Assembly: GCA_003213015.1 (NCBI GenBank)
Contig: QCOG01000002.1
Coordinates: 72,001 to 136,000, forward strand
Length of the DNA: 64,000 bases
Reading direction: 5' to 3'
Source of the DNA: Pelagibacteraceae bacterium AG-430-F16
Lineage (GTDB): Bacteria > Pseudomonadota > Alphaproteobacteria > Pelagibacterales > Pelagibacteraceae
In this document: piece after piece, positions 1 through 64,000 of the stretch
How positions within the stretch are numbered: position 1 is the stretch's first letter
Layout of the letters: every line of letters begins with the position of its first letter
Notes under the pieces: model-generated
The model's database searches: none
The model's input: only the letters and a program-made list of their open reading frames with translations
Told to the model about the DNA's origin: nothing
Made by a program: the position numbers and the translations under genes

Positions 1-568
1 TTTCTGCCCTGGATAAATATTCATTCAAAACAAATTTAATCAAATTTTCATTTGATATTATATCAAGATTTTTAGTTACATAATCAATTATTAGATCAAG
101 GTCTCCATTTTTAATTAGCCATTCTGCTTTTAAATCAAAAAATATTTTTTTATCCAAATTATTCTTTGGCGGAAAAGTGTTAGTAAGGAGAATTTTTTTA
201 TAGATGTCACTAGCATCACCAGAAAGATTCATGGAGTTTATTTTTTTTTTAAGTTCGTATATTTTTTTTCCATCTGATTTTGTCCACATATCTAATTCAA
301 AACCATATTTTCCTGGATCATATATCCCAACGACTAAATCATTTTTGTCAGTAAAATTTTCTTCTGAGACTTTAATATCATCTGTAATGCCGGCATTAAT
401 TTTAATTTTTTTATTTTTAGTCTCACTTGATGAATTTTCAATTTTTACATTTTCTTCACTACCTTTTTCTTTTTTCTCAAGACTCCAAATATCTGTAGGT
501 TCATTACCAAAGGCTAATTTAGTGAAAGATATTAAGATTAAAAAAATTATGAAAAAATTATTTAACAA
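1..568 (-). CDS. secreted hypothetical protein (C-terminus outside window)
   Basis: Minus-strand reading frame open from a TTG start at 568 to the window edge; N-terminus LLNNFFIIFLILISFTKLAFG resembles a signal peptide; start overlaps the stop of the upstream 71-aa ORF. Frame absent from the ORF track, probably because of the TTG start and edge truncation. Confidence 0.6.
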   Translation of the reverse strand, partial: MLNNFFIIFLILISFTKLAFGNEPTDIWSLEKKEKGSEENVKIENSSSETKNKKIKINAGITDDIKVSEENFTDKNDLVVGIYDPGKYGFELDMWTKSDGKKIYELKKKINSMNLSGDASDIYKKILLTNTFPPKNNLDKKIFFDLKAEWLIKNGDLDLIIDYVTKNLDIISNENLIKFVLNEYLSRAE

Positions 569-773
569 TTTTTAGATTTTCTTGAGGGATTTTTTTTTCA
601 ATTAATTGATTTGGTGAAGGGAAATTTATTTTACTAACTAGCACTAAAACTCCAAAAATGATTACCAAAATCACAACTACTTTTATTATGATTTTTAGTG
701 GGTTTATAGAGCTGCCAATGCTTGTTTTTTTATAAAATTGCATATACTTTTTATTAAATTCAAAATAAGACAT
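558..773 (-). CDS. small single-pass membrane protein, hypothetical
   Basis: 71-aa ORF with one strongly hydrophobic segment (IIIKVVVILVIIFGVLVLVS); divergent from aroK and overlapping the next minus-strand gene. Confidence 0.6.
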   Translation of the reverse strand: MSYFEFNKKYMQFYKKTSIGSSINPLKIIIKVVVILVIIFGVLVLVSKINFPSPNQLIEKKIPQENLKIVK

Positions 774-800
774 ATTTGTGTTTTTTCAACTTAGAAAATT

Positions 801-1331
801 ATGAAAATAAAAAAAAAGATTGTTTTAATAGGCATGATGGGATCAGGAAAATCAACAATTGGTGCATTAATATCAAAAAAAATGAATATGAAATTTATAG
901 ATGTAGATAATCAAATTGAGATTATTGAAAAACAAAAAATTAGCGAAATTTTTAAACTTAAGGGCGAAAAGTATTTTAGAGCTATAGAAGTTAAAACAAT
1001 TCTATCATTTTTAGACTCTAAAGAAAAAGAATTAGTTTTATCTTTAGGGGGTGGTTCGTTTCTAGACGAAAAAGTTAGAAAAAGTGTTAAAAATAATTCA
1101 TTGTCATTTTGGTTAAATTGGAAACCCTTAACTATAATCAAAAGGATCAGGAAATCTTCAAAAAGACCACTTATTCAAGGATTAAACGATCAAGAAATTG
1201 AAAAAATGATGTTGGATAGAAATAAATATTATGCCAAATCAAATTTTAAAATAGATTGTGATAATCATAAAAAAAACGAAATTGTAGATAAAATAGTTTC
1301 GATATTAAGACAAAATGAAATTAAAAGTTAA
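801..1331 (+). CDS. aroK: shikimate kinase
   Basis: N-terminal GMMGSGKSTIG Walker A and FIDVDNQIE motif; followed by aroB. Confidence 0.93.
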   Translation: MKIKKKIVLIGMMGSGKSTIGALISKKMNMKFIDVDNQIEIIEKQKISEIFKLKGEKYFRAIEVKTILSFLDSKEKELVLSLGGGSFLDEKVRKSVKNNSLSFWLNWKPLTIIKRIRKSSKRPLIQGLNDQEIEKMMLDRNKYYAKSNFKIDCDNHKKNEIVDKIVSILRQNEIKS

Positions 1332-2406
1332 AACTAATGTAAATAATTATTCTGTAATTATTGGAAAAAATCTTTGCTCAAAGATTAACAAAATAATTTT
1401 AGATGAAAGAATATATTCACAAAAATTTTTGCTTGTTTATGATAGTAAAGTGCCAATTCAAATGGTTGAATCTATTTTAAAAAGATTTAATAAAAAAAAA
1501 ATAGAAAAGAAAAAAATAGTTTTTAATGAAAAAAGTAAAAATTTAAAAACTGCCTCCTCTATTGTAAAAATTCTTGAAAAGAAGAATTTTAGCAGAAATG
1601 ATTGTCTAATTTCTGTAGGAGGTGGTATTTGTGGAGATGTATGTGGATTTGCCTCAAGTATTTTTAAAAGAGGTTTGAATTTTGTAAATGTACCTACAAC
1701 TTTGCTTAGTCAAGTTGATTCAGCGATTGGTGGTAAAACAGGAGTTAATTCTTTATCAGGAAAAAATATGATAGGTTCTTTTTATCAACCCTCGCTAGTT
1801 ATTTCTGATACAGATTTCTTAAAAAGTTTACCTAAAAAAGAGATGATATGCGGATATGCTGAGATTCTAAAACATTCTCTTATAAGAAATAAAATATTTT
1901 TCAAATTTTTAAAAAAAAATTTTGATAAAATTATGAGTCATAATTCTAAAATTTTAGAGAAAGCAATTTTTAAAAGTTGTTTAATTAAAAAAGATGTGGT
2001 TGAGAAGGATGAGAAGGAAAAAAATATTAGAAAAGTTCTCAATCTAGGTCATACCTTTGCCCATGCTTATGAAGCAACAATTGGATACAATAACGGACTT
2101 AATCATGGTGAGGCAGTGTTATTAGGAATTATGTCAGCTGTTGAATTTGGTAGGCAAAAAAAAATTTTGAAAAAAAATGATTATAAGCAAATTATTGAGC
2201 ACTTAGAAAAACTAAATTATTGTAATTTAAATAAATATTTTAAAACTAAAGATATATCAAAAATTATTTTTTATATGAGACAAGACAAAAAAAATAAAGA
2301 TAGTAAAATAAATTTAATTCTTCTGAAAAGTATTGCGAAACCTATGCTTAACAAATCATTTGAAGAAAATAAAATTAGAGCATTTTTAAAAAATTTAATT
2401 TATTGA
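1315..2406 (+). CDS. aroB: 3-dehydroquinate synthase
   Basis: Motifs VGGGICGDVCGFASS, PTTLLSQVDSAIGGKTGVN, NLGHTFAHAYEA, NHGEAVLLG. Confidence 0.95.
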   Translation: MKLKVKTNVNNYSVIIGKNLCSKINKIILDERIYSQKFLLVYDSKVPIQMVESILKRFNKKKIEKKKIVFNEKSKNLKTASSIVKILEKKNFSRNDCLISVGGGICGDVCGFASSIFKRGLNFVNVPTTLLSQVDSAIGGKTGVNSLSGKNMIGSFYQPSLVISDTDFLKSLPKKEMICGYAEILKHSLIRNKIFFKFLKKNFDKIMSHNSKILEKAIFKSCLIKKDVVEKDEKEKNIRKVLNLGHTFAHAYEATIGYNNGLNHGEAVLLGIMSAVEFGRQKKILKKNDYKQIIEHLEKLNYCNLNKYFKTKDISKIIFYMRQDKKNKDSKINLILLKSIAKPMLNKSFEENKIRAFLKNLIY

Positions 2407-2655
2407 TAATTGGATAGAATGAATATAATTTTTTAATTCATTTTCTAAAATTTCATAAATTTTTTTTGAAGAATCAACTTTTTTTTTGGATTTGAGTTCA
2501 TCTGAGATTATTATAATTTTGAGGTGAAACTTGTTTGGAGAATTATTTTTATGACTCTTGTGTAAAAAAGATTTATCTTCTACATTTATTTCTTGTAAGA
2601 CAATCTCTCTCGAAATTTTTTTTTTAATAATTTCAATTAATTTATTTATTTCCAT
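2395..2655 (-). CDS. BolA family protein
   Basis: 86 aa with BolA-like FHLKIIIISDELKSKKKVDSSKKIYEILENELKNYIHSIQLSI. Confidence 0.75.
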   Translation of the reverse strand: MEINKLIEIIKKKISREIVLQEINVEDKSFLHKSHKNNSPNKFHLKIIIISDELKSKKKVDSSKKIYEILENELKNYIHSIQLSIN

Positions 2656-2658
2656 AAA

Positions 2659-3198
2659 ATGTATTATAATAATACTACAATGAAAATTTTATGCGACTGG
2701 AATAACTGTAACAAAATTGGTGAGTACAAGGCACCAATTGAAAAAGATAACAGTAAAGATTTTAGGTACCTTTGTTTAGAACACATAAAAGAATTTAACA
2801 AAAATTGGAATTACTTTGCAAATATGACTGATAATCAAATTAATGAATTTATTAAATCTGACGTGACCTGGCACAAACCAACTCAAAAGTTCAGTGGGCA
2901 AGACAATTTTTTTAAAGTTTTATGGAATAACACTCTCAAGGAAAGTTTAGATGGAATTAACAACGACAATATAAGAGCTTCGAAATTGCGACAATTCAAC
3001 TTTTCGGATGATGATATAAAAGCTTTTAACATTTTGAGTTTAAATATAGGTGCAGAATGGACCCTTATTAGAGATAAGTTTAAAAAACTTGTCAAACGAT
3101 TTCACCCTGATAAAAACTCAGGGAATAAAAAATACGAAGAAAAATTAAAAGTTATAACATTGGCTTATACACAACTAAAAAGGTCTTATAAAAAATGA
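2659..3198 (+). CDS. J-domain (DnaJ-like) protein
   Basis: C-terminal [38 protein letters not shown] with HPD motif; immediately upstream of cobS. Confidence 0.85.
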   Translation: MYYNNTTMKILCDWNNCNKIGEYKAPIEKDNSKDFRYLCLEHIKEFNKNWNYFANMTDNQINEFIKSDVTWHKPTQKFSGQDNFFKVLWNNTLKESLDGINNDNIRASKLRQFNFSDDDIKAFNILSLNIGAEWTLIRDKFKKLVKRFHPDKNSGNKKYEEKLKVITLAYTQLKRSYKK

Positions 3199-4175
3199 AT
3201 GAAAACATAAATGCGATACCAGATATAAAAATTTCTGTTAAGCAAACTTTTGGGATTGATTCAAATCTTGAAGTAGATGCATTCTCAAAAAAAAATGAAT
3301 ATGTTCCAGAAATAGATAAAAACTATAAATTTGATAAAGACACTACTCTTGCAATATTGTCCGGTTTCTCTTTCAATAAGAGGGTATTAGTTCAAGGATA
3401 TCATGGAACAGGAAAATCTACTCACATTGAACAAGTTGCTGCCAGATTAAATTGGCCTTGTATAAGAGTGAATTTAGACAGTCATATAAGTAGAATTGAT
3501 TTAATTGGGAAAGATGCAATCACAATAAAAGATGGAAAACAAATTACAGAATTCCAGGAGGGTATTCTGCCTTGGTCTATCCAAAATCCTATCGCACTAG
3601 TTTTTGACGAATACGATGCTGGTAGACCTGACGTAATGTTTGTAATCCAAAGAGTTTTAGAGGCAGAGGGAAATTTTACACTTTTAGACAAAAATAAAGT
3701 TTTAAAACAACATAAGTACTTTAGGCTATTTGCAACTTCAAATACAGTTGGCCTAGGTGATACTACTGGACTTTATCATGGCACACAGCAAATAAACCAA
3801 GGTCAAATGGATAGATGGAATATAGTAACATCTCTTAATTACTTAAGTTTGGAGAGAGAAATGGAAATAATACTAGCTAAGAATAAAACTTATAATAATT
3901 CAGAAGGTAAAGAAGATATTGCTAATATGATTAAAGTAGCCTCCCTCACTAGAAAGGGGTTTGTATCTGGTGACATTTCAACGGTAATGAGTCCGCGAAC
4001 AGTTATGCATTGGGCTGAAAATAATCTTATATTCAAAGATATTGGATATTCGTTCAGAGTTACTTTTTTGAACAAATGTGATGAAGTAGAAAAAAATATT
4101 ATTGCTGAATATTATCAAAGATGTTTTGGAGAAGACTTGCCAGAAGCGGTTATGAACAATCAATCTAATGAGTAA
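3195..4175 (+). CDS. cobS: CobS-type AAA+ ATPase (cobaltochelatase subunit family)
   Basis: [38 protein letters not shown] and [23 protein letters not shown] are typical of CobS; followed by cobT. Confidence 0.9.
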
Positions 4176-5970
4176 AAAAGAAGAATTCTTCAAAGAAAAA
4201 TTTAAACAAGCATTAGACTCTACATATAAAGTTATTTCAGAGGAATTTGATAATTTATGTAAAAAAGAAAATCAAAGCAACATTGATGACTATAAAATTT
4301 CAAATTTATACTCTAGAGAAGATTATATAAAATTTCGTGCCCTTACCGACTCTAATGCATTAAAAAAAAAGTTTTCAGATAAAAATATTTTAAAAAAAAA
4401 TTTTCCAAAAAACCACTCTTACAAAATATTTTATGAAATTTCAGAAAAAATAAGGTGTGAATTATTAGGCTCTGAGATGCTTAACGGTATAAAAAAAAAC
4501 ATCAACGAAAATTATTATAATAAAATTTTAAATAAAAAAGAGAGTAATGTTAAAAAAAGGGAAGATGTAAATGTTTCAGAAGCATTTGAATTGTACCTTT
4601 TAAAGAATTTTTTAGATATCAAACTAAATAATGTGGCTAATAAGATCTTAAGTTTTTGGGAGGATAAATTCGATAAAAACATAAAAAAACATACGCAATT
4701 TTTAAAGAAAAATATAAATGATCAAAATAAATACAACGAAAAGTTTTCAGAAATATTTCAAAATATGGATATATTTAAAAACGAAAATGAAGTTAAAAAT
4801 CAAAATAATGAGGACAGTAAAAATAATGAAAACAATCAAAATAACGAGGATGATAATAATAATGAAGACAAAGAAGGTAAAACAGAGGAAACTAGTGAAA
4901 ACAAAAGTTTAGAGGTGGGTGAAGATCTTAACGAGTTTAGAATGGAAGAGGAATTTTTAGAAGATGGTGATCAAAAAGAAAACTCAGAAAATATAATTCA
5001 AAAACTAAATATTTCAAAAAGTAATAAAGAATATAAAATATTTACAAATAATTTTGATGAGACTGAAAAAGCTGAAAATTTAGAAAAAGATGATGAAATC
5101 AAAAAACTAAGAAATAATCTAGATCAACAACTTACCAGTTTTCAGGATGTAATAACTAAACTTGCCAATAAATTACAAAGACAATTGTTAGCAAAGCAAA
5201 ACAGATCTTGGGAATATGATTTGGAAGAAGGTTTATTAGATAGCTCTAAATTAAGCAGAATAATTATAGATCCCCAAAATTCTCTGTCATTTAAAAAGGA
5301 AAAAGATTACGAGTTTAAAGATACAATAGTAACACTTTTAATTGACAACTCAGGATCAATGCGTGGAAGACCAATAACTATTGCTGCATTATGTGCAGAT
5401 ATACTTTCAAGAACTCTTGAAAGATGTAATGTAAAAGTTGAGATACTTGGATTTACAACTAAAAACTGGAAAGGTGGAGAGGCAAGAGAAAAATGGAGTA
5501 AGGATGGTAAGCCAAAAAATCCTGGAAGACTTAACGATTTAAGACACATAATTTACAAAGCAGCTGATGTACATTGGCGACAATCAAAAAAAAATCTCGG
5601 GTTAATGCTTAAAGAAGGATTGCTCAAAGAAAACATAGATGGAGAAGCAATTTTGTGGGCATTTAATAGGCTTGTTAGAAGAAAAGAAGAGAGAAAGATA
5701 ATGATGGTTATTTCTGATGGAGCTCCTGTTGATGACTCAACACTGTCGGTAAACTCAGGCGATTATTTGGAGAAACATTTAAAAAAAACTGTTAAATTTA
5801 TTGAGTCTAACTCAGATATTGAATTGCTCGCAATTGGTATTGGTCATGACGTCTCAAGATACTACAAGAAGGCAATCAAAATTTCTGATGTGCATGAATT
5901 AGGTGATGTTATGATTTCTCAAATAAGCAATTTATTTGAAAAAAAGAAGAATCCAAAAAAATTAAACTAA
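4168..5970 (+). CDS. cobT: CobT-type VWA-domain protein (cobaltochelatase subunit family)
   Basis: C-terminal VWA with MIDAS-like [11 protein letters not shown] and [27 protein letters not shown]; central acidic/Asn-rich low-complexity stretch. Confidence 0.9.
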
Positions 5971-7247
5971 AGATTTTTTAGATCGATATTTTTCCACGTT
6001 AGTAAAACTTCTGCCCCTGATCTAGTTTTTGAATTTCTGCAAATTACTTTCGCACCATTTCTTTCAAGCAAAGTTTTTCCGATAAAAATTCCAAGACCTA
6101 GTCCAGATTTTGATATATCATTATTAGACGAAGACTTGATATAAGGTTCTCCAATTTTGTTCAAAACATTTTTAGAATAGCCATTTCCATCATCTTCGAT
6201 AGATACCTCTGTCAATTGGTTATCACTTTTAATGGATATATATATTTTTTTTTTTGCAAATTTGTTAGCATTTCCAACAAAGTTTCTAATTCCATAAATA
6301 ATCTCTATTAATTTTGTTATCTTAAAAGAATTAGTGTCTTGACTGTTGTTTACTATAAATTCTTTATTTGAAATGTCTTCAAATGATTTGATAATTTCAC
6401 TAATATAATCAAACATTGAGCATTCTTGATCAATAAAATCATCCTCAACACCGGGATTTAGTGACAATCTTTTAAGAATCTGACTGCATCTTTCTACCTG
6501 GTTTACTAATAATTCAAGGTCTTTTTGGATTTCTTTTTTATCTTTAAATTGATCATGAAGATCTTGAGAAATTATTTTTATAGTCGAAAGGGGTGTATTC
6601 AAAGAGTGAGCAGCGGCTGCAGCTTGTCCTCCCAATGATACTAACTCATGTTCTTTTGCAATGAATTCCTCAATCTTATTTAATGCTTCTTTTCTTAAAT
6701 TAGATTCTCTTCCAAATAATATTGCGAAATAATTAAGAAAAATGAGAGCGATAACCAAGGATATGGATGTTCCATAATAATAGTAGTCATTAAAAAGCAA
6801 TTTTTTGCCTGAAGGGTAAATCAAATGTTTGTGGAAAAGGGAAAGTAAAATTATTGAAAATATTGTTATCAATATTAATGATAAACTTGTTTTAAATGAC
6901 AGATTAGATGATGAAAAAACACTTGGAATTATTAAAAAAATTGAAAATGGATTTATAACTCCCCCAGAAAAATAAAGTATTAAACTTAATTGAAGTATAT
7001 CAACTAATAAGAATGAAAATGAAGCTCTATTTGAAAGAATATTTTTTTCGTAAAAATAGGTTAAAATTAAGTTGGATATTGCCCCAAAGGCTATAACAAC
7101 GTTGACAATTATAATATCAAATTCAAAATTAAAAACGTAACTCACAATATTTACTGTGAAGAACTGACCTAAGATTGCTATCCATCTGAGATTGATATAT
7201 GTAATTTTATTTAAGGTATATATTTTTGGAACTGACTTAGTTTCCAT
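5967..7247 (-). CDS. regB: RegB/PrrB/ActS-type redox-sensing histidine kinase
   Basis: H-box [20 protein letters not shown], quinone-binding type GGVINPF, conserved VERCSQIL cysteine, and a C-terminal [18 protein letters not shown] ATPase motif. Confidence 0.85.
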
Positions 7248-7249
7248 AC

Positions 7250-9340
<2,091 letters not shown>

Positions 9341-9531
9341 TCATCTTTGTATCTTGATATAAAACTTGATTAAATCTTATAGTCAAATTAGTCTTAATAT
9401 TGTTGGTTAATTTAACAACATTTTTTTTTTTTACCTAAAAATGAAAAAAAAGCACTTTTATGGTTATTAAATGATACATCAAGCAAGTTTCAAGTAAAAT
9501 ATCAGAATTTTAAAAATTCCTAGGTTTGCAT

Positions 9532-10284
9532 TTACCAGGGAATTTCCTTTTTTTGTAAATTAATAAATTTACCATTTAACTTATTTTTCTTATCAAAAGC
9601 TATATTTAGTATGTATTCTGAACATTTGTCTGCACTAAGAAATCCTTTGGGATTCATATTTGTCTTAACATTTCCAGGGTCGATCGTTATTACTTCGGTT
9701 TTGTATCTCTTAAATAAATCAACTGATAAATTTTTTGAAATAGAATTTAGGGCAGATTTTGTTAATCTATAAATATAAGCATTACCTTGGTTATTAAGTT
9801 GTATACTTCCCCCATCACTACTTAAATTGATAATTTTTGATAAAAATTTAATTAAGTTTTTTTTTTCCATAACTTGTAAAATTTTTATAATTGAAACTGA
9901 ATTAATTTTAAATGTATTAAGTAAATTTTCAAATTCAATATTTTCTAATGATTGGTTATTTGAACCAAATATCCCAGCGCAATTAATTATAGTGTCGATT
10001 TTTTTGTTGGAAATAGTCTTATTCAAGTTTTCAAAATCTGAATAGTCACTTAAATTGCATTTTACCTTGATTAGGTTATTTGATCGAATTAAATCAAGAT
10101 TTGATTTGTTTGAATTATAAACACCTATTACTTTATTTTTATTTAATAAATTTTTTGTTAACGATAGCCCTATTCCAGAACTTGCACCAGTAATAAGAAA
10201 ATATTTTCCTGAAACAGAATTATTCCTTTTTTTGGTATACTTCAAGTTATATAGGGTTTTTTTAAATATTGTTCTTAATCCCAT
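9532..10284 (-). CDS. SDR-family oxidoreductase
   Basis: TGASSGIGLSL Rossmann motif, NCAGIFG, YRLTKSALN active-site region. Confidence 0.85.
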   Translation of the reverse strand: MGLRTIFKKTLYNLKYTKKRNNSVSGKYFLITGASSGIGLSLTKNLLNKNKVIGVYNSNKSNLDLIRSNNLIKVKCNLSDYSDFENLNKTISNKKIDTIINCAGIFGSNNQSLENIEFENLLNTFKINSVSIIKILQVMEKKNLIKFLSKIINLSSDGGSIQLNNQGNAYIYRLTKSALNSISKNLSVDLFKRYKTEVITIDPGNVKTNMNPKGFLSADKCSEYILNIAFDKKNKLNGKFINLQKKEIPW

Positions 10285-11150
10285 TATCTATCTCTAATTT
10301 TTTTTCTAAATTTATTATATGCAATTATTCTAGAAATATATAATATTGACTTATTTATTTTGAGTAAAAAAAGATTTATAAAAAATTTTATACAATAATT
10401 TGAAATTTTGCTTTTCAATTTATAAAATTTCTCTTGGTGATTTCCTGATATTAAATAGTACTGTAGCTCATCAAAAGTCATGTAAAATTCCTTTAAAAAA
10501 ATACCTTTAAAAATGTTTTTGACCTTATTTATACCATGGGTATGAATGGCTCTTGCATTAAATGCTTGTATTACAGGTTTTTTTAAATTTTTAAATTTTC
10601 TGCATAAGTCATCGTCAGAATAAAATAAAAATAATCTTTCATTAAACATACCTACTTTTAAAAAATCTTCTTTCCTTAAAAGCATTGATGATCCAAGAAT
10701 AGACTGAAAACATGTATTTCCCTCTATATTAGTAATTTTAAACTTGTTTCCGTTTTCAGGCAAAAGGCCACCGTTAAAGGTCAAATTATTGTTTTTATCG
10801 TAAGTAGTTGGTCCAACTACGCCACAATTTAAATTATTTTTATGCACTTCATATAAACTGAATATATTTCTCTCGTCTATTATACAATCTGCATTTAATA
10901 TTAATAAATATTCAGTATCTACATAGCTTGCAATTTTATTATGTCCTTTGCTATACCCTATATTTTTCTTTTCTAAAATATATTTCTGTATTTTATATTT
11001 ATTTATTAATTCATTCTTTAATTTATAATTATTTGCATTATCTAATATAATAACTTTAAATTTTTTTAGATTATTTAAACACTTTGAAATTGTCTCCAAA
11101 GTTTCTTCATATATAACAATTTGAATTGTAATTTTTTCAAAATGTTTCAT
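10284..11150 (-). CDS. family 2-like glycosyltransferase
   Basis: NIGYSKGHNKIA, LILNADCIID, GSSMLLRKEDFLKVGMFNERLFLFYSDDDLCRK; rhamnosyltransferase-like GT2 pattern. Confidence 0.85.
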   Translation of the reverse strand: MKHFEKITIQIVIYEETLETISKCLNNLKKFKVIILDNANNYKLKNELINKYKIQKYILEKKNIGYSKGHNKIASYVDTEYLLILNADCIIDERNIFSLYEVHKNNLNCGVVGPTTYDKNNNLTFNGGLLPENGNKFKITNIEGNTCFQSILGSSMLLRKEDFLKVGMFNERLFLFYSDDDLCRKFKNLKKPVIQAFNARAIHTHGINKVKNIFKGIFLKEFYMTFDELQYYLISGNHQEKFYKLKSKISNYCIKFFINLFLLKINKSILYISRIIAYNKFRKKIRDR

Positions 11151-11181
11151 AATTTGATATAAGTATTATATATTAGAAATT

Positions 11182-11892
11182 ATGTTTGAATATATTAATA
11201 TAAAACTTGCTAAAACTAAGGGTAGTAAAAAACTAAGAAAATTGATACGAAAATTAAAAAATTTTTTTGGTGAAAAAGACCCTGGTACTCTTAACTTTAA
11301 GTTTTCAGCAAAACCTTCAAGATTATTTATAGTTCAGTCATTTATAAATAAAAAAAAATTTAATTCTTATTTAGAAATAGGCACTTTTGATAATGAATTA
11401 TTTGATCATATTAAATGTGAGAATAAAGTAGGTGTTGACCCATTTTCAGGTGGCACACATCGTATGACCAGTGATGAGTTTTTTTTACAAAATAAAGACA
11501 AATTTGATTGTATTTTTATTGATGGACTGCATCATTACGACCAAGTTAAAAGAGATATTAATAATTCACTAAAATTTATTAATGATCAAGGAATAGTCCT
11601 TGTTCATGATTGCTTGCCTGAAAATATTGAGGCTCAATCAGTCCCCAGAACGGTCACAAATTGGAATGGAGATGTCTGGAAGGCATTTGCAGAGATTAGG
11701 GCTAACCCCAATTTAAATAGTTATACTTGTCTTGCAGATCATGGTATCGGAGTAATTTTTAAGAGTAGTAATAAGAAACCATTTAATTTTAAAATAAAAA
11801 ATTTTAAAAAATTAAAGTTTTTAGATTATTACAAGAGTCATTATGAAATGATGAATATAATTGAATACGAAGATCTAATTAAAATTATTTAG
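11182..11892 (+). CDS. class I SAM-dependent methyltransferase
   Basis: YLEIGTFDNELFDHI, DCIFIDGLHHYDQVKRDI, VLVHDCLP; Methyltransf_24-like. Confidence 0.8.
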   Translation: MFEYINIKLAKTKGSKKLRKLIRKLKNFFGEKDPGTLNFKFSAKPSRLFIVQSFINKKKFNSYLEIGTFDNELFDHIKCENKVGVDPFSGGTHRMTSDEFFLQNKDKFDCIFIDGLHHYDQVKRDINNSLKFINDQGIVLVHDCLPENIEAQSVPRTVTNWNGDVWKAFAEIRANPNLNSYTCLADHGIGVIFKSSNKKPFNFKIKNFKKLKFLDYYKSHYEMMNIIEYEDLIKII

Positions 11893-11909
11893 AGATACTG
11901 ATCAGAAAA

Positions 11910-11999
11910 TGGCGGAGAGAGTGGGATTCGAACCCACGAAAGAGTTTCCCCTAAACACGCTTTCCAAGCGTGCGCCTTAAACCACTCGGCCATCTCTCC
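11910..11999 (-). tRNA. tRNA-Ser (GGA anticodon)
   Basis: Reverse complement GGAGAGATGGCCGAGTGGTTTAAGGCGCACGCTTGGAAAGCGTG...GGTTCGAATCCCACTCTCTCCGCCA; class II with long variable arm, 7-bp acceptor stem, encoded CCA. Confidence 0.96.
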
Positions 12000-12007
12000 A
12001 AGTTTTT

Positions 12008-13000
12008 TTAATTCATTTTATCAACATTTAATATAAAGAGAACATTATGTTTGATCAGGTTATAATAAAGTTTTAATTTTGTTTTAAAAACCATAATAAT
12101 AAAATCGTACCAACTTACTTTCCTTTTAAGCATCCCCATACTATTTCTATTTTTATGAGTATGTTCGTAGGTAACATTTGTAATATTTAATAAATTCAAA
12201 AAGTATAATTGCTTAGACGATAATGTACCCTTTAATCCTTTTCTTAAGCTCGCAATCATTTTTTGTTTTTCAGGTTTTACTAAAATTTTAGTATTACCAA
12301 TTAACTCATATTCTGAAAATAAAGATCCATTATAAGATCCACTCATAAAAAATATTTTTCTCATTATCAAAATAGATAAATTAATTGCAATATCATTTAT
12401 TTTATTACTTTTTATTTTTAATTTGCTCATTAACATTTTACTTTCAAAAGAGGTTATTGGTCCAAATTGAACAACGGAAGAAATAAAATATTTAGGAAGT
12501 TGACCCAATAAAACCTTGTTAATTTCAAAATATGATTTATGGAATTCTGTAAAAGTACCGAACTTTGAGGAAAAAGCCCCACTGAAGAACCTTATTTTTT
12601 TTGTAATGATTGTATCTGCATCCCATAAAACAACTCTTTTATTTTTTTTTTTTAAAAAATAAAAAACAAATGCTAGTTTCAATATTTGTTGGTAATACCA
12701 GGATAGTCTTTTTTTGAATGGGGTTTTGAATTTATATTTTTTTGATAATTTAAAAAATATTTTTTCAAATTTAGAAAAGGATACTATTTGATCCTCACCA
12801 ATTATAATAAATTCATCGTATTTAAGTTTTTTTTTAAAAAATTTAAAATCTTTTTTTGGACAAATGATAAAAATATTTAAATCTCCATAAAAAAATTTAA
12901 GTTTTTGATAGTTCTCAATTATTATTGGTATATTACCTTTTAGAGATACTTGACATATATTTAGTTTGTCTTTGTTAAACTCTATTTTATCTAATTTCAT
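12008..13000 (-). CDS. putative glycosyltransferase-like protein (DUF6492-like)
   Basis: VVLWDADTIITKKIRFF resembles a DxD-containing nucleotide-sugar transferase. Start moved to ATG at 13000, giving an ATGA overlap with the upstream stop; the track ORF begins at 13033. Confidence 0.6.
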   Translation of the reverse strand: MKLDKIEFNKDKLNICQVSLKGNIPIIIENYQKLKFFYGDLNIFIICPKKDFKFFKKKLKYDEFIIIGEDQIVSFSKFEKIFFKLSKKYKFKTPFKKRLSWYYQQILKLAFVFYFLKKKNKRVVLWDADTIITKKIRFFSGAFSSKFGTFTEFHKSYFEINKVLLGQLPKYFISSVVQFGPITSFESKMLMSKLKIKSNKINDIAINLSILIMRKIFFMSGSYNGSLFSEYELIGNTKILVKPEKQKMIASLRKGLKGTLSSKQLYFLNLLNITNVTYEHTHKNRNSMGMLKRKVSWYDFIIMVFKTKLKLYYNLIKHNVLFILNVDKMN

Positions 13001-13794
13001 AAAAGATGCGTGTCTGAAAATATCCAGGGCCATTCAATAACTTTTGAATATTTTCTAAACCAAAATGGTACATATCTTTCAGCAAGAAATGCATATAATC
13101 TAGTTTGATCATACCCTTTTAAATTTTCCAACCCAAAAATTTTTTCGCATTCAAATAACCATTCGAACTGATCATGAAAAAAATCATTTAAAATTTTCTT
13201 TTTTGAAATAAACATGATGTGTGGATTATATATGGTATTTTTCTCTACAAACTCACCAAAATCATTTTTATCTTTTTCTTTCATAACACTTATTGCTTTT
13301 TCAATTACTCCATAGCCATGGTGAAGATCAAATTGAGTTTTAATATTTATTCGGCGATGGTTGAATAAAAGAGAAGGTTTTTTTACTATATTCCTCCAAC
13401 CTCTCTTTAAGAGCTTTGATAATTTTGTTCCAAGAAGAATAGGTTCACAAAGGACTGTTTCATAATTTTCCCACTCGTTCGGTAAACTTTTTAATATAAT
13501 ATTAGAGATATCATTACTTTTTTTATCAATTCTTGAATTTAACCAAAATCTCCTTTTTTGGCAAAATCCTATCCAATCCTCATCGTTTTTATGTTGTAAT
13601 TCGTTTTTCCAAAACCAATAATGAAAAGTTAATTCAGAATAATTTTGCTCTTTATGAAATATATTGTCGTTAAAATCACATTTTAAATACTTGTCTGAGA
13701 ACTTTTTTTTACCTACTGCTGCTAGTTTATAGTTGCTTTCCTCTAAAAAAGGTATTTCTTTATCAGTGACACAGTAAATTTCTAAATTTGACAT
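12997..13794 (-). CDS. DUF4422-like putative glycosyltransferase
   Basis: SELTFHYWFWKNELQHKNDEDWIGFCQKRRFW resembles the 'ENLTGLYWAWKN...IGLCHYRRYF' pattern of DUF4422 proteins. Confidence 0.6.
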   Translation of the reverse strand: MSNLEIYCVTDKEIPFLEESNYKLAAVGKKKFSDKYLKCDFNDNIFHKEQNYSELTFHYWFWKNELQHKNDEDWIGFCQKRRFWLNSRIDKKSNDISNIILKSLPNEWENYETVLCEPILLGTKLSKLLKRGWRNIVKKPSLLFNHRRINIKTQFDLHHGYGVIEKAISVMKEKDKNDFGEFVEKNTIYNPHIMFISKKKILNDFFHDQFEWLFECEKIFGLENLKGYDQTRLYAFLAERYVPFWFRKYSKVIEWPWIFSDTHLL

Positions 13795-13827
13795 GAAATT
13801 AATTTAATTTGATTTATAAATTAAATC

Positions 13828-14904
13828 ATGATTTTTAATAGAAAAAAATTACAATTAATCTATAAATTTTTTATCTCTCAATTATTCAAAATAATCTATG
13901 GAAATGTCATTTTTTCAAATACGAACGATAACGATGTTAAATTTATAGAAATTAATAAAAATAATCATAAATATATGTTTGTCGAAGTTAATAATGGTAG
14001 AATATTTACGGATTATGTAGAGAACGTTGCAATAATAAATAAGAATCAGATTTTAGATCACGTATCTTATCAACAAATAAAAGGAGAGTTAAAGGAACCA
14101 TCTTTAAATGTCGTTATTAAAAAAGGGACACCAAAATTTAAAAAAAAGATTAAAGGAAAAGTATTTTCTCTAGTTCAAGGAGCAAGTGGAAACGTTAACT
14201 ATTTTCATTGGATGTTTGATGTGCTTCCAAGACTAATAATGCTGGAAAAAATTTATAATTTAAATGAAATTGATTATTTTTATGCTCCACAAATTAAACC
14301 ATGGCAATTATCTACTCTTTCTATTTTTGACATATCTGAAGAAAAGTTAATAGACAGTAATCGTTATAGACATATACAGTCTGAAAAAATTCTAGCTGTT
14401 TCACACCCATGGTATAATAAAGGTAAAATTCTTGATGAAGCTAAAAAATTACCAACTTGGGTAATGAACGAAATTGCCTCTAGATTTGAAGAACATGGAA
14501 AAAAATTTGACTGTGGCACCAAAATTTTTATTGATAGAAGAGAGTCTCATTATAATCATTGTCAGATTGTAAATGATGAGGAAATTAAGATCTATTTAAA
14601 AAAAAAAGGGTTTGATATATTTAAAATTGGTGAACTAAGTTTTTTTGAGCAAATATACCTTTTTCAGAATGCTAATATAATTATTGGTGCTCATGGCGCA
14701 GCATTTGCAAACTTAATTTTTTGTAAACCAAATACAAAAGTTTTTGACATTATTCCGAAAAATCATCCCAATACAGTAGATGAAACAATTGCAAAATTTA
14801 AGAATTTAGATTTTAAATTTATCAAAACTGAAGAGCTACCAGTTGAAAAAAAAGTTAATGGGGATATTTTTTTACCTATGGAAGTAATTGATCCTTATTT
14901 GTAA
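13828..14904 (+). CDS. glycosyltransferase family 61 protein
   Basis: NYFHWMFDVLPRLIMLE, FIDRRES, IIGAHGAAFANLIFCKP (DUF563/GT61 motifs). Confidence 0.85.
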   Translation: MIFNRKKLQLIYKFFISQLFKIIYGNVIFSNTNDNDVKFIEINKNNHKYMFVEVNNGRIFTDYVENVAIINKNQILDHVSYQQIKGELKEPSLNVVIKKGTPKFKKKIKGKVFSLVQGASGNVNYFHWMFDVLPRLIMLEKIYNLNEIDYFYAPQIKPWQLSTLSIFDISEEKLIDSNRYRHIQSEKILAVSHPWYNKGKILDEAKKLPTWVMNEIASRFEEHGKKFDCGTKIFIDRRESHYNHCQIVNDEEIKIYLKKKGFDIFKIGELSFFEQIYLFQNANIIIGAHGAAFANLIFCKPNTKVFDIIPKNHPNTVDETIAKFKNLDFKFIKTEELPVEKKVNGDIFLPMEVIDPYL

Positions 14905-15714
14905 TTAATCAATCCATTCTTTAAAATCAGAAAGATTATCAATTAGGTACTTAGGAAAAGTTTCATCAATAGAAACTTTTTTATAATTATGATTTCTTCC
15001 AATAATATCTTTTTTTTCAGTTATCATTTTATTAATTGAGTCTAAAGATAAATATTTTTCATCAATTTTTTCCTTAAAATTTATTGGATCGTTCGTTTCA
15101 CACAAGTTTTTGTATTTATATAATAATTGCTCTGGTTTTTTTAAATTGCAAAAGTGCCAACCGCCTTCATCGATTATATTGTTTAACCGTAACTTATCTA
15201 TTTTCCAAAAAGGTCTTTTTTTAAATTTAAGGTCTCTCAACCACTGAGGAGATTTTAGATACTTTTTTACACAAATTCTACTCCCAAACCAAAATGGTTC
15301 GTTTTCACTTTGAAGATTAAATTTATAATAAAAATGATTTTGTTTAAAAACTGCATATCTCATTTTTTTATTAAATTTTTTTAATTGATTAGGATTTGGA
15401 ATTTCATCTAAGTCTGAGATAATAATTAGATCATCATCTTTACACATCTCCAAACCTCTCATAATTGAATTTCTCTGGAAGTTTTCTCTTAAATAAGGGT
15501 TATTACCGCCTGGCATGTCTGTAACTGGTACGTAAATGATTTTTTTTTTAAATTTATTAAACTTATTTATATCAAATCTTAAATTTTTTGAATTATTTTG
15601 CCATGTTCTATCGCCTTCCACGATAACAAAAAAATCAACATGTTTATCTAAAATATTTAATCTTAAATTTAATAATAAGTCTTCATCCCAATAGGAAAAA
15701 CAATCATAAATCAT
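14905..15714 (-). CDS. glycosyltransferase family 17-like protein
   Basis: MIYDCFSYWDEDLLLNLRLNIL, FFVIVEGDRTWQ, DDLIIISDLDEIPNP (GT17 pattern). Confidence 0.85.
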   Translation of the reverse strand: MIYDCFSYWDEDLLLNLRLNILDKHVDFFVIVEGDRTWQNNSKNLRFDINKFNKFKKKIIYVPVTDMPGGNNPYLRENFQRNSIMRGLEMCKDDDLIIISDLDEIPNPNQLKKFNKKMRYAVFKQNHFYYKFNLQSENEPFWFGSRICVKKYLKSPQWLRDLKFKKRPFWKIDKLRLNNIIDEGGWHFCNLKKPEQLLYKYKNLCETNDPINFKEKIDEKYLSLDSINKMITEKKDIIGRNHNYKKVSIDETFPKYLIDNLSDFKEWID

Positions 15715-15715
15715 T

Positions 15716-17524
15716 TTATTTCTCCTTATTAATTTTCAATACTCCTATGAAAGCTTCCTGGGGTATTTCTACTCGGCCGAATTGTTTTGATTTAGCCTTA
15801 CCTTTTTTTTGTTTATCCAAAAGCTTCCTTTTTCTGTCCCTTGCTCCACCACCATGTATTTTTGTTAAAACATCTTTTTTAAACCCTTTAATAGTTTCTC
15901 TAGCAATAATTTTGCCCCCAATTGCTGCCTGAACAGGAATCATAAAATTGTGACGAGGAATTAAATCTTTTAATTTTTCACAGACTTCTCGACCAATAAT
16001 TTGAGCAAAATCTTTATGGACCATCATTGCAAGTGCATCAACTGTCTCGGAGTTTACTAAAATACCTAACTTTACTAAATCACCCTCTTTATGGCCCATA
16101 ATTTCGTAGTCAAAACTAGCATAACCACTAGTCATGGATTTAAGTCTATCGTTAAAATCGAAGACGACCTCATTTAAGGGTATTTCATAGTTTAACACCG
16201 CACGGTTACCAGAATAATTTAAATTTTTTTGGATTCCTCTTTTATTTTGGCACAGTTTCATTATTGATCCCAAATATTGATCAGGTGTAATTATTGTAGC
16301 TTTTATCCATGGCTCTTCTATCAATTTTATTAAAGTTGGATCTGGTAAATTTGAGGGATTTTGTAAATCTTGGACTTTGCCGTTATTAAGGTGAACTTTA
16401 TAAACAACTCCTGGTGTTGTTGTTAACAAATTAATGTCAAATTCTCTTTCAAGCCTTTCAGTTATAATTTCAAGATGTAGCAGACCTAAAAAACCACAAC
16501 GGAATCCGAGTCCGAGAGCTGAGGATGACTCTGCCTCATATGAAAAACTTGAGTCATTTAATTGTAATTTAGCTAAACCATCTTTTAATTTTTGATACTC
16601 TGAACTATCAACTGGAAATAAGCCACAAAAAACAACTGGTTTACTTGGTTTGAAACCAGGTAAAGCTTTTTTAAGAGGACTTTGAGCTTCACAAATAGTA
16701 TCGCCGACTTTTGTATCAGATAAATTCTTTATGCCTGTAATAATAAATCCTATTTCACCAGATTTGAGTTCTTCAATGTCTTTAGCCTTTGGTGTAAATA
16801 CACCTACTTTTTCTACTATATATTCTTGATCTGTAGACATCATCTTTATTTTCATGTTTTTTTTCAATGTTCCATCTATCACCCTAACTAAAATGATAAC
16901 TCCTAAGTAAGAGTCATACCAGCTATCAACAAGCAAACATTTTAATTGTTCTTTAGTCTCACCTTTTGGTGGTGGTAGTGATGAGACAATCGACTCTAAA
17001 ATATCTTCTATACCTTCGCCTGTTTTTCCTGAGCAAGGAACAGCATTAGATGTATCTATACCAATAACATCTTCTATTTGTTTTTTTGTTCTATCTAAAT
17101 CAGAGGCTGGTAAATCAATTTTATTTAATACAGGTATTATTTCATGGTCTATATCTAACGCCTGGTAAACATTGGCGAGTGTTTGGGCTTCAACCCCTTG
17201 AGTGCTATCCACAATTAATATGGATCCTTCACAGGCATAAAGTGATCGACTAACCTCATAACTAAAGTCTACATGACCTGGTGTATCAATAATATTTAAA
17301 ATGTATTCTTTACCATCTTTTGCTTTGTAATTCAGCTTTACTGTTTGTGCCTTAATTGTAATTCCCCGCTCTCTTTCAATATCCATAGAGTCTAATACTT
17401 GATCTTTCATTTCTCTTTCTGTCAAACCTCCACACTTATGTATTATTCTATCTGCAATTGTTGACTTACCATGATCGATATGAGCGATGATAGCAAAATT
17501 TCTAATGTTATTAAGATTAGACAT
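15716..17524 (-). CDS. lepA: elongation factor 4 (LepA)
   Basis: [31 protein letters not shown]-terminal [42 protein letters not shown]. Confidence 0.97.
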
Positions 17525-19909
17525 TTATGATCTTAATTTTGCTCCAGTTTTCTCTTCGACAGTGCTGACTATCTTTTTTGATATATTTGTCAAATCGTTT
17601 TCGTCTAAAGTTTTGTGGTCAGATTGTATTGTCACTTTTAAAGCAATAGATTTTTTACCAGATGGAATATTTTCCCCTTCATAAACATCAAAAATTTTTA
17701 TTTCTTTGATTAAATTTTTATCTATATTCTGGATAACTTCTGTTAAATCTTGAGCTCTAGTATCTTTATTGACTAAAAAAGCAAAATCCCTATCTGACTT
17801 CTGATAATCTGAAAAAGTTAGACTTTCTTTAAACTTTTTATTTTTTGCTTTATATTCAACTAAGTTTTCTAAAAAGATTTCAAATCCAAAAGTATTTGAA
17901 ATTATTTTTGGGTGCAAGGCACCAAAATGTCCAAGAACAAGATTTCCATCTTTTGAGACTATGGATCCTGAAATACCTGGGTGATAATAAGAAGGTGTAT
18001 TTTCCACAACCTTAAAATCTTCTTTTCTTATCTCAAGTTCAGTTAATGATTGAACTAAATCTTTTTTAATATGAAAAACATCTATTAAATCATTTTTCTT
18101 TAAATTATTATCTTCATCTATAGATTGTTTTTTAATCCCACAAACAACTGTGATTTGTTGACCAGGTTTTTTTCCTGTAAAAGTTGGACCAATTTCAAAA
18201 AGGGCTTGATCACCAAATCCTCTGTTAAGGTTTTTTTCTAAATAGAAAATGAGATTTGGATACAAAGAATTTCTTAATACACTTAAATCTGAACTTATTG
18301 GATTTACAATCTTTACGCTTTCTAACTTTTCTTTAAATTTGTTATTAATTTTTTCGTCAGTAAACGACCATGTTATTGTTTCAAGATATCCTTTTGAGGC
18401 TACCGATCTTTGAGCTAAATGAAAATGTTTCTGAAAGTAATTAAGTGTTGGTTTAGTTCGCTTTTTCTCGGGTTCAATGGACCTAATTTTTTCAAATCCA
18501 ATAATTCTAATAACTTCCTCTACTAGATCAATCTCACCAAAAATATCCGGTCTCCAACTTGGAACCTTAACATTGAGAAATTTACCTTTGGTTTTAACAG
18601 TGAAGCCTAAGTTTGATAAGATCTTTTTTATCTCATTAATGTTTATGTTGGTTCCAACTGTCTTTAATACCATTTTGGGGTCAAATTTTATCTCAAGATC
18701 TTTAAATTTTTTTGTCTGCTGTACATCAAATTTAGAAACTTCTCCTCCACAAATTTCTAAAATTAGTTCAATGGCTGAATCCAGCCCAGTAGTTACAGAT
18801 TGAGGATCTACTCCTCTTTCAAAACGGAACTTTGCATCACTATTCAAATCTAATTTTTTAGCAGTTTTTCTTATAATTGAAGGATCAAAATATGCTGACT
18901 CTAATAGTATATTTTTTGTATGTGTTTCTGTGCTTGACCTTTCGCCTCCGATCACTCCACCCAAACCAAGTACACCTTCATCATCCGATATCACACACAT
19001 CTCTTTATCAAGTGTATAATTTTTATTATCCAGGGCTTTAAAACTCTCTCCTTTCTTTGAATTTCTTACGGTAATTTTATTTTTTATCTTGTCTAAATCG
19101 TATGCATGGAGGGGTCGGTTCAAATCAAACATTACATAATTTGTTATGTCAACAACGGCAGAAATAGGCCTTAAGCCTAGTGCTAAAATTCTATTTTTTA
19201 ACCATCCTGGACTTTCAGTGTTTTTAATATTTTTAATGATACAGCTTCCAAAAATTGAACATGGCTGATTTTTATTTTTTTCAATCTTTATCTTTAAATT
19301 ATGTTTAATGTTCTTTTTAACTTTGCTTTTTCTTAGTTCTTTTAGTTTTCCAAAGTTAGAGGCTGACAAGTCTCTCGCTATACCTCTCACACCTAGGCAG
19401 TCTGGTCTATTTGGGGTAATTGATAATTCAATTACATTTTTTCCTTTTTTTTCACCGAAAAATGATTTACCAATTTTTGTTTTATATTTATCATTTAGAT
19501 CTATTATTCCTTCACTCTCATTAGAAAGTTTCAATTCTGACTCAGAACAGAGCATTCCGTAAGAGGTTTCTCCTCTAATCTTTGATACTTCTAATTTCAT
19601 GCCATTTTTTGGAATTACTGAACCCGGCGGTGCATAAATTGTCAAAAGTCCATCTCTTGCATTAGGAGCACCACACACGACTTTAAGTGTATCTTTTTTT
19701 CCTATATCCACATCACATAACTTTAGCCGGTCAGCGTTAGGATGTTTGTTTGCTTTTATTATTTTCGCCACTATAAAGTCACTTAATTCGTTTTTGATTG
19801 GTTCTACTTTTTCTACTTCTAAACCAATGCTATTTAGTTTTTGGATAATTTGGGACTCACTTTTATTTGTCTTTAAATGAACGTCGAGCCAATCTTTAGT
19901 AAATTTCAT
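17525..19909 (-). CDS. pheT: phenylalanine--tRNA ligase beta subunit
   Basis: EMAP-like N-terminus ([26 protein letters not shown]), B3/B4 and B5 domains, [11 protein letters not shown]; adjacent to pheS. Confidence 0.96.
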
Positions 19910-20973
19910 TTACTTAAACCTCTATAGTTTGTTGGAACATCTAAAGGATCAAAGCCATAATAATTTAACCATCTATAATCACATTCAAAAAAAGATCTTA
20001 AATCATTAATTCCGTATTTAAGCATTGCCAATCTATCGATACCAATACCAAAAGCAAAACCTTGATAATTTTTTGGGTCGACCTTACAGTTTTTTAAAAC
20101 ATTTGGGTGCACCATTCCACATCCAAGAACCTCTAGCCATTTATCGCCTTCGCCAATAATAATTTTATTTTTTTCAATTCTATAACCAATATCTACCTCA
20201 GCCGAAGGCTCTGTAAATGGAAAGTGACTAGGTCTAAACCTCATCTTAATTTTATCCACTTCAAAAAATTCTTTTATAAAATAGTTTAAACACCCTTTTA
20301 GATGACCCATATTAATATTCTTATCTATGTGAAGACCTTCCAGCTGATGAAACATTGGAGTGTGAGTTTGATCACTATCGCTACGATAGGTTCTTCCAGG
20401 TGCGATTATCTTGAAAGGAGGTTTCCCTTTTAGCATCGTGCGAACTTGAACAGGAGAGGTATGAGTTCTAAGTAAAGTCTTCATATTTTCATCCAAATAA
20501 AATGTATCATGCATATCTTTTGCTGGATGATCTTCGGGAGTATTTAAAGCGGTAAAATTATTATAATCGTTTTCAACATCAGGCCCCTCTTCTACACTAA
20601 ATCCGATTTCTGAAAAAATACATGATATTTCATCAATAACTTGTGATACAGGGTGGATCTTTCCTATTTTGAATTCTTTCTCAGGTAAGGTAACATCAAC
20701 TTTTTCTTTTTTTATTTTTTCATAAAGATCTCTATCTGAAACTTCTGATGCTTTCACTCTAAAAATTTCAAGCAATTCTTGCTTTGCTTTATTTATATTG
20801 GACGCAAAAGTTTTTTTCTCGTCTTCAGACAAAGAGCCAAGTTTTTTAAATTGAGAATTTAAAAAACCATTTTTACTGAAAATGTCTGTTCTTATCAACT
20901 CAATTTCGTTAGAATCCTGAGTACTATTTAATCTGCTTTTAAACTCGATAATTTTTTTTTCAAAATCAGACAT
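19906..20973 (-). CDS. pheS: phenylalanine--tRNA ligase alpha subunit
   Basis: [46 protein letters not shown]. Confidence 0.97.
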
Positions 20974-21016
20974 TTTTACAGATTATTTCTTAAACTAAGA
21001 AAAACAATAGGGAAGA

Positions 21017-21373
21017 TCAATTAAGTGCAGCTTGAGCTTTTTTAACAATTGTTTTAAACGCCTCGGGGTTATCGTAGGCAATTTCAGCTAGAATTTTTCT
21101 ATCTAGCTTGATACCAGATTTACTTAAAGCATGTATAAATTTTGAATATGTAAGACCTTCATCTCTTACACCTGCGTTAATTCTTTGTATCCACAATGAT
21201 TTAAATTCTCTTTTTTTATTTCTTCTATCTCTATATGCATATTGCATGGACTTTTCCATCGCTTGTCTTGCAACTCTTATAGTATTTTTTCTTCTGCCCC
21301 ACTGACCTTTTACAGCCTTAAAAACTTTTTTATGTTTAGCTCTGCTTGTGACTCCTCTTTTTACTCTTGGCAT
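21017..21373 (-). CDS. rplT: 50S ribosomal protein L20
   Basis: [77 protein letters not shown]. Confidence 0.98.
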
Positions 21374-21374
21374 T

Positions 21375-21581
21375 TTATCCTCTCAAACTATATGGCATGT
21401 ATGATTTTACAATTTTGCCATCCTGTTTAGACATAACAGTTGTTCCTCTTTGTTTTCTAATTTGTGAATTCGTTCTTTTGATCATACCATGTCTTTTTCC
21501 AGCTTGAGGCATTATAACTTTTCCTCTCGCGGAAATTTTAAATCTTTTTTTAGCTGAACTTTTTGTTTTTAACTTTGGCAT
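21375..21581 (-). CDS. rpmI: 50S ribosomal protein L35
   Basis: [37 protein letters not shown]; immediately upstream of rplT. Confidence 0.97.
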
Positions 21582-21626
21582 AACTGAGGGGGTTATACAA
21601 ATATAATGATAAATTTACAAGAATAA

Positions 21627-22172
21627 TTAAATTGGTTGAATGACCATTATCATCTGTTTGCCTTCAAATTTAGGCTGTAACTCTACTTTTCCAAGTTTTT
21701 CTATATCAGTCTTAATCTTATCCATTAATTCATGACCGAGATTTGAGTGTTGCAACTCTCTTCCTTTAAATTTAATAGTAAATTTTACTTTATCTCCTTT
21801 GCTCAAAAATTTTTGAGCATTTTTAATTTTAAATGAGTAGTCATGAATTTCTGTTACTGGTCTAAGTTTTATTTCCTTAAGTTCTACTTTTTTTTGCTTC
21901 TTCTTTGCTTTATTAGCTTTTTTTTGAGCATCATATTTAAACTTACCCATATCCATAATTTTACAGACTGGAGGTTTAGTATTTTGAGCGATTTCAATCA
22001 AATCAAGCCCTTCATTTTTGGCCATGTTGATTGCTTCTTGAGTATTTAGTATACCCAAATTTTTTCCATCACTGGATATTACTTGGACTTCTTGAGACAT
22101 GATTCTATTATTTGAACGGGGTCCTCTATCCTTAGTTCTTCTCTGAAAATAGTTTTGTTTGAAGTCTGCCAC
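21627..22172 (-). CDS. infC: translation initiation factor IF-3
   Basis: QVISSDGKNLGILNTQEAINMAKNEGLDLIEIAQNTKPPVCKIMDMGKFKYDAQKK. Confidence 0.97.
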   Translation of the reverse strand: MADFKQNYFQRRTKDRGPRSNNRIMSQEVQVISSDGKNLGILNTQEAINMAKNEGLDLIEIAQNTKPPVCKIMDMGKFKYDAQKKANKAKKKQKKVELKEIKLRPVTEIHDYSFKIKNAQKFLSKGDKVKFTIKFKGRELQHSNLGHELMDKIKTDIEKLGKVELQPKFEGKQMIMVIQPI

Positions 22173-24089
22173 TTACAATGATGGAGCTTTGTTTAAAGCT
22201 TGGTAGTGGTTAATAAATTTTTTTAGTTCCATATTTTCTTGTTTTGTAGAGTCCAATTGTCTAATAGTTACACTATTGCTGTCAACTTCTTTTTTTCCAC
22301 AAATTAATAGTATTGGGACCTTTGACAAAGAATGTTCCCTTATTTTGTAATTTAAATTGTGATTTTTCAAATCAACTTCTGAATTTAAACCAGATGCTAT
22401 AAGTTTTTTATTAACTTCAACAGAATAATCATTAAAATCTTCAGAAACTGGTATTACAATTATTTGAGATGGGCTAATCCAGAATGGAAGTTTTCCAGAG
22501 TAATTTTCAATTAATATTCCAATAAATCTTTCAAGGGAACCAAATAAAGCTCGATGTAGCATTACTGGTACTTTTTTTGATCCATCTTTATCTACAAAAG
22601 ATGCACCTAGTCTCCCTGGTAAATTTAAGTCAACTTGAAGAGTTCCACATTGCCAATCTCTTCCTATTGCATCTCTTAAAACAAACTCAATCTTTGGACC
22701 ATAAAATGCACCTTCTCCTTTATTTATATTGTACTCTAATTTTGTAGCTTTAACTGCTTCTAAAAGGGCTTTTTCTGCTTTATCCCAAACATCATCCTCT
22801 CCAACTCTAAGATCTGGTCTATCAGAATATTTTAAAATTACATTTTCAAATCCAAGATCTTTATAAATATTTAAGATAAGATTTGTAACTGAAAGAGACT
22901 CTTCTGTAATCTGATCTTCAGTACAAAAGATATGCGCATCATCTTGAGTAAATGCTCTCACTCTTAACAAGCCATGTAATGCTCCTGATGGTTCATACCT
23001 ATGTACTTTTCCAAATTCGGACATCTTATAGGGTAGGTCCCGATAACTCTTTAAGCCTTGATTGAATACTTGGACGCATCCTGGACAATTCATGGGTTTA
23101 ATAGCAAATACTTTTTTATCCGGAGTTTCAGAGGTATACATGTGTGCACCAAATTTTTCCCAGTGGCCAGATTTTTCCCATAAAGATCTATCTAAGACCT
23201 CTGGTGTATTAATTTCTTTATAACCTGCTTCATTTTGTTTCTTTCTCATATAGTCAATAAGTTTTTGAAATAGAGTCCAACCCCTTTGATGCCAAAATAC
23301 TGCACCTGGACTTTCTTCTCTAAAATGGAATAAGTCCATTTCTTTACCAAGTTTTCTGTGATCTCTTTTTTCAGCCTCCTCTAATCTTTTAATGTAATTA
23401 TCTAAATCTTTTTTTGATGCCCAAGAAGTCCCATAAATCCTCTGCAACATCTCATTTTTTGAATCACCTCTCCAATATGCTCCTGCAACTTTCGTTAATT
23501 TAAAATTTTTACCAATTTTACCAGTAGATGATAAATGCGGTCCTCTGCAAAGGTCATGCCATTTTCCATGAAAGTATATTGAAATCTCCTCAGTTTTGGG
23601 AATATCTTGAATAATTTCTGACTTGTAATTTTCACCAATTTTTTTGAAATGTGAAATAGCCTTATCCCTATCCCAAACTTCTCTGTAAGTTGGTTCATCT
23701 CTATCAACAATTTCTGACATTTTTATTTCGATCTTTTTTAAATCTGCTTCAGTGAAAGGTTCTTTTCTTGAAAAGTCATAATAAAAACCATCCTCAATAG
23801 TTGGTCCAATCGTTACTTGCGTTCCAGGAAATAATTCTTGAACTGCCATAGCTAGAATATGGGCTGTATCATGTCTGATAGTATCAAGACCATCTTTATC
23901 TTTTGATGTTAAAACTTTTACTTCGCAATCCTTTTCAATTTCATAACTTAAATCTTTTAATTTTCCATCGACACTGATAACTAAAGCCTCCTTAGCTAAG
24001 GATTTACTAATTTTTTCAGCAACTTTAAGTCCAGAAACTTTTTCTTTAAAAGCTAATTTTTTTCCATCAGGTAAAGTTATATTAAGCAT
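22173..24089 (-). CDS. thrS: threonine--tRNA ligase
   Basis: RHDTAHILAMAVQELFPGTQVTIGPTIEDGFYYDF, MNCPGCVQVFN, HRALFGSLERFIGILIENYSGKLPFWISP. Confidence 0.97.
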   Translation of the reverse strand: MLNITLPDGKKLAFKEKVSGLKVAEKISKSLAKEALVISVDGKLKDLSYEIEKDCEVKVLTSKDKDGLDTIRHDTAHILAMAVQELFPGTQVTIGPTIEDGFYYDFSRKEPFTEADLKKIEIKMSEIVDRDEPTYREVWDRDKAISHFKKIGENYKSEIIQDIPKTEEISIYFHGKWHDLCRGPHLSSTGKIGKNFKLTKVAGAYWRGDSKNEMLQRIYGTSWASKKDLDNYIKRLEEAEKRDHRKLGKEMDLFHFREESPGAVFWHQRGWTLFQKLIDYMRKKQNEAGYKEINTPEVLDRSLWEKSGHWEKFGAHMYTSETPDKKVFAIKPMNCPGCVQVFNQGLKSYRDLPYKMSEFGKVHRYEPSGALHGLLRVRAFTQDDAHIFCTEDQITEESLSVTNLILNIYKDLGFENVILKYSDRPDLRVGEDDVWDKAEKALLEAVKATKLEYNINKGEGAFYGPKIEFVLRDAIGRDWQCGTLQVDLNLPGRLGASFVDKDGSKKVPVMLHRALFGSLERFIGILIENYSGKLPFWISPSQIIVIPVSEDFNDYSVEVNKKLIASGLNSEVDLKNHNLNYKIREHSLSKVPILLICGKKEVDSNSVTIRQLDSTKQENMELKKFINHYQALNKAPSL

Positions 24090-25239
24090 TTATTAATTTT
24101 TTATATTCTGAATAAGTTGAAAAACACATTTTTTCAACATTAAACTTTTTTTGCACGTTTTTTCTACCATTATTTCCCATCACATTAAGTGAAGTATCAT
24201 CCAATCTAAAAACAAAATCTAATTTTTCACTTAAAGAATGATGATCACTAGATCTAAATAATAAACCAGTTTTATTATCAACTATCGTTTCTCTAGATCC
24301 ACCAATATCACTTGCGACTATTGGTTTTTTCATTGATTGTGCTTCAACTGATATTCTGCCAAAAGCTTCTGGTTCAATTGATGCAGAAACGACTACATTT
24401 GACACACTATATGCCACAGGCATTGAAGGTGCATGTTCAAGAAAAATTACCTCATTATTTAATCTAAATCTTTCAATCAGTCTAATTAATTTTTTTTTGT
24501 AAATTTTTCTTCCTTGGTCGGAACCGAGAAGTATAGCTATAAAATTTTTATATCCATATTTTGTTTTAAGTTCATTGAGGGCTTCAATAAAAATTTCTTG
24601 ACCTTTCCACTCAGTAAGTCTTCCTGGCATTAAAATAATTTTTTTATTACCTTCGATATTTAATTTATTTAGAAATTTAATTCTGTCTGACTCTTTAATT
24701 TTATCAGGATCATAATATTCAGTATTAATTCCTCTAAAAATTACTAAAAATTTTTTGATTTTAGATATGTACTCTGAATATTTTTCTTTGATATGGGAAA
24801 AAATAAAGTTTGAGCCTGCTATTACGCAATCTGACTTAAGCATAATTGCATTGTATTTTTTTTTTATTGAATTGTTAAAATTATAAGTCCCATGGAATGT
24901 TGTGACTAATTTACATCTAGTTATTTTAGAGACATAATAACAGGACCACGCTGGCGCTCTGCTTCTTACATGGAGTATGTTAACTTTATAAAATAGAACT
25001 ATAAAAGTTAATATTAATATATTTATCAATATTAGTAATGGATTTTTGCTGTGGACCGGAAGTCTAAATAATTTTACTTTTTTTTTGTCTATATATTTTA
25101 ATAGTTCTCCTCCACTAGTAGCAATAAAAGAGCTGGATTTTTGTTCTTTTAAATAGTGGGCAAGATCGTAACAACCAATTTCAGCTCCACCATAACCAAG
25201 TCTTGGTATTACTTGTAAAACTTTTAATTTAGATGACAT
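24082..25239 (-). CDS. family 4 glycosyltransferase
   Basis: LQVIPRLGYGGAEIGCYDLAHYL, PGRLTEWKGQEIFIEAL, EPEAFGRISVEAQSMKKPIVASDIGGSRETI. Confidence 0.9.
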   Translation of the reverse strand: MSSKLKVLQVIPRLGYGGAEIGCYDLAHYLKEQKSSSFIATSGGELLKYIDKKKVKLFRLPVHSKNPLLILINILILTFIVLFYKVNILHVRSRAPAWSCYYVSKITRCKLVTTFHGTYNFNNSIKKKYNAIMLKSDCVIAGSNFIFSHIKEKYSEYISKIKKFLVIFRGINTEYYDPDKIKESDRIKFLNKLNIEGNKKIILMPGRLTEWKGQEIFIEALNELKTKYGYKNFIAILLGSDQGRKIYKKKLIRLIERFRLNNEVIFLEHAPSMPVAYSVSNVVVSASIEPEAFGRISVEAQSMKKPIVASDIGGSRETIVDNKTGLLFRSSDHHSLSEKLDFVFRLDDTSLNVMGNNGRKNVQKKFNVEKMCFSTYSEYKKLINA

Positions 25240-25275
25240 TTACTTAACTTATAATATCATATTTAAAATTTCAAA

Positions 25276-26022
25276 ATGACTAAATTCAATTATATCTATT
25301 TCAAAAAGGATAAAAAATTACGAGTTTTGAATAGTAAGTTAAATTCTAAACTGACTATAGTGTTTTTACACGGTTTAAAATCTGATATGGAAGGAAGAAA
25401 ACCTCTATTTATAAATAGATATTGTAAGAAAAACAAAATTAACTTCCTGTCTCTTGAATATGCTGGTCATGGTAAGTCATATGGAAAGTTTGAAAATGGA
25501 ACCATTTCTCAATGGAGGAACAACGTCAAATTTGTAATTCGCAAAATAATAAAAAAAGAAAAATTTTTAATAGTTGGCTCAAGTTTAGGTGCTTGGCTCG
25601 GACTTCTGCAATTTCAAGATTTTAAGAAACAAATAATAGGATTTATTGGAATAGGTTCAGCTCCTGAATTTTTGGATAGGTTAATTTGGCAGAAACTGAA
25701 AAATAATGAAAAAAAGCTGTTTCTAAAAAAAAAATTCTACATGCTTAAAAGTGATGGTTATGAATATAAAATTAAATTAGCTTTTCTAAAAGATGGCAGA
25801 AAAAATAAAGTGCTTAATAAAAAAATAAACTCAAAAATCCCTGTTTTTTTAATTCATGGGAAAAAAGATGATGTTGTTCCTTTAAAGTTATCAAGAAAAA
25901 TCTTCAGTATTTTTCCTAAAGCAAAAAAGAAAATTAAGATTATAAGAGGTGGTGACCATAGTTTATCCCGTAAAAAGGATTTAGTTTCACTCGCAAATTT
26001 AATCGATGAGGTTATATATTAA
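25276..26022 (+). CDS. alpha/beta hydrolase
   Basis: FLHGLKSDMEG, GSSLGAWLGLL nucleophile elbow, HGKKDDVVP, GGDHSLS. Confidence 0.85.
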   Translation: MTKFNYIYFKKDKKLRVLNSKLNSKLTIVFLHGLKSDMEGRKPLFINRYCKKNKINFLSLEYAGHGKSYGKFENGTISQWRNNVKFVIRKIIKKEKFLIVGSSLGAWLGLLQFQDFKKQIIGFIGIGSAPEFLDRLIWQKLKNNEKKLFLKKKFYMLKSDGYEYKIKLAFLKDGRKNKVLNKKINSKIPVFLIHGKKDDVVPLKLSRKIFSIFPKAKKKIKIIRGGDHSLSRKKDLVSLANLIDEVIY

Positions 26023-26869
26023 CTTTCAAGCCCTCCTCATAAGTTGGGTAAATCAATTTTAATTTAAATATATCTTTAATTTTTTTATTTGAGACTTTTT
26101 TAGAATCTCTATAAAAATCTTTAAGCATACCTTCCTCTAATTCGTCAAAACTAATAATTTTTGGTAATTTAGAATTAATCAAATTACATGCGTATTTAAC
26201 TACCTCAATATTCGATGCTGGTTTATCATCAGACAAATTATAAATATCGTTATTTAAAGATTTATTCAGTGACAGATATAATGTTTGAGCTATATCTTTG
26301 ACATGTATTCTTGAAAAAAAGTGATTTTTTTTTTCAACAACAAATTTTTGATCATTTCTAAGTCTGGTAATTGCATTGTATCTATCAGAATAGATTCCAG
26401 AAAGTCTAAAAATTTGAACCGGCAATGATTTTTTTGTTCCAATAGATAACCAATCTTTCTCAACATTTAATCTATTTTTTCCTGCAAGCGTTTGTGGATT
26501 TGTTGTGCTGCTCTCATTTACCCATGCTCCATCATGATTACCATAAACACTTGTTGAAGATAAATAAGTCAGCCATTTTAGGTTTGGCAAATTTAAATTA
26601 TTTTTTACAAATCTTTCTATAAATATATCCTTTCCATTTATTGGGGGAACAGATATTAAAATATGATCAGACTCTTGTAATGGATTGATCAAATCTTTAT
26701 CAAAATCATTTTCATTAAATGTGAAATTTAAATATTTTAAATTTTTAAAAGTAAGTTCAGAAGTATTTTTTCTTGATGTTGTTGTTAATATTAAATCAAC
26801 TTTACAATTTAATAGATGGTCCACAAAAGATTGGGCTACTTGTCCAAAACCGAAACAAAATAATTTCAT
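26012..26869 (-). CDS. NAD-dependent epimerase/dehydratase-like protein (YeeZ-type)
   Basis: CFGFGQVAQSF Rossmann start, LSSTSVYGNHDGAWVNESS, QIFRLSGIYS, RIHVKDIAQ. Confidence 0.8.
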   Translation of the reverse strand: MKLFCFGFGQVAQSFVDHLLNCKVDLILTTTSRKNTSELTFKNLKYLNFTFNENDFDKDLINPLQESDHILISVPPINGKDIFIERFVKNNLNLPNLKWLTYLSSTSVYGNHDGAWVNESSTTNPQTLAGKNRLNVEKDWLSIGTKKSLPVQIFRLSGIYSDRYNAITRLRNDQKFVVEKKNHFFSRIHVKDIAQTLYLSLNKSLNNDIYNLSDDKPASNIEVVKYACNLINSKLPKIISFDELEEGMLKDFYRDSKKVSNKKIKDIFKLKLIYPTYEEGLKVNI

Positions 26870-26875
26870 CTTATA

Positions 26876-29800
26876 TTAACTTGCGAAATTAGAGATATTA
26901 TTTGTAATAGGATTTTCAAGTTTGTCGATCATTTCTTTTGGGCAAACTTGAATAAAATTTTGTATCTCTATATCAAAGTTTTCAAGTATTTTTTTGGAAA
27001 CATTTGAATTTGTTTCATGAAAGTGTTCTTCAACAATTTTTTTTAGAAATTCCTGCCAATATTTCGTTTCAACACCTTGCCAAATTACACTTTCAGGATT
27101 AACTCTTTTTTCAAATTCTTTTTCTTTATCATAAATAAAAGCCATACCACCTGTCATACCAGCTGCAAAATTGTCCCCAGTATCTCCTAAAATTACAATA
27201 TTTCCCCCAGTCATATATTCACAACCATTCGAGTCACATCCTTCAACTACAGCCGTAGCTCCAGAATTTCTTACGGCAAATCTTTCACCTGCTTGCCCAG
27301 CTGCAAATAATTTACCTGAAGTTGCTCCGTATAAAACTGTGTTACCAATAATTGTGTTATCATTTGAAATCAAATTACTTTCTTTGCTCAGCTTAATGAC
27401 TATTTTACCTCCTGATAATCCTTTCCCAACATAATCATTAGCATCCCCACTTAAAACTAATTTTAATCCTTTAATACCGAATGCACCAAAAGATTGTCCT
27501 GCAGATCCTTCAAAATTTAGGGTTAGGTAGTCATCGTTTAATTTTGTATTATTATGTTTTTTATATAACTCGTAAGAAATACGTGTACCTACAGCTCTAT
27601 GAGTGTTTTCAATTTGATAGGATTTTTCAATTTTTTCATTTTTATCAATTTTTTTATTTATCTCAGGCCAAATTTTCTGGTCTAAAGTGTCTGGTACAAA
27701 ATTAATTATTTGTTTTTCACAATATCTTTTGTTTTTACCAGGATCAGCTCTTACAAAAAGAGGGTTCAGATCTAAATCATCCAAATTAGGGGATCCTTTG
27801 CTCACTTGCCTTAAGAGATCCGTTCTTCCAATTACTTCGTTTAAAGATTTAAATCCAAGCTCAGACAGAATTTCTCTCACCTCTTGAGCTATAAAAGTGA
27901 ATAGGTTAACCACTTTATCAGGAGTTCCGTTAAACTTTTCTCTCAATTTTTCATCTTGCGTGCAAACACCTACTGGACACGTATTTGAGTGACATTGCCT
28001 TACCATAATACATCCCATTGCGACTAAAGCAGTTGTTGCTACGCCAAATTCTTCCGCTCCCATCATGGCTGCAATGACAACATCCCTGCCAGTTTTAATT
28101 CCACCATCTGTCCTCAATGTAACTGTATGTCTTAAATTATTAAGGGTTAAAACTTGATTTGCCTCAGTCAATCCCATCTCCCAAGGTATACCTACGTATT
28201 TTACACTAGTTTGAGGTGTAGCTCCTGTTCCACCATTATGCCCAGATATTAAAATTATATCGGCTTTTGCCTTTGCAACTCCTGCTGCAATTGTACCAAC
28301 ACCAGAAGATGCAACAAGTTTTACACCAACACGTGCTTTAGGATTTATCTGTTTTAAATCATAAATTAATTGGGCCAAATCCTCAATTGAGTAAATATCA
28401 TGATGAGGAGGGGGCGATATTAAAGTCACCCCAGGAGTAGAATGTCTTAATCTGGCAATTTCTTTTGTGACCTTAAATCCTGGTAACTGTCCACCTTCTC
28501 CTGGTTTAGCGCCTTGTGCAATTTTAATTTCTATCTCGTTACAATTATTTAAATAATTTATTGTAACTCCAAATCTCGCGGATGCTATTTGTTTCACTCT
28601 TGAATTTGCACTATCCCCATTAGATTGAATTTGAAATCTTTTTTCATCTTCACCGCCTTCTCCACTACAAGAAGCTCCCTTAATTCTATTCATTCCAATA
28701 GCTAGTGTTTCGTGAGCTTCCTTTGATAGCGCTCCATGAGACATGCTCCCACTTCCAAAACGTTTTAAAATATTCTCAACTGGTTCCACCTCATCGATAC
28801 TAATTGTGTTTTTTTTCTTGAAATCAATTAGGTCCCTTAAATTTATAGGGGGTAAATCATATATTCCTTTAGAGTATTTTTTATATAATTCATAAGATTT
28901 GTTTGTAACTGCTGATTGAAGCAAATGTATCAGTTTGCCTTGGTATTGGTGTGTCTCACCATTTTTTCTATATCGATAAATTCCTCCTATTGGCAATACA
29001 TTTGTGTCAGATCTAAAAGCCTCCTCATGAATACCTCTAATTTTTTTCTCGATCCCTGTAAGTCCAATACCTGAAATTTTAGAGGTAACACCAGGAAAAA
29101 AATCATTAACAATTGTTCTGCTTAATCCTACAGTTTCAAAATTACATCCTCCTCTGTAAGAACTAATTACAGAAATACCCATTTTTGACATTATTTTTAA
29201 AAGGCCTAAATTTACCGATTTTACATATCTTTCTACACAATCATCATAAATAAACTTTCCAAATAATTTTTTTTCAAATCTTTGGTAAAGACTATCTAAT
29301 GCTAAATAAGGATTAACTGTAGTAGCTCCAACCCCTATAAGAGTTGCAAAAGAGTGGGTATCTAGCGCTTCACCAGTTTGGGCATTAATTGAAACATAAC
29401 CCCTTAACTTTAATTTAATAAGATGAGTATGAACAGCGCCAATACATAGAAGCATAGGAATTGGGTACTTCTCTTTAGAAATTTCTTTATCACTTAAAAT
29501 AAGTTGCGTTACACCTTGTCTTACTAAAACTTCAGCCTCTTTTTTTAATCTTTCAAGTGAAGACTCTATATTTTCCTCATTTGTAAAAGTACAATCTAAA
29601 ACATGATTATTCTTATCAAAAAAAGAAACAAATTTTTCAAACTGTTTGTTTGATAGAATTGGACTATTTAGTACGTAGATATTTTCTTCAGTAAGGTTAT
29701 TAAAATCTAAAATATTACCAAGATTTCCAAACCTTGTTTTTAAACTCATAACTTTATTTTCCCTTAGCGAGTCGATTGGCGGGTTTGTTACCTGGCTAAA

Positions 29801-31402
29801 ATTCTGTCTAAAAAAGTGATACAAGGGTCTGTATTTATTAGACAAAACTGCTAGGGGTGTATCATCACCCATAGATCCAGTCGCTTCTTTTGCATCCTCT
29901 GCCATTGGGTGCAGTATTAATTCAAGGTCCTCTAAACTGTATCCGAAACAATGTTGAAGTTTTCTTAATTGATCACCTTTAAATATATTTGTCTCATTTT
30001 TGATTGGGAATTTTTTATCTAAATCAATAATCTGGTTATTAAAATGTTTATACTCTTTTGCTAGGTAGTTTTTTATCTCTTTATTCTTAAATATTTTTCC
30101 TTTTTCTATTCTTACACCTAAAATTTCACCAGGACCTAATCTTCCTTTTGAAACTATTTTTTTTTCATTAAGTTCAATCATTCCAGTTTCTGATCCAGCA
30201 AAAAGTAAATTATCTTTTGTGATTGTGTATCTCATAGGTCTAAGACCATTTCTGTCTGTTGCAACTATCACCCATTCATTATCTGTGGCAGCAATAGCAG
30301 CGGGACCATCCCATGGTTCCATGGTGCTGTTCAGAAAGTTAAATAATTTTTGATGTTCAGCTGGTAGTACTTTACTTTTTTTAGACCATGCATCTGGTAT
30401 TAACATTAGTTTTGCTAAAGGCGCAGGTTGACCAGAAATATTAAGTAACTCAAAAACATTATCTAATGATGCTGAATCAGAATTTCCGCTTGGAATCACT
30501 GGCTTTAAGTTCTCCATATCTTCAAAAACTGGGTTGAACATTTCTTCTTCATGAACCTTCATCCAATTAACGTTTCCTTTTAGGGTATTTATTTCTCCAT
30601 TATGCGCTAAAGCTCTGAATGGCTGTGCCAGATCCCAGCTTGGTGCGGTATTTGTCGAAAATCTCTGATGAAAAATTGCATATCTTGATACAAATCTTGG
30701 ATCTTTAAGATCTAAATAAAAATCAGACAAGGACTCAGCAAGGAACATTCCTTTGTAAATGATTGATTTAGAGCTAAAGGAACAAATGTAAAATTCATTA
30801 AGGTTTTCATGAAGTATTTTTTTTTCAATCTTTCTTCTAGCTTCATAAAGTTTTATCTCTAGTGACTTACCCTTTTCATTTTTATCATTATATTTAAACA
30901 AGACTTGTGTAATTTCTGGTCTATTTAAATCTGCCTTTTCTCCTAGAACAGAAGGGTTAACAGGTACCTGTCTCCATCCATAGATGTTAAAATTACTTTT
31001 TGTTAACTCACTTTCAACAATAGTTCTGCAAGCTTCTTGAGCGCCATAATTATTTCTTGGAAGAAACAACATTCCCACACAAACTTCTGAGTTATCATGC
31101 TTATGACCTGTAGCTTCAATTTTTTCGATAAAAAAATCTGAAGGAATTTCTATATGGATACCAGCACCATCACCTGTTTTTCCATCAGCATCAATTGCTC
31201 CTCGATGCCAAACAGCTTTTAATGCTTCAATTCCGTATTCAACAACTTGTCTTGATTTTTTTCCATCTGTAGATGATACCAAACCAACTCCACAAGCATC
31301 ATGTTCCATATTTTCGCTGTAAACATGATTTGATTTTAATAATTCTAAGTTTTCTTTTCTTCTTAATTTTTCTAACTTTAGATTTATTTTTTTCTTACTC
31401 AC
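26876..31402 (-). CDS. gltB: glutamate synthase large subunit
   Basis: 1508 aa; class II amidotransferase N-terminus DACGVGLV, FGSGSMSHGALS, Fe-S CIMVRQCHSNTCPVGVCTQ, GXGXG repeats at the C-terminus. Confidence 0.97.
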   Translation of the reverse strand: MSKKKINLKLEKLRRKENLELLKSNHVYSENMEHDACGVGLVSSTDGKKSRQVVEYGIEALKAVWHRGAIDADGKTGDGAGIHIEIPSDFFIEKIEATGHKHDNSEVCVGMLFLPRNNYGAQEACRTIVESELTKSNFNIYGWRQVPVNPSVLGEKADLNRPEITQVLFKYNDKNEKGKSLEIKLYEARRKIEKKILHENLNEFYICSFSSKSIIYKGMFLAESLSDFYLDLKDPRFVSRYAIFHQRFSTNTAPSWDLAQPFRALAHNGEINTLKGNVNWMKVHEEEMFNPVFEDMENLKPVIPSGNSDSASLDNVFELLNISGQPAPLAKLMLIPDAWSKKSKVLPAEHQKLFNFLNSTMEPWDGPAAIAATDNEWVIVATDRNGLRPMRYTITKDNLLFAGSETGMIELNEKKIVSKGRLGPGEILGVRIEKGKIFKNKEIKNYLAKEYKHFNNQIIDLDKKFPIKNETNIFKGDQLRKLQHCFGYSLEDLELILHPMAEDAKEATGSMGDDTPLAVLSNKYRPLYHFFRQNFSQVTNPPIDSLRENKVMSLKTRFGNLGNILDFNNLTEENIYVLNSPILSNKQFEKFVSFFDKNNHVLDCTFTNEENIESSLERLKKEAEVLVRQGVTQLILSDKEISKEKYPIPMLLCIGAVHTHLIKLKLRGYVSINAQTGEALDTHSFATLIGVGATTVNPYLALDSLYQRFEKKLFGKFIYDDCVERYVKSVNLGLLKIMSKMGISVISSYRGGCNFETVGLSRTIVNDFFPGVTSKISGIGLTGIEKKIRGIHEEAFRSDTNVLPIGGIYRYRKNGETHQYQGKLIHLLQSAVTNKSYELYKKYSKGIYDLPPINLRDLIDFKKKNTISIDEVEPVENILKRFGSGSMSHGALSKEAHETLAIGMNRIKGASCSGEGGEDEKRFQIQSNGDSANSRVKQIASARFGVTINYLNNCNEIEIKIAQGAKPGEGGQLPGFKVTKEIARLRHSTPGVTLISPPPHHDIYSIEDLAQLIYDLKQINPKARVGVKLVASSGVGTIAAGVAKAKADIILISGHNGGTGATPQTSVKYVGIPWEMGLTEANQVLTLNNLRHTVTLRTDGGIKTGRDVVIAAMMGAEEFGVATTALVAMGCIMVRQCHSNTCPVGVCTQDEKLREKFNGTPDKVVNLFTFIAQEVREILSELGFKSLNEVIGRTDLLRQVSKGSPNLDDLDLNPLFVRADPGKNKRYCEKQIINFVPDTLDQKIWPEINKKIDKNEKIEKSYQIENTHRAVGTRISYELYKKHNNTKLNDDYLTLNFEGSAGQSFGAFGIKGLKLVLSGDANDYVGKGLSGGKIVIKLSKESNLISNDNTIIGNTVLYGATSGKLFAAGQAGERFAVRNSGATAVVEGCDSNGCEYMTGGNIVILGDTGDNFAAGMTGGMAFIYDKEKEFEKRVNPESVIWQGVETKYWQEFLKKIVEEHFHETNSNVSKKILENFDIEIQNFIQVCPKEMIDKLENPITNNISNFAS

Positions 31403-31404
31403 AG

Positions 31405-32844
31405 TTAGGCTACCTTTCTCTTTGAGTCCTTTAAATCTTTCAAATATTTATGAATACTTTCTGCAACATCTCTTCCATCTTTTATAGCCCAAACAACCAA
31501 AGAAGCTCCACGAACTATATCGCCAGCAGCAAATACACCTTTTACACTTGTCTCCATAGTATCAAAATCAATTTTTATTGTACCCCATCTTGAAACTTGT
31601 AATTTGTTTTCACCAAATAAAACTGGTAAATCTTCCGGGTCGAAGCCTAATGATTTAATAACCATGTCAGCTTTCAATTCGAAATCAGAATTTTCTTGAA
31701 TGATAGGTTTTCTTCTTCCACTTTCATCAGGATCTCCAAGTTTTATTTTATCTACAGAAACTTTTTCTATTTTGTTTTTACCTAAAAACATTTTTGGACT
31801 AGATAACCAAACAAATTCAACACCTTCTTCCTCTGCGTTTGCAACTTCTCTTGATGAACCAGGCATGTTTTCTTTATCTCTTCTGTATAAACATTTCACC
31901 GACTTAGCTTTCTGTCTTACGGCAGTTCTTACACAGTCCATTGCGGTATCACCACCTCCGATTACAATTACATCTTTATTTTTTGCATCTAGAGATCCAT
32001 TATCAAAGTTTTCAACCTTATCTCCAAGACCCTTTTTATTTGATGCGGTCAAAAATTCCATAGCAGGGTAAATGTTGTTCAAATCGCTTCCTTCAATTTC
32101 AATTTCTCTTGGTTTATAAACCCCAGTAGAAATTAAAATTGCGTCATGCCTTTCTCTCAATTCGTTTAATGATGCATCTTTTCCAACTTCAAAATTTAAA
32201 ACAAACTTAATACCACCATCTTGTAAAAGCTTTGTTCTTCTCTCGACAACATGTTTTTCCAATTTAAAATTTGGTATTCCGTATATTAATAATCCACCAG
32301 CTCTATCATATCTATCGTAGATAGTTATTTGGTAACCTTTTTTTCTGAGTTGCTCGGCGCAAGCCATACCTGCGGGTCCAGATCCAATGATTCCTATACT
32401 TTGAGTTAATTCCCTCTCAACTTTGATTGGCTTTACCCAACCCTTATCCCAAGCATTGTCGGTTATAAATTTCTCAACAGATCCTATCGTTACCGTGCCA
32501 TGACCAGACTGTTCGATAACACAATTCCCTTCACACAATCTATCTTGCGGACAAATTCTTCCGCAGACTTCTGGCATATTATTTGTACTTTGAGATAAAT
32601 TGTAAGCCTCTTCTAATCTTCCCTCCGCTGTAAGTTTTAACCAATCTGGAATATTGTTACTTAAAGGACAGTGAACTTGGCAAAAAGGAACACCGCATTG
32701 TGAGCATCTGCTTGATTGTTCTTTCGCACCTTCATGAATGAACTCTTTATATATCTCATTAAAATCTTCTTTTCTGGAATCGGTTTTCCTTTTAGGTGGG
32801 TTCTGTTGACCTATTTCCACAAATTTGAGCATTTTTTCAGACAT
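31405..32844 (-). CDS. gltD: glutamate synthase small subunit
   Basis: EQSSRCSQCGVPFCQVHCPLSNNIPDW, GSGPAGMACAEQLRKKGYQITIYDRYDRAGGLLIYGIPNFKLEK, GGGDTAMDCVRTA. Confidence 0.96.
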   Translation of the reverse strand: MSEKMLKFVEIGQQNPPKRKTDSRKEDFNEIYKEFIHEGAKEQSSRCSQCGVPFCQVHCPLSNNIPDWLKLTAEGRLEEAYNLSQSTNNMPEVCGRICPQDRLCEGNCVIEQSGHGTVTIGSVEKFITDNAWDKGWVKPIKVERELTQSIGIIGSGPAGMACAEQLRKKGYQITIYDRYDRAGGLLIYGIPNFKLEKHVVERRTKLLQDGGIKFVLNFEVGKDASLNELRERHDAILISTGVYKPREIEIEGSDLNNIYPAMEFLTASNKKGLGDKVENFDNGSLDAKNKDVIVIGGGDTAMDCVRTAVRQKAKSVKCLYRRDKENMPGSSREVANAEEEGVEFVWLSSPKMFLGKNKIEKVSVDKIKLGDPDESGRRKPIIQENSDFELKADMVIKSLGFDPEDLPVLFGENKLQVSRWGTIKIDFDTMETSVKGVFAAGDIVRGASLVVWAIKDGRDVAESIHKYLKDLKDSKRKVA

Positions 32845-33022
32845 AGTGTGGTGGCTTATATATTATTAGACTGTTGAATAAAACGAAAAATAGGACAGTT
32901 ATTATTACCTATATTTTAAAAAATTCACTGTTTTTGCTTGTTTTTTCCTGTTTTGCATACCTCATATGCATTCATGTTATTGCTTTAATTTACCCCTAAT
33001 TAGTTTAGTTAAATAATTAATA

Positions 33023-33787
33023 ATGGCGGAATTCATCGAAATTATAATTTTATCTGCAATACAAGGGATATCTGAATTTATTCCTGTCAGTTCATCTGCT
33101 CACTTATACTTAATGTCTGAATTACAAAATTTTGAGATAAAGTCTCTTTTGACTGATGTTTCTCTTCATCTAGGATCACTATTAGCAATACTATTTTATT
33201 TTAGAGATGATTTTTTAAAATTATTCAAAGATCAAAAATTACTTAAATTATTAATTTTTGGATCTCTACCTCTAATTATAGTTGGTTTCGTTGTATTCAA
33301 AACTGGCTTAATTAATTATTTTAGAAACTTTGAAATAATAGCGTGGACCACCATAATTTTCGCAATCTTTTTATATTTTGCTGATAAATTTTCTGTAAGA
33401 AAAAAAATAGATTCAGATTTAAATTTAAGATTGATACTTGCTATTGGAATTTTTCAGGTGCTTGCATTAATTCCAGGGGTGAGTAGAGCTGGGATTGTTA
33501 TTACTGCTGGTAGATTGCTCAACTTTGACCGATACGACTCAGCCAAAATTTCATTTTTTTTATCTGTACCGGCAATCGCCGGCGCAAGCTTTTTAAACTT
33601 AAAAGAATTAACTCTTTCTAATATTGAGCTAAATTTTATAGTTATACTTGCAGTCATCTGCTCTTTTATTTTTTCATATGTTACAATTAAATATTTTTTA
33701 ATTTTTGTTAAAAAATTTAGTATGAATTTTTTTGTAATTTATAGAATTTGCTTAGGATTAGTCTTATTTTGGTTTATCTATACTTAG
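33023..33787 (+). CDS. uppP: undecaprenyl-diphosphatase
   Basis: AIQGISEFIPVSSSAHLYL and LIPGVSRAGIVITAGRLLNFDRYDSAKISFFLSVPA. Confidence 0.95.
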   Translation: MAEFIEIIILSAIQGISEFIPVSSSAHLYLMSELQNFEIKSLLTDVSLHLGSLLAILFYFRDDFLKLFKDQKLLKLLIFGSLPLIIVGFVVFKTGLINYFRNFEIIAWTTIIFAIFLYFADKFSVRKKIDSDLNLRLILAIGIFQVLALIPGVSRAGIVITAGRLLNFDRYDSAKISFFLSVPAIAGASFLNLKELTLSNIELNFIVILAVICSFIFSYVTIKYFLIFVKKFSMNFFVIYRICLGLVLFWFIYT

Positions 33788-34669
33788 CCGCTTTAATTCT
33801 GGCATCAATTGTGAAAGTAAAACTCCGCCAAGAATAAATAAACATCCTAAAATATTATCTATGTTCAAAATTTGATTTAATATAATCCAAGCTGCTATTG
33901 TTGCAAAAACACCCTCTAATGAATAAATTATTGCTGCTGGTGCGGGACTAATGTTTTTTTGTGCATAAATTTGTAAAACAAAGGCAAATCCACCAGATAA
34001 TACGCCCGCATAAAGAATTTCATATGTCTCCGATAAAATATTTGAAATTGTAAAAGTCTCATAAACTAATCCAATAAAGATTGATAAAATTGATACTATT
34101 AAGGTTTGAATAAGGCCGACTGTGACTGGTAAATCAAATTTTTCTACCAGTTGACCGATAAAAATAATGTGTAAACTCCAAAACAAAGCACATATCAATA
34201 CTAATATGTCTCCTTTTCTGACTGATGCGTCGTAAAAATTTGTTAGCAGATATCCTCCTACTACACACAACAAAACAGACGGCCAAACACTCCAATGAAC
34301 TTTTTTTCGATAAAGGATATAAAGAACAAATGGTACTAAAGGTACATAAAAAATTGTAAAGAAAGCTGCATTAGCTACATCAGTGTAGAGGAGCGCAACT
34401 TGTTGTAATGCAGAGGCTAAGAATAAAAATATACCTATAGAGATTGAGAGATACAGAAAATTTCTTCTATCTTTATTAAATTCATTAAAAAATTTATTTT
34501 TTTCAATTATTAAAAAAAAAGGAACTAGCGCAAGGAAACCAACTAAAAATCTCACCCCATTAAATGTGAAAGGCCCAATTTCATCCATCCCAGTGTCTTG
34601 TGCAATAAACGTGGTACCCCAGATTAAACAACAAACAAATGCACTTATAAGTGATAGTCTTTTTGACAT
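33764..34669 (-). CDS. EamA/DMT-family transporter
   Basis: About 10 hydrophobic segments; N-terminal LICCLIWGTTFI-like motif, GPFTFNGVRFLVG, AAIIYSLEGVFATIAAWIILNQ. Confidence 0.88.
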   Translation of the reverse strand: MSKRLSLISAFVCCLIWGTTFIAQDTGMDEIGPFTFNGVRFLVGFLALVPFFLIIEKNKFFNEFNKDRRNFLYLSISIGIFLFLASALQQVALLYTDVANAAFFTIFYVPLVPFVLYILYRKKVHWSVWPSVLLCVVGGYLLTNFYDASVRKGDILVLICALFWSLHIIFIGQLVEKFDLPVTVGLIQTLIVSILSIFIGLVYETFTISNILSETYEILYAGVLSGGFAFVLQIYAQKNISPAPAAIIYSLEGVFATIAAWIILNQILNIDNILGCLFILGGVLLSQLMPELKRLSIDKPK

Positions 34670-34677
34670 TTAGTTAA

Positions 34678-35574
34678 TTATATAGAGAGGTTGTAGGCAA
34701 AATTTTTACCCAAGTTTTCTTTAATCTCATTACAAAATCTTGCAGCATCTGCTCCGTTAATAATTCTGTGATCATAGGATAGTGACAGTGGAAGAATAAG
34801 TTTGTCACTTTTATCTTTTTGAAATATTTTTCCAATTCCTAATATGGCTACCTCAGGTGGATTTATTATAGGTGTAAAAAATGTTCCACCTATCCCACCA
34901 AGGCTAGTGATAGTTATTGAACCACCTTGAAATTCTTTTTTATCAATTTTTAAATTTCTACATTTATCACTTACCTCTTTTAATTTTTGAGATAAGTCAG
35001 ATATTTTAAATTTGTCGGCATCTCTTATTTTAGGAACCATAAGACCATGTGGAGTATCTACCGCAATACCAATATGAAAATATTTTTTTAATATAATTTG
35101 ATAATTTTCTTCATCTTTAATTGATGAATTGAATATAGGATATTTCATCATACTTTTCACCAATGCCTTAATTATAAAAGCAAGTGGAGTAACTTTCTTT
35201 TGCTCACCTGTGTAACCATCCTTTAAATTTTTACGGAAGTTTTCAAGTTCAGTAACATCAGCTTCATCATGGTGTGTAACATGTGGAATGGTTCTCCAAG
35301 ATTCGGATAACAACGGTGCCGCAAGCCTTTTCACTCTTGGCATTTCAACAATTTCTATTTCGCCAAATTCAGAGTGATCAACTAAGTTTTTTTTAGGTTC
35401 TGTTTTTTGGGTTTCTTCTACTAATATATTCTTTTTAGAATTTTTTATAAAATTTTTGACATCTTCCTCTGTTATTCTCCCGTTTCTTTGAGACCCTTTT
35501 AAGTTAGATATATCGGCCCCTAATTCACGTGCAAATTTTCTTACTTTTGGAGTAGCGAGTATTCTATTAAACAT
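34678..35574 (-). CDS. aceF: dihydrolipoyl acetyltransferase (PDH E2) lacking an N-terminal lipoyl domain
   Basis: Starts directly at the peripheral subunit-binding domain (ILATPKVRKFARELGADISNLKGSQRNGRITEEDV), followed by the catalytic domain ending in LSYDHRIINGADAARF. Confidence 0.88.
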   Translation of the reverse strand: MFNRILATPKVRKFARELGADISNLKGSQRNGRITEEDVKNFIKNSKKNILVEETQKTEPKKNLVDHSEFGEIEIVEMPRVKRLAAPLLSESWRTIPHVTHHDEADVTELENFRKNLKDGYTGEQKKVTPLAFIIKALVKSMMKYPIFNSSIKDEENYQIILKKYFHIGIAVDTPHGLMVPKIRDADKFKISDLSQKLKEVSDKCRNLKIDKKEFQGGSITITSLGGIGGTFFTPIINPPEVAILGIGKIFQKDKSDKLILPLSLSYDHRIINGADAARFCNEIKENLGKNFAYNLSI

Positions 35575-35576
35575 AA

Positions 35577-38500
35577 TTATAATTTTGTAGGTATAGGTTT
35601 ATTTTTATCAATGTTATATTTCTCAATAGCTTGTTCTGCATATTTTGAGGGGATTAATTGTTCTTTTGCTAAAACACTTAAAGCATAAGTAACGATATAT
35701 TTTTTATCAACCTCAAAGAAATTTCTTAGTTTTTCTCTACTATCACTTCTTCCATATCCATCTGTTCCTAGCGAATAAAAACTTTTGTTAGTAAAAGGTC
35801 TTATTTGATCTGATGTAATTCTCATATAGTCTGATGCAGCCAATATGGGGCCTTCGGAGTCCTTTAAACAATTTTCAACATATGTATTTTTAGGTTTTTC
35901 ATTTGGATTTAAAAGATTAAATCTCTCCACCTCCATACCGTCTTTTCTTAATTCATTAAAACTTGTCACACTCCACACATCACAATCAATTTTAAAATCT
36001 TTGTCTAATATGTCCGCCGCCTGCATCATTTCTCTTAAAATAGTTCCAGATCCTAATAGTTGAATTTTTGTTTTTTTGTTTTTTGAAATTTGTTTAATTT
36101 TATACATTCCTTTTAAGATTGCTTCTTCAATATTTTTATCTTTTGGTATTGCTGGATGCGGATAATTTTCATTCATTGTTGTAATATAATAAAAAACATT
36201 TTCCTTTTTTTCATACATTCTTCTTAAACCATCTCTGAATATTACAGCTAACTCATAAGCAAAGGTTGGGTCATAGGAAACACAATTTGGTATTGTGGAA
36301 GCAAGTAGATGGCTATGTCCATCTTGATGTTGTAATCCTTCTCCAGCCAAAGTTGTTCTTCCAGATGTAGCGCCTATAAGAAATCCTCTTGCCTGACTAT
36401 CCCCTGCAGCCCAGGCGAAATCACCGACTCTTTGAAAACCAAACATTGAATAGAACAAATATATTGGAATCATTTCTATATCATGATTAGTGTATGATGT
36501 TCCTGCTGCTATCCAAGATGACATAGAACCAGCCTCTGTTATTCCCTCCTCTAACACCTGTCCTGATTTATCTTCCCTGTAAGATGAGAGTAGTTTTGCG
36601 TCTACAGGCTCATACTTTTGACCTTCATGCGCGTAAATACCAATTTTTTGAAAAAAGCCCTCCATACCAAATGTTCTAGCCTCATCAGGAATTATAGGAA
36701 CTAATTTAGGTGAAACATTTTTATCTCTTAAGAGGTTTGTTAACATTCTAACCAGTGCCATAGTCGTCGACATTTCTTTAGTGCCTGTCGATTGTTTCAT
36801 CACATCGAAGATATCTTTTGGAGGAACTTTAATTGGTTTTGCAAAAGATGATCTTTCAGGAATGAAACCTCCGAGTTGAAGTCTCCTCTCTTTTAAATAT
36901 TTTATTTCTTGTGAGTCTTCTTTTGGTCTGTAGTATTCAATATTTTTTACCTGCTCGTCAGTTAAAGGAACATCAAATCGATCTCTGTAATAAAGTAAAT
37001 CGTCTACGTCCAATTTTTTTTGTTGATGGGTGGTATTAATACTTTCCCCAGATTTACCCATTCCATAACCTTTGATAGTTTTAGCAATGATCACTGTTGG
37101 AGTACCTTTATTTTCTACTGCTCTATGGTAAGCTGAATACACTTTATGTGGATCATGGCCTCCTCGATTAAGCTTCCATATATCTCTATCGGTTAAGCTG
37201 GAGACCATTTCTTTTAATTCTTTGTATTTTCCAAAAAATTTGTCTCTTACATATGCACCGCCCTTCGCCTTAAATGCTTGATACTCACCATCAACAGCTT
37301 CATTCATTCTTTTTACCAATAAACCTGTTTTATCTTTTGCTAATAATTGGTCCCAGTAAGATCCCCATATCACCTTTAATACGTTCCAACCGGCTCCTCT
37401 AAAAATTCCCTCAAGTTCTTGGATAATTTTACCATTACCTCTAACAGGTCCATCTAATCTTTGAAGATTGCAGTTAACCACAAATATTAGGTTGTCTAAT
37501 TTTTCTCTGGATGCTAATCCAATTGCACCTAAAGACTCTGGTTCATCCATTTCCCCATCTCCTAAAAAGGCCCAAACTTTTCTATTCTCATCTTTAATCA
37601 AACCTCTATTAATTAAATATTTCATAAATCTTGCTTGGTAGATCGCTAACATTGGACCAAGACCCATTGATACAGTTGGAAACTGCCAGTAGTTCGGCAT
37701 CAGCCAAGGATGAGGATAAGAAGACAAACCACCTGGTAAGACCTCCTGTCTAAAAGAGTCTAATTGTTTCTCAGTTAATCTTCCCTCTAAAAAAGATCTT
37801 GCATAAATTCCAGGAGCACTATGACCTTGGAAATATATTAAATCTCCACCAAACTTATTATTTTTTGCTCTCCAAAAATGATTCATACCAACGTCATATA
37901 ATGTTGCAGCTGAAGCAAAGGTTCCTATATGACCGCCAAGATCAGGGTTTTTTTTATTAGCTCGTACAACCATAGCAGCTGCATTCCATCTAATTAAAGA
38001 TCTTATTTTTCTTTCAATGTTTTGATCCCCTGAAGATTTTTTATCTTCTTCAGGAGGAATAGTATTTATGTAGGGTGTATTTCGAGATAAGACTAAATCT
38101 GAACCTTCTTTATAAGAATGCTCAATTAATTGTTTTATTAAATATTGAGCTCTTTCTTTACCGTCATTTTGAAGTACTGCAGATAAAGACTCTAGCCACT
38201 CTTTAGTTTCAGTTGGATCTAAATCATTGCCATCAGATATTATTTCAATATTTCTGGTTGGTATCTTTTTCTCTTGGCTTATAGTTTGTGTTTCAACAGG
38301 TTTTTCTTGTTCTACTTTTTGAGATTTTTCTGCATCTACAATTATTTTTTCAGTATCTTTAGGAATATCTAAATTTTTGACTTCTTTTTTTTCAGGTTCA
38401 GGTTTTTTTTCAGAAGCAGATTGAATTTCTACCAGTTTATCTCCCTTTGAAACTTTATCACCAACTTTTACTAAAATTTTTAATACTTCGCCCTCTTCTG

Positions 38501-38648
38501 TGCTTGGTACTTCTACGCTTGATTTATCACTTTCAAGTGTAACAATAGAATCATTTTTTTGAATTTTTTGACCCTCTTTTACAAGAACTTCTATGATTTC
38601 TACGTTATCAAAATCTCCTATATCAGGTACTAGAATGTCTTTTTTCAT
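35577..38648 (-). CDS. aceE: homodimeric-type pyruvate dehydrogenase E1 with N-terminal lipoyl domain
   Basis: aa 1-80 is a lipoyl domain (VTLESDKSSVEVPST, K42); about aa 81-135 is a Lys/Glu/Pro/Gln-rich linker; from about aa 138 full-length AceE (LDPTETKEWLESLSAVLQNDGKERAQYLI, GDGEMDEPES, TIKGYGMGKSGE). Confidence 0.93.
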   Translation of the reverse strand: MKKDILVPDIGDFDNVEIIEVLVKEGQKIQKNDSIVTLESDKSSVEVPSTEEGEVLKILVKVGDKVSKGDKLVEIQSASEKKPEPEKKEVKNLDIPKDTEKIIVDAEKSQKVEQEKPVETQTISQEKKIPTRNIEIISDGNDLDPTETKEWLESLSAVLQNDGKERAQYLIKQLIEHSYKEGSDLVLSRNTPYINTIPPEEDKKSSGDQNIERKIRSLIRWNAAAMVVRANKKNPDLGGHIGTFASAATLYDVGMNHFWRAKNNKFGGDLIYFQGHSAPGIYARSFLEGRLTEKQLDSFRQEVLPGGLSSYPHPWLMPNYWQFPTVSMGLGPMLAIYQARFMKYLINRGLIKDENRKVWAFLGDGEMDEPESLGAIGLASREKLDNLIFVVNCNLQRLDGPVRGNGKIIQELEGIFRGAGWNVLKVIWGSYWDQLLAKDKTGLLVKRMNEAVDGEYQAFKAKGGAYVRDKFFGKYKELKEMVSSLTDRDIWKLNRGGHDPHKVYSAYHRAVENKGTPTVIIAKTIKGYGMGKSGESINTTHQQKKLDVDDLLYYRDRFDVPLTDEQVKNIEYYRPKEDSQEIKYLKERRLQLGGFIPERSSFAKPIKVPPKDIFDVMKQSTGTKEMSTTMALVRMLTNLLRDKNVSPKLVPIIPDEARTFGMEGFFQKIGIYAHEGQKYEPVDAKLLSSYREDKSGQVLEEGITEAGSMSSWIAAGTSYTNHDIEMIPIYLFYSMFGFQRVGDFAWAAGDSQARGFLIGATSGRTTLAGEGLQHQDGHSHLLASTIPNCVSYDPTFAYELAVIFRDGLRRMYEKKENVFYYITTMNENYPHPAIPKDKNIEEAILKGMYKIKQISKNKKTKIQLLGSGTILREMMQAADILDKDFKIDCDVWSVTSFNELRKDGMEVERFNLLNPNEKPKNTYVENCLKDSEGPILAASDYMRITSDQIRPFTNKSFYSLGTDGYGRSDSREKLRNFFEVDKKYIVTYALSVLAKEQLIPSKYAEQAIEKYNIDKNKPIPTKL

Positions 38649-38723
38649 CTATTTTTTTTAAAGATCAATATTTTAACATATTTATATCTTTTTTTCGTCA
38701 TCCTAAAATGAGTTTATTAGCTT

Positions 38724-38840
38724 ATGTTAAAAATATTTATTAATTTTATTAAGAAAAAGCCTAATTATAAAAATTTAGATGCAAAAATTTGGATACAAAA
38801 AATCATTCTAAATAAATATTATAAATCACTCAAATATTAA
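38724..38840 (+). CDS. possible 38-aa basic small protein
   Basis: ATG-TAA reading frame MLKIFINFIKKKPNYKNLDAKIWIQKIILNKYYKSLKY in an otherwise empty gap; no homolog recognised. Confidence 0.2.
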   Translation: MLKIFINFIKKKPNYKNLDAKIWIQKIILNKYYKSLKY

Positions 38841-39943
38841 TCTTTTTCTATACACATCGAAATTCCCATCCCTCCTCCGATGCATAGTGTTGCCAAACCT
38901 TTTTTTCCATTCATTTTTTTTAATTCATTAAGAAGTGTAACAAGAATTCTTGCTCCAGAGGCTCCTATAGGATGACCAAGTGCTATTGCTCCACCATTTA
39001 CATTTACTTTTTCTTTTGGAATCTTTAATTCTTTGATTACTGCAATACTTTGAGCGGCAAACGCTTCATTTATTTCAATTAAGTCCAAATCTTTTACATT
39101 CCATTTTGCTATTTCAAGAGCTTTGTTTGATGAGGGGATTGGCCCTAACCCCATCATTGATGGATCAACACCGCAAGTTGCCCAAGATACAATCTTTCCT
39201 AATATTTCTAGATTATTTTTTTCAGCTAACTCTCTTCTTGTTAATACCACTGCAGCTGCTCCATCATTGATACCAGATGAATTTCCAGGAGTGACAGTTC
39301 CTTTTTCCTTAAAAACAGAATTTAATTTTGATAGGTCGTTAATTGTAATTCCAGTTCTTGGATGTTCATCGATATCGTCATTAATAATTTCATCATCAAA
39401 TTTTTTTTTGTTCATTGCTAAATTTGCTTTCTGTTGAGACTGAAGTGCAAATTCATCTTGTTCTTGTCTTGATATATTATATTTTACAGCAACATTTTCA
39501 GCTGTAACACCCATATGATAATTATAAAAAGCATCCGTCAAACCATCTTTCATCATTTGATCATGAATTGAATTAGTCATACTTTCTTGACCACCGGCAA
39601 TTATAAAGTTTGCAGAATTTGTTAGTAATGATTGATATCCATTTACAATCGATCGTAGTCCAGATCCACACACCTGGTTGATAATTATTGCAGTCTTTTC
39701 TTTTGGAATTCCAGAATTAATAGCTGCTTGTCTTGCTGGATTTTGTCCACATGATCCTGTCAAAACTTGTCCTAATATTACCTCGTCAATTTCATCTACC
39801 TTTAACTTAGTCTTTTCAATTAAACTTTTAATTACCAACGAGCCTAAGTTATGAGCCTGCAGATCTTTATAAATACCTTTATATCTTCCTATGGCTGATC
39901 TTTGAGCTGCAACAAAAACAATATCTTTAGAATTTTTTGACAT
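38837..39943 (-). CDS. acetyl-CoA acetyltransferase (thiolase)
   Basis: NQVCGSGLRSIV active site, NVNGGAIALGHPIGASGARI, LCIGGGMGISMCIEK. Confidence 0.93.
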   Translation of the reverse strand: MSKNSKDIVFVAAQRSAIGRYKGIYKDLQAHNLGSLVIKSLIEKTKLKVDEIDEVILGQVLTGSCGQNPARQAAINSGIPKEKTAIIINQVCGSGLRSIVNGYQSLLTNSANFIIAGGQESMTNSIHDQMMKDGLTDAFYNYHMGVTAENVAVKYNISRQEQDEFALQSQQKANLAMNKKKFDDEIINDDIDEHPRTGITINDLSKLNSVFKEKGTVTPGNSSGINDGAAAVVLTRRELAEKNNLEILGKIVSWATCGVDPSMMGLGPIPSSNKALEIAKWNVKDLDLIEINEAFAAQSIAVIKELKIPKEKVNVNGGAIALGHPIGASGARILVTLLNELKKMNGKKGLATLCIGGGMGISMCIEKD

Positions 39944-40006
39944 TAATATAGAATAATTATTTATTTAAAAATTACATTATTAAATATGATTTTTTTTTAT
40001 AATACA

Positions 40007-40083
40007 GCGCCTGTAGCTCAACTGGATAGAGCGCTTGGCTACGGACCAGGAGGTTCTGGGTTCGACTCCTAGCAGGCGCACCA
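40007..40083 (+). tRNA. tRNA-Arg (ACG anticodon)
   Basis: GCGCCTGTAGCTCAACTGGATAGAGCGCTTGGCTACGGACCAGGAGGTTCTGGGTTCGACTCCTAGCAGGCGCACCA; 77 nt, paired acceptor, encoded CCA. Confidence 0.97.
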
Positions 40084-40087
40084 AATT

Positions 40088-40171
40088 ATGAAAATCTCTT
40101 TACAATCAAGTGTTGTATATTTTTTTACTATAGTGTTAATAGTTCTAATTTTATTAACAATATTTTTATAA
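40088..40171 (+). CDS. possible 27-aa single-TM small protein
   Basis: MKISLQSSVVYFFTIVLIVLILLTIFL between tRNA-Arg and the thioesterase gene; hydrophobic helix after a short polar N-terminus. Confidence 0.35.
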   Translation: MKISLQSSVVYFFTIVLIVLILLTIFL

Positions 40172-40174
40172 ACA

Positions 40175-40576
40175 ATGGAAAAAAAATTCGAACAAATCAG
40201 CAAAGTTTCTGGTTTTATGAAACACAATGGTGGTCTTCTTTTTAGAGATTTATCCGAGACTGAGTTTGAATTTAAAAGTACAATACAAAAAATTCATTTA
40301 AATAGAAGAGACATTACCCATGGAGGTTTTATTTGTTCTTTAATTGATGCAGGCGCTGGAACTGCTGTATATAGAGCTAGCAATAATCAATCATGTGTAA
40401 CAGTTTCATTGGATGTTAAATTTATAGCACCATCAAGATTAGGAGATGAAATAGTTGGAAAAGTAAAAATCTTAAAAAAAACAAAGTCGATGTTATTTGT
40501 TAGTTGTAACTTATATATAAATAAAAACGTTATTGCATCAGCAACTGGTGTCTGGAAAGTAATAAGAAAAATATGA
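40175..40576 (+). CDS. PaaI-like hotdog-fold thioesterase
   Basis: DITHGGFICSLIDAGAGTAVYRA, SLDVKFIAPSRLGDEIVGKVKILKKTKSMLFVSCNLY. Confidence 0.88.
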   Translation: MEKKFEQISKVSGFMKHNGGLLFRDLSETEFEFKSTIQKIHLNRRDITHGGFICSLIDAGAGTAVYRASNNQSCVTVSLDVKFIAPSRLGDEIVGKVKILKKTKSMLFVSCNLYINKNVIASATGVWKVIRKI

Positions 40577-41271
40577 TCGGAATTTTGGGGGGTATGGGTA
40601 CACAGGCTGGTTTAGATATTTGCAACAAAATAGCTATTTTGCACAGAGGAAAACAAGATCAACAATACCCAAAATTTTTATTATACAACAAATCAGACAC
40701 ACCTAAGAGGCCTGAAAATTTAAAAAAATACTACAACGTTCTAAAAGAATTAGTTAAAGGCTGTAAATTATTAGAAAAAAATAAATGTAAGTTTATTGTT
40801 ATGCCGTGTAACACAGCACATTTTTGGTATGATGATTTAAAGAAGAAAGTTAAAATACCTATTTTAAGTATGCCAGAAGAAGTTTATAATCATACAAAAA
40901 AAAGTTGCAAGATTAATTCTCAAATTGGAATACTTGCTACAGAAGCTACCTTAAATACAAAAATTTATCATAAATATTTCAATAAAAGATTTAAACTATT
41001 ATCACCACCTATAAAAATTCAAAAAAAAAATGTAAACAAGGCAATCAAATTTGTAAAAATGGGCAATGTCAGAAAGGCAGAAAAAATAATTAAGCCTGCA
41101 ATTGATTATCTTATTAAAGTAAAATGTAAAAAAATAATCTTAGGATGCACAGAATTACCTATAGCAATTTTTGCATTCAAATCTTTTAAAAAAGCAAAAA
41201 AGTCAAAAATTTTTATAGATCCAAATTTGATACTAGCAAACACTTGTGTAAATAAATATAAGGCTGCATAA
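40573..41271 (+). CDS. aspartate/glutamate racemase family protein
   Basis: MIGILGGMGTQAGLDICNKI, FIVMPCNTAHFWYDDL, IILGCTELPIAI; both catalytic Cys motifs present. Confidence 0.92.
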   Translation: MIGILGGMGTQAGLDICNKIAILHRGKQDQQYPKFLLYNKSDTPKRPENLKKYYNVLKELVKGCKLLEKNKCKFIVMPCNTAHFWYDDLKKKVKIPILSMPEEVYNHTKKSCKINSQIGILATEATLNTKIYHKYFNKRFKLLSPPIKIQKKNVNKAIKFVKMGNVRKAEKIIKPAIDYLIKVKCKKIILGCTELPIAIFAFKSFKKAKKSKIFIDPNLILANTCVNKYKAA

Positions 41272-41412
41272 TCAGAACAAATATGTTAATATCGAAAAAA
41301 AAATAAAAATGAGAACTTTTATCTGAGTGATTCGGACTTGTTTTAGACTATTTTTGTTCTTAAGCGGTAACTATATATAGTATTAAAAAAATTTAACACA
41401 CCAAAAGTTGAA

Positions 41413-43893
41413 ATGACGAAAAATAAAATAACTGCTGTTCTCGGGCCTACCAACACAGGTAAAACCTTTCTGGCTATTGAAACAATGTTATCTTTTAGCT
41501 CTGGAATGATGGGTTTTCCCTTGAGGCTTTTAGCGAGGGAAGTTTATGACAAAGTTATTAAAAAAACTGATCCGAATAAAGTTGCATTAATCACAGGTGA
41601 AGAAAAAATAATTCCTTCAAACGCTAAGTATTATTTTTGCACTGTAGAGTCTATGCCTATTGAAAAAGATTTAGAATTCGTCGGCATAGACGAAATTCAA
41701 ATGTGCTCTGACCATGAAAGAGGTCATATTTTCACTGACAGATTATTGAATTTAAGAGGTGAAAAATTAACAATGTTCATGGGATCAAACTCAATGAAAA
41801 ATATTATTGATAAATTAGATGGAGATATTGAGTATATCGATAGAAAAAGACTGTCTAAATTAACTTACTCAGGTCACAAAAAAATTTCCCGAATAGATAG
41901 GAAAAGCGTAATTATAGCATTTTCAGCCGAAGAAGTTTATGCAATTGCCGAATTAATAAGGCGTCAAAAGGGTGGGGCTGCAATTGTGATGGGGTCTTTA
42001 AGTCCTAAGACAAGAAATTCACAAGTACAACTATATCAATCTGGGGATGTCGACTATCTTGTTGCAACTGATGCAATTGGTATGGGAATAAACATGGATT
42101 TAAATAATGTTTTTTTTTCAAGTATAAAAAAATTTGATGGTAAAAAAATACGGAGACTTAGGTTATCCGAAATTGCACAAATCGCTGGAAGAGCAGGCAG
42201 ATATCTTAATGATGGTTCCTTTGGAATAACAGGCGAATGTGGCGAGATAAGTCCTGAGGAAATTGAATTACTTGAAACTCATAAAATTGACGACATAAAT
42301 ATAATTTTTTGGAGGAATCCAAATTTAAATTTTAAAAATGGACAAGCGCTAATTAAATCCTTAGAGGAGAAGCCGAATAAACCCTGGCTAAAAAGAATTT
42401 CAGAGTGTGAGGACGAAAAAGTTTTAAAATATATTTTAAAAGATACTGAAAAATTACAAATTTTTAATAATGAAAATGAATTAAAATTATTGTGGGAATG
42501 CTGCCAGATTCCTGATTTTGTAAAAAAAACTTATGGAAATCATTTAGAAGTAATTGGAAAAGTATTTAATTTTTTAAGAGAAAAAACAGGGAAAATTTCT
42601 AATAAATACATGAAGGAACAACTTTCAATTTTAGACAAAGTTGATGGAAATGTAGATTCTATATCGAATCGAATTGCAAACGTAAGAACATGGTCTTATG
42701 TTTCTAACAAAAATGGGTGGGTAGAAAATCAAGATTATTGGGTAAAAAGAACAAAATCTTTAGAGGATAAATTATCTGATAGATTGCACGAAGAGCTTAC
42801 TAAGAGTTTTATAGATAAACGTGCAAGTGTACTAGCAAGAGGTTTAAAACAAGATATCTCCTTTGAGACACAAATTAAAAATGATGGAGAAGTTTTGATC
42901 AACAATCAATTCATTGGAAAGTTAAAAGGTCTAAAGCTTGAATTAGATTTTAAAGTTGGTGATTTAGAAACTGATATAAAATCTTTAAAAAAAGCTGCAA
43001 GACAAAATGTAAGCCCGGAAATTTCAAAAAGAATTAATCAAATAATTGAAGGAAAACAAATTGAATTAAAAGAAGATAGAAAAATTTATTGGAATAATTT
43101 TCCCATAGCAATGCTTTCTAAAGGTGCAGATTACCTTTCTCCAGAACTAAATTTAATTGTTGATGACATTGTGGAAAATGAAGAAAAATTTAAACTTCAC
43201 TCTTATCTAAAAAAATGGCTAGACACAAAAATTGCTGATGAATTAGATAGTTTATTTCAACTTAAGAGTATTAATTCAGTTAATGCTCAAATAAGGGCTT
43301 TATCTTATCAATTATATGAAAACAACGGTGTAGTAAAAAGAGAGGAGGTTTTAAATATCATTAATAATATAGGCCAAGATGAGAGAAAAATACTTAGAAA
43401 TTTAGGTGTAAAATTTGGCAGGTATCACATATTCTTATTCAAGCTTTTTAAACCGAGTGTTGTCTCTTTAAGAATTCTACTCTGGAAGAATTTCAATGGA
43501 GAAGACTTAAATTTATTTCCTCCTACTTTTGGATTAAATTTTGTGAATAACGTTAAATACAAAAACAAAAAATTTATGCTTTTATGTGGATTTGAAAAAT
43601 TTGAGAACTTTTTTGTTAGAATTGATATTTTAGAAAGATTGTTTATCGAAATAATAAACTCTAATGAAAATAAATCTGATAAAATAAAACTATTACCTAA
43701 AATGTTAAATTTGCTCGGTTGTAACAAAGATAGTTTTATAAAAGTCATTAAATTAATGGGATATAAAGTGTTTGATGAAAAAAATGAAACGTTTTTTAAA
43801 TATAAACCTTTTAAAAAGATTAAAAAAAGTTTAGATTTAAAAATTAAAAAAAATAATCCCTTTGAAGCATTAAAACAACTAGATCTAAAATGA
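41413..43893 (+). CDS. Suv3-like ATP-dependent helicase
   Basis: AVLGPTNTGKTFLAIETM Walker A, VGIDEIQMCSDHERGHIFTDRLL, VATDAIGMGINMDLNNVFFSSIKKFDG, QIAGRAGR. Confidence 0.9.
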   Translation: MTKNKITAVLGPTNTGKTFLAIETMLSFSSGMMGFPLRLLAREVYDKVIKKTDPNKVALITGEEKIIPSNAKYYFCTVESMPIEKDLEFVGIDEIQMCSDHERGHIFTDRLLNLRGEKLTMFMGSNSMKNIIDKLDGDIEYIDRKRLSKLTYSGHKKISRIDRKSVIIAFSAEEVYAIAELIRRQKGGAAIVMGSLSPKTRNSQVQLYQSGDVDYLVATDAIGMGINMDLNNVFFSSIKKFDGKKIRRLRLSEIAQIAGRAGRYLNDGSFGITGECGEISPEEIELLETHKIDDINIIFWRNPNLNFKNGQALIKSLEEKPNKPWLKRISECEDEKVLKYILKDTEKLQIFNNENELKLLWECCQIPDFVKKTYGNHLEVIGKVFNFLREKTGKISNKYMKEQLSILDKVDGNVDSISNRIANVRTWSYVSNKNGWVENQDYWVKRTKSLEDKLSDRLHEELTKSFIDKRASVLARGLKQDISFETQIKNDGEVLINNQFIGKLKGLKLELDFKVGDLETDIKSLKKAARQNVSPEISKRINQIIEGKQIELKEDRKIYWNNFPIAMLSKGADYLSPELNLIVDDIVENEEKFKLHSYLKKWLDTKIADELDSLFQLKSINSVNAQIRALSYQLYENNGVVKREEVLNIINNIGQDERKILRNLGVKFGRYHIFLFKLFKPSVVSLRILLWKNFNGEDLNLFPPTFGLNFVNNVKYKNKKFMLLCGFEKFENFFVRIDILERLFIEIINSNENKSDKIKLLPKMLNLLGCNKDSFIKVIKLMGYKVFDEKNETFFKYKPFKKIKKSLDLKIKKNNPFEALKQLDLK

Positions 43894-44312
43894 TATTTAA
43901 ATTTTTAAATAAAAATAAGGAAAAAACTGGCTCAAAAGTAGAGTCTATTAACATTGCTTGTCTTTTAATTCATGCAGCTAAAATAGACGAAAATTACACT
44001 TCAGAAGAAAGAGAAATGATTAAAAAAACAGTAAAGAAATTATTCCCTGATTTAGATAATTTAGATGAGATTATTACAAACGCTGAGCAAAAAGAAAATG
44101 ACTCTAATCATATTCAAGAATTTACTAAGGAGGTAAAGTCTTTGAGTACAGAAAATAAGATTATTATTATTGAGACGTTATGGAGAATAATATTATCAGA
44201 TGGAAAATCAGACATTTATGAAAATAACCTTATGAGACGTTTAGCTGGGTTGCTTTATTTAGATGATAAGATAGTTGGTGAAACTAAAGTTAAAGTGCTT
44301 AATAACAAATAA
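43890..44312 (+). CDS. TerB-family protein
   Basis: [30 protein letters not shown] ... [32 protein letters not shown] matches the TerB helical pattern. Confidence 0.75.
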
Positions 44313-44638
44313 TGACTTACATAGTAAACGACAAGTGTATTAAATGTAAACTAATGGATTGTGTAGAAGTATGTCCTGTTGATTGTTTTTACGAGGGAAA
44401 AAATATGCTTGTAATTAAACCAGATGAATGTATAGATTGTGGCGTTTGTGAACCTGAGTGTCCAGTTGATGCGATTAAACCAGATACAGAAGATGGAAGT
44501 GAAAAATGGTTAGAGTTAAACAAGAAGTATTCAGAGATTTGGCCAAATATTTCAGAAAAAAAAGATCCACCAATAGATAACGAGAAATATAAAAATGAAG
44601 AAAATAAATTTGAAAAGTATTTTAAAGAAAACCTTTGA
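44312..44638 (+). CDS. fdxA: 7Fe ferredoxin (FdxA type)
   Basis: [54 protein letters not shown]. Confidence 0.95.
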
Positions 44639-45464
44639 TAAGAGAAAAAAAGGCATACCAAAAAAGAAAGTTAAAACTGTAATAAAAAAAAATAAAATAA
44701 TAAAAATAAAAAATAAATTAGGTAGACCAAAGTTAAAACAAACACATAAAAATTCTTTAAAGGGAAAAGCTAAAGCTAATTTACCCAAACCAAAAAATAA
44801 TGAAAGTTTACGCCTTTCTAAAAATCAGGATCAAAAACCTGAAATAATTAAGATTAAAAAACAGGAAACCGAAAAAAAACAATTTAAACCAAAAGATTAT
44901 GTTGTTTATCCAAAACACGGTGTTGGACAAATTTTATCTGTAAGCGCAAAGACAATCGGTGGAATTAACGTGCAGTGTTACGATATTAAATTTGAAAAAG
45001 ATAAAGCTATTGGATTACTACCTATAAACAAACAATCGAATTTAAGACCATTATCGACAATCAACCAAGTCAATAAATCTATATCGATACTAAAAGGAAA
45101 GCCAAAAATTAAAAGATCAATGTGGAGTAGAAGAGCTCAAGAATACGAACAAAAGATAACATCGGGAAAAATCTATGAGTTAGCAGAGGTGGTAAGAGAT
45201 TTAAATAAAGGCGATGATATTATGATTGATCAATCATACAGCGAAAGACAGTTGTTTGAAAAAGCCTATGAAAGAATACTGACAGAATTCCAAATAATAT
45301 TAAATCTATCTCTGGGGGATACCCAAAAAAAGCTTGATAAGGCTTTGAAGAGAAATTTAGAAAAGAATCAGCAAAATCTAGAAAAAAAAGCACCAACTAA
45401 TCAAAAACTAAGTCAAGACACAGAGGAACCAGAAAATTTAGAAAACGTTTCAGAAGAAGGGTAA
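44595..45464 (+). CDS. carD: CarD-family transcriptional regulator with Lys-rich N-terminal extension
   Basis: CarD/RID domain [41 protein letters not shown] and C-terminal helical domain; no in-frame ATG later than 44595 before the domain. Confidence 0.88.
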
Positions 45465-45466
45465 AA

Positions 45467-45505
45467 AAAAACGCTTCTCACACAAACGTTATGAGAAGCG
45501 TTTTT
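45467..45505. terminator. bidirectional intrinsic terminator between carD and the K/R peptide gene
   Basis: Perfect 14-bp inverted repeat AAAAACGCTTCTCA / TGAGAAGCGTTTTT with an 11-nt loop; T-run on + and A-run (T-run on -) on the other flank. Confidence 0.85.
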
Positions 45506-45517
45506 AAAAAAGAAAAT

Positions 45518-45589
45518 TTATCTTCTTCTTCTTCTTTTTTTTGCTTTTTTCTTAGCTTTTTTCTTAGCTTTTTTTCTTCGTTTAGCCAT
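45518..45589 (-). CDS. 23-aa histone-tail-like Lys/Arg/Ala peptide
   Basis: ATG GCT AAA CGA AGA ... AGA TAA translates to MAKRRKKAKKKAKKKAKKRRRRR; preceded on the minus strand by CAGGGAGCTAAAGATG (Shine-Dalgarno). Absent from the ORF track, apparently because of length. Confidence 0.75.
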   Translation of the reverse strand: MAKRRKKAKKKAKKKAKKRRRRR

Positions 45590-45607
45590 CTTTAGCTCCC
45601 TGTTGTT

Positions 45608-45626
45608 ACGAATCTTTTTGATTCGT
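45608..45626 (-). promoter_or_regulatory. 5'UTR hairpin upstream of the K/R peptide RBS
   Basis: Perfect ACGAATC-AAAAA-GATTCGT stem-loop (7-bp stem, 5-nt loop) just upstream of the GGGAG Shine-Dalgarno. Confidence 0.5.
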
Positions 45627-45659
45627 TATAAGTTAATTCTTAAATATTTTCTTTTGTTA

Positions 45660-45665
45660 TGTCAA
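45660..45665 (-). promoter_or_regulatory. candidate -35 box (TTGACA) for the K/R peptide gene
   Basis: Exact TTGACA on the minus strand upstream of the hairpin; the -10 at 17-18 bp is poor (TAAGAA/AAGAAT). Confidence 0.3.
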
Positions 45666-45786
45666 ACATTTAATTAGTTATAAATCTATTCATCAATTAG
45701 CAAAAAATTAAAATTTTTTTTTTAAATGTTAAAAGTTAAAAAAGAATAGTGTTTATGCGCATTATAATCAAGTTTGTTTGTTAAAT

Positions 45787-47475
45787 TTAATAAAGTTTTT
45801 CCAAATCTTCTTTATATTTTTCTAAAATTTTTTTTCTTTTTAATTTCAAAGTTGGTGTCAACATTCCATTTTCAATTGTAAATTCCTCTTTAATAATTTT
45901 AATTTTTTTAACTTTTTCAACAGTTGACAAATTTTTATTTAAATTTTCGATGTATAAATTAATTTCTGCTCTATTTTCTTCACGATCACTTACAATTAGC
46001 GCAACTAAATAAGTTTTTTTATCTCCGTAAACTAAACTTTGTTTAATTTTTTCATTTAAACATAATAAATTTTCAATTTTAGACGGAGAAATGTTATCAC
46101 CACCTAGATTTACAATAATTTCTTTTTTTCTATCAGTTATTTTCAAATTTCCTTCTTTAGTAAACTCTCCTATATCACCAGTATGTAACCATCCTTCTTT
46201 AACAATTTCATTAGTTTCATCTTTTTTATTCCAATAGCCAAGCATAACGTTTTCTCCTCTAACTAATATTTCACCATCAATTGAAATTTTTACTTCGTTG
46301 GTTTTAAAAGGAGGTCCTACAGTCTCAATTTGAATATTCCCTGGAATGTTGCAGCTTACAACTGGAGAGGCTTCTGTAAGGCCATATCCTTGTAATGTAG
46401 GTAATCCAATAGAGTTCAAAAATTCTCCGATTTTTTGATCAAGAGCACCACCACCTGAAACAAATGCTTGAAGTTCTCCACCAAATTGTTTTTTGATCTT
46501 TTTTCTGACTAAAATTTCACACAAAAAATTAGATATTTTTTCCCCAAAATTAAGGTTTTCCTTTTTAAGATTTTTTAAACCTAATTTTAAAGTATTCTCT
46601 ATCAGGCTCTTCTTGAAACCGCTCAATTTAGAAAAGTTTAAAGAAATTTTATTATATAAATTTTGATAGAATCTAGGGACAGCAGTCATGATTGTGGGTT
46701 TTGCTATTGACATATTGGGAATAAGTTTATCTAAACTTTCAGCATAATAAACCTTTGCTCCGAGAGAAATTTGCACAAATTGGACTGTATGTTCATAAGA
46801 ATGTGAAAGAGGTAACCACGTCAAAAAAACTGGTTTTTTCTTATTAACAATTGAAGATAATATTCCTAGAGCTCCTTCACAGTTAGAAAGAATTCCTCCG
46901 TGACTTAACATCACTCCTTTTGGTTTACCTGTCGTACCAGAGGTATAAATTATACAAGCTAAATCATTTCTTCTAATTTTTTGATTATAGCTTTCATTAA
47001 TTAGATTTGTTTTTTTAAATATTTGAGAAAAATTTTCAATTTTATCAGTTGTTTCATCAATCGAGATTATCTTAATATTGTTATTTAAAAATTTTTTTAT
47101 TTTTTCATACTGTAATTTATTTGAAACTATACAAACCTTTGGTCCACAATCATTAATGATGTATTCATAGTCTGAATTTGAATAAGTAGTAAATAAAGGT
47201 ACTGTAACACCTCCTGAATTCATTATTGCAATATCAGCAATTAACCATTGAGGTCTATTTTCAGATAGTAAAATACATCTGTCACCAGGAGTAATATAAT
47301 CTTGTAGATAAGCTGTTAGAGATCTGATTTTTGATGTTACTTCACTCCAACTTAGGGAATAATTCTTAACTTTTGAACTTAATCCAAATAAAAAATGCAG
47401 ATTTTTTTTATCCTCGATTTCATCATATTTTTTAAAATAAAGTTCTACTAAACTATTTAAGTTTTTTATTTTCAT
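45787..47475 (-). CDS. long-chain acyl-CoA synthetase (AMP-binding family)
   Basis: CIIYTSGTTGKPKGVMLSHGGI, GYGLTEASPVVSCN, GWLHTGDIGEFTKEGNLKITDRKKEIIVNLGGDNISPSKIE. Confidence 0.92.
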   Translation of the reverse strand: MKIKNLNSLVELYFKKYDEIEDKKNLHFLFGLSSKVKNYSLSWSEVTSKIRSLTAYLQDYITPGDRCILLSENRPQWLIADIAIMNSGGVTVPLFTTYSNSDYEYIINDCGPKVCIVSNKLQYEKIKKFLNNNIKIISIDETTDKIENFSQIFKKTNLINESYNQKIRRNDLACIIYTSGTTGKPKGVMLSHGGILSNCEGALGILSSIVNKKKPVFLTWLPLSHSYEHTVQFVQISLGAKVYYAESLDKLIPNMSIAKPTIMTAVPRFYQNLYNKISLNFSKLSGFKKSLIENTLKLGLKNLKKENLNFGEKISNFLCEILVRKKIKKQFGGELQAFVSGGGALDQKIGEFLNSIGLPTLQGYGLTEASPVVSCNIPGNIQIETVGPPFKTNEVKISIDGEILVRGENVMLGYWNKKDETNEIVKEGWLHTGDIGEFTKEGNLKITDRKKEIIVNLGGDNISPSKIENLLCLNEKIKQSLVYGDKKTYLVALIVSDREENRAEINLYIENLNKNLSTVEKVKKIKIIKEEFTIENGMLTPTLKLKRKKILEKYKEDLEKLY

Positions 47476-47479
47476 AAAA

Positions 47480-47566
47480 TGGTGGGCAAAGAGAGAATCG
47501 AACTCTCACAGTATTACTACTATTGGATTTTGAGTCCAACGCGTCTACCAGTTCCGCCATTCGCCC
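47480..47566 (-). tRNA. tRNA-Leu (CAA anticodon)
   Basis: Reverse complement GGGCGAATGGCGGAACTGGTAGACGCGTTGGACTCAAAATCCAATAGTAGTAATACTGTGAGAGTTCGATTCTCTCTTTGCCCACCA; class II, anticodon loop CTCAAAA. Confidence 0.95.
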
Positions 47567-47615
47567 AATTTTAATAATTTCATTTTTATAATTATAGTAT
47601 AAAAATAATTTTAGC

Positions 47616-48224
47616 ATGTTTAAAGAAATATATAGAAAATCAATCGATTTGGCGGGTCATAAAAATTCAAAATTTTTTCTAGGTTTTATATCGTTCATAG
47701 AAAGTTTTATATTTCCAATACCACCTGACGTTTTTATTATACCAATGACAATTGCTAAGAGAACCGAATGGCTTAAAATTGCTTTAATCGCCACTATTGG
47801 GTCTGTTTTGGGAGCATGCCTTGGATATTTTATTGGCTATGTTTTTTTTAATGAGATTGGTATAAAGATATTTGAATTATACGGTGTTGATAATACTAAC
47901 TTTTTAAAAGACAAAGTTTCCTCAGATGGGGGTATAATAGCTTGGATAACTTTGTTAGCTATCGCTGGTTTCACGCCTGTGCCATTTAAATTACTAACTA
48001 TTACAAGTGGATTTGTACACTTTAATTTTTTCTATTTTGCTCTTGTATCATTATTAACAAGAGGTTTTAGATTTTTTTTAATAGCGTTTTTAATTGGAAA
48101 TTTTGGACCCGCTATGAAAAAAATAATTGAAAAAAGACTAGTCACCCTCTCGATAATTATATCTGTTATTTTGGTGATAGTTGCTTACTTTGTATACAAT
48201 TTCTTAGTCGAATTTAAATTATAG
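47616..48224 (+). CDS. YqaA/DedA-like (VTT domain) membrane protein
   Basis: FFLGFISFIESFIFPIPPDVFIIPM, GACLGYFIGY, FTPVPFKLLTITSGFVHFNFFYF, LTRGFRFFLIAFLIGNFGP. Confidence 0.85.
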   Translation: MFKEIYRKSIDLAGHKNSKFFLGFISFIESFIFPIPPDVFIIPMTIAKRTEWLKIALIATIGSVLGACLGYFIGYVFFNEIGIKIFELYGVDNTNFLKDKVSSDGGIIAWITLLAIAGFTPVPFKLLTITSGFVHFNFFYFALVSLLTRGFRFFLIAFLIGNFGPAMKKIIEKRLVTLSIIISVILVIVAYFVYNFLVEFKL

Positions 48225-48701
48225 ATGTCTTTAGAGAGAAAATTTAAAATATTTTATACTTTAATTATTTTATTGTGTCTTAGTTCAATATGTTATGCAT
48301 TTTTTGTTGAATATATTTTAGGTTATAAACCATGTATTTTGTGTAAGTATCAAAGGGTGCCCTATATTTTAGCTTTGATAATTGGACTTATTGGTTTTGT
48401 AAAACCTTTAAACAAAAGAGTAATTTTTTTTATATTTTTAACCTTTTTAATAAGTATGACATTATCTGGATACCATGTTGGTGTTGAGCAAGAAATATAC
48501 CAGTCAATTTTTAATTGCTCAGACAATAATTTGAGTATTTTGGAAAAAAGCAAATTGCTTGAGAATTTGAGTGTGATAAATCCTGACTGTAGAAACGTAA
48601 ATTTTGCTGTATTTGGGGTGTCCCTTGCGACTATAAATTTTATATTATCATTTGTAATTTCCTTAGTTTCTTATTATTTGTATTATAATGCAAAAAACTA
48701 A
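48225..48701 (+). CDS. dsbB: disulfide bond formation protein DsbB
   Basis: YKPCILCKYQRVPYILALIIG (CxxC) and four TM segments; second Cys pair around NCSDN...NPDCRN. Confidence 0.85.
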   Translation: MSLERKFKIFYTLIILLCLSSICYAFFVEYILGYKPCILCKYQRVPYILALIIGLIGFVKPLNKRVIFFIFLTFLISMTLSGYHVGVEQEIYQSIFNCSDNNLSILEKSKLLENLSVINPDCRNVNFAVFGVSLATINFILSFVISLVSYYLYYNAKN

Positions 48702-49221
48702 TAAACAAAAACTAGAAGAATTCATCAGAGTTGATCACGCTGGAGAAAGAGGAGCGATCAAAATTTATGAAGGTCAACTATTAGCATTGAATACAATTAT
48801 TAAAGATGAGACTTTAAAAAAAAAGATTGAAGACATGAAAAAACACGAAGATGAACACTGTTCATTTTTTGAAAAGGAGATTAAAAAAAGAAATATTAGT
48901 CCTACTAAGTTTTTGCCTTTATGGGATTTATTAGGACTAGGTCTTGGGTTTGGAAGTACAATATTAGGAAAAAAGGCTGCCATGCTTTGTACTGCCTCTG
49001 TAGAAGAAGTAATTGATGAACATTACCTAAACCAAATTAATCAAATAAAAGATGATGAAAAGAAATTAAGAGAAAAAATTAAAAAATTCAGACAAGATGA
49101 AATTGATCATAAAGATATTGCATACGAAGAAGGTGCAACAAAAAAAGGTTTATACTCTGTTATGGACAAAGTAATAAAAACTGGATCAAGAATAGCGATC
49201 AATATTTCTGAAAAAATCTAA
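48688..49221 (+). CDS. coq7: demethoxyubiquinone hydroxylase (COQ7 family)
   Basis: IRVDHAGERGAIKIYEGQLLAL, HEDEHCSFF, EEVIDEHYLNQI, DEIDHKDIA di-iron motifs. Confidence 0.93.
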   Translation: MQKTNKQKLEEFIRVDHAGERGAIKIYEGQLLALNTIIKDETLKKKIEDMKKHEDEHCSFFEKEIKKRNISPTKFLPLWDLLGLGLGFGSTILGKKAAMLCTASVEEVIDEHYLNQINQIKDDEKKLREKIKKFRQDEIDHKDIAYEEGATKKGLYSVMDKVIKTGSRIAINISEKI

Positions 49222-49222
49222 T

Positions 49223-49789
49223 TTAAGGCTCTAATTCAACGTCCCAATATAGATAATCCATCCAACTTTTATGTAGGAAATTTGGAGGAAAATTCTTTCC
49301 ATTTCTATGTAGATCTTCAGTTGATGGTTGATAAGGCATTTTGTTCAAAGTCATACCTGATTTTGAAAGTAACCTTCCACCTTTTTTTACATTGCATGAT
49401 GAACAAGCAGTGACTACGTTGTCCCAATTTGTCTTTCCCCCTTTTGATCTAGGTAATAAATGATCAAAAGTTAATTCTTTGTTACTTCCGCAGTATTGAC
49501 AAGAAAATTTGTCTCTTAAAAAGACATTAAACCTTGTAAAATTTGGATTTGACATTGGTTTAATGTAACTTTTCAACGCAATTACACTTGGTAGTTTCAT
49601 GCTAAATGAAGGACTTCTAATAACTCTATCGTAGTAACTCACTATAGATACTCTATTTAAAAAAACCGATTTAATGGAATCTTGCCAGCTCCATAATGAC
49701 AATGGGTAGTAGCTTAATGGTCTATAGTCTGCATTTAAAACAAGTGCTGGACACTTTTCTAAAGACATGATTTCACTATTTATCATCAT
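49223..49789 (-). CDS. HNH endonuclease family protein
   Basis: ALVLNADYRPLSYYPLSLWSWQDSIK, SCQYCGSNKELTFDHLLPRSKGGKTNWDNVVTACSSCN. Confidence 0.9.
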   Translation of the reverse strand: MMINSEIMSLEKCPALVLNADYRPLSYYPLSLWSWQDSIKSVFLNRVSIVSYYDRVIRSPSFSMKLPSVIALKSYIKPMSNPNFTRFNVFLRDKFSCQYCGSNKELTFDHLLPRSKGGKTNWDNVVTACSSCNVKKGGRLLSKSGMTLNKMPYQPSTEDLHRNGKNFPPNFLHKSWMDYLYWDVELEP

Positions 49790-49844
49790 AATTTTATTAA
49801 GTTAACCTAAAAAATATTTTAATTCAATGGGTCAATTGATCAAA

Positions 49845-50504
49845 CTAAGAATTTATATTAAATATTTTTTTTAAAAAAGTAAGGCCCAAACTAGACGCTT
49901 CTATAGGTATGTTGTGACCACACCCCCTTAACATTTTTGTTGTTATATCAATTTTATTCCTCTCAAAAAAATCTTTTGCCTCTAACAAATTAACTGGTGG
50001 CACAATTTCGTCTTGATCTCCATGAATTAATAATGTAGAAGGTTTTGATAAAATTCTATTAACTAGATCATTTTTATTAATTACTTTTCCCGAAAATCCT
50101 ATAATCCCTGCGAATTTTTCTTTCTCAGATAACCCAACGTTAATTGACATCATGCATCCTTGGCTAAAACCCGATAAACAAATGTTTGAGTTGTACAAAT
50201 TAAATTTAGTTTTTATTTCCTCTATGAATTTTTTTAATATTTTTTCACTTTCTAAAGCTTTTTCAGTAATATATTTTTCATCCTCGGTGTTTAAATCAAA
50301 CCACTCATAACCCACAGGGTTAATAGAACATTTTTCAGGTCCATTTGGACAGATAAAAAGAGTGTTTGGTAAAAATCTCTTCCAGTTAATTGTGAGTGAA
50401 GCTATATCATTACCGTCCCCACCATAACCATGTAATAAAATTACCGCATTATTGATCTTTTCGTCCACTGGCTTAATCATTTTAGCATCTAGACAAAATG
50501 TCAT
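49845..50504 (-). CDS. carboxylesterase/phospholipase-type alpha/beta hydrolase
   Basis: AVILLHGYGGDGNDI, CLSGFSQGCMMSINVGL, LIHGDQDEIVPP, GCGHNIP. Confidence 0.88.
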   Translation of the reverse strand: MTFCLDAKMIKPVDEKINNAVILLHGYGGDGNDIASLTINWKRFLPNTLFICPNGPEKCSINPVGYEWFDLNTEDEKYITEKALESEKILKKFIEEIKTKFNLYNSNICLSGFSQGCMMSINVGLSEKEKFAGIIGFSGKVINKNDLVNRILSKPSTLLIHGDQDEIVPPVNLLEAKDFFERNKIDITTKMLRGCGHNIPIEASSLGLTFLKKIFNINS

Positions 50505-50555
50505 TTAATAAAAAATTTTAATTTTTTTTCTTTAAATATGTAATACATATAATTT

Positions 50556-50759
50556 ATGATTTCAGAAATATTTGTCAAAGTAAGTGCAGTAATACTTTTG
50601 GTCTCTGTGGCGGTTGTATTAATATTGGGTATTGGTACCCTATTTAAAGGTGGGGACACTAGCAAAAAATACTCCAATAAACTTATGCAGCTTAGGGTTC
50701 TGTTGCAGTTTGTAGCCATTATAGTCCTAGTTTGTTTAGCGTATTTTTTTAAAGATTAA
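50556..50759 (+). CDS. HIG1-domain-like twin-transmembrane protein
   Basis: Two hydrophobic helices flanking LFKGGDTSKKYSNKLMQLRVLLQ, the alphaproteobacterial HIG1-like pattern. Confidence 0.75.
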   Translation: MISEIFVKVSAVILLVSVAVVLILGIGTLFKGGDTSKKYSNKLMQLRVLLQFVAIIVLVCLAYFFKD

Positions 50760-51286
50760 TCATAATTTAAAAGCCAATTTACGAATTTAGGATCTTCAAA
50801 ATTTATAGAACCTATAACCTTTGCAAATTCATAGCCATCTTTATTGATCAAAATTGATGTTGGAATACCTCTTAAAGAAAATTTCTTGGCTAGTTTTACA
50901 TCAGAGTCATAAAATATTTCAAAAGCATCAATATCTATATCTAAAAAAAACTTTTTGATCGAATTCTTATCTTCTTGACCAATATTAATTGGTAAAATTT
51001 TTAGATTTTTAAATTTTGAATCGTTCTGAAGATTTTGTAGAGATGGCATTTCTTCTTTACACGGCTCACACCACGTGGCCCAAAAATTCAGAATTAATAA
51101 TTTGTTTCCATATTCAGATAATGAAACATTCTGGTCTTTTTCATTTTTAAATGATATTTCGCTAATTTTTTTTTGATCTTCATAAATAACTAAATTTTTT
51201 AAACCATTTAATTCTTTTGAATTAACTGTATTTGAGATAAATAATACCACTAATAAGATAAAGAACTTTAAAGTTAATAATTTCAT
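50756..51286 (-). CDS. TlpA-like thiol:disulfide oxidoreductase
   Basis: NFWATWCEPCKEEMPSLQNL; start set to the internal Met (MKLLTLKFFILLVVLFISNTVNS signal peptide) rather than the track start 51349, which would overlap argH. Confidence 0.88.
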   Translation of the reverse strand: MKLLTLKFFILLVVLFISNTVNSKELNGLKNLVIYEDQKKISEISFKNEKDQNVSLSEYGNKLLILNFWATWCEPCKEEMPSLQNLQNDSKFKNLKILPINIGQEDKNSIKKFFLDIDIDAFEIFYDSDVKLAKKFSLRGIPTSILINKDGYEFAKVIGSINFEDPKFVNWLLNYD

Positions 51287-51309
51287 ATAAAGTAGTATAG
51301 TTACATACC

Positions 51310-52704
51310 ATGAGTCAAAATAAAAACAATAATACAGTTTGGAACACAAGAATTAAAAAAAAGACTTCAAACATTTTTAAAAAAGTTGGATCCTCTATTA
51401 AAGTAGATAAAAGGTTGTATAAAGAAGATATATTAGCATCTATTTCACATGCAGAGATGTTATACAAGCAAAAGATTATTACTATTAAGATTAAAGATAA
51501 AATTTTGTGGGGATTGAAAAGAATTCAAAATGAAATTGAGAAAAAAAACTTTAAATTTGATGAAGGTTTAGAAGATATTCATATGAATATTGAGAATAGA
51601 CTTTTTGAACTTATTGGTAATGATGCTGGTTATTTACATTCAGCAAGGTCTAGAAACGACCAAGTAGTTACAGATTTAAAACTGTGGTTAAAAAAATCTA
51701 CAGTGGAAATTGATAGTTTGTTATTAAAGCTAATAAAATCTTTGATTAAAATTTCAGAGAAAAATATTTTTTCTATCATGCCAGGTTTTACTCATTTAAA
51801 AAATGCACAACCAATTTCTTTAGCACATTATTTTTTATCAAATGTTGAAATGTTCAAAAGAGATAGATTTAGATTTTCTTCTAACATGAAAAGTTTGAAT
51901 CAAAATCCTTTGGGAGCTAGTGCTTTTTCTGGAACATCTTTTAATATTGATAGATGGTATACCACTAAAAAACTAAAATTTGAGGAACCTACAAATAACT
52001 CTTTAGATACAGTATCCGATAGAGATTTTGTTTTAGATTTTTTGTACAGTTCATCTATATGCTCAATGCATATATCAAGAATTGCAGAAGAGTTAATAAT
52101 TTGGAATTCAGATCAATTTAAATTCATTAACTTAAAAGATAATATTGTAACAGGCTCATCGATAATGCCACAAAAAAAGAATCCTGATACTTTGGAATTT
52201 TTAAGGGGAAAAACTGGATCAATATTTGGAAATCTTTTTTCAATGTTAACAATCGTTAAAGGTTTACCCATATCTTATTTCAAAGACTTACAAGATGATA
52301 AAGATCTAGTTTTCAGATCTTTTGATAATTTGAAAAATTGTTTAATAATTTTTGATGAAGTTATAAATGGAATAATTGTCAACAAAAAAGCGATGTTAGA
52401 TGCTGCTAAAATAGGATTTACAACGGCAACCGATTTTGCTGATGCATTAGTTAAAAATATGAATTTTTCTTTTAGGGAGGCATATATGTTAACGGCAAAA
52501 GTTGTGAATTTTGCTGAAAGGAAAAATTTGGCTTTAAATGAAATTGGACACGAAGATTTAAAGAAGATTGTTCCAAAAATAAGTGTCGATGTAATGAAAA
52601 ATTTAGATTTAAGAAACTCAGTAAATTCAAAAAAATCATATGGTGGAACTTCTTTTGAAAACATTAAGAAAATGATAAGAAAACATAAAAAAGAAATAAA
52701 ATGA
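51310..52704 (+). CDS. argH: argininosuccinate lyase
   Basis: DAGYLHSARSRNDQVVTDLKLWL, GFTHLKNAQPISLAHY, GSSIMPQKKNPDTLEFLRGKTG. Confidence 0.96.
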   Translation: MSQNKNNNTVWNTRIKKKTSNIFKKVGSSIKVDKRLYKEDILASISHAEMLYKQKIITIKIKDKILWGLKRIQNEIEKKNFKFDEGLEDIHMNIENRLFELIGNDAGYLHSARSRNDQVVTDLKLWLKKSTVEIDSLLLKLIKSLIKISEKNIFSIMPGFTHLKNAQPISLAHYFLSNVEMFKRDRFRFSSNMKSLNQNPLGASAFSGTSFNIDRWYTTKKLKFEEPTNNSLDTVSDRDFVLDFLYSSSICSMHISRIAEELIIWNSDQFKFINLKDNIVTGSSIMPQKKNPDTLEFLRGKTGSIFGNLFSMLTIVKGLPISYFKDLQDDKDLVFRSFDNLKNCLIIFDEVINGIIVNKKAMLDAAKIGFTTATDFADALVKNMNFSFREAYMLTAKVVNFAERKNLALNEIGHEDLKKIVPKISVDVMKNLDLRNSVNSKKSYGGTSFENIKKMIRKHKKEIK

Positions 52705-52817
52705 AAAAAATTTTTATTATAATTGTTTTAAGTTTTTTATTAATTTCCTGCGGAAAAAAGGCTGATCCTGAATATAAAGGTTCAATTAAAATAAATAGTT
52801 TAATTCAAACATCATAA
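52701..52817 (+). CDS. small lipoprotein (LptM-like)
   Basis: MKKIFIIIVLSFLLISCGKKADPEYKGSIKINSLIQTS: lipobox LISC; located between argH and lysA with ATGA/TAATG couplings on both sides. Too short for the ORF track. Confidence 0.8.
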   Translation: MKKIFIIIVLSFLLISCGKKADPEYKGSIKINSLIQTS

Positions 52818-54031
52818 TGAATTACAAAAATAATAATTTTTATGTTGAGAATATTTCTATAGAGAAATTAGCACGATCATTTCAAACACCTTTTTACTGT
52901 TATTCAAAATCAAGGCTAAATAAAAATATAAAAAACTTTAATAAAAACTTTGAAAAAACAAAACCGTTAATATGTTTTTCAGTAAAATCTAACTCAAATT
53001 CAAAATTATTAAAGATAATCAAAGACAATGGTTTGGGTGCAGATGTTGTCTCAATTGGCGAGCTTCAAAAAGTTTTAAAAGTAGGTTTTAAACCAAACAA
53101 AATTGTGTTTTCAGGAGTTGGGAAAACTATAAATGAACTAGATTTTGCAATTAAAAAGAAAATTCTGTTGATAAACGTTGAATCTGAGAGTGAATTAAAA
53201 AATATTATCAATCTATCAAAAAATAAAAAGTCTACAGTAAATGTAGGTATAAGATTAAATCCAAACGTAAACGCTCAAACCATAGGAAAAATTTCAACTG
53301 GTAGAATGCAAGATAAATTTGGCTTGGCTTTTAGGGACGCAATCAAAATTATCGATAAATATAAAGACTCAAACTCAATTAGATTTAAATGTTTAAGTGT
53401 TCATATTGGTAGTCAAATTTTAAGTAATAAGCCTTATCAAAAAATGATACGTGTTGTAAATAATTTTCTAAAAAAAGTTTCAATAAATTTTGAATACGTA
53501 GATTTTGGAGGTGGAATGGGTATTGACTATGTTTCAAATAAAAAAACTTTTGATTTTAAAAAACTTGCTTTAGGAATTAATAAATTTTCAAAAAAAAATG
53601 AATGTAAAATTATACTTGAGCCAGGAAGATCTATAATAGGTGATACTGCTGTACTTATTTCTAAGGTTATCTACATAAAAGAAAATCTAAACAAAGATTT
53701 TATTATTTTGGATGCAGGTATGAATGATTTAATTAGGCCAGCTTTATACAATGCAAAACACATGATTATTCCTGCAAATAAATCGAGTAAAAAAAGTAAA
53801 AAAGAGTACGATTTTGTTGGTCCAATTTGCGAAACTTCAGATAGGTTTTTGAAAATGAGAAAATTTCAAAAATTAAACGAGGGAGATATTGTTATTCTAA
53901 AAGATGTAGGGGCTTATGGTTATGTATTATCATCAAACTACAATGTGCGGCCAATGCCAAAAGAAGTGTTGGTTGATAAATCAAAAACTCAAATTATTAG
54001 TAAAAGCCAATCCATTAAAGATCTTATTTAA
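52817..54031 (+). CDS. lysA: diaminopimelate decarboxylase
   Basis: TPFYCYSKSRL, CFSVKSNSNSKLLK, GADVVSIGEL, LSVHIGSQI, LEPGRSIIG, GPICETSDRF. Confidence 0.96.
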   Translation: MNYKNNNFYVENISIEKLARSFQTPFYCYSKSRLNKNIKNFNKNFEKTKPLICFSVKSNSNSKLLKIIKDNGLGADVVSIGELQKVLKVGFKPNKIVFSGVGKTINELDFAIKKKILLINVESESELKNIINLSKNKKSTVNVGIRLNPNVNAQTIGKISTGRMQDKFGLAFRDAIKIIDKYKDSNSIRFKCLSVHIGSQILSNKPYQKMIRVVNNFLKKVSINFEYVDFGGGMGIDYVSNKKTFDFKKLALGINKFSKKNECKIILEPGRSIIGDTAVLISKVIYIKENLNKDFIILDAGMNDLIRPALYNAKHMIIPANKSSKKSKKEYDFVGPICETSDRFLKMRKFQKLNEGDIVILKDVGAYGYVLSSNYNVRPMPKEVLVDKSKTQIISKSQSIKDLI

Positions 54032-54733
54032 ATGATAAGAAATATAATTTTTTTCCTTTTTTTTTATTTAGGGATTATCTTAATTTCAATTTTATTTATT
54101 CCATCACTTTTATTTCAAAAAAAAGGTGTACATTTTGGAGGTCGTTTAATGGGCATCTGGACTGGAATTTGTCTTAAACTCTTTTTAAATGTCAACATTA
54201 TAGTTAAAGGTTTGGAAAACATACCTAAAGGTAAAAAGTACTTTGTTGTTTGTTCACATCAGTCGATGTTTGAAACATTTTACTTACAAACAATATTTTA
54301 CTCATCTGTTTTTATTTTAAAAAAGGAATTAATGAAAATTCCTCTATTTGGATCCTATCTTAAGAAGATGGGGTGTGTTTCGATTGATAGAGACAAAATC
54401 TCAAAAGAAAATTTAAGTTTCACAGGATTAGTCGGAAAAGTTTTGGATGACCAAAAAAATACACTAATAATTTTTCCCCAGGGCACAAGGAAAGATTGTA
54501 AAGACAGATCAAAGTTTAAAAAAGGGTTTGTAAGAATTTACAATGACTTTCAAATAAATTGCCTACCTATCGCAATTAATTCAGGGAAAACATGGCCTAA
54601 GTCATCTTTTTTAAAAAGTAAACAAAATATAACAGTGTCTATATTAAAATCTTTTCAACCTGGAAAAGATTTAGAGCAGTTCTCTAAAGAAGTTGAAAAT
54701 TTAATTTATAAAGAATTAGATTTAATAAATTAA
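54032..54733 (+). CDS. plsC: 1-acyl-sn-glycerol-3-phosphate acyltransferase
   Basis: CSHQSMFETFYL (HX4D-like, here HQSMFE), FPQGTRKDC, LPIAINSGKTWP. Confidence 0.9.
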   Translation: MIRNIIFFLFFYLGIILISILFIPSLLFQKKGVHFGGRLMGIWTGICLKLFLNVNIIVKGLENIPKGKKYFVVCSHQSMFETFYLQTIFYSSVFILKKELMKIPLFGSYLKKMGCVSIDRDKISKENLSFTGLVGKVLDDQKNTLIIFPQGTRKDCKDRSKFKKGFVRIYNDFQINCLPIAINSGKTWPKSSFLKSKQNITVSILKSFQPGKDLEQFSKEVENLIYKELDLIN

Positions 54734-54735
54734 AT

Positions 54736-55848
54736 TTAACCTTTCATCGGCATTATCACAAAAATGCTGTCAAAATCGCTTGGATCTTTTATTAATGCTG
54801 GTGACGCAGTGTCATTAAAAAAAATTTCTATTTTTTCACCTTCTAACTCACTAGCAACATCTATCAAATATTTAGAGTTGAAAGTTATATCTAAGTCATG
54901 TTCAAATTTCACAGAAACACTTTCATTTCCATCACCACTATGAGTATTGTTGACTGATAGATCGAGTTTATCCTTTGACAATTTAATTTTTACTCCATCT
55001 TTTTTGTCTGTAGAAACAGACGCAACTCTATCTACACTGCTTTTAAATAATTCTAAATCTGCTTCCATCTTTTTCTTATTATTTTTCGGAACAACTTGAG
55101 CATAATTGGGAAATTTTCCATCTATAACTTTTGAAATAAGGACACTGTTGTCCATGGAAATTTTAATTTTTGTTTTTGAATTTGAGACTTTGATTTTTCC
55201 TTGGTTGTTTTCAAGTATTGAACAAAGTTGAAAAATTGTTTTTTTTGGTAATATTATCGGTTCAAAGTTGATGGGTTTATCAAGTCTCATTTTCGATATA
55301 GACATTCTATGAGAGTCTGTTGAAACAGCAGTCAAAAAGTTTTTATCATCCCCACTAGTAAAATGTAAAAAAATACCACTTAAATAATGTCGAGTTTCAT
55401 CATTCGAAATTGAAAACTTGCATTTATTTAATAGCTTTAAAAAACTTTGCGAGTCTAAACTAATTTCTTCAGCCTCAAATACTTCTTCCATTAATGGAAA
55501 TTCCTGAGGATCAATGCAATTTAATTTAAATTTTGATTTTTCAGACTCCAGTTGCATCTTATTTTCTGACAGACTTTCTAAGTTAATTTTTTTTCCTGAA
55601 CTGAATTTTCTGACAATATCGTACATTATAAGAGAATTTGTGGTTGTTTTGCCTTCCTTTTCAATTTCAACACTTTGAATTCGATGAACAAAAATCATAT
55701 CTAGATCTGTTGCGGTTATAATTAGTTCTTTCCCACTCGCCTCTAAAAGAACATTAGATAAAATTGGCAGTGTACTTCTTCTTTCAATTACATTTTGACA
55801 AAAACTTAATGACTCTTGGAGATCTTTTTGATTTACACTAAACTTCAT
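54736..55848 (-). CDS. dnaN: DNA polymerase III beta sliding clamp
   Basis: MKFSVNQKDLQESLSFCQNVIERRSTLPILSNVLLEA, ATDLDM, C-terminal FVIMPMKG. Confidence 0.95.
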   Translation of the reverse strand: MKFSVNQKDLQESLSFCQNVIERRSTLPILSNVLLEASGKELIITATDLDMIFVHRIQSVEIEKEGKTTTNSLIMYDIVRKFSSGKKINLESLSENKMQLESEKSKFKLNCIDPQEFPLMEEVFEAEEISLDSQSFLKLLNKCKFSISNDETRHYLSGIFLHFTSGDDKNFLTAVSTDSHRMSISKMRLDKPINFEPIILPKKTIFQLCSILENNQGKIKVSNSKTKIKISMDNSVLISKVIDGKFPNYAQVVPKNNKKKMEADLELFKSSVDRVASVSTDKKDGVKIKLSKDKLDLSVNNTHSGDGNESVSVKFEHDLDITFNSKYLIDVASELEGEKIEIFFNDTASPALIKDPSDFDSIFVIMPMKG

Positions 55849-57241
55849 TTTCTGATTTAAACATTACCTGGTTTTTGAGATAGTTTATTCCATTATTTAT
55901 TTCGCTATTTTCTACCTTTAATTTCTCTATAGTTTTTACGGAGTGAATTATTGTTGTATGATCTCTGTTTGAAAATTCTCTACCTATTTCTGGTAAGGAT
56001 TTTGATGTAAGTATTTTTGACAAGTAAATTGCTACCTGCCTAGGTCTTACTAAATATCTTGATCTTCTTGAAGAAAGCATTTCATTTTTACTTATTTTAA
56101 AATATTTACAAACTAAAGTTTGAATATTATCTATAGAGACTTTGGCTTCGTTTATGTTTAGGAGGTCTTTAAGTATTATTTTAGTTTCTGAAATATTTGG
56201 AACTCTTTCATATATCCTTGCAAATGAAGCAATTCTATTTAAAGCACCAACCAGTTCCCTTATACTGCTTCTAATTTCATAACCAATAAATTTTAGTATT
56301 TCTTCCGATATATTAATCTTTTCATTATAGTATAAATTAAGTTCATTAGTTTTTTCTTTGAGAATCTTATATCTCAATTCATATTCAGGATTTTGAATAT
56401 CAACCACCAATCCTCCTGAAAACCTAGATTTAATTCTTTCTTGTATTCTTTTTAACTTATTTGGAGGTCTATCTGCTGAAACAACTATTTGTGACCCTTT
56501 TTCCAGCAAAGCATTAAACGTATGAAAAAACTCTTCTTGCATAGCCTCTTTTCCATCCATAAATTGAATATCGTCTATAATTAAAACGTTGGTGTTTCTA
56601 AAATTATCTTTAAATCTAACCATTTCGTTACTTTTTATAGATTTAACAAATTGGTACATAAATCTTTCTGCTGAGATAAATGTGACTTTGTTTTCAGGTT
56701 TAAGCTTTAAACCAATAGCATTTAACAAATGAGTTTTCCCCATACCTACACCTCCGTACAAATACAAAGGATTATAATGAGATATATTTTCTGATACTTT
56801 TTTTGATGCTTCAAAAGCTAGTTTATTACTTGTTCCGATGATGAAATTATCAAATGATTTATTTTGATCAATTCTGTTGTACTGTAGAAAACTGTCTTTT
56901 AAGAATGAGATATTGTCATCTTTTTTAATAATATTATTTACTGCTTTACCTTTTTCATGTTCTTTATCTTCAATTCTAAATTCTATTCTAGAAATTTCCC
57001 TTATCTGTTTTTTAACAATTTTTAAAATTTCATCTAAATATCTTGATACAATCCAATCTCTAAGAAATCTTGTTGAAACTGAAACAACTAAATAATTGTT
57101 ATGTTGCTCTTCAAAAAATATCTTTTTTAGCCAGCTCTCATAAATTTCAGAACCAAATTTTGATTTCATTTCTTTTTGAATATCTGTCCATATTAGGTTT
57201 GCATCCTTTTTTTGATTGAAATCTTTATTTAAATTTTTCAT
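55838..57241 (-). CDS. dnaA: chromosomal replication initiator DnaA
   Basis: NPLYLYGGVGMGKTHLLNAIG, VLIIDDIQFMDGKEAMQEEFFHTFN, SRRSRYLVRPRQVAIYLSK, FSNRDHTTIIHSVKTIEK. Confidence 0.97.
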   Translation of the reverse strand: MKNLNKDFNQKKDANLIWTDIQKEMKSKFGSEIYESWLKKIFFEEQHNNYLVVSVSTRFLRDWIVSRYLDEILKIVKKQIREISRIEFRIEDKEHEKGKAVNNIIKKDDNISFLKDSFLQYNRIDQNKSFDNFIIGTSNKLAFEASKKVSENISHYNPLYLYGGVGMGKTHLLNAIGLKLKPENKVTFISAERFMYQFVKSIKSNEMVRFKDNFRNTNVLIIDDIQFMDGKEAMQEEFFHTFNALLEKGSQIVVSADRPPNKLKRIQERIKSRFSGGLVVDIQNPEYELRYKILKEKTNELNLYYNEKINISEEILKFIGYEIRSSIRELVGALNRIASFARIYERVPNISETKIILKDLLNINEAKVSIDNIQTLVCKYFKISKNEMLSSRRSRYLVRPRQVAIYLSKILTSKSLPEIGREFSNRDHTTIIHSVKTIEKLKVENSEINNGINYLKNQVMFKSENEV

Positions 57242-57531
57242 GTGAAGTTATTTCTAGCTAATCTTTAAAAAATCTTTATTCAATAAAATATTTCTCTGAT
57301 CAAAAGAAATTTAAAATCCTTAATTGAATGAAATTAAAAATTGTATAAATTTATGATTGAAAAACGATTAGCCTTAAAATTGAATTCAATTTTTAATATT
57401 TAAGTAAATAAAGATTTACTTTTTTGATTTACAAAAACTCCAACATGTTGTGTTTAAAGTTTAGAACCTAATTACATTTTGTGGCAAGACTTTTTTCTAT
57501 ATATGGTAAAAAAGATTTAACCGGAGGTTGT
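57242..57531. other. oriC?: candidate replication origin region (dnaA-rpsT intergenic)
   Basis: 290-bp AT-rich gap beside dnaA with an 18-bp perfect palindrome (57376-57393), an 8-bp-arm hairpin (57402-57421) and a 10-bp palindrome (57441-57450); no strong DnaA box found by eye. Confidence 0.35.
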
Positions 57532-57792
57532 TTAGAGAGAATTTATTTTTCTCGTAATCTTAGAAACGTTTCGAGTTGCGTTTCCTTTTTTAATTACACC
57601 GGTCTTAGCAATTTTCATTAATTCTGAGTTCAATTTGGGTAAGTAGGAAAGGGCTTCCTTCTTTTTCTTACTATCAATCAATTTTTTCATTTTTTTTAAG
57701 GCAATTTTATAACGGCTTTTACGGGTCTTATTAACCTCTGTTTGCCTTTTTATTCGTCTAATTCTTTTAATTGCTGATTTTGTATTTGCCAT
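57532..57792 (-). CDS. rpsT: 30S ribosomal protein S20
   Basis: MANTKSAIKRIRRIKRQTEVNKTRKSRYKIALKKM ... VIKKGNATRNVSKITRKINSL. Confidence 0.96.
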   Translation of the reverse strand: MANTKSAIKRIRRIKRQTEVNKTRKSRYKIALKKMKKLIDSKKKKEALSYLPKLNSELMKIAKTGVIKKGNATRNVSKITRKINSL

Positions 57793-57839
57793 TTTTGCGA
57801 TGGTATATCCTCTCTACGTTGGACGGTCAATAGGTATTT

Positions 57840-58697
57840 TTACTTTTGACAAACGGAGCATATAAAAGTAGATCTGTTTGAAATTATTTTTCTTCTAATT
57901 TGCCCAGAGCATTTATTCCGACTACATTTTTTTTTTGCACGATCATACACTTTAAATTCAGACTGGAAATTTCCACTTTTACCTGTAATCCCCTTAAAAT
58001 CTCTTATAGAGGAACCCCCAAATCGTATAGCTTTATTTAAAATTATTTTTGAATACTTAACTATTTTTTTATTTTCGTCTAAATTAATCAGGTAAGATTT
58101 TTTAAACGGATTAATCTTCGCCTGAAATAATATCTCATTTACATAAATATTACCTAAGCCGGAGACTAATTTTTGATCTAACAATAAGTTCTTTATATTT
58201 TTTGTTCTATTCTTTAAAATTTTTCTCAGATATTTTTTGTTAAAATCTTTACTTATCGCCTCAGGGCCTATCCGAGTAAAAAACCTTAGATAATCACTCT
58301 TGTTATTTAAAATCTTAAAAAAACCAAACCTTCTAGGATCGTTGTAAATTAGTTTAAAATTTTTAAACCTGAAAATTATATGATTGTGTTTCTTTGGTAG
58401 ACTTTGAGACCCATAAAAACTCAAATTAGTAATCTTTTTTTTTAAACCCATAAAATGAAGTGTGCCTGACATGCCCAAGTGGATCACACAATAAAGATGA
58501 TTATTAAATACCAAAATAAGATATTTTGATTTTCTTTGAATCTTTTCTATGACGGCATTTTTGAATATTTGTTCAAAATCCTTTGGTACTTTAAGTCTCA
58601 GGTTTCGGTTATTGACTTGAATTTTTATTATTTTGCGGTTCTTTACCTGTCTATTTAAAGACTGTCTTACTATTTCTACTTCTGGTAATTCTGGCAT
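57840..58697 (-). CDS. mutM: formamidopyrimidine-DNA glycosylase
   Basis: MPELPEVEIVRQSL, GLGNIYVNEILFQAKINP, C-terminal zinc finger CSRNKCSGQIRRKIISNRSTFICSVCQK. Confidence 0.96.
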   Translation of the reverse strand: MPELPEVEIVRQSLNRQVKNRKIIKIQVNNRNLRLKVPKDFEQIFKNAVIEKIQRKSKYLILVFNNHLYCVIHLGMSGTLHFMGLKKKITNLSFYGSQSLPKKHNHIIFRFKNFKLIYNDPRRFGFFKILNNKSDYLRFFTRIGPEAISKDFNKKYLRKILKNRTKNIKNLLLDQKLVSGLGNIYVNEILFQAKINPFKKSYLINLDENKKIVKYSKIILNKAIRFGGSSIRDFKGITGKSGNFQSEFKVYDRAKKKCSRNKCSGQIRRKIISNRSTFICSVCQK

Positions 58698-58731
58698 TAA
58701 ATATTATATTATACTTTTATAACATTTAAAT

Positions 58732-59436
58732 ATGCAACAAAATCTACAAAAAAAAAGAGGCCTTGTAAAAAAAGTTTTTGATAACGTCTATAATAAGTAT
58801 GATCTCATGAATGATTTCATGTCTTTAGGTGTCCACAGACAGTGGAAAAGAGAACTAATCAGACAAATGAATCCTTATCCTGAGACTAGCTTAATCGACG
58901 TTGCATGCGGTACTGGTGATATTGCTAAATTATTTGCTGATAATACATCCAATAAATCAAAAATATTATGTGTCGATTTTAATAAAAAGATGTTGGATGG
59001 GGGTAAAAAAAGATTATCAAACTACAAAAATATAAAATGGAAAGTTTCTAGAGCTGAAAAAATTGATGCACCAAATGAAACCTTTGATTATTACACAATC
59101 AGCTTTGGTCTAAGAAATACAAAAAATCTAAATTCATCTATATCGGAAGCTTATAGAGTTTTAAAAAAAGGAGGCAGATTTTTCTGTCTTGAGTTTTCAA
59201 AAATTCAAAATCAAAATTTAGATTTCATTTATAAACAGTATTCGAAACTAATACCATTAATAGGAAAATTAGTAGTTGGAAAAAGTGCACCTTATGAATA
59301 CTTAGTTCAAAGTATTGATGAATTTGTTAATCAAGAAGAATTACTTGATTTAATCAAAAGTAAAAATTTTTACAATGCAAGTTATAAAAATTTGTCTGGA
59401 GGCATTGTATCTATACATACAGGTTGGAAAATATGA
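58732..59436 (+). CDS. ubiE: ubiquinone/menaquinone biosynthesis methyltransferase
   Basis: VFDNVYNKYDLMNDFMSLGVHRQWKRELI, DVACGTGDIAKLF, YTISFGLRNTKNLNSSISEAYRVLKKGGRF. Confidence 0.95.
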   Translation: MQQNLQKKRGLVKKVFDNVYNKYDLMNDFMSLGVHRQWKRELIRQMNPYPETSLIDVACGTGDIAKLFADNTSNKSKILCVDFNKKMLDGGKKRLSNYKNIKWKVSRAEKIDAPNETFDYYTISFGLRNTKNLNSSISEAYRVLKKGGRFFCLEFSKIQNQNLDFIYKQYSKLIPLIGKLVVGKSAPYEYLVQSIDEFVNQEELLDLIKSKNFYNASYKNLSGGIVSIHTGWKI

Positions 59437-60992
59437 TTTTTAATAAGTTCTTTATACTTTTTAAAATTGGAAGGAAAATTGGCAAATCTAATATAATAAA
59501 TATAGTTTCGGAAACTCATAAAATACCAGTATTCATCAAAATATTTTTTAATTTACTGGCTTTTTCATTTTCAAGTTCAAAAGATACCAATAGTAAGGAA
59601 AGCTTAAGTGCATCAATACAAGAAATGGGAACTACTTTCATAAAACTTGGTCAATTCTTAGCTACACGTCCAGATATAATCGGTGAAAAATTGTCTAAAG
59701 AACTTGTGTCTCTTCAAGATAAATTACCTCCTTTTTCAAAAAAAGACGCAGAAAAAATCATAATCGAAAATTTAGGTCAGTCTAATTTTGAAGATATAAT
59801 TGACTTATCAGATCCTATAGCAGCAGCTTCGATAGCCCAAGTCCACAAAGCAAAAATTAAAGAAGATAATACGATCAAAAATGTTGCCATAAAAGTTTTA
59901 AGACCAAACATAAAGAAAATTTTTAATGAAGAGATAGATGCTATTATGTTATTGGCGTATATTGTTGAAAGTCTAATCACTAAAACTAAAAGACTAAAAC
60001 TCATTGAAGTTGTTTTTCTTTTCAAAGAGATAACAAATCACGAGATGGACCTAAGATTTGAAGCTGCAGCTGCAAATGAGTATGCAGAAAACACCAAAAA
60101 TGATTTGGGATTTTTTGTACCTAAAATATATTGGAATTTTACAAGCGAAAGTGTTTTAACTTTGGATTGGGTGGATGGTGTCTCAATAAGAGAAAAGGAC
60201 TTGCTTAAAGAAAGAAATATTGAAACTTCTAAAATTGCTACCAATTTAATTCAACATTTTTTAAGACATGCGGTCCGCGATGGATTTTTTCATGCTGACA
60301 TGCATCAAGGAAATATATTTATTAATGAGTCTTCTCAAATAGTTCCGATAGATTTTGGTATAATGGGAAGAATAGATAAACTTAGTAGACGATACTTAGC
60401 AGAAATTTTGTATGGATTTGTTCGTAGAGATTACAAAAAAGTAGCTGAAGTACATTTGTTAGCTGGATTAGTGCCTAAGGGAACGTCTGTAGAAGAGTTA
60501 GCTCAAGCTTTAAGATCTATCGGGGAGCCAATATTTGGTCAAAGTGTAAAAGACATATCAGGTGGGAAACTATTAAAACAATTATTTGATATTACAGAAA
60601 AATTTAATATGCAAACTCAACCACAATTACTTCTTTTACAAAAAACAATGGTTGTAGTAGAGGGTGTTGCAAGAAATTTAGATCCAAACAATAATATATG
60701 GGAGACCTCTAGACCTGTCTTGGAGAACTGGTTAAAAGAAACTAAAGATCCTATCAAGAATATGATGGATACCTTAAAAGACTCTTCTGAAGTAATAAAA
60801 AGAATTCCTGAGTTACCTAAAATAATGGACAACGCAAATCAGGCATTAGCATTTTTAGCAAGTGGTCAGATACCTCAAAATACAAATTCTTTTTCTTCTT
60901 TTAATGATAAAAAAAATGAGATGAAATCAATTAGAAATCAAAGTATAATTGGTTTATTAATGCTTGTCTTTTTAGGTGTCATAGTATTTTAA
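59424..60992 (+). CDS. ubiB: UbiB-family (ABC1/ADCK) atypical kinase
   Basis: EMGTTFIKLGQFLATRPDIIGEKLSKELVSLQDKLPPF, AAASIAQVHKAKI, FFHADMHQGNIFI. Confidence 0.94.
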   Translation: MENMIFNKFFILFKIGRKIGKSNIINIVSETHKIPVFIKIFFNLLAFSFSSSKDTNSKESLSASIQEMGTTFIKLGQFLATRPDIIGEKLSKELVSLQDKLPPFSKKDAEKIIIENLGQSNFEDIIDLSDPIAAASIAQVHKAKIKEDNTIKNVAIKVLRPNIKKIFNEEIDAIMLLAYIVESLITKTKRLKLIEVVFLFKEITNHEMDLRFEAAAANEYAENTKNDLGFFVPKIYWNFTSESVLTLDWVDGVSIREKDLLKERNIETSKIATNLIQHFLRHAVRDGFFHADMHQGNIFINESSQIVPIDFGIMGRIDKLSRRYLAEILYGFVRRDYKKVAEVHLLAGLVPKGTSVEELAQALRSIGEPIFGQSVKDISGGKLLKQLFDITEKFNMQTQPQLLLLQKTMVVVEGVARNLDPNNNIWETSRPVLENWLKETKDPIKNMMDTLKDSSEVIKRIPELPKIMDNANQALAFLASGQIPQNTNSFSSFNDKKNEMKSIRNQSIIGLLMLVFLGVIVF

Positions 60993-60998
60993 TTCTGT

Positions 60999-62213
60999 AT
61001 GAAATTTTTAGAAAATAAAAAAATATTGATTATAATTACAGGTGGAATTGCCGCTTATAAAACACTTGATCTAATTAGAAAATTATCAAAACTTAACTGT
61101 GAAATAAAAACAGTTCTAACTAAAAGTGGTAAAGAATTTGTAACACCTCTATCAATTACTTCATTGTCAAAGAATAAAGTTTATACAGATTTATTTTCAG
61201 TAGAGAATGAAAGTGAAATGGATCATATATCTCTTTCAAGATGGTCTGATTTAATACTTGTTGCTCCAGCCTCTTCTAATTTTCTTACGAAAATTTCAAA
61301 TGGTTTTTCAGATGATTTAGCAAGTACTGTAATTAAAGCATCAGACAAAAAGGTTTTCTTGTGTCCAGCAATGAACGTTAGAATGTGGGAACATGCATCA
61401 AATAAGCAGAGTATAAGCACCTTAAAGAGTTATGGTTATAAAATTTTAGGACCAGAAATTGGTGAAATGGCTTGTGGTGAATTTGGGGAAGGGAAGATGT
61501 TAGAGGTTGATGAAATTATTAATAAACTTGAACTTTATTTTAAACAAGTAAGTAAAAACAAAAAATTAAAAGCAATAGTTACTGCTGGACCTACTCAAGA
61601 ATTGATTGATCCTGTAAGATTTATCACCAATAGATCTAGTGGTAAGCAAGGATATGAAATTGCAAATTCTCTAGTAGAAAATGGATTTGATACAACCTTA
61701 ATATCTGGACCTACCAACTTAGAGCCGAATGATAACTTAAAATTAATAAAGGTCAAAACTGGTGAAGAAATGTACGAAAAGACAATGGAGTTACTTCCAT
61801 GTGATCTTGCAATTTTTGCAGCTGCGGTATCAGATTTTAAGATAAAAAAATTTAATAAAGATAAAATTAAAAAAAATAAAGATCAAAGTTTTGATTTAGA
61901 CTTAAATCCAGATATTTTAGAATTGGTTTCCAAAAGTAACAAAAAACCAAAAATTGTTGTTGGTTTTGCCGCCGAGTCTGAAAATTTATTCGATAATGCA
62001 AGATCAAAACTAGAAAAAAAAGGTTGTGATTTGATTGTTGCAAATGATGTAAGTAATAATGAAATTGGGTTTGAGTCTGATTTTAACGAAGTTCATTTGT
62101 TTTATAAAAACAAAAATATAGATGATGATAAAATTCCAAAAAATTTCAAATCTGTCATTGCAGATGAATTAATTAAAAAAATTACGAATAAATTTAATTT
62201 TTTTAATGATTAA
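60999..62213 (+). CDS. coaBC: phosphopantothenoylcysteine decarboxylase/phosphopantothenate--cysteine ligase
   Basis: ITGGIAAYKTLDLIRKL, VAPASSNFLTKISNGFSDDLAS, CPAMNVRMWEH, TAGPTQELIDPVRFITNRSSGKQGYEIA. Confidence 0.96.
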   Translation: MKFLENKKILIIITGGIAAYKTLDLIRKLSKLNCEIKTVLTKSGKEFVTPLSITSLSKNKVYTDLFSVENESEMDHISLSRWSDLILVAPASSNFLTKISNGFSDDLASTVIKASDKKVFLCPAMNVRMWEHASNKQSISTLKSYGYKILGPEIGEMACGEFGEGKMLEVDEIINKLELYFKQVSKNKKLKAIVTAGPTQELIDPVRFITNRSSGKQGYEIANSLVENGFDTTLISGPTNLEPNDNLKLIKVKTGEEMYEKTMELLPCDLAIFAAAVSDFKIKKFNKDKIKKNKDQSFDLDLNPDILELVSKSNKKPKIVVGFAAESENLFDNARSKLEKKGCDLIVANDVSNNEIGFESDFNEVHLFYKNKNIDDDKIPKNFKSVIADELIKKITNKFNFFND

Positions 62214-62646
62214 GGTTTTAATTAAAAAGTTAAACCAAAAAGTAAAAATTCCCTCTTACAAAACGATGGGGTCCTCTGGAGTTGATCTTGAAGCATTTTT
62301 GGAAAATCCAATAGAAATAGAGCCAAATAAATCTGCTTTGATTCCAACCGGACTTGCTATTGCTATACCTGAAGACGCCGAGGTTCAAATACGCCCAAGG
62401 TCTGGTCTTGCAGCTAAGTCTAGTATCGGAGTGCTTAACTCACCAGGTACGATTGATAGTGATTATCGTGGAGAGATAAAAGTTATCCTTTTTAATCATG
62501 GTAATGAAAAATTTTTAGTCAATAATGGAGATAGAATTGCTCAAATGGTATTGATGCCTGTTTTAAAATTTGAATTTGAAGAAACGAAAGATTTGCCAGA
62601 CACTTTGAGAGGGTCAGGTGGATTTGGATCTACTGGAAAAAAATGA
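62206..62646 (+). CDS. dut: dUTP diphosphatase
   Basis: MGSSGVDLEAFLE, RPRSGLAAKSSIGVLNSPGTIDSDYRGEIKVIL, RIAQMVLMPV, RGSGGFGSTGK. Confidence 0.97.
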   Translation: MIKVLIKKLNQKVKIPSYKTMGSSGVDLEAFLENPIEIEPNKSALIPTGLAIAIPEDAEVQIRPRSGLAAKSSIGVLNSPGTIDSDYRGEIKVILFNHGNEKFLVNNGDRIAQMVLMPVLKFEFEETKDLPDTLRGSGGFGSTGKK

Positions 62647-63371
62647 ACTTAAAAACAAATGAACTTGAGCGATACTCACGACAAATAATCATAAAGGATA
62701 TTGGTATCGAAGGACAAAGAAAAATTAAAAACTCAAAAGTTCTTATTGTTGGATTAGGTGGATTAGGGTGTCCCGTTGCAGAATATTTGTCTAGAAGTGG
62801 GGTAGGTACGATTGGTTTAATCGATCATGATAAAATAGATCTTTCAAATATACATAGGCAATCTATGTTTACTACAAAAGATATTGGTAAGTACAAAGTA
62901 AAAGTAGTTAGTGACAGAGTTAAAAAGATTAATCCAAACACAAAAATAGAAAGTTATAAAAAAAAATTAAATCAATCAAATGTTGAAAACCTAATAAGGA
63001 ATTTTGATATAGTGGTAGATGGAACAGATAATTTCACAAGTAAGTTTCTTGTGAATGAGTTTTCTAGGAAATTAAAAAAAATTTTCGTATGTGGTGCGAT
63101 TAGTAAATTTGATGGTCACATATTTAGTTTTAACTTTTCAAAAGATAAGAGGCTGTGTTTAAAATCTTTTTATCAAACAATACCAAGTGACGAAGTTTTA
63201 AATTGTGAGGCAGACGGTGTTGTCGGTACAATAGCAAGTGTTGTAGGTAGTATTCAGGCAAATGAGGTAATTAAAAATATTTTAGGAATTGGAAAAAGTT
63301 TAAATGGTAAAGTTTTGATAATAAACCTTTTAAATTTAGATTTTAGGATAAGTAATCTTAAAAAGATATGA
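62643..63371 (+). CDS. HesA/MoeB/ThiF family adenylyltransferase
   Basis: ERYSRQIIIKDIGIEGQRKIKNSKVLIVGLGGLGCPVAEYLSRSGVGTIGLIDHDKIDLSNIHRQ. Confidence 0.92.
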   Translation: MNLKTNELERYSRQIIIKDIGIEGQRKIKNSKVLIVGLGGLGCPVAEYLSRSGVGTIGLIDHDKIDLSNIHRQSMFTTKDIGKYKVKVVSDRVKKINPNTKIESYKKKLNQSNVENLIRNFDIVVDGTDNFTSKFLVNEFSRKLKKIFVCGAISKFDGHIFSFNFSKDKRLCLKSFYQTIPSDEVLNCEADGVVGTIASVVGSIQANEVIKNILGIGKSLNGKVLIINLLNLDFRISNLKKI

Positions 63372-63820
63372 TGATTAAAAAATTTTTGATTATAAATTTG
63401 TTTTTATTTAGTTTTTTTTTAACCAATTCTCATGCAGATAACAATACGTATATGTCACTTAAGAATAAAAAAGTAAATGTAAGGTATGGCCCTGGATTAG
63501 ATTACCCAATAAAATTTGTCTTTAATAAAAAAAATTATCCAGTTGAAATTATTGACGAAAAAGAAAATTTTAGAAAAATTTTAGATTTTAAAAAAAATAG
63601 TGGGTGGATTCATAGATCTCAGTTAAAAAAAAGTAGTTCATTTATAACACTAGATACTGTAATTCTTTTTTCTGATAGTACAAAATTTTCAAGACCTATT
63701 GCAAAAATTGAACCAGGTAGATTATTAAATAAAAAAAAGTGTAATTTAAATTGGTGTAGTGTTAAAACTGGAGAATATAAAGGATGGGTTTTAAGAGAAA
63801 GTCTTTGGGGATTAAATTAA
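63368..63820 (+). CDS. secreted SH3-domain protein
   Basis: Signal peptide, then NVRYGPGLDYPIKFVF ... GWIHRSQL and GWVLRESLWGL bacterial SH3 patterns. Confidence 0.85.
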   Translation: MMIKKFLIINLFLFSFFLTNSHADNNTYMSLKNKKVNVRYGPGLDYPIKFVFNKKNYPVEIIDEKENFRKILDFKKNSGWIHRSQLKKSSSFITLDTVILFSDSTKFSRPIAKIEPGRLLNKKKCNLNWCSVKTGEYKGWVLRESLWGLN

Positions 63821-63821
63821 A

Positions 63822-64000
63822 ATGAAATACAAAATAAACGATCAGATTCCTGATTGTGAAGTTTTCCAATTAGTAGATGGAAATCCAAAAAAATTTCAAA
63901 TAAACGATTTTTTTAAAGATAATAAATCTATTCTATTGGGAATGCCCGGTGCGTTTACATCTGTGTGTTCAAATAAACATTTACCAAGTTATAAAAACAA
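63822..64000 (+). CDS. peroxiredoxin (Prx5-like), truncated by window end
   Basis: ATG at 63822; MKYKINDQIPDCEVFQLVDGNPKKFQINDFFKDNKSILLGMPGAFTSVCSNKHLPSYKN with PGAFTxxCS/HLP motif. Confidence 0.88.
   Translation, partial: MKYKINDQIPDCEVFQLVDGNPKKFQINDFFKDNKSILLGMPGAFTSVCSNKHLPSYKN

Follow-up and report, generated by a model that had tools for sequence, protein, structure and literature searches.

What can a reading frame of 23 codons be for when it encodes, after its methionine, nothing but lysine, arginine and alanine, and by what means would its translation be controlled? The question is raised by a minus-strand open reading frame (micro-ORF) convergent to carD in a stretch of DNA of 64,000 nucleotides, the whole of which is called the window here. 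The window is taken to be SAR11 DNA because the closest named relatives of its carD protein are those of Pelagibacteraceae single-cell genomes. The original prediction held the micro-ORF to be a functional unit with its own Shine-Dalgarno (SD) sequence and a bidirectional terminator, and likened its product to histone H1-like tails.

The gene unit convergent to carD

Exact translation of the minus strand returned the predicted peptide of only Lys, Arg and Ala after Met, and the predicted SD sequence lies six nucleotides from the ATG, in the order GGGAG-CTAAAG-ATG (Table 1). The bidirectional terminator expected toward carD was found as well: the inverted repeat, formed by AACGCTTCTCA and TGAGAAGCGTT with runs of A and T on both sides, folds, and the entire micro-gene transcript has a z of −6.0. 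This repeat is absent from a consensus terminator scan because its loop exceeds the length that the scan allows. Beyond what had been predicted, the locus contains a promoter with TTGACA and a ribosome-binding site (RBS) complementary to a second locus.

Table 1. Features of the micro-gene and its surroundings in the window
Feature	Position	Strand	Remarks
Micro-ORF, 23 aa	45518-45589	−	MAKRRKKAKKKAKKKAKKRRRRR; stop codon within the coordinates
SD sequence GGGAG	45596-45600	−	Read from the sequence; also in relatives
Leader hairpin ACGAATC-AAAAA-GATTCGT	45608-45626	−	By folding; perfect CGAATC-N5-GATTCG
−35 element TTGACA	45660-45665	−	17-nt spacer to the −10
Weak −10 element TAAGAA of the micro-gene	45637-45642	−	
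Bidirectional terminator-like inverted repeat	45463-45507		Common to the micro-gene and convergent carD
13-nt target GGGAGCUAAAGAU	45588-45600	−	Exact complement of the RF01814 (rhtB) hairpin loop AUCUUUAGCUCCC
carD	44595-45464	+	CdnL-type RNA-polymerase-binding regulator; convergent; Pfam CarD_TRCF_RID and CarD_C
AMP-binding acyl-CoA ligase-like gene	45787-47475	−	Upstream of the micro-gene; Pfam AMP-binding

Attenuation through a leader peptide was considered and dropped, as beyond the terminator there is no gene on the same strand, only carD in antisense. Upstream, the ORF MAELVDALDSKSN... at 47453-47617 on the minus strand is spurious and overlies a tRNA-Leu(caa) gene at 47480-47566.

Conservation in the SAR11 family

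The loci of relatives were retrieved via the carD protein. The start codon and RBS of the micro-ORF are present in 30 of the first 30 loci, the ORF in 21 of 22 further loci of the same genus (the exception, L138, stops at a contig end) and in every one of the 20 loci read outside that genus but within the family. The original prediction would have been undermined had relatives lost the frame, the start codon or the RBS; a frame-shift was met in one copy only (L021, of genus g6), which may be a sequencing error or a real loss. The intact copies at the carD-convergent locus across the SAR11 family strongly support the claim that the unit is functional. The family set comprises 77 different ORFs, which encode 59 different peptides of 20-58 aa, and K+R+A amount to 94% of their residues (K 0.54, R 0.24, A 0.17). 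Among the 77 ORFs the pooled pS is 0.366 and the pooled pN 0.138, and the differences at codon positions 1, 2 and 3 number 605, 777 and 1200, a third-position bias to which, as in the pS/pN comparison, no p-value is attached because the sequence pairs are not independent. The micro-ORF is a conserved coding unit and not a chance reading frame.

The surroundings of the ORF are also conserved. All 92 loci have the motif TTGAC[AT] at 45-150 nt upstream, whereas it occurs in 2.1% of shuffled sequences. Each of the 92 also has a stem in the leader and a long one downstream, two counts that stand without a shuffled control. The base pairs of the leader hairpin differ between genera, as in CGAATC/GATTCG and ATCACTTAA/TTAAGTGAT, which argues for an RNA structure.

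Longer counterparts and histone H1-like character

The peptides at the carD-convergent place form a graded series. In the genus of the window they are 20-35 aa long; the outer SAR11 genera have forms of 29-58 aa in which Pro and Thr are present; and in a sister family within the order, a search for longer ORFs at nine carD loci showed each to carry a protein of 40-99 aa in the convergent slot, with KAAPKKKK-type repeats (MEELKVIFAKARKKAKKKAAPKKKRKAAKRKPAKKKAAPKKKKRKAAK... is an example). The longer forms at this place have the sequence KAAPKKKKRKAAK. Low-complexity repeats rich in K and A(P), by which a protein is recognised as H1-like, are found in the counterparts of 29-99 aa, while the 23-aa form consists of KKA repeats devoid of Pro; it is a low-complexity chain, expected to be disordered. 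The resemblance to histone H1 put forward in the original prediction is thus borne out by the longer positional counterparts (58 aa long in one other SAR11 genus, 40-99 aa in the sister family) and not by any curated family model: neither the peptide nor its counterparts gave a Pfam match or a meaningful NCBIfam match, and for that reason the peptide is labelled H1-like and not filed as a member of a family. No carD-adjacent H1-like gene was found in 28 other alphaproteobacterial loci.

On these grounds the micropeptide is probably a shrunken histone H1-like tail, and the short and long forms one gene. The case for homology of the short form is one of position and composition, as confident alignment of K/R/A sequences is not possible, and the sister-family and SAR11 loci have just the carD flank in common. 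Being a dense polycation, the peptide would probably bind DNA or RNA by charge. The series of loci, going from an H1-like protein of 80-100 aa to one of about 21 aa, would offer a natural experiment on the minimal charge-based nucleic-acid-binding protein. Lysine-rich stretches occur in CarD itself too: in two other alphaproteobacterial loci (L198, L201) CarD has a KAAKKKP-type H1-like N-terminal extension, and the N-terminus of SAR11 CarD is likewise rich in lysine over about 80 aa. In three sister-family loci (L170, L173, L185) the H1-like gene has CCC...GGGGGGAG around its SD, which could form a small hairpin at the RBS.

The rhtB RNA and its complementarity to the micro-gene start

An Rfam scan of the window returned a sub-threshold match to RF01814 on the plus strand across the micro-gene RBS. 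The match is not an rhtB hairpin; it is explained by the micro-gene RBS being the complement of the rhtB loop, and in this way it revealed the pairing. Other sub-threshold Rfam matches (ctRNA_pT181 and others) were discarded as low-complexity or terminator matches. RF01814, named rhtB, was described as a hairpin near rhtB that has a bulge and a conserved loop, and no target or function was given (Meyer et al. 2009, PMC2704228). A literature search, with subscription journals outside its coverage, found no paper naming RF01814 and none joining Pelagibacter, rhtB and sRNA.

The genome of the window has one true copy (G000:C3:84231-84309), unlinked to the micro-gene, which at 72.4 bits exceeds the gathering score of 55 and is a member of the family. 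In its fold, GATAGTCCT pairs with AGGACTATC as the outer stem and AGCC with GGUU as the upper stem, and the 13-nt loop is exactly AUCUUUAGCUCCC. In 26 distinct sequences, 337 of 338 stem cells are standard pairs on the rhtB strand and four stem positions have two-sided compensatory types, and the opposite strand has 34 non-standard cells, 26 of them from one invariant G-U; these hairpins were gathered by a regular expression fixing parts of the stem and the loop, so that invariance there is partly by construction. The searches with the RF01814 model were independent of that expression. The hairpin is closely preceded by an extended −10 (TGnTAnnnT) in 61 of 67 loci, and a clear U-tract terminator is seen in only 13 of the 67, a scarcity by which RF01814 may be the 5′ UTR of rhtB and not a free sRNA.

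The genera with RF01814 above cut-off are that of the window, g11 and g14. Complete genomes of g5, g9 and g12 gave no such match, and in g2 and g4 the gap between rhtB and the DUF2805 gene is short and contains no RF01814. The genomes of several relatives are incomplete. The hairpin, its covariation and its loop persist in genomes that have no adjacent rhtB. In five such loci (L316, L319, L324, L335, L337) the RNA is flanked by a DUF2805-like gene and by one for a small protein of secreted or outer-membrane-like type, and several of the loci have a proC-like gene farther out.

In the micro-gene, the complement of the loop spans the SD, the spacer and the first two bases, AU, of the start codon, and the complementarity between the two loci extends over 18-19 nt (45582-45600), reaching codon 3. 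Allowing at most one mismatch in 19 nt, GGGAGCTAAAGATGGCTAA has exactly two sites in each of 19 same-genus genomes (that of the window and 18 others), one being the micro-gene and the other the rhtB copy, and this whole-genome exclusion of other targets covers near-perfect sites only. The loop duplex is computed at −21.6 kcal/mol; for 438 other start regions, drawn from the 400 kb of genome in which weaker targets were scored, the mean is −4.7 (sd 2.4) and the best value −17.4. Cofolding of both RNAs gains −19.9 kcal/mol over folding them separately. Lineages devoid of RF01814 have a highly variable spacer from SD to AUG; the genus of the window shows CUAAAG or CUAAAA only, the outcome expected from selection by RF01814. 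An identical 19-mer precedes an ORF of 371 aa in three viral contigs (L031-L033); these matches were taken as a coincidence and not as targets, a good RBS with ATGGCTAA ahead of an unrelated ORF.

Covariation of loop and target

The two spacers allow the pairing to be followed through natural variants. Of 399 genomes of the genus, 16 have A instead of G between GGGAGCTAAA and the ATG, and in 13 of those 16 both copies carry the A variant; inspection of the loci showed each of the 13 to have one micro-gene and one rhtB hairpin. A fourteenth genome (G464) also has both copies variant, and the other variant genomes gave one copy only. The change of G to A before the AUG is therefore matched by a change of C to U in the RF01814 loop in 14 of the 14 genomes with both copies. 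On a tree of carD and the ligase, 55 genomes with both states known comprise 14 A/A, 41 G/G and no discordant combination, and parsimony places about five changes at each locus. Four independent supported pairs are all concordant (sign test, p = 0.125); as a sign test with four pairs cannot reach 0.05, it is the recurrence of a perfect match between unlinked loci that carries the argument from covariation. In one genome (G242) a single loop base differs and leaves a G-U pair, a wobble expected to be a neutral intermediate step. Hence an extended complementarity to the RBS is preserved by compensatory change, which is one of the marks of a trans-acting base-pairing sRNA.

Discussion

Conservation, complementarity and covariation suggest that the rhtB RNA probably regulates by base pairing and covers the translation start of an H1-like peptide that would bind nucleic acids. 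The micro-gene would be a free-standing transcription unit with promoter, 5′ hairpin, RBS, ORF and terminator, devoted to a polycationic peptide of 20-58 aa, and its translation would be controlled by the rhtB RNA in the genus of the window and in two relatives. Transcripts would start just upstream of GATAGTCC and a few nucleotides upstream of the CGAATC hairpin. By pairing across the start region, from the SD through the spacer to the AU of the AUG, the 13-nt RF01814 loop would block binding of the 30S subunit and initiation, and so repress synthesis of the peptide. Such repression would limit a costly and potentially toxic polycation, the level of which may be kept low until some physiological trigger made it needed.

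The control might also run in the opposite direction, or in both. The hairpin would then be the 5′ UTR of rhtB, which encodes a LysE-type exporter, and would be opened or captured by the micro-gene mRNA, so that a reading frame rich in Lys and Arg would tune an amino-acid exporter. LysE-type exporters can handle Lys and Arg, and an rhtB-like ATG is found at most 30 nt after the hairpin in 47 of the 67 loci. An SD-like AGGA for rhtB is located within the 3′ arm of the hairpin (in L089 and the 67 RF01814 loci) and may gate rhtB translation; a possible terminator or regulatory role had already been proposed for the rhtB-associated element (Meyer et al. 2009, PMC2704228). However, the hairpin and its covariation are kept in genomes that have no adjacent rhtB but a different gene at a distance of about 200 nt, and the invariant part is the anti-RBS loop and not the start region of rhtB. 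We regard this reading as somewhat unlikely, though it is a serious rival or addition to repression of the peptide by the rhtB RNA. As for the peptide, bL37, bS22 and bTHX are likewise very small and highly basic, and by size and charge it could be a small ribosomal or rRNA-binding protein instead of an H1-like nucleoid protein, the more so as the search of solved structures turned up no SAR11 ribosome. Ribosomal proteins have a fixed length, yet here the length varies from 20 to 58 aa in the family and up to 99 aa in the sister family, with KAAPKKKK repeats, and the solved ribosomal chains gave no convincing match (best E 0.52, for an 85-aa form, and none for the 23-aa form). A ribosomal role is thus considered unlikely.

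A short peptide, a structured mRNA leader and an antisense RNA over the RBS recall a type I toxin-antitoxin system, in which a toxic cationic peptide would be silenced by the RNA. Nevertheless the peptide gene occurs in many genera, complete genomes included, unaccompanied by RF01814 as antitoxin; two genera keep the peptide and a syntenic rhtB-DUF2805 gap from which the RNA is missing; the two loci are unlinked; and the peptide is not hydrophobic, all of which makes such a system improbable. A regulatory protein that binds one site word at both loci would also make the word change in parallel, the changes then reflecting the protein and not base pairing. This would need the specificity of the protein to shift about five times, whereas the G-U intermediate, of which G242 provides a case, makes the RNA path neutral. 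Moreover, the word sits exactly on the SD-AUG at one locus and exactly antisense on a hairpin loop at the other, and a common protein site is very improbable.

If base pairing by the rhtB RNA is the correct explanation, a target and a function would be provided for an RNA known since 2009 only as a conserved motif, and a previously unannotated peptide family would be added to SAR11, whose cells are among the most abundant of the ocean. A streamlined genome with few transcription factors may in this manner control its nucleoid through RNA pairing, and the natural loop-target variants make the pairing directly testable.

Comparison with known systems

The SAR11 partner RNA is a member of Rfam RF01814, a family described with no target. 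The peptide has no sequence match among solved chains of bL37, bS22 and bTHX, and its repeats are variable in length. K/R/A(P) repeats are common to the SAR11 counterparts and to chlamydial Hc1 and Hc2, AlgP and the H1-like/HMGA-like domain that is reported to be fused in myxobacterial CarD. The form in the window differs from these bacterial H1-like proteins in having only 23 aa, in being encoded by a separate gene convergent to carD and in lacking a Pfam match.

The closest precedent is that of Chlamydia trachomatis, in which the sRNA IhtA represses hctA, the gene of the histone H1-like protein Hc1 (PMC4355289, PMC3469542), its loop 1 occluding the hctA AUG (PMC4355289). Both systems place a hairpin-loop sRNA over the mRNA start of an H1-like lysine-rich protein, the SAR11 pairing being a computed one. 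They differ in phylum, and the RNAs are unrelated; HctA is a larger protein than the SAR11 peptides of 20-58 aa; and IhtA pairs with hctA over 6-7 nt around the AUG, the SD not being involved, whereas the SAR11 pairing of 13-19 nt covers SD, spacer and AUG. It seems reasonably likely, if a little less so than the pairing regulation itself, that SAR11 has independently evolved antisense-hairpin control of a miniature H1-like chromatin peptide, in parallel to IhtA and HctA of Chlamydia, and that the micro-gene is the first target of RF01814.
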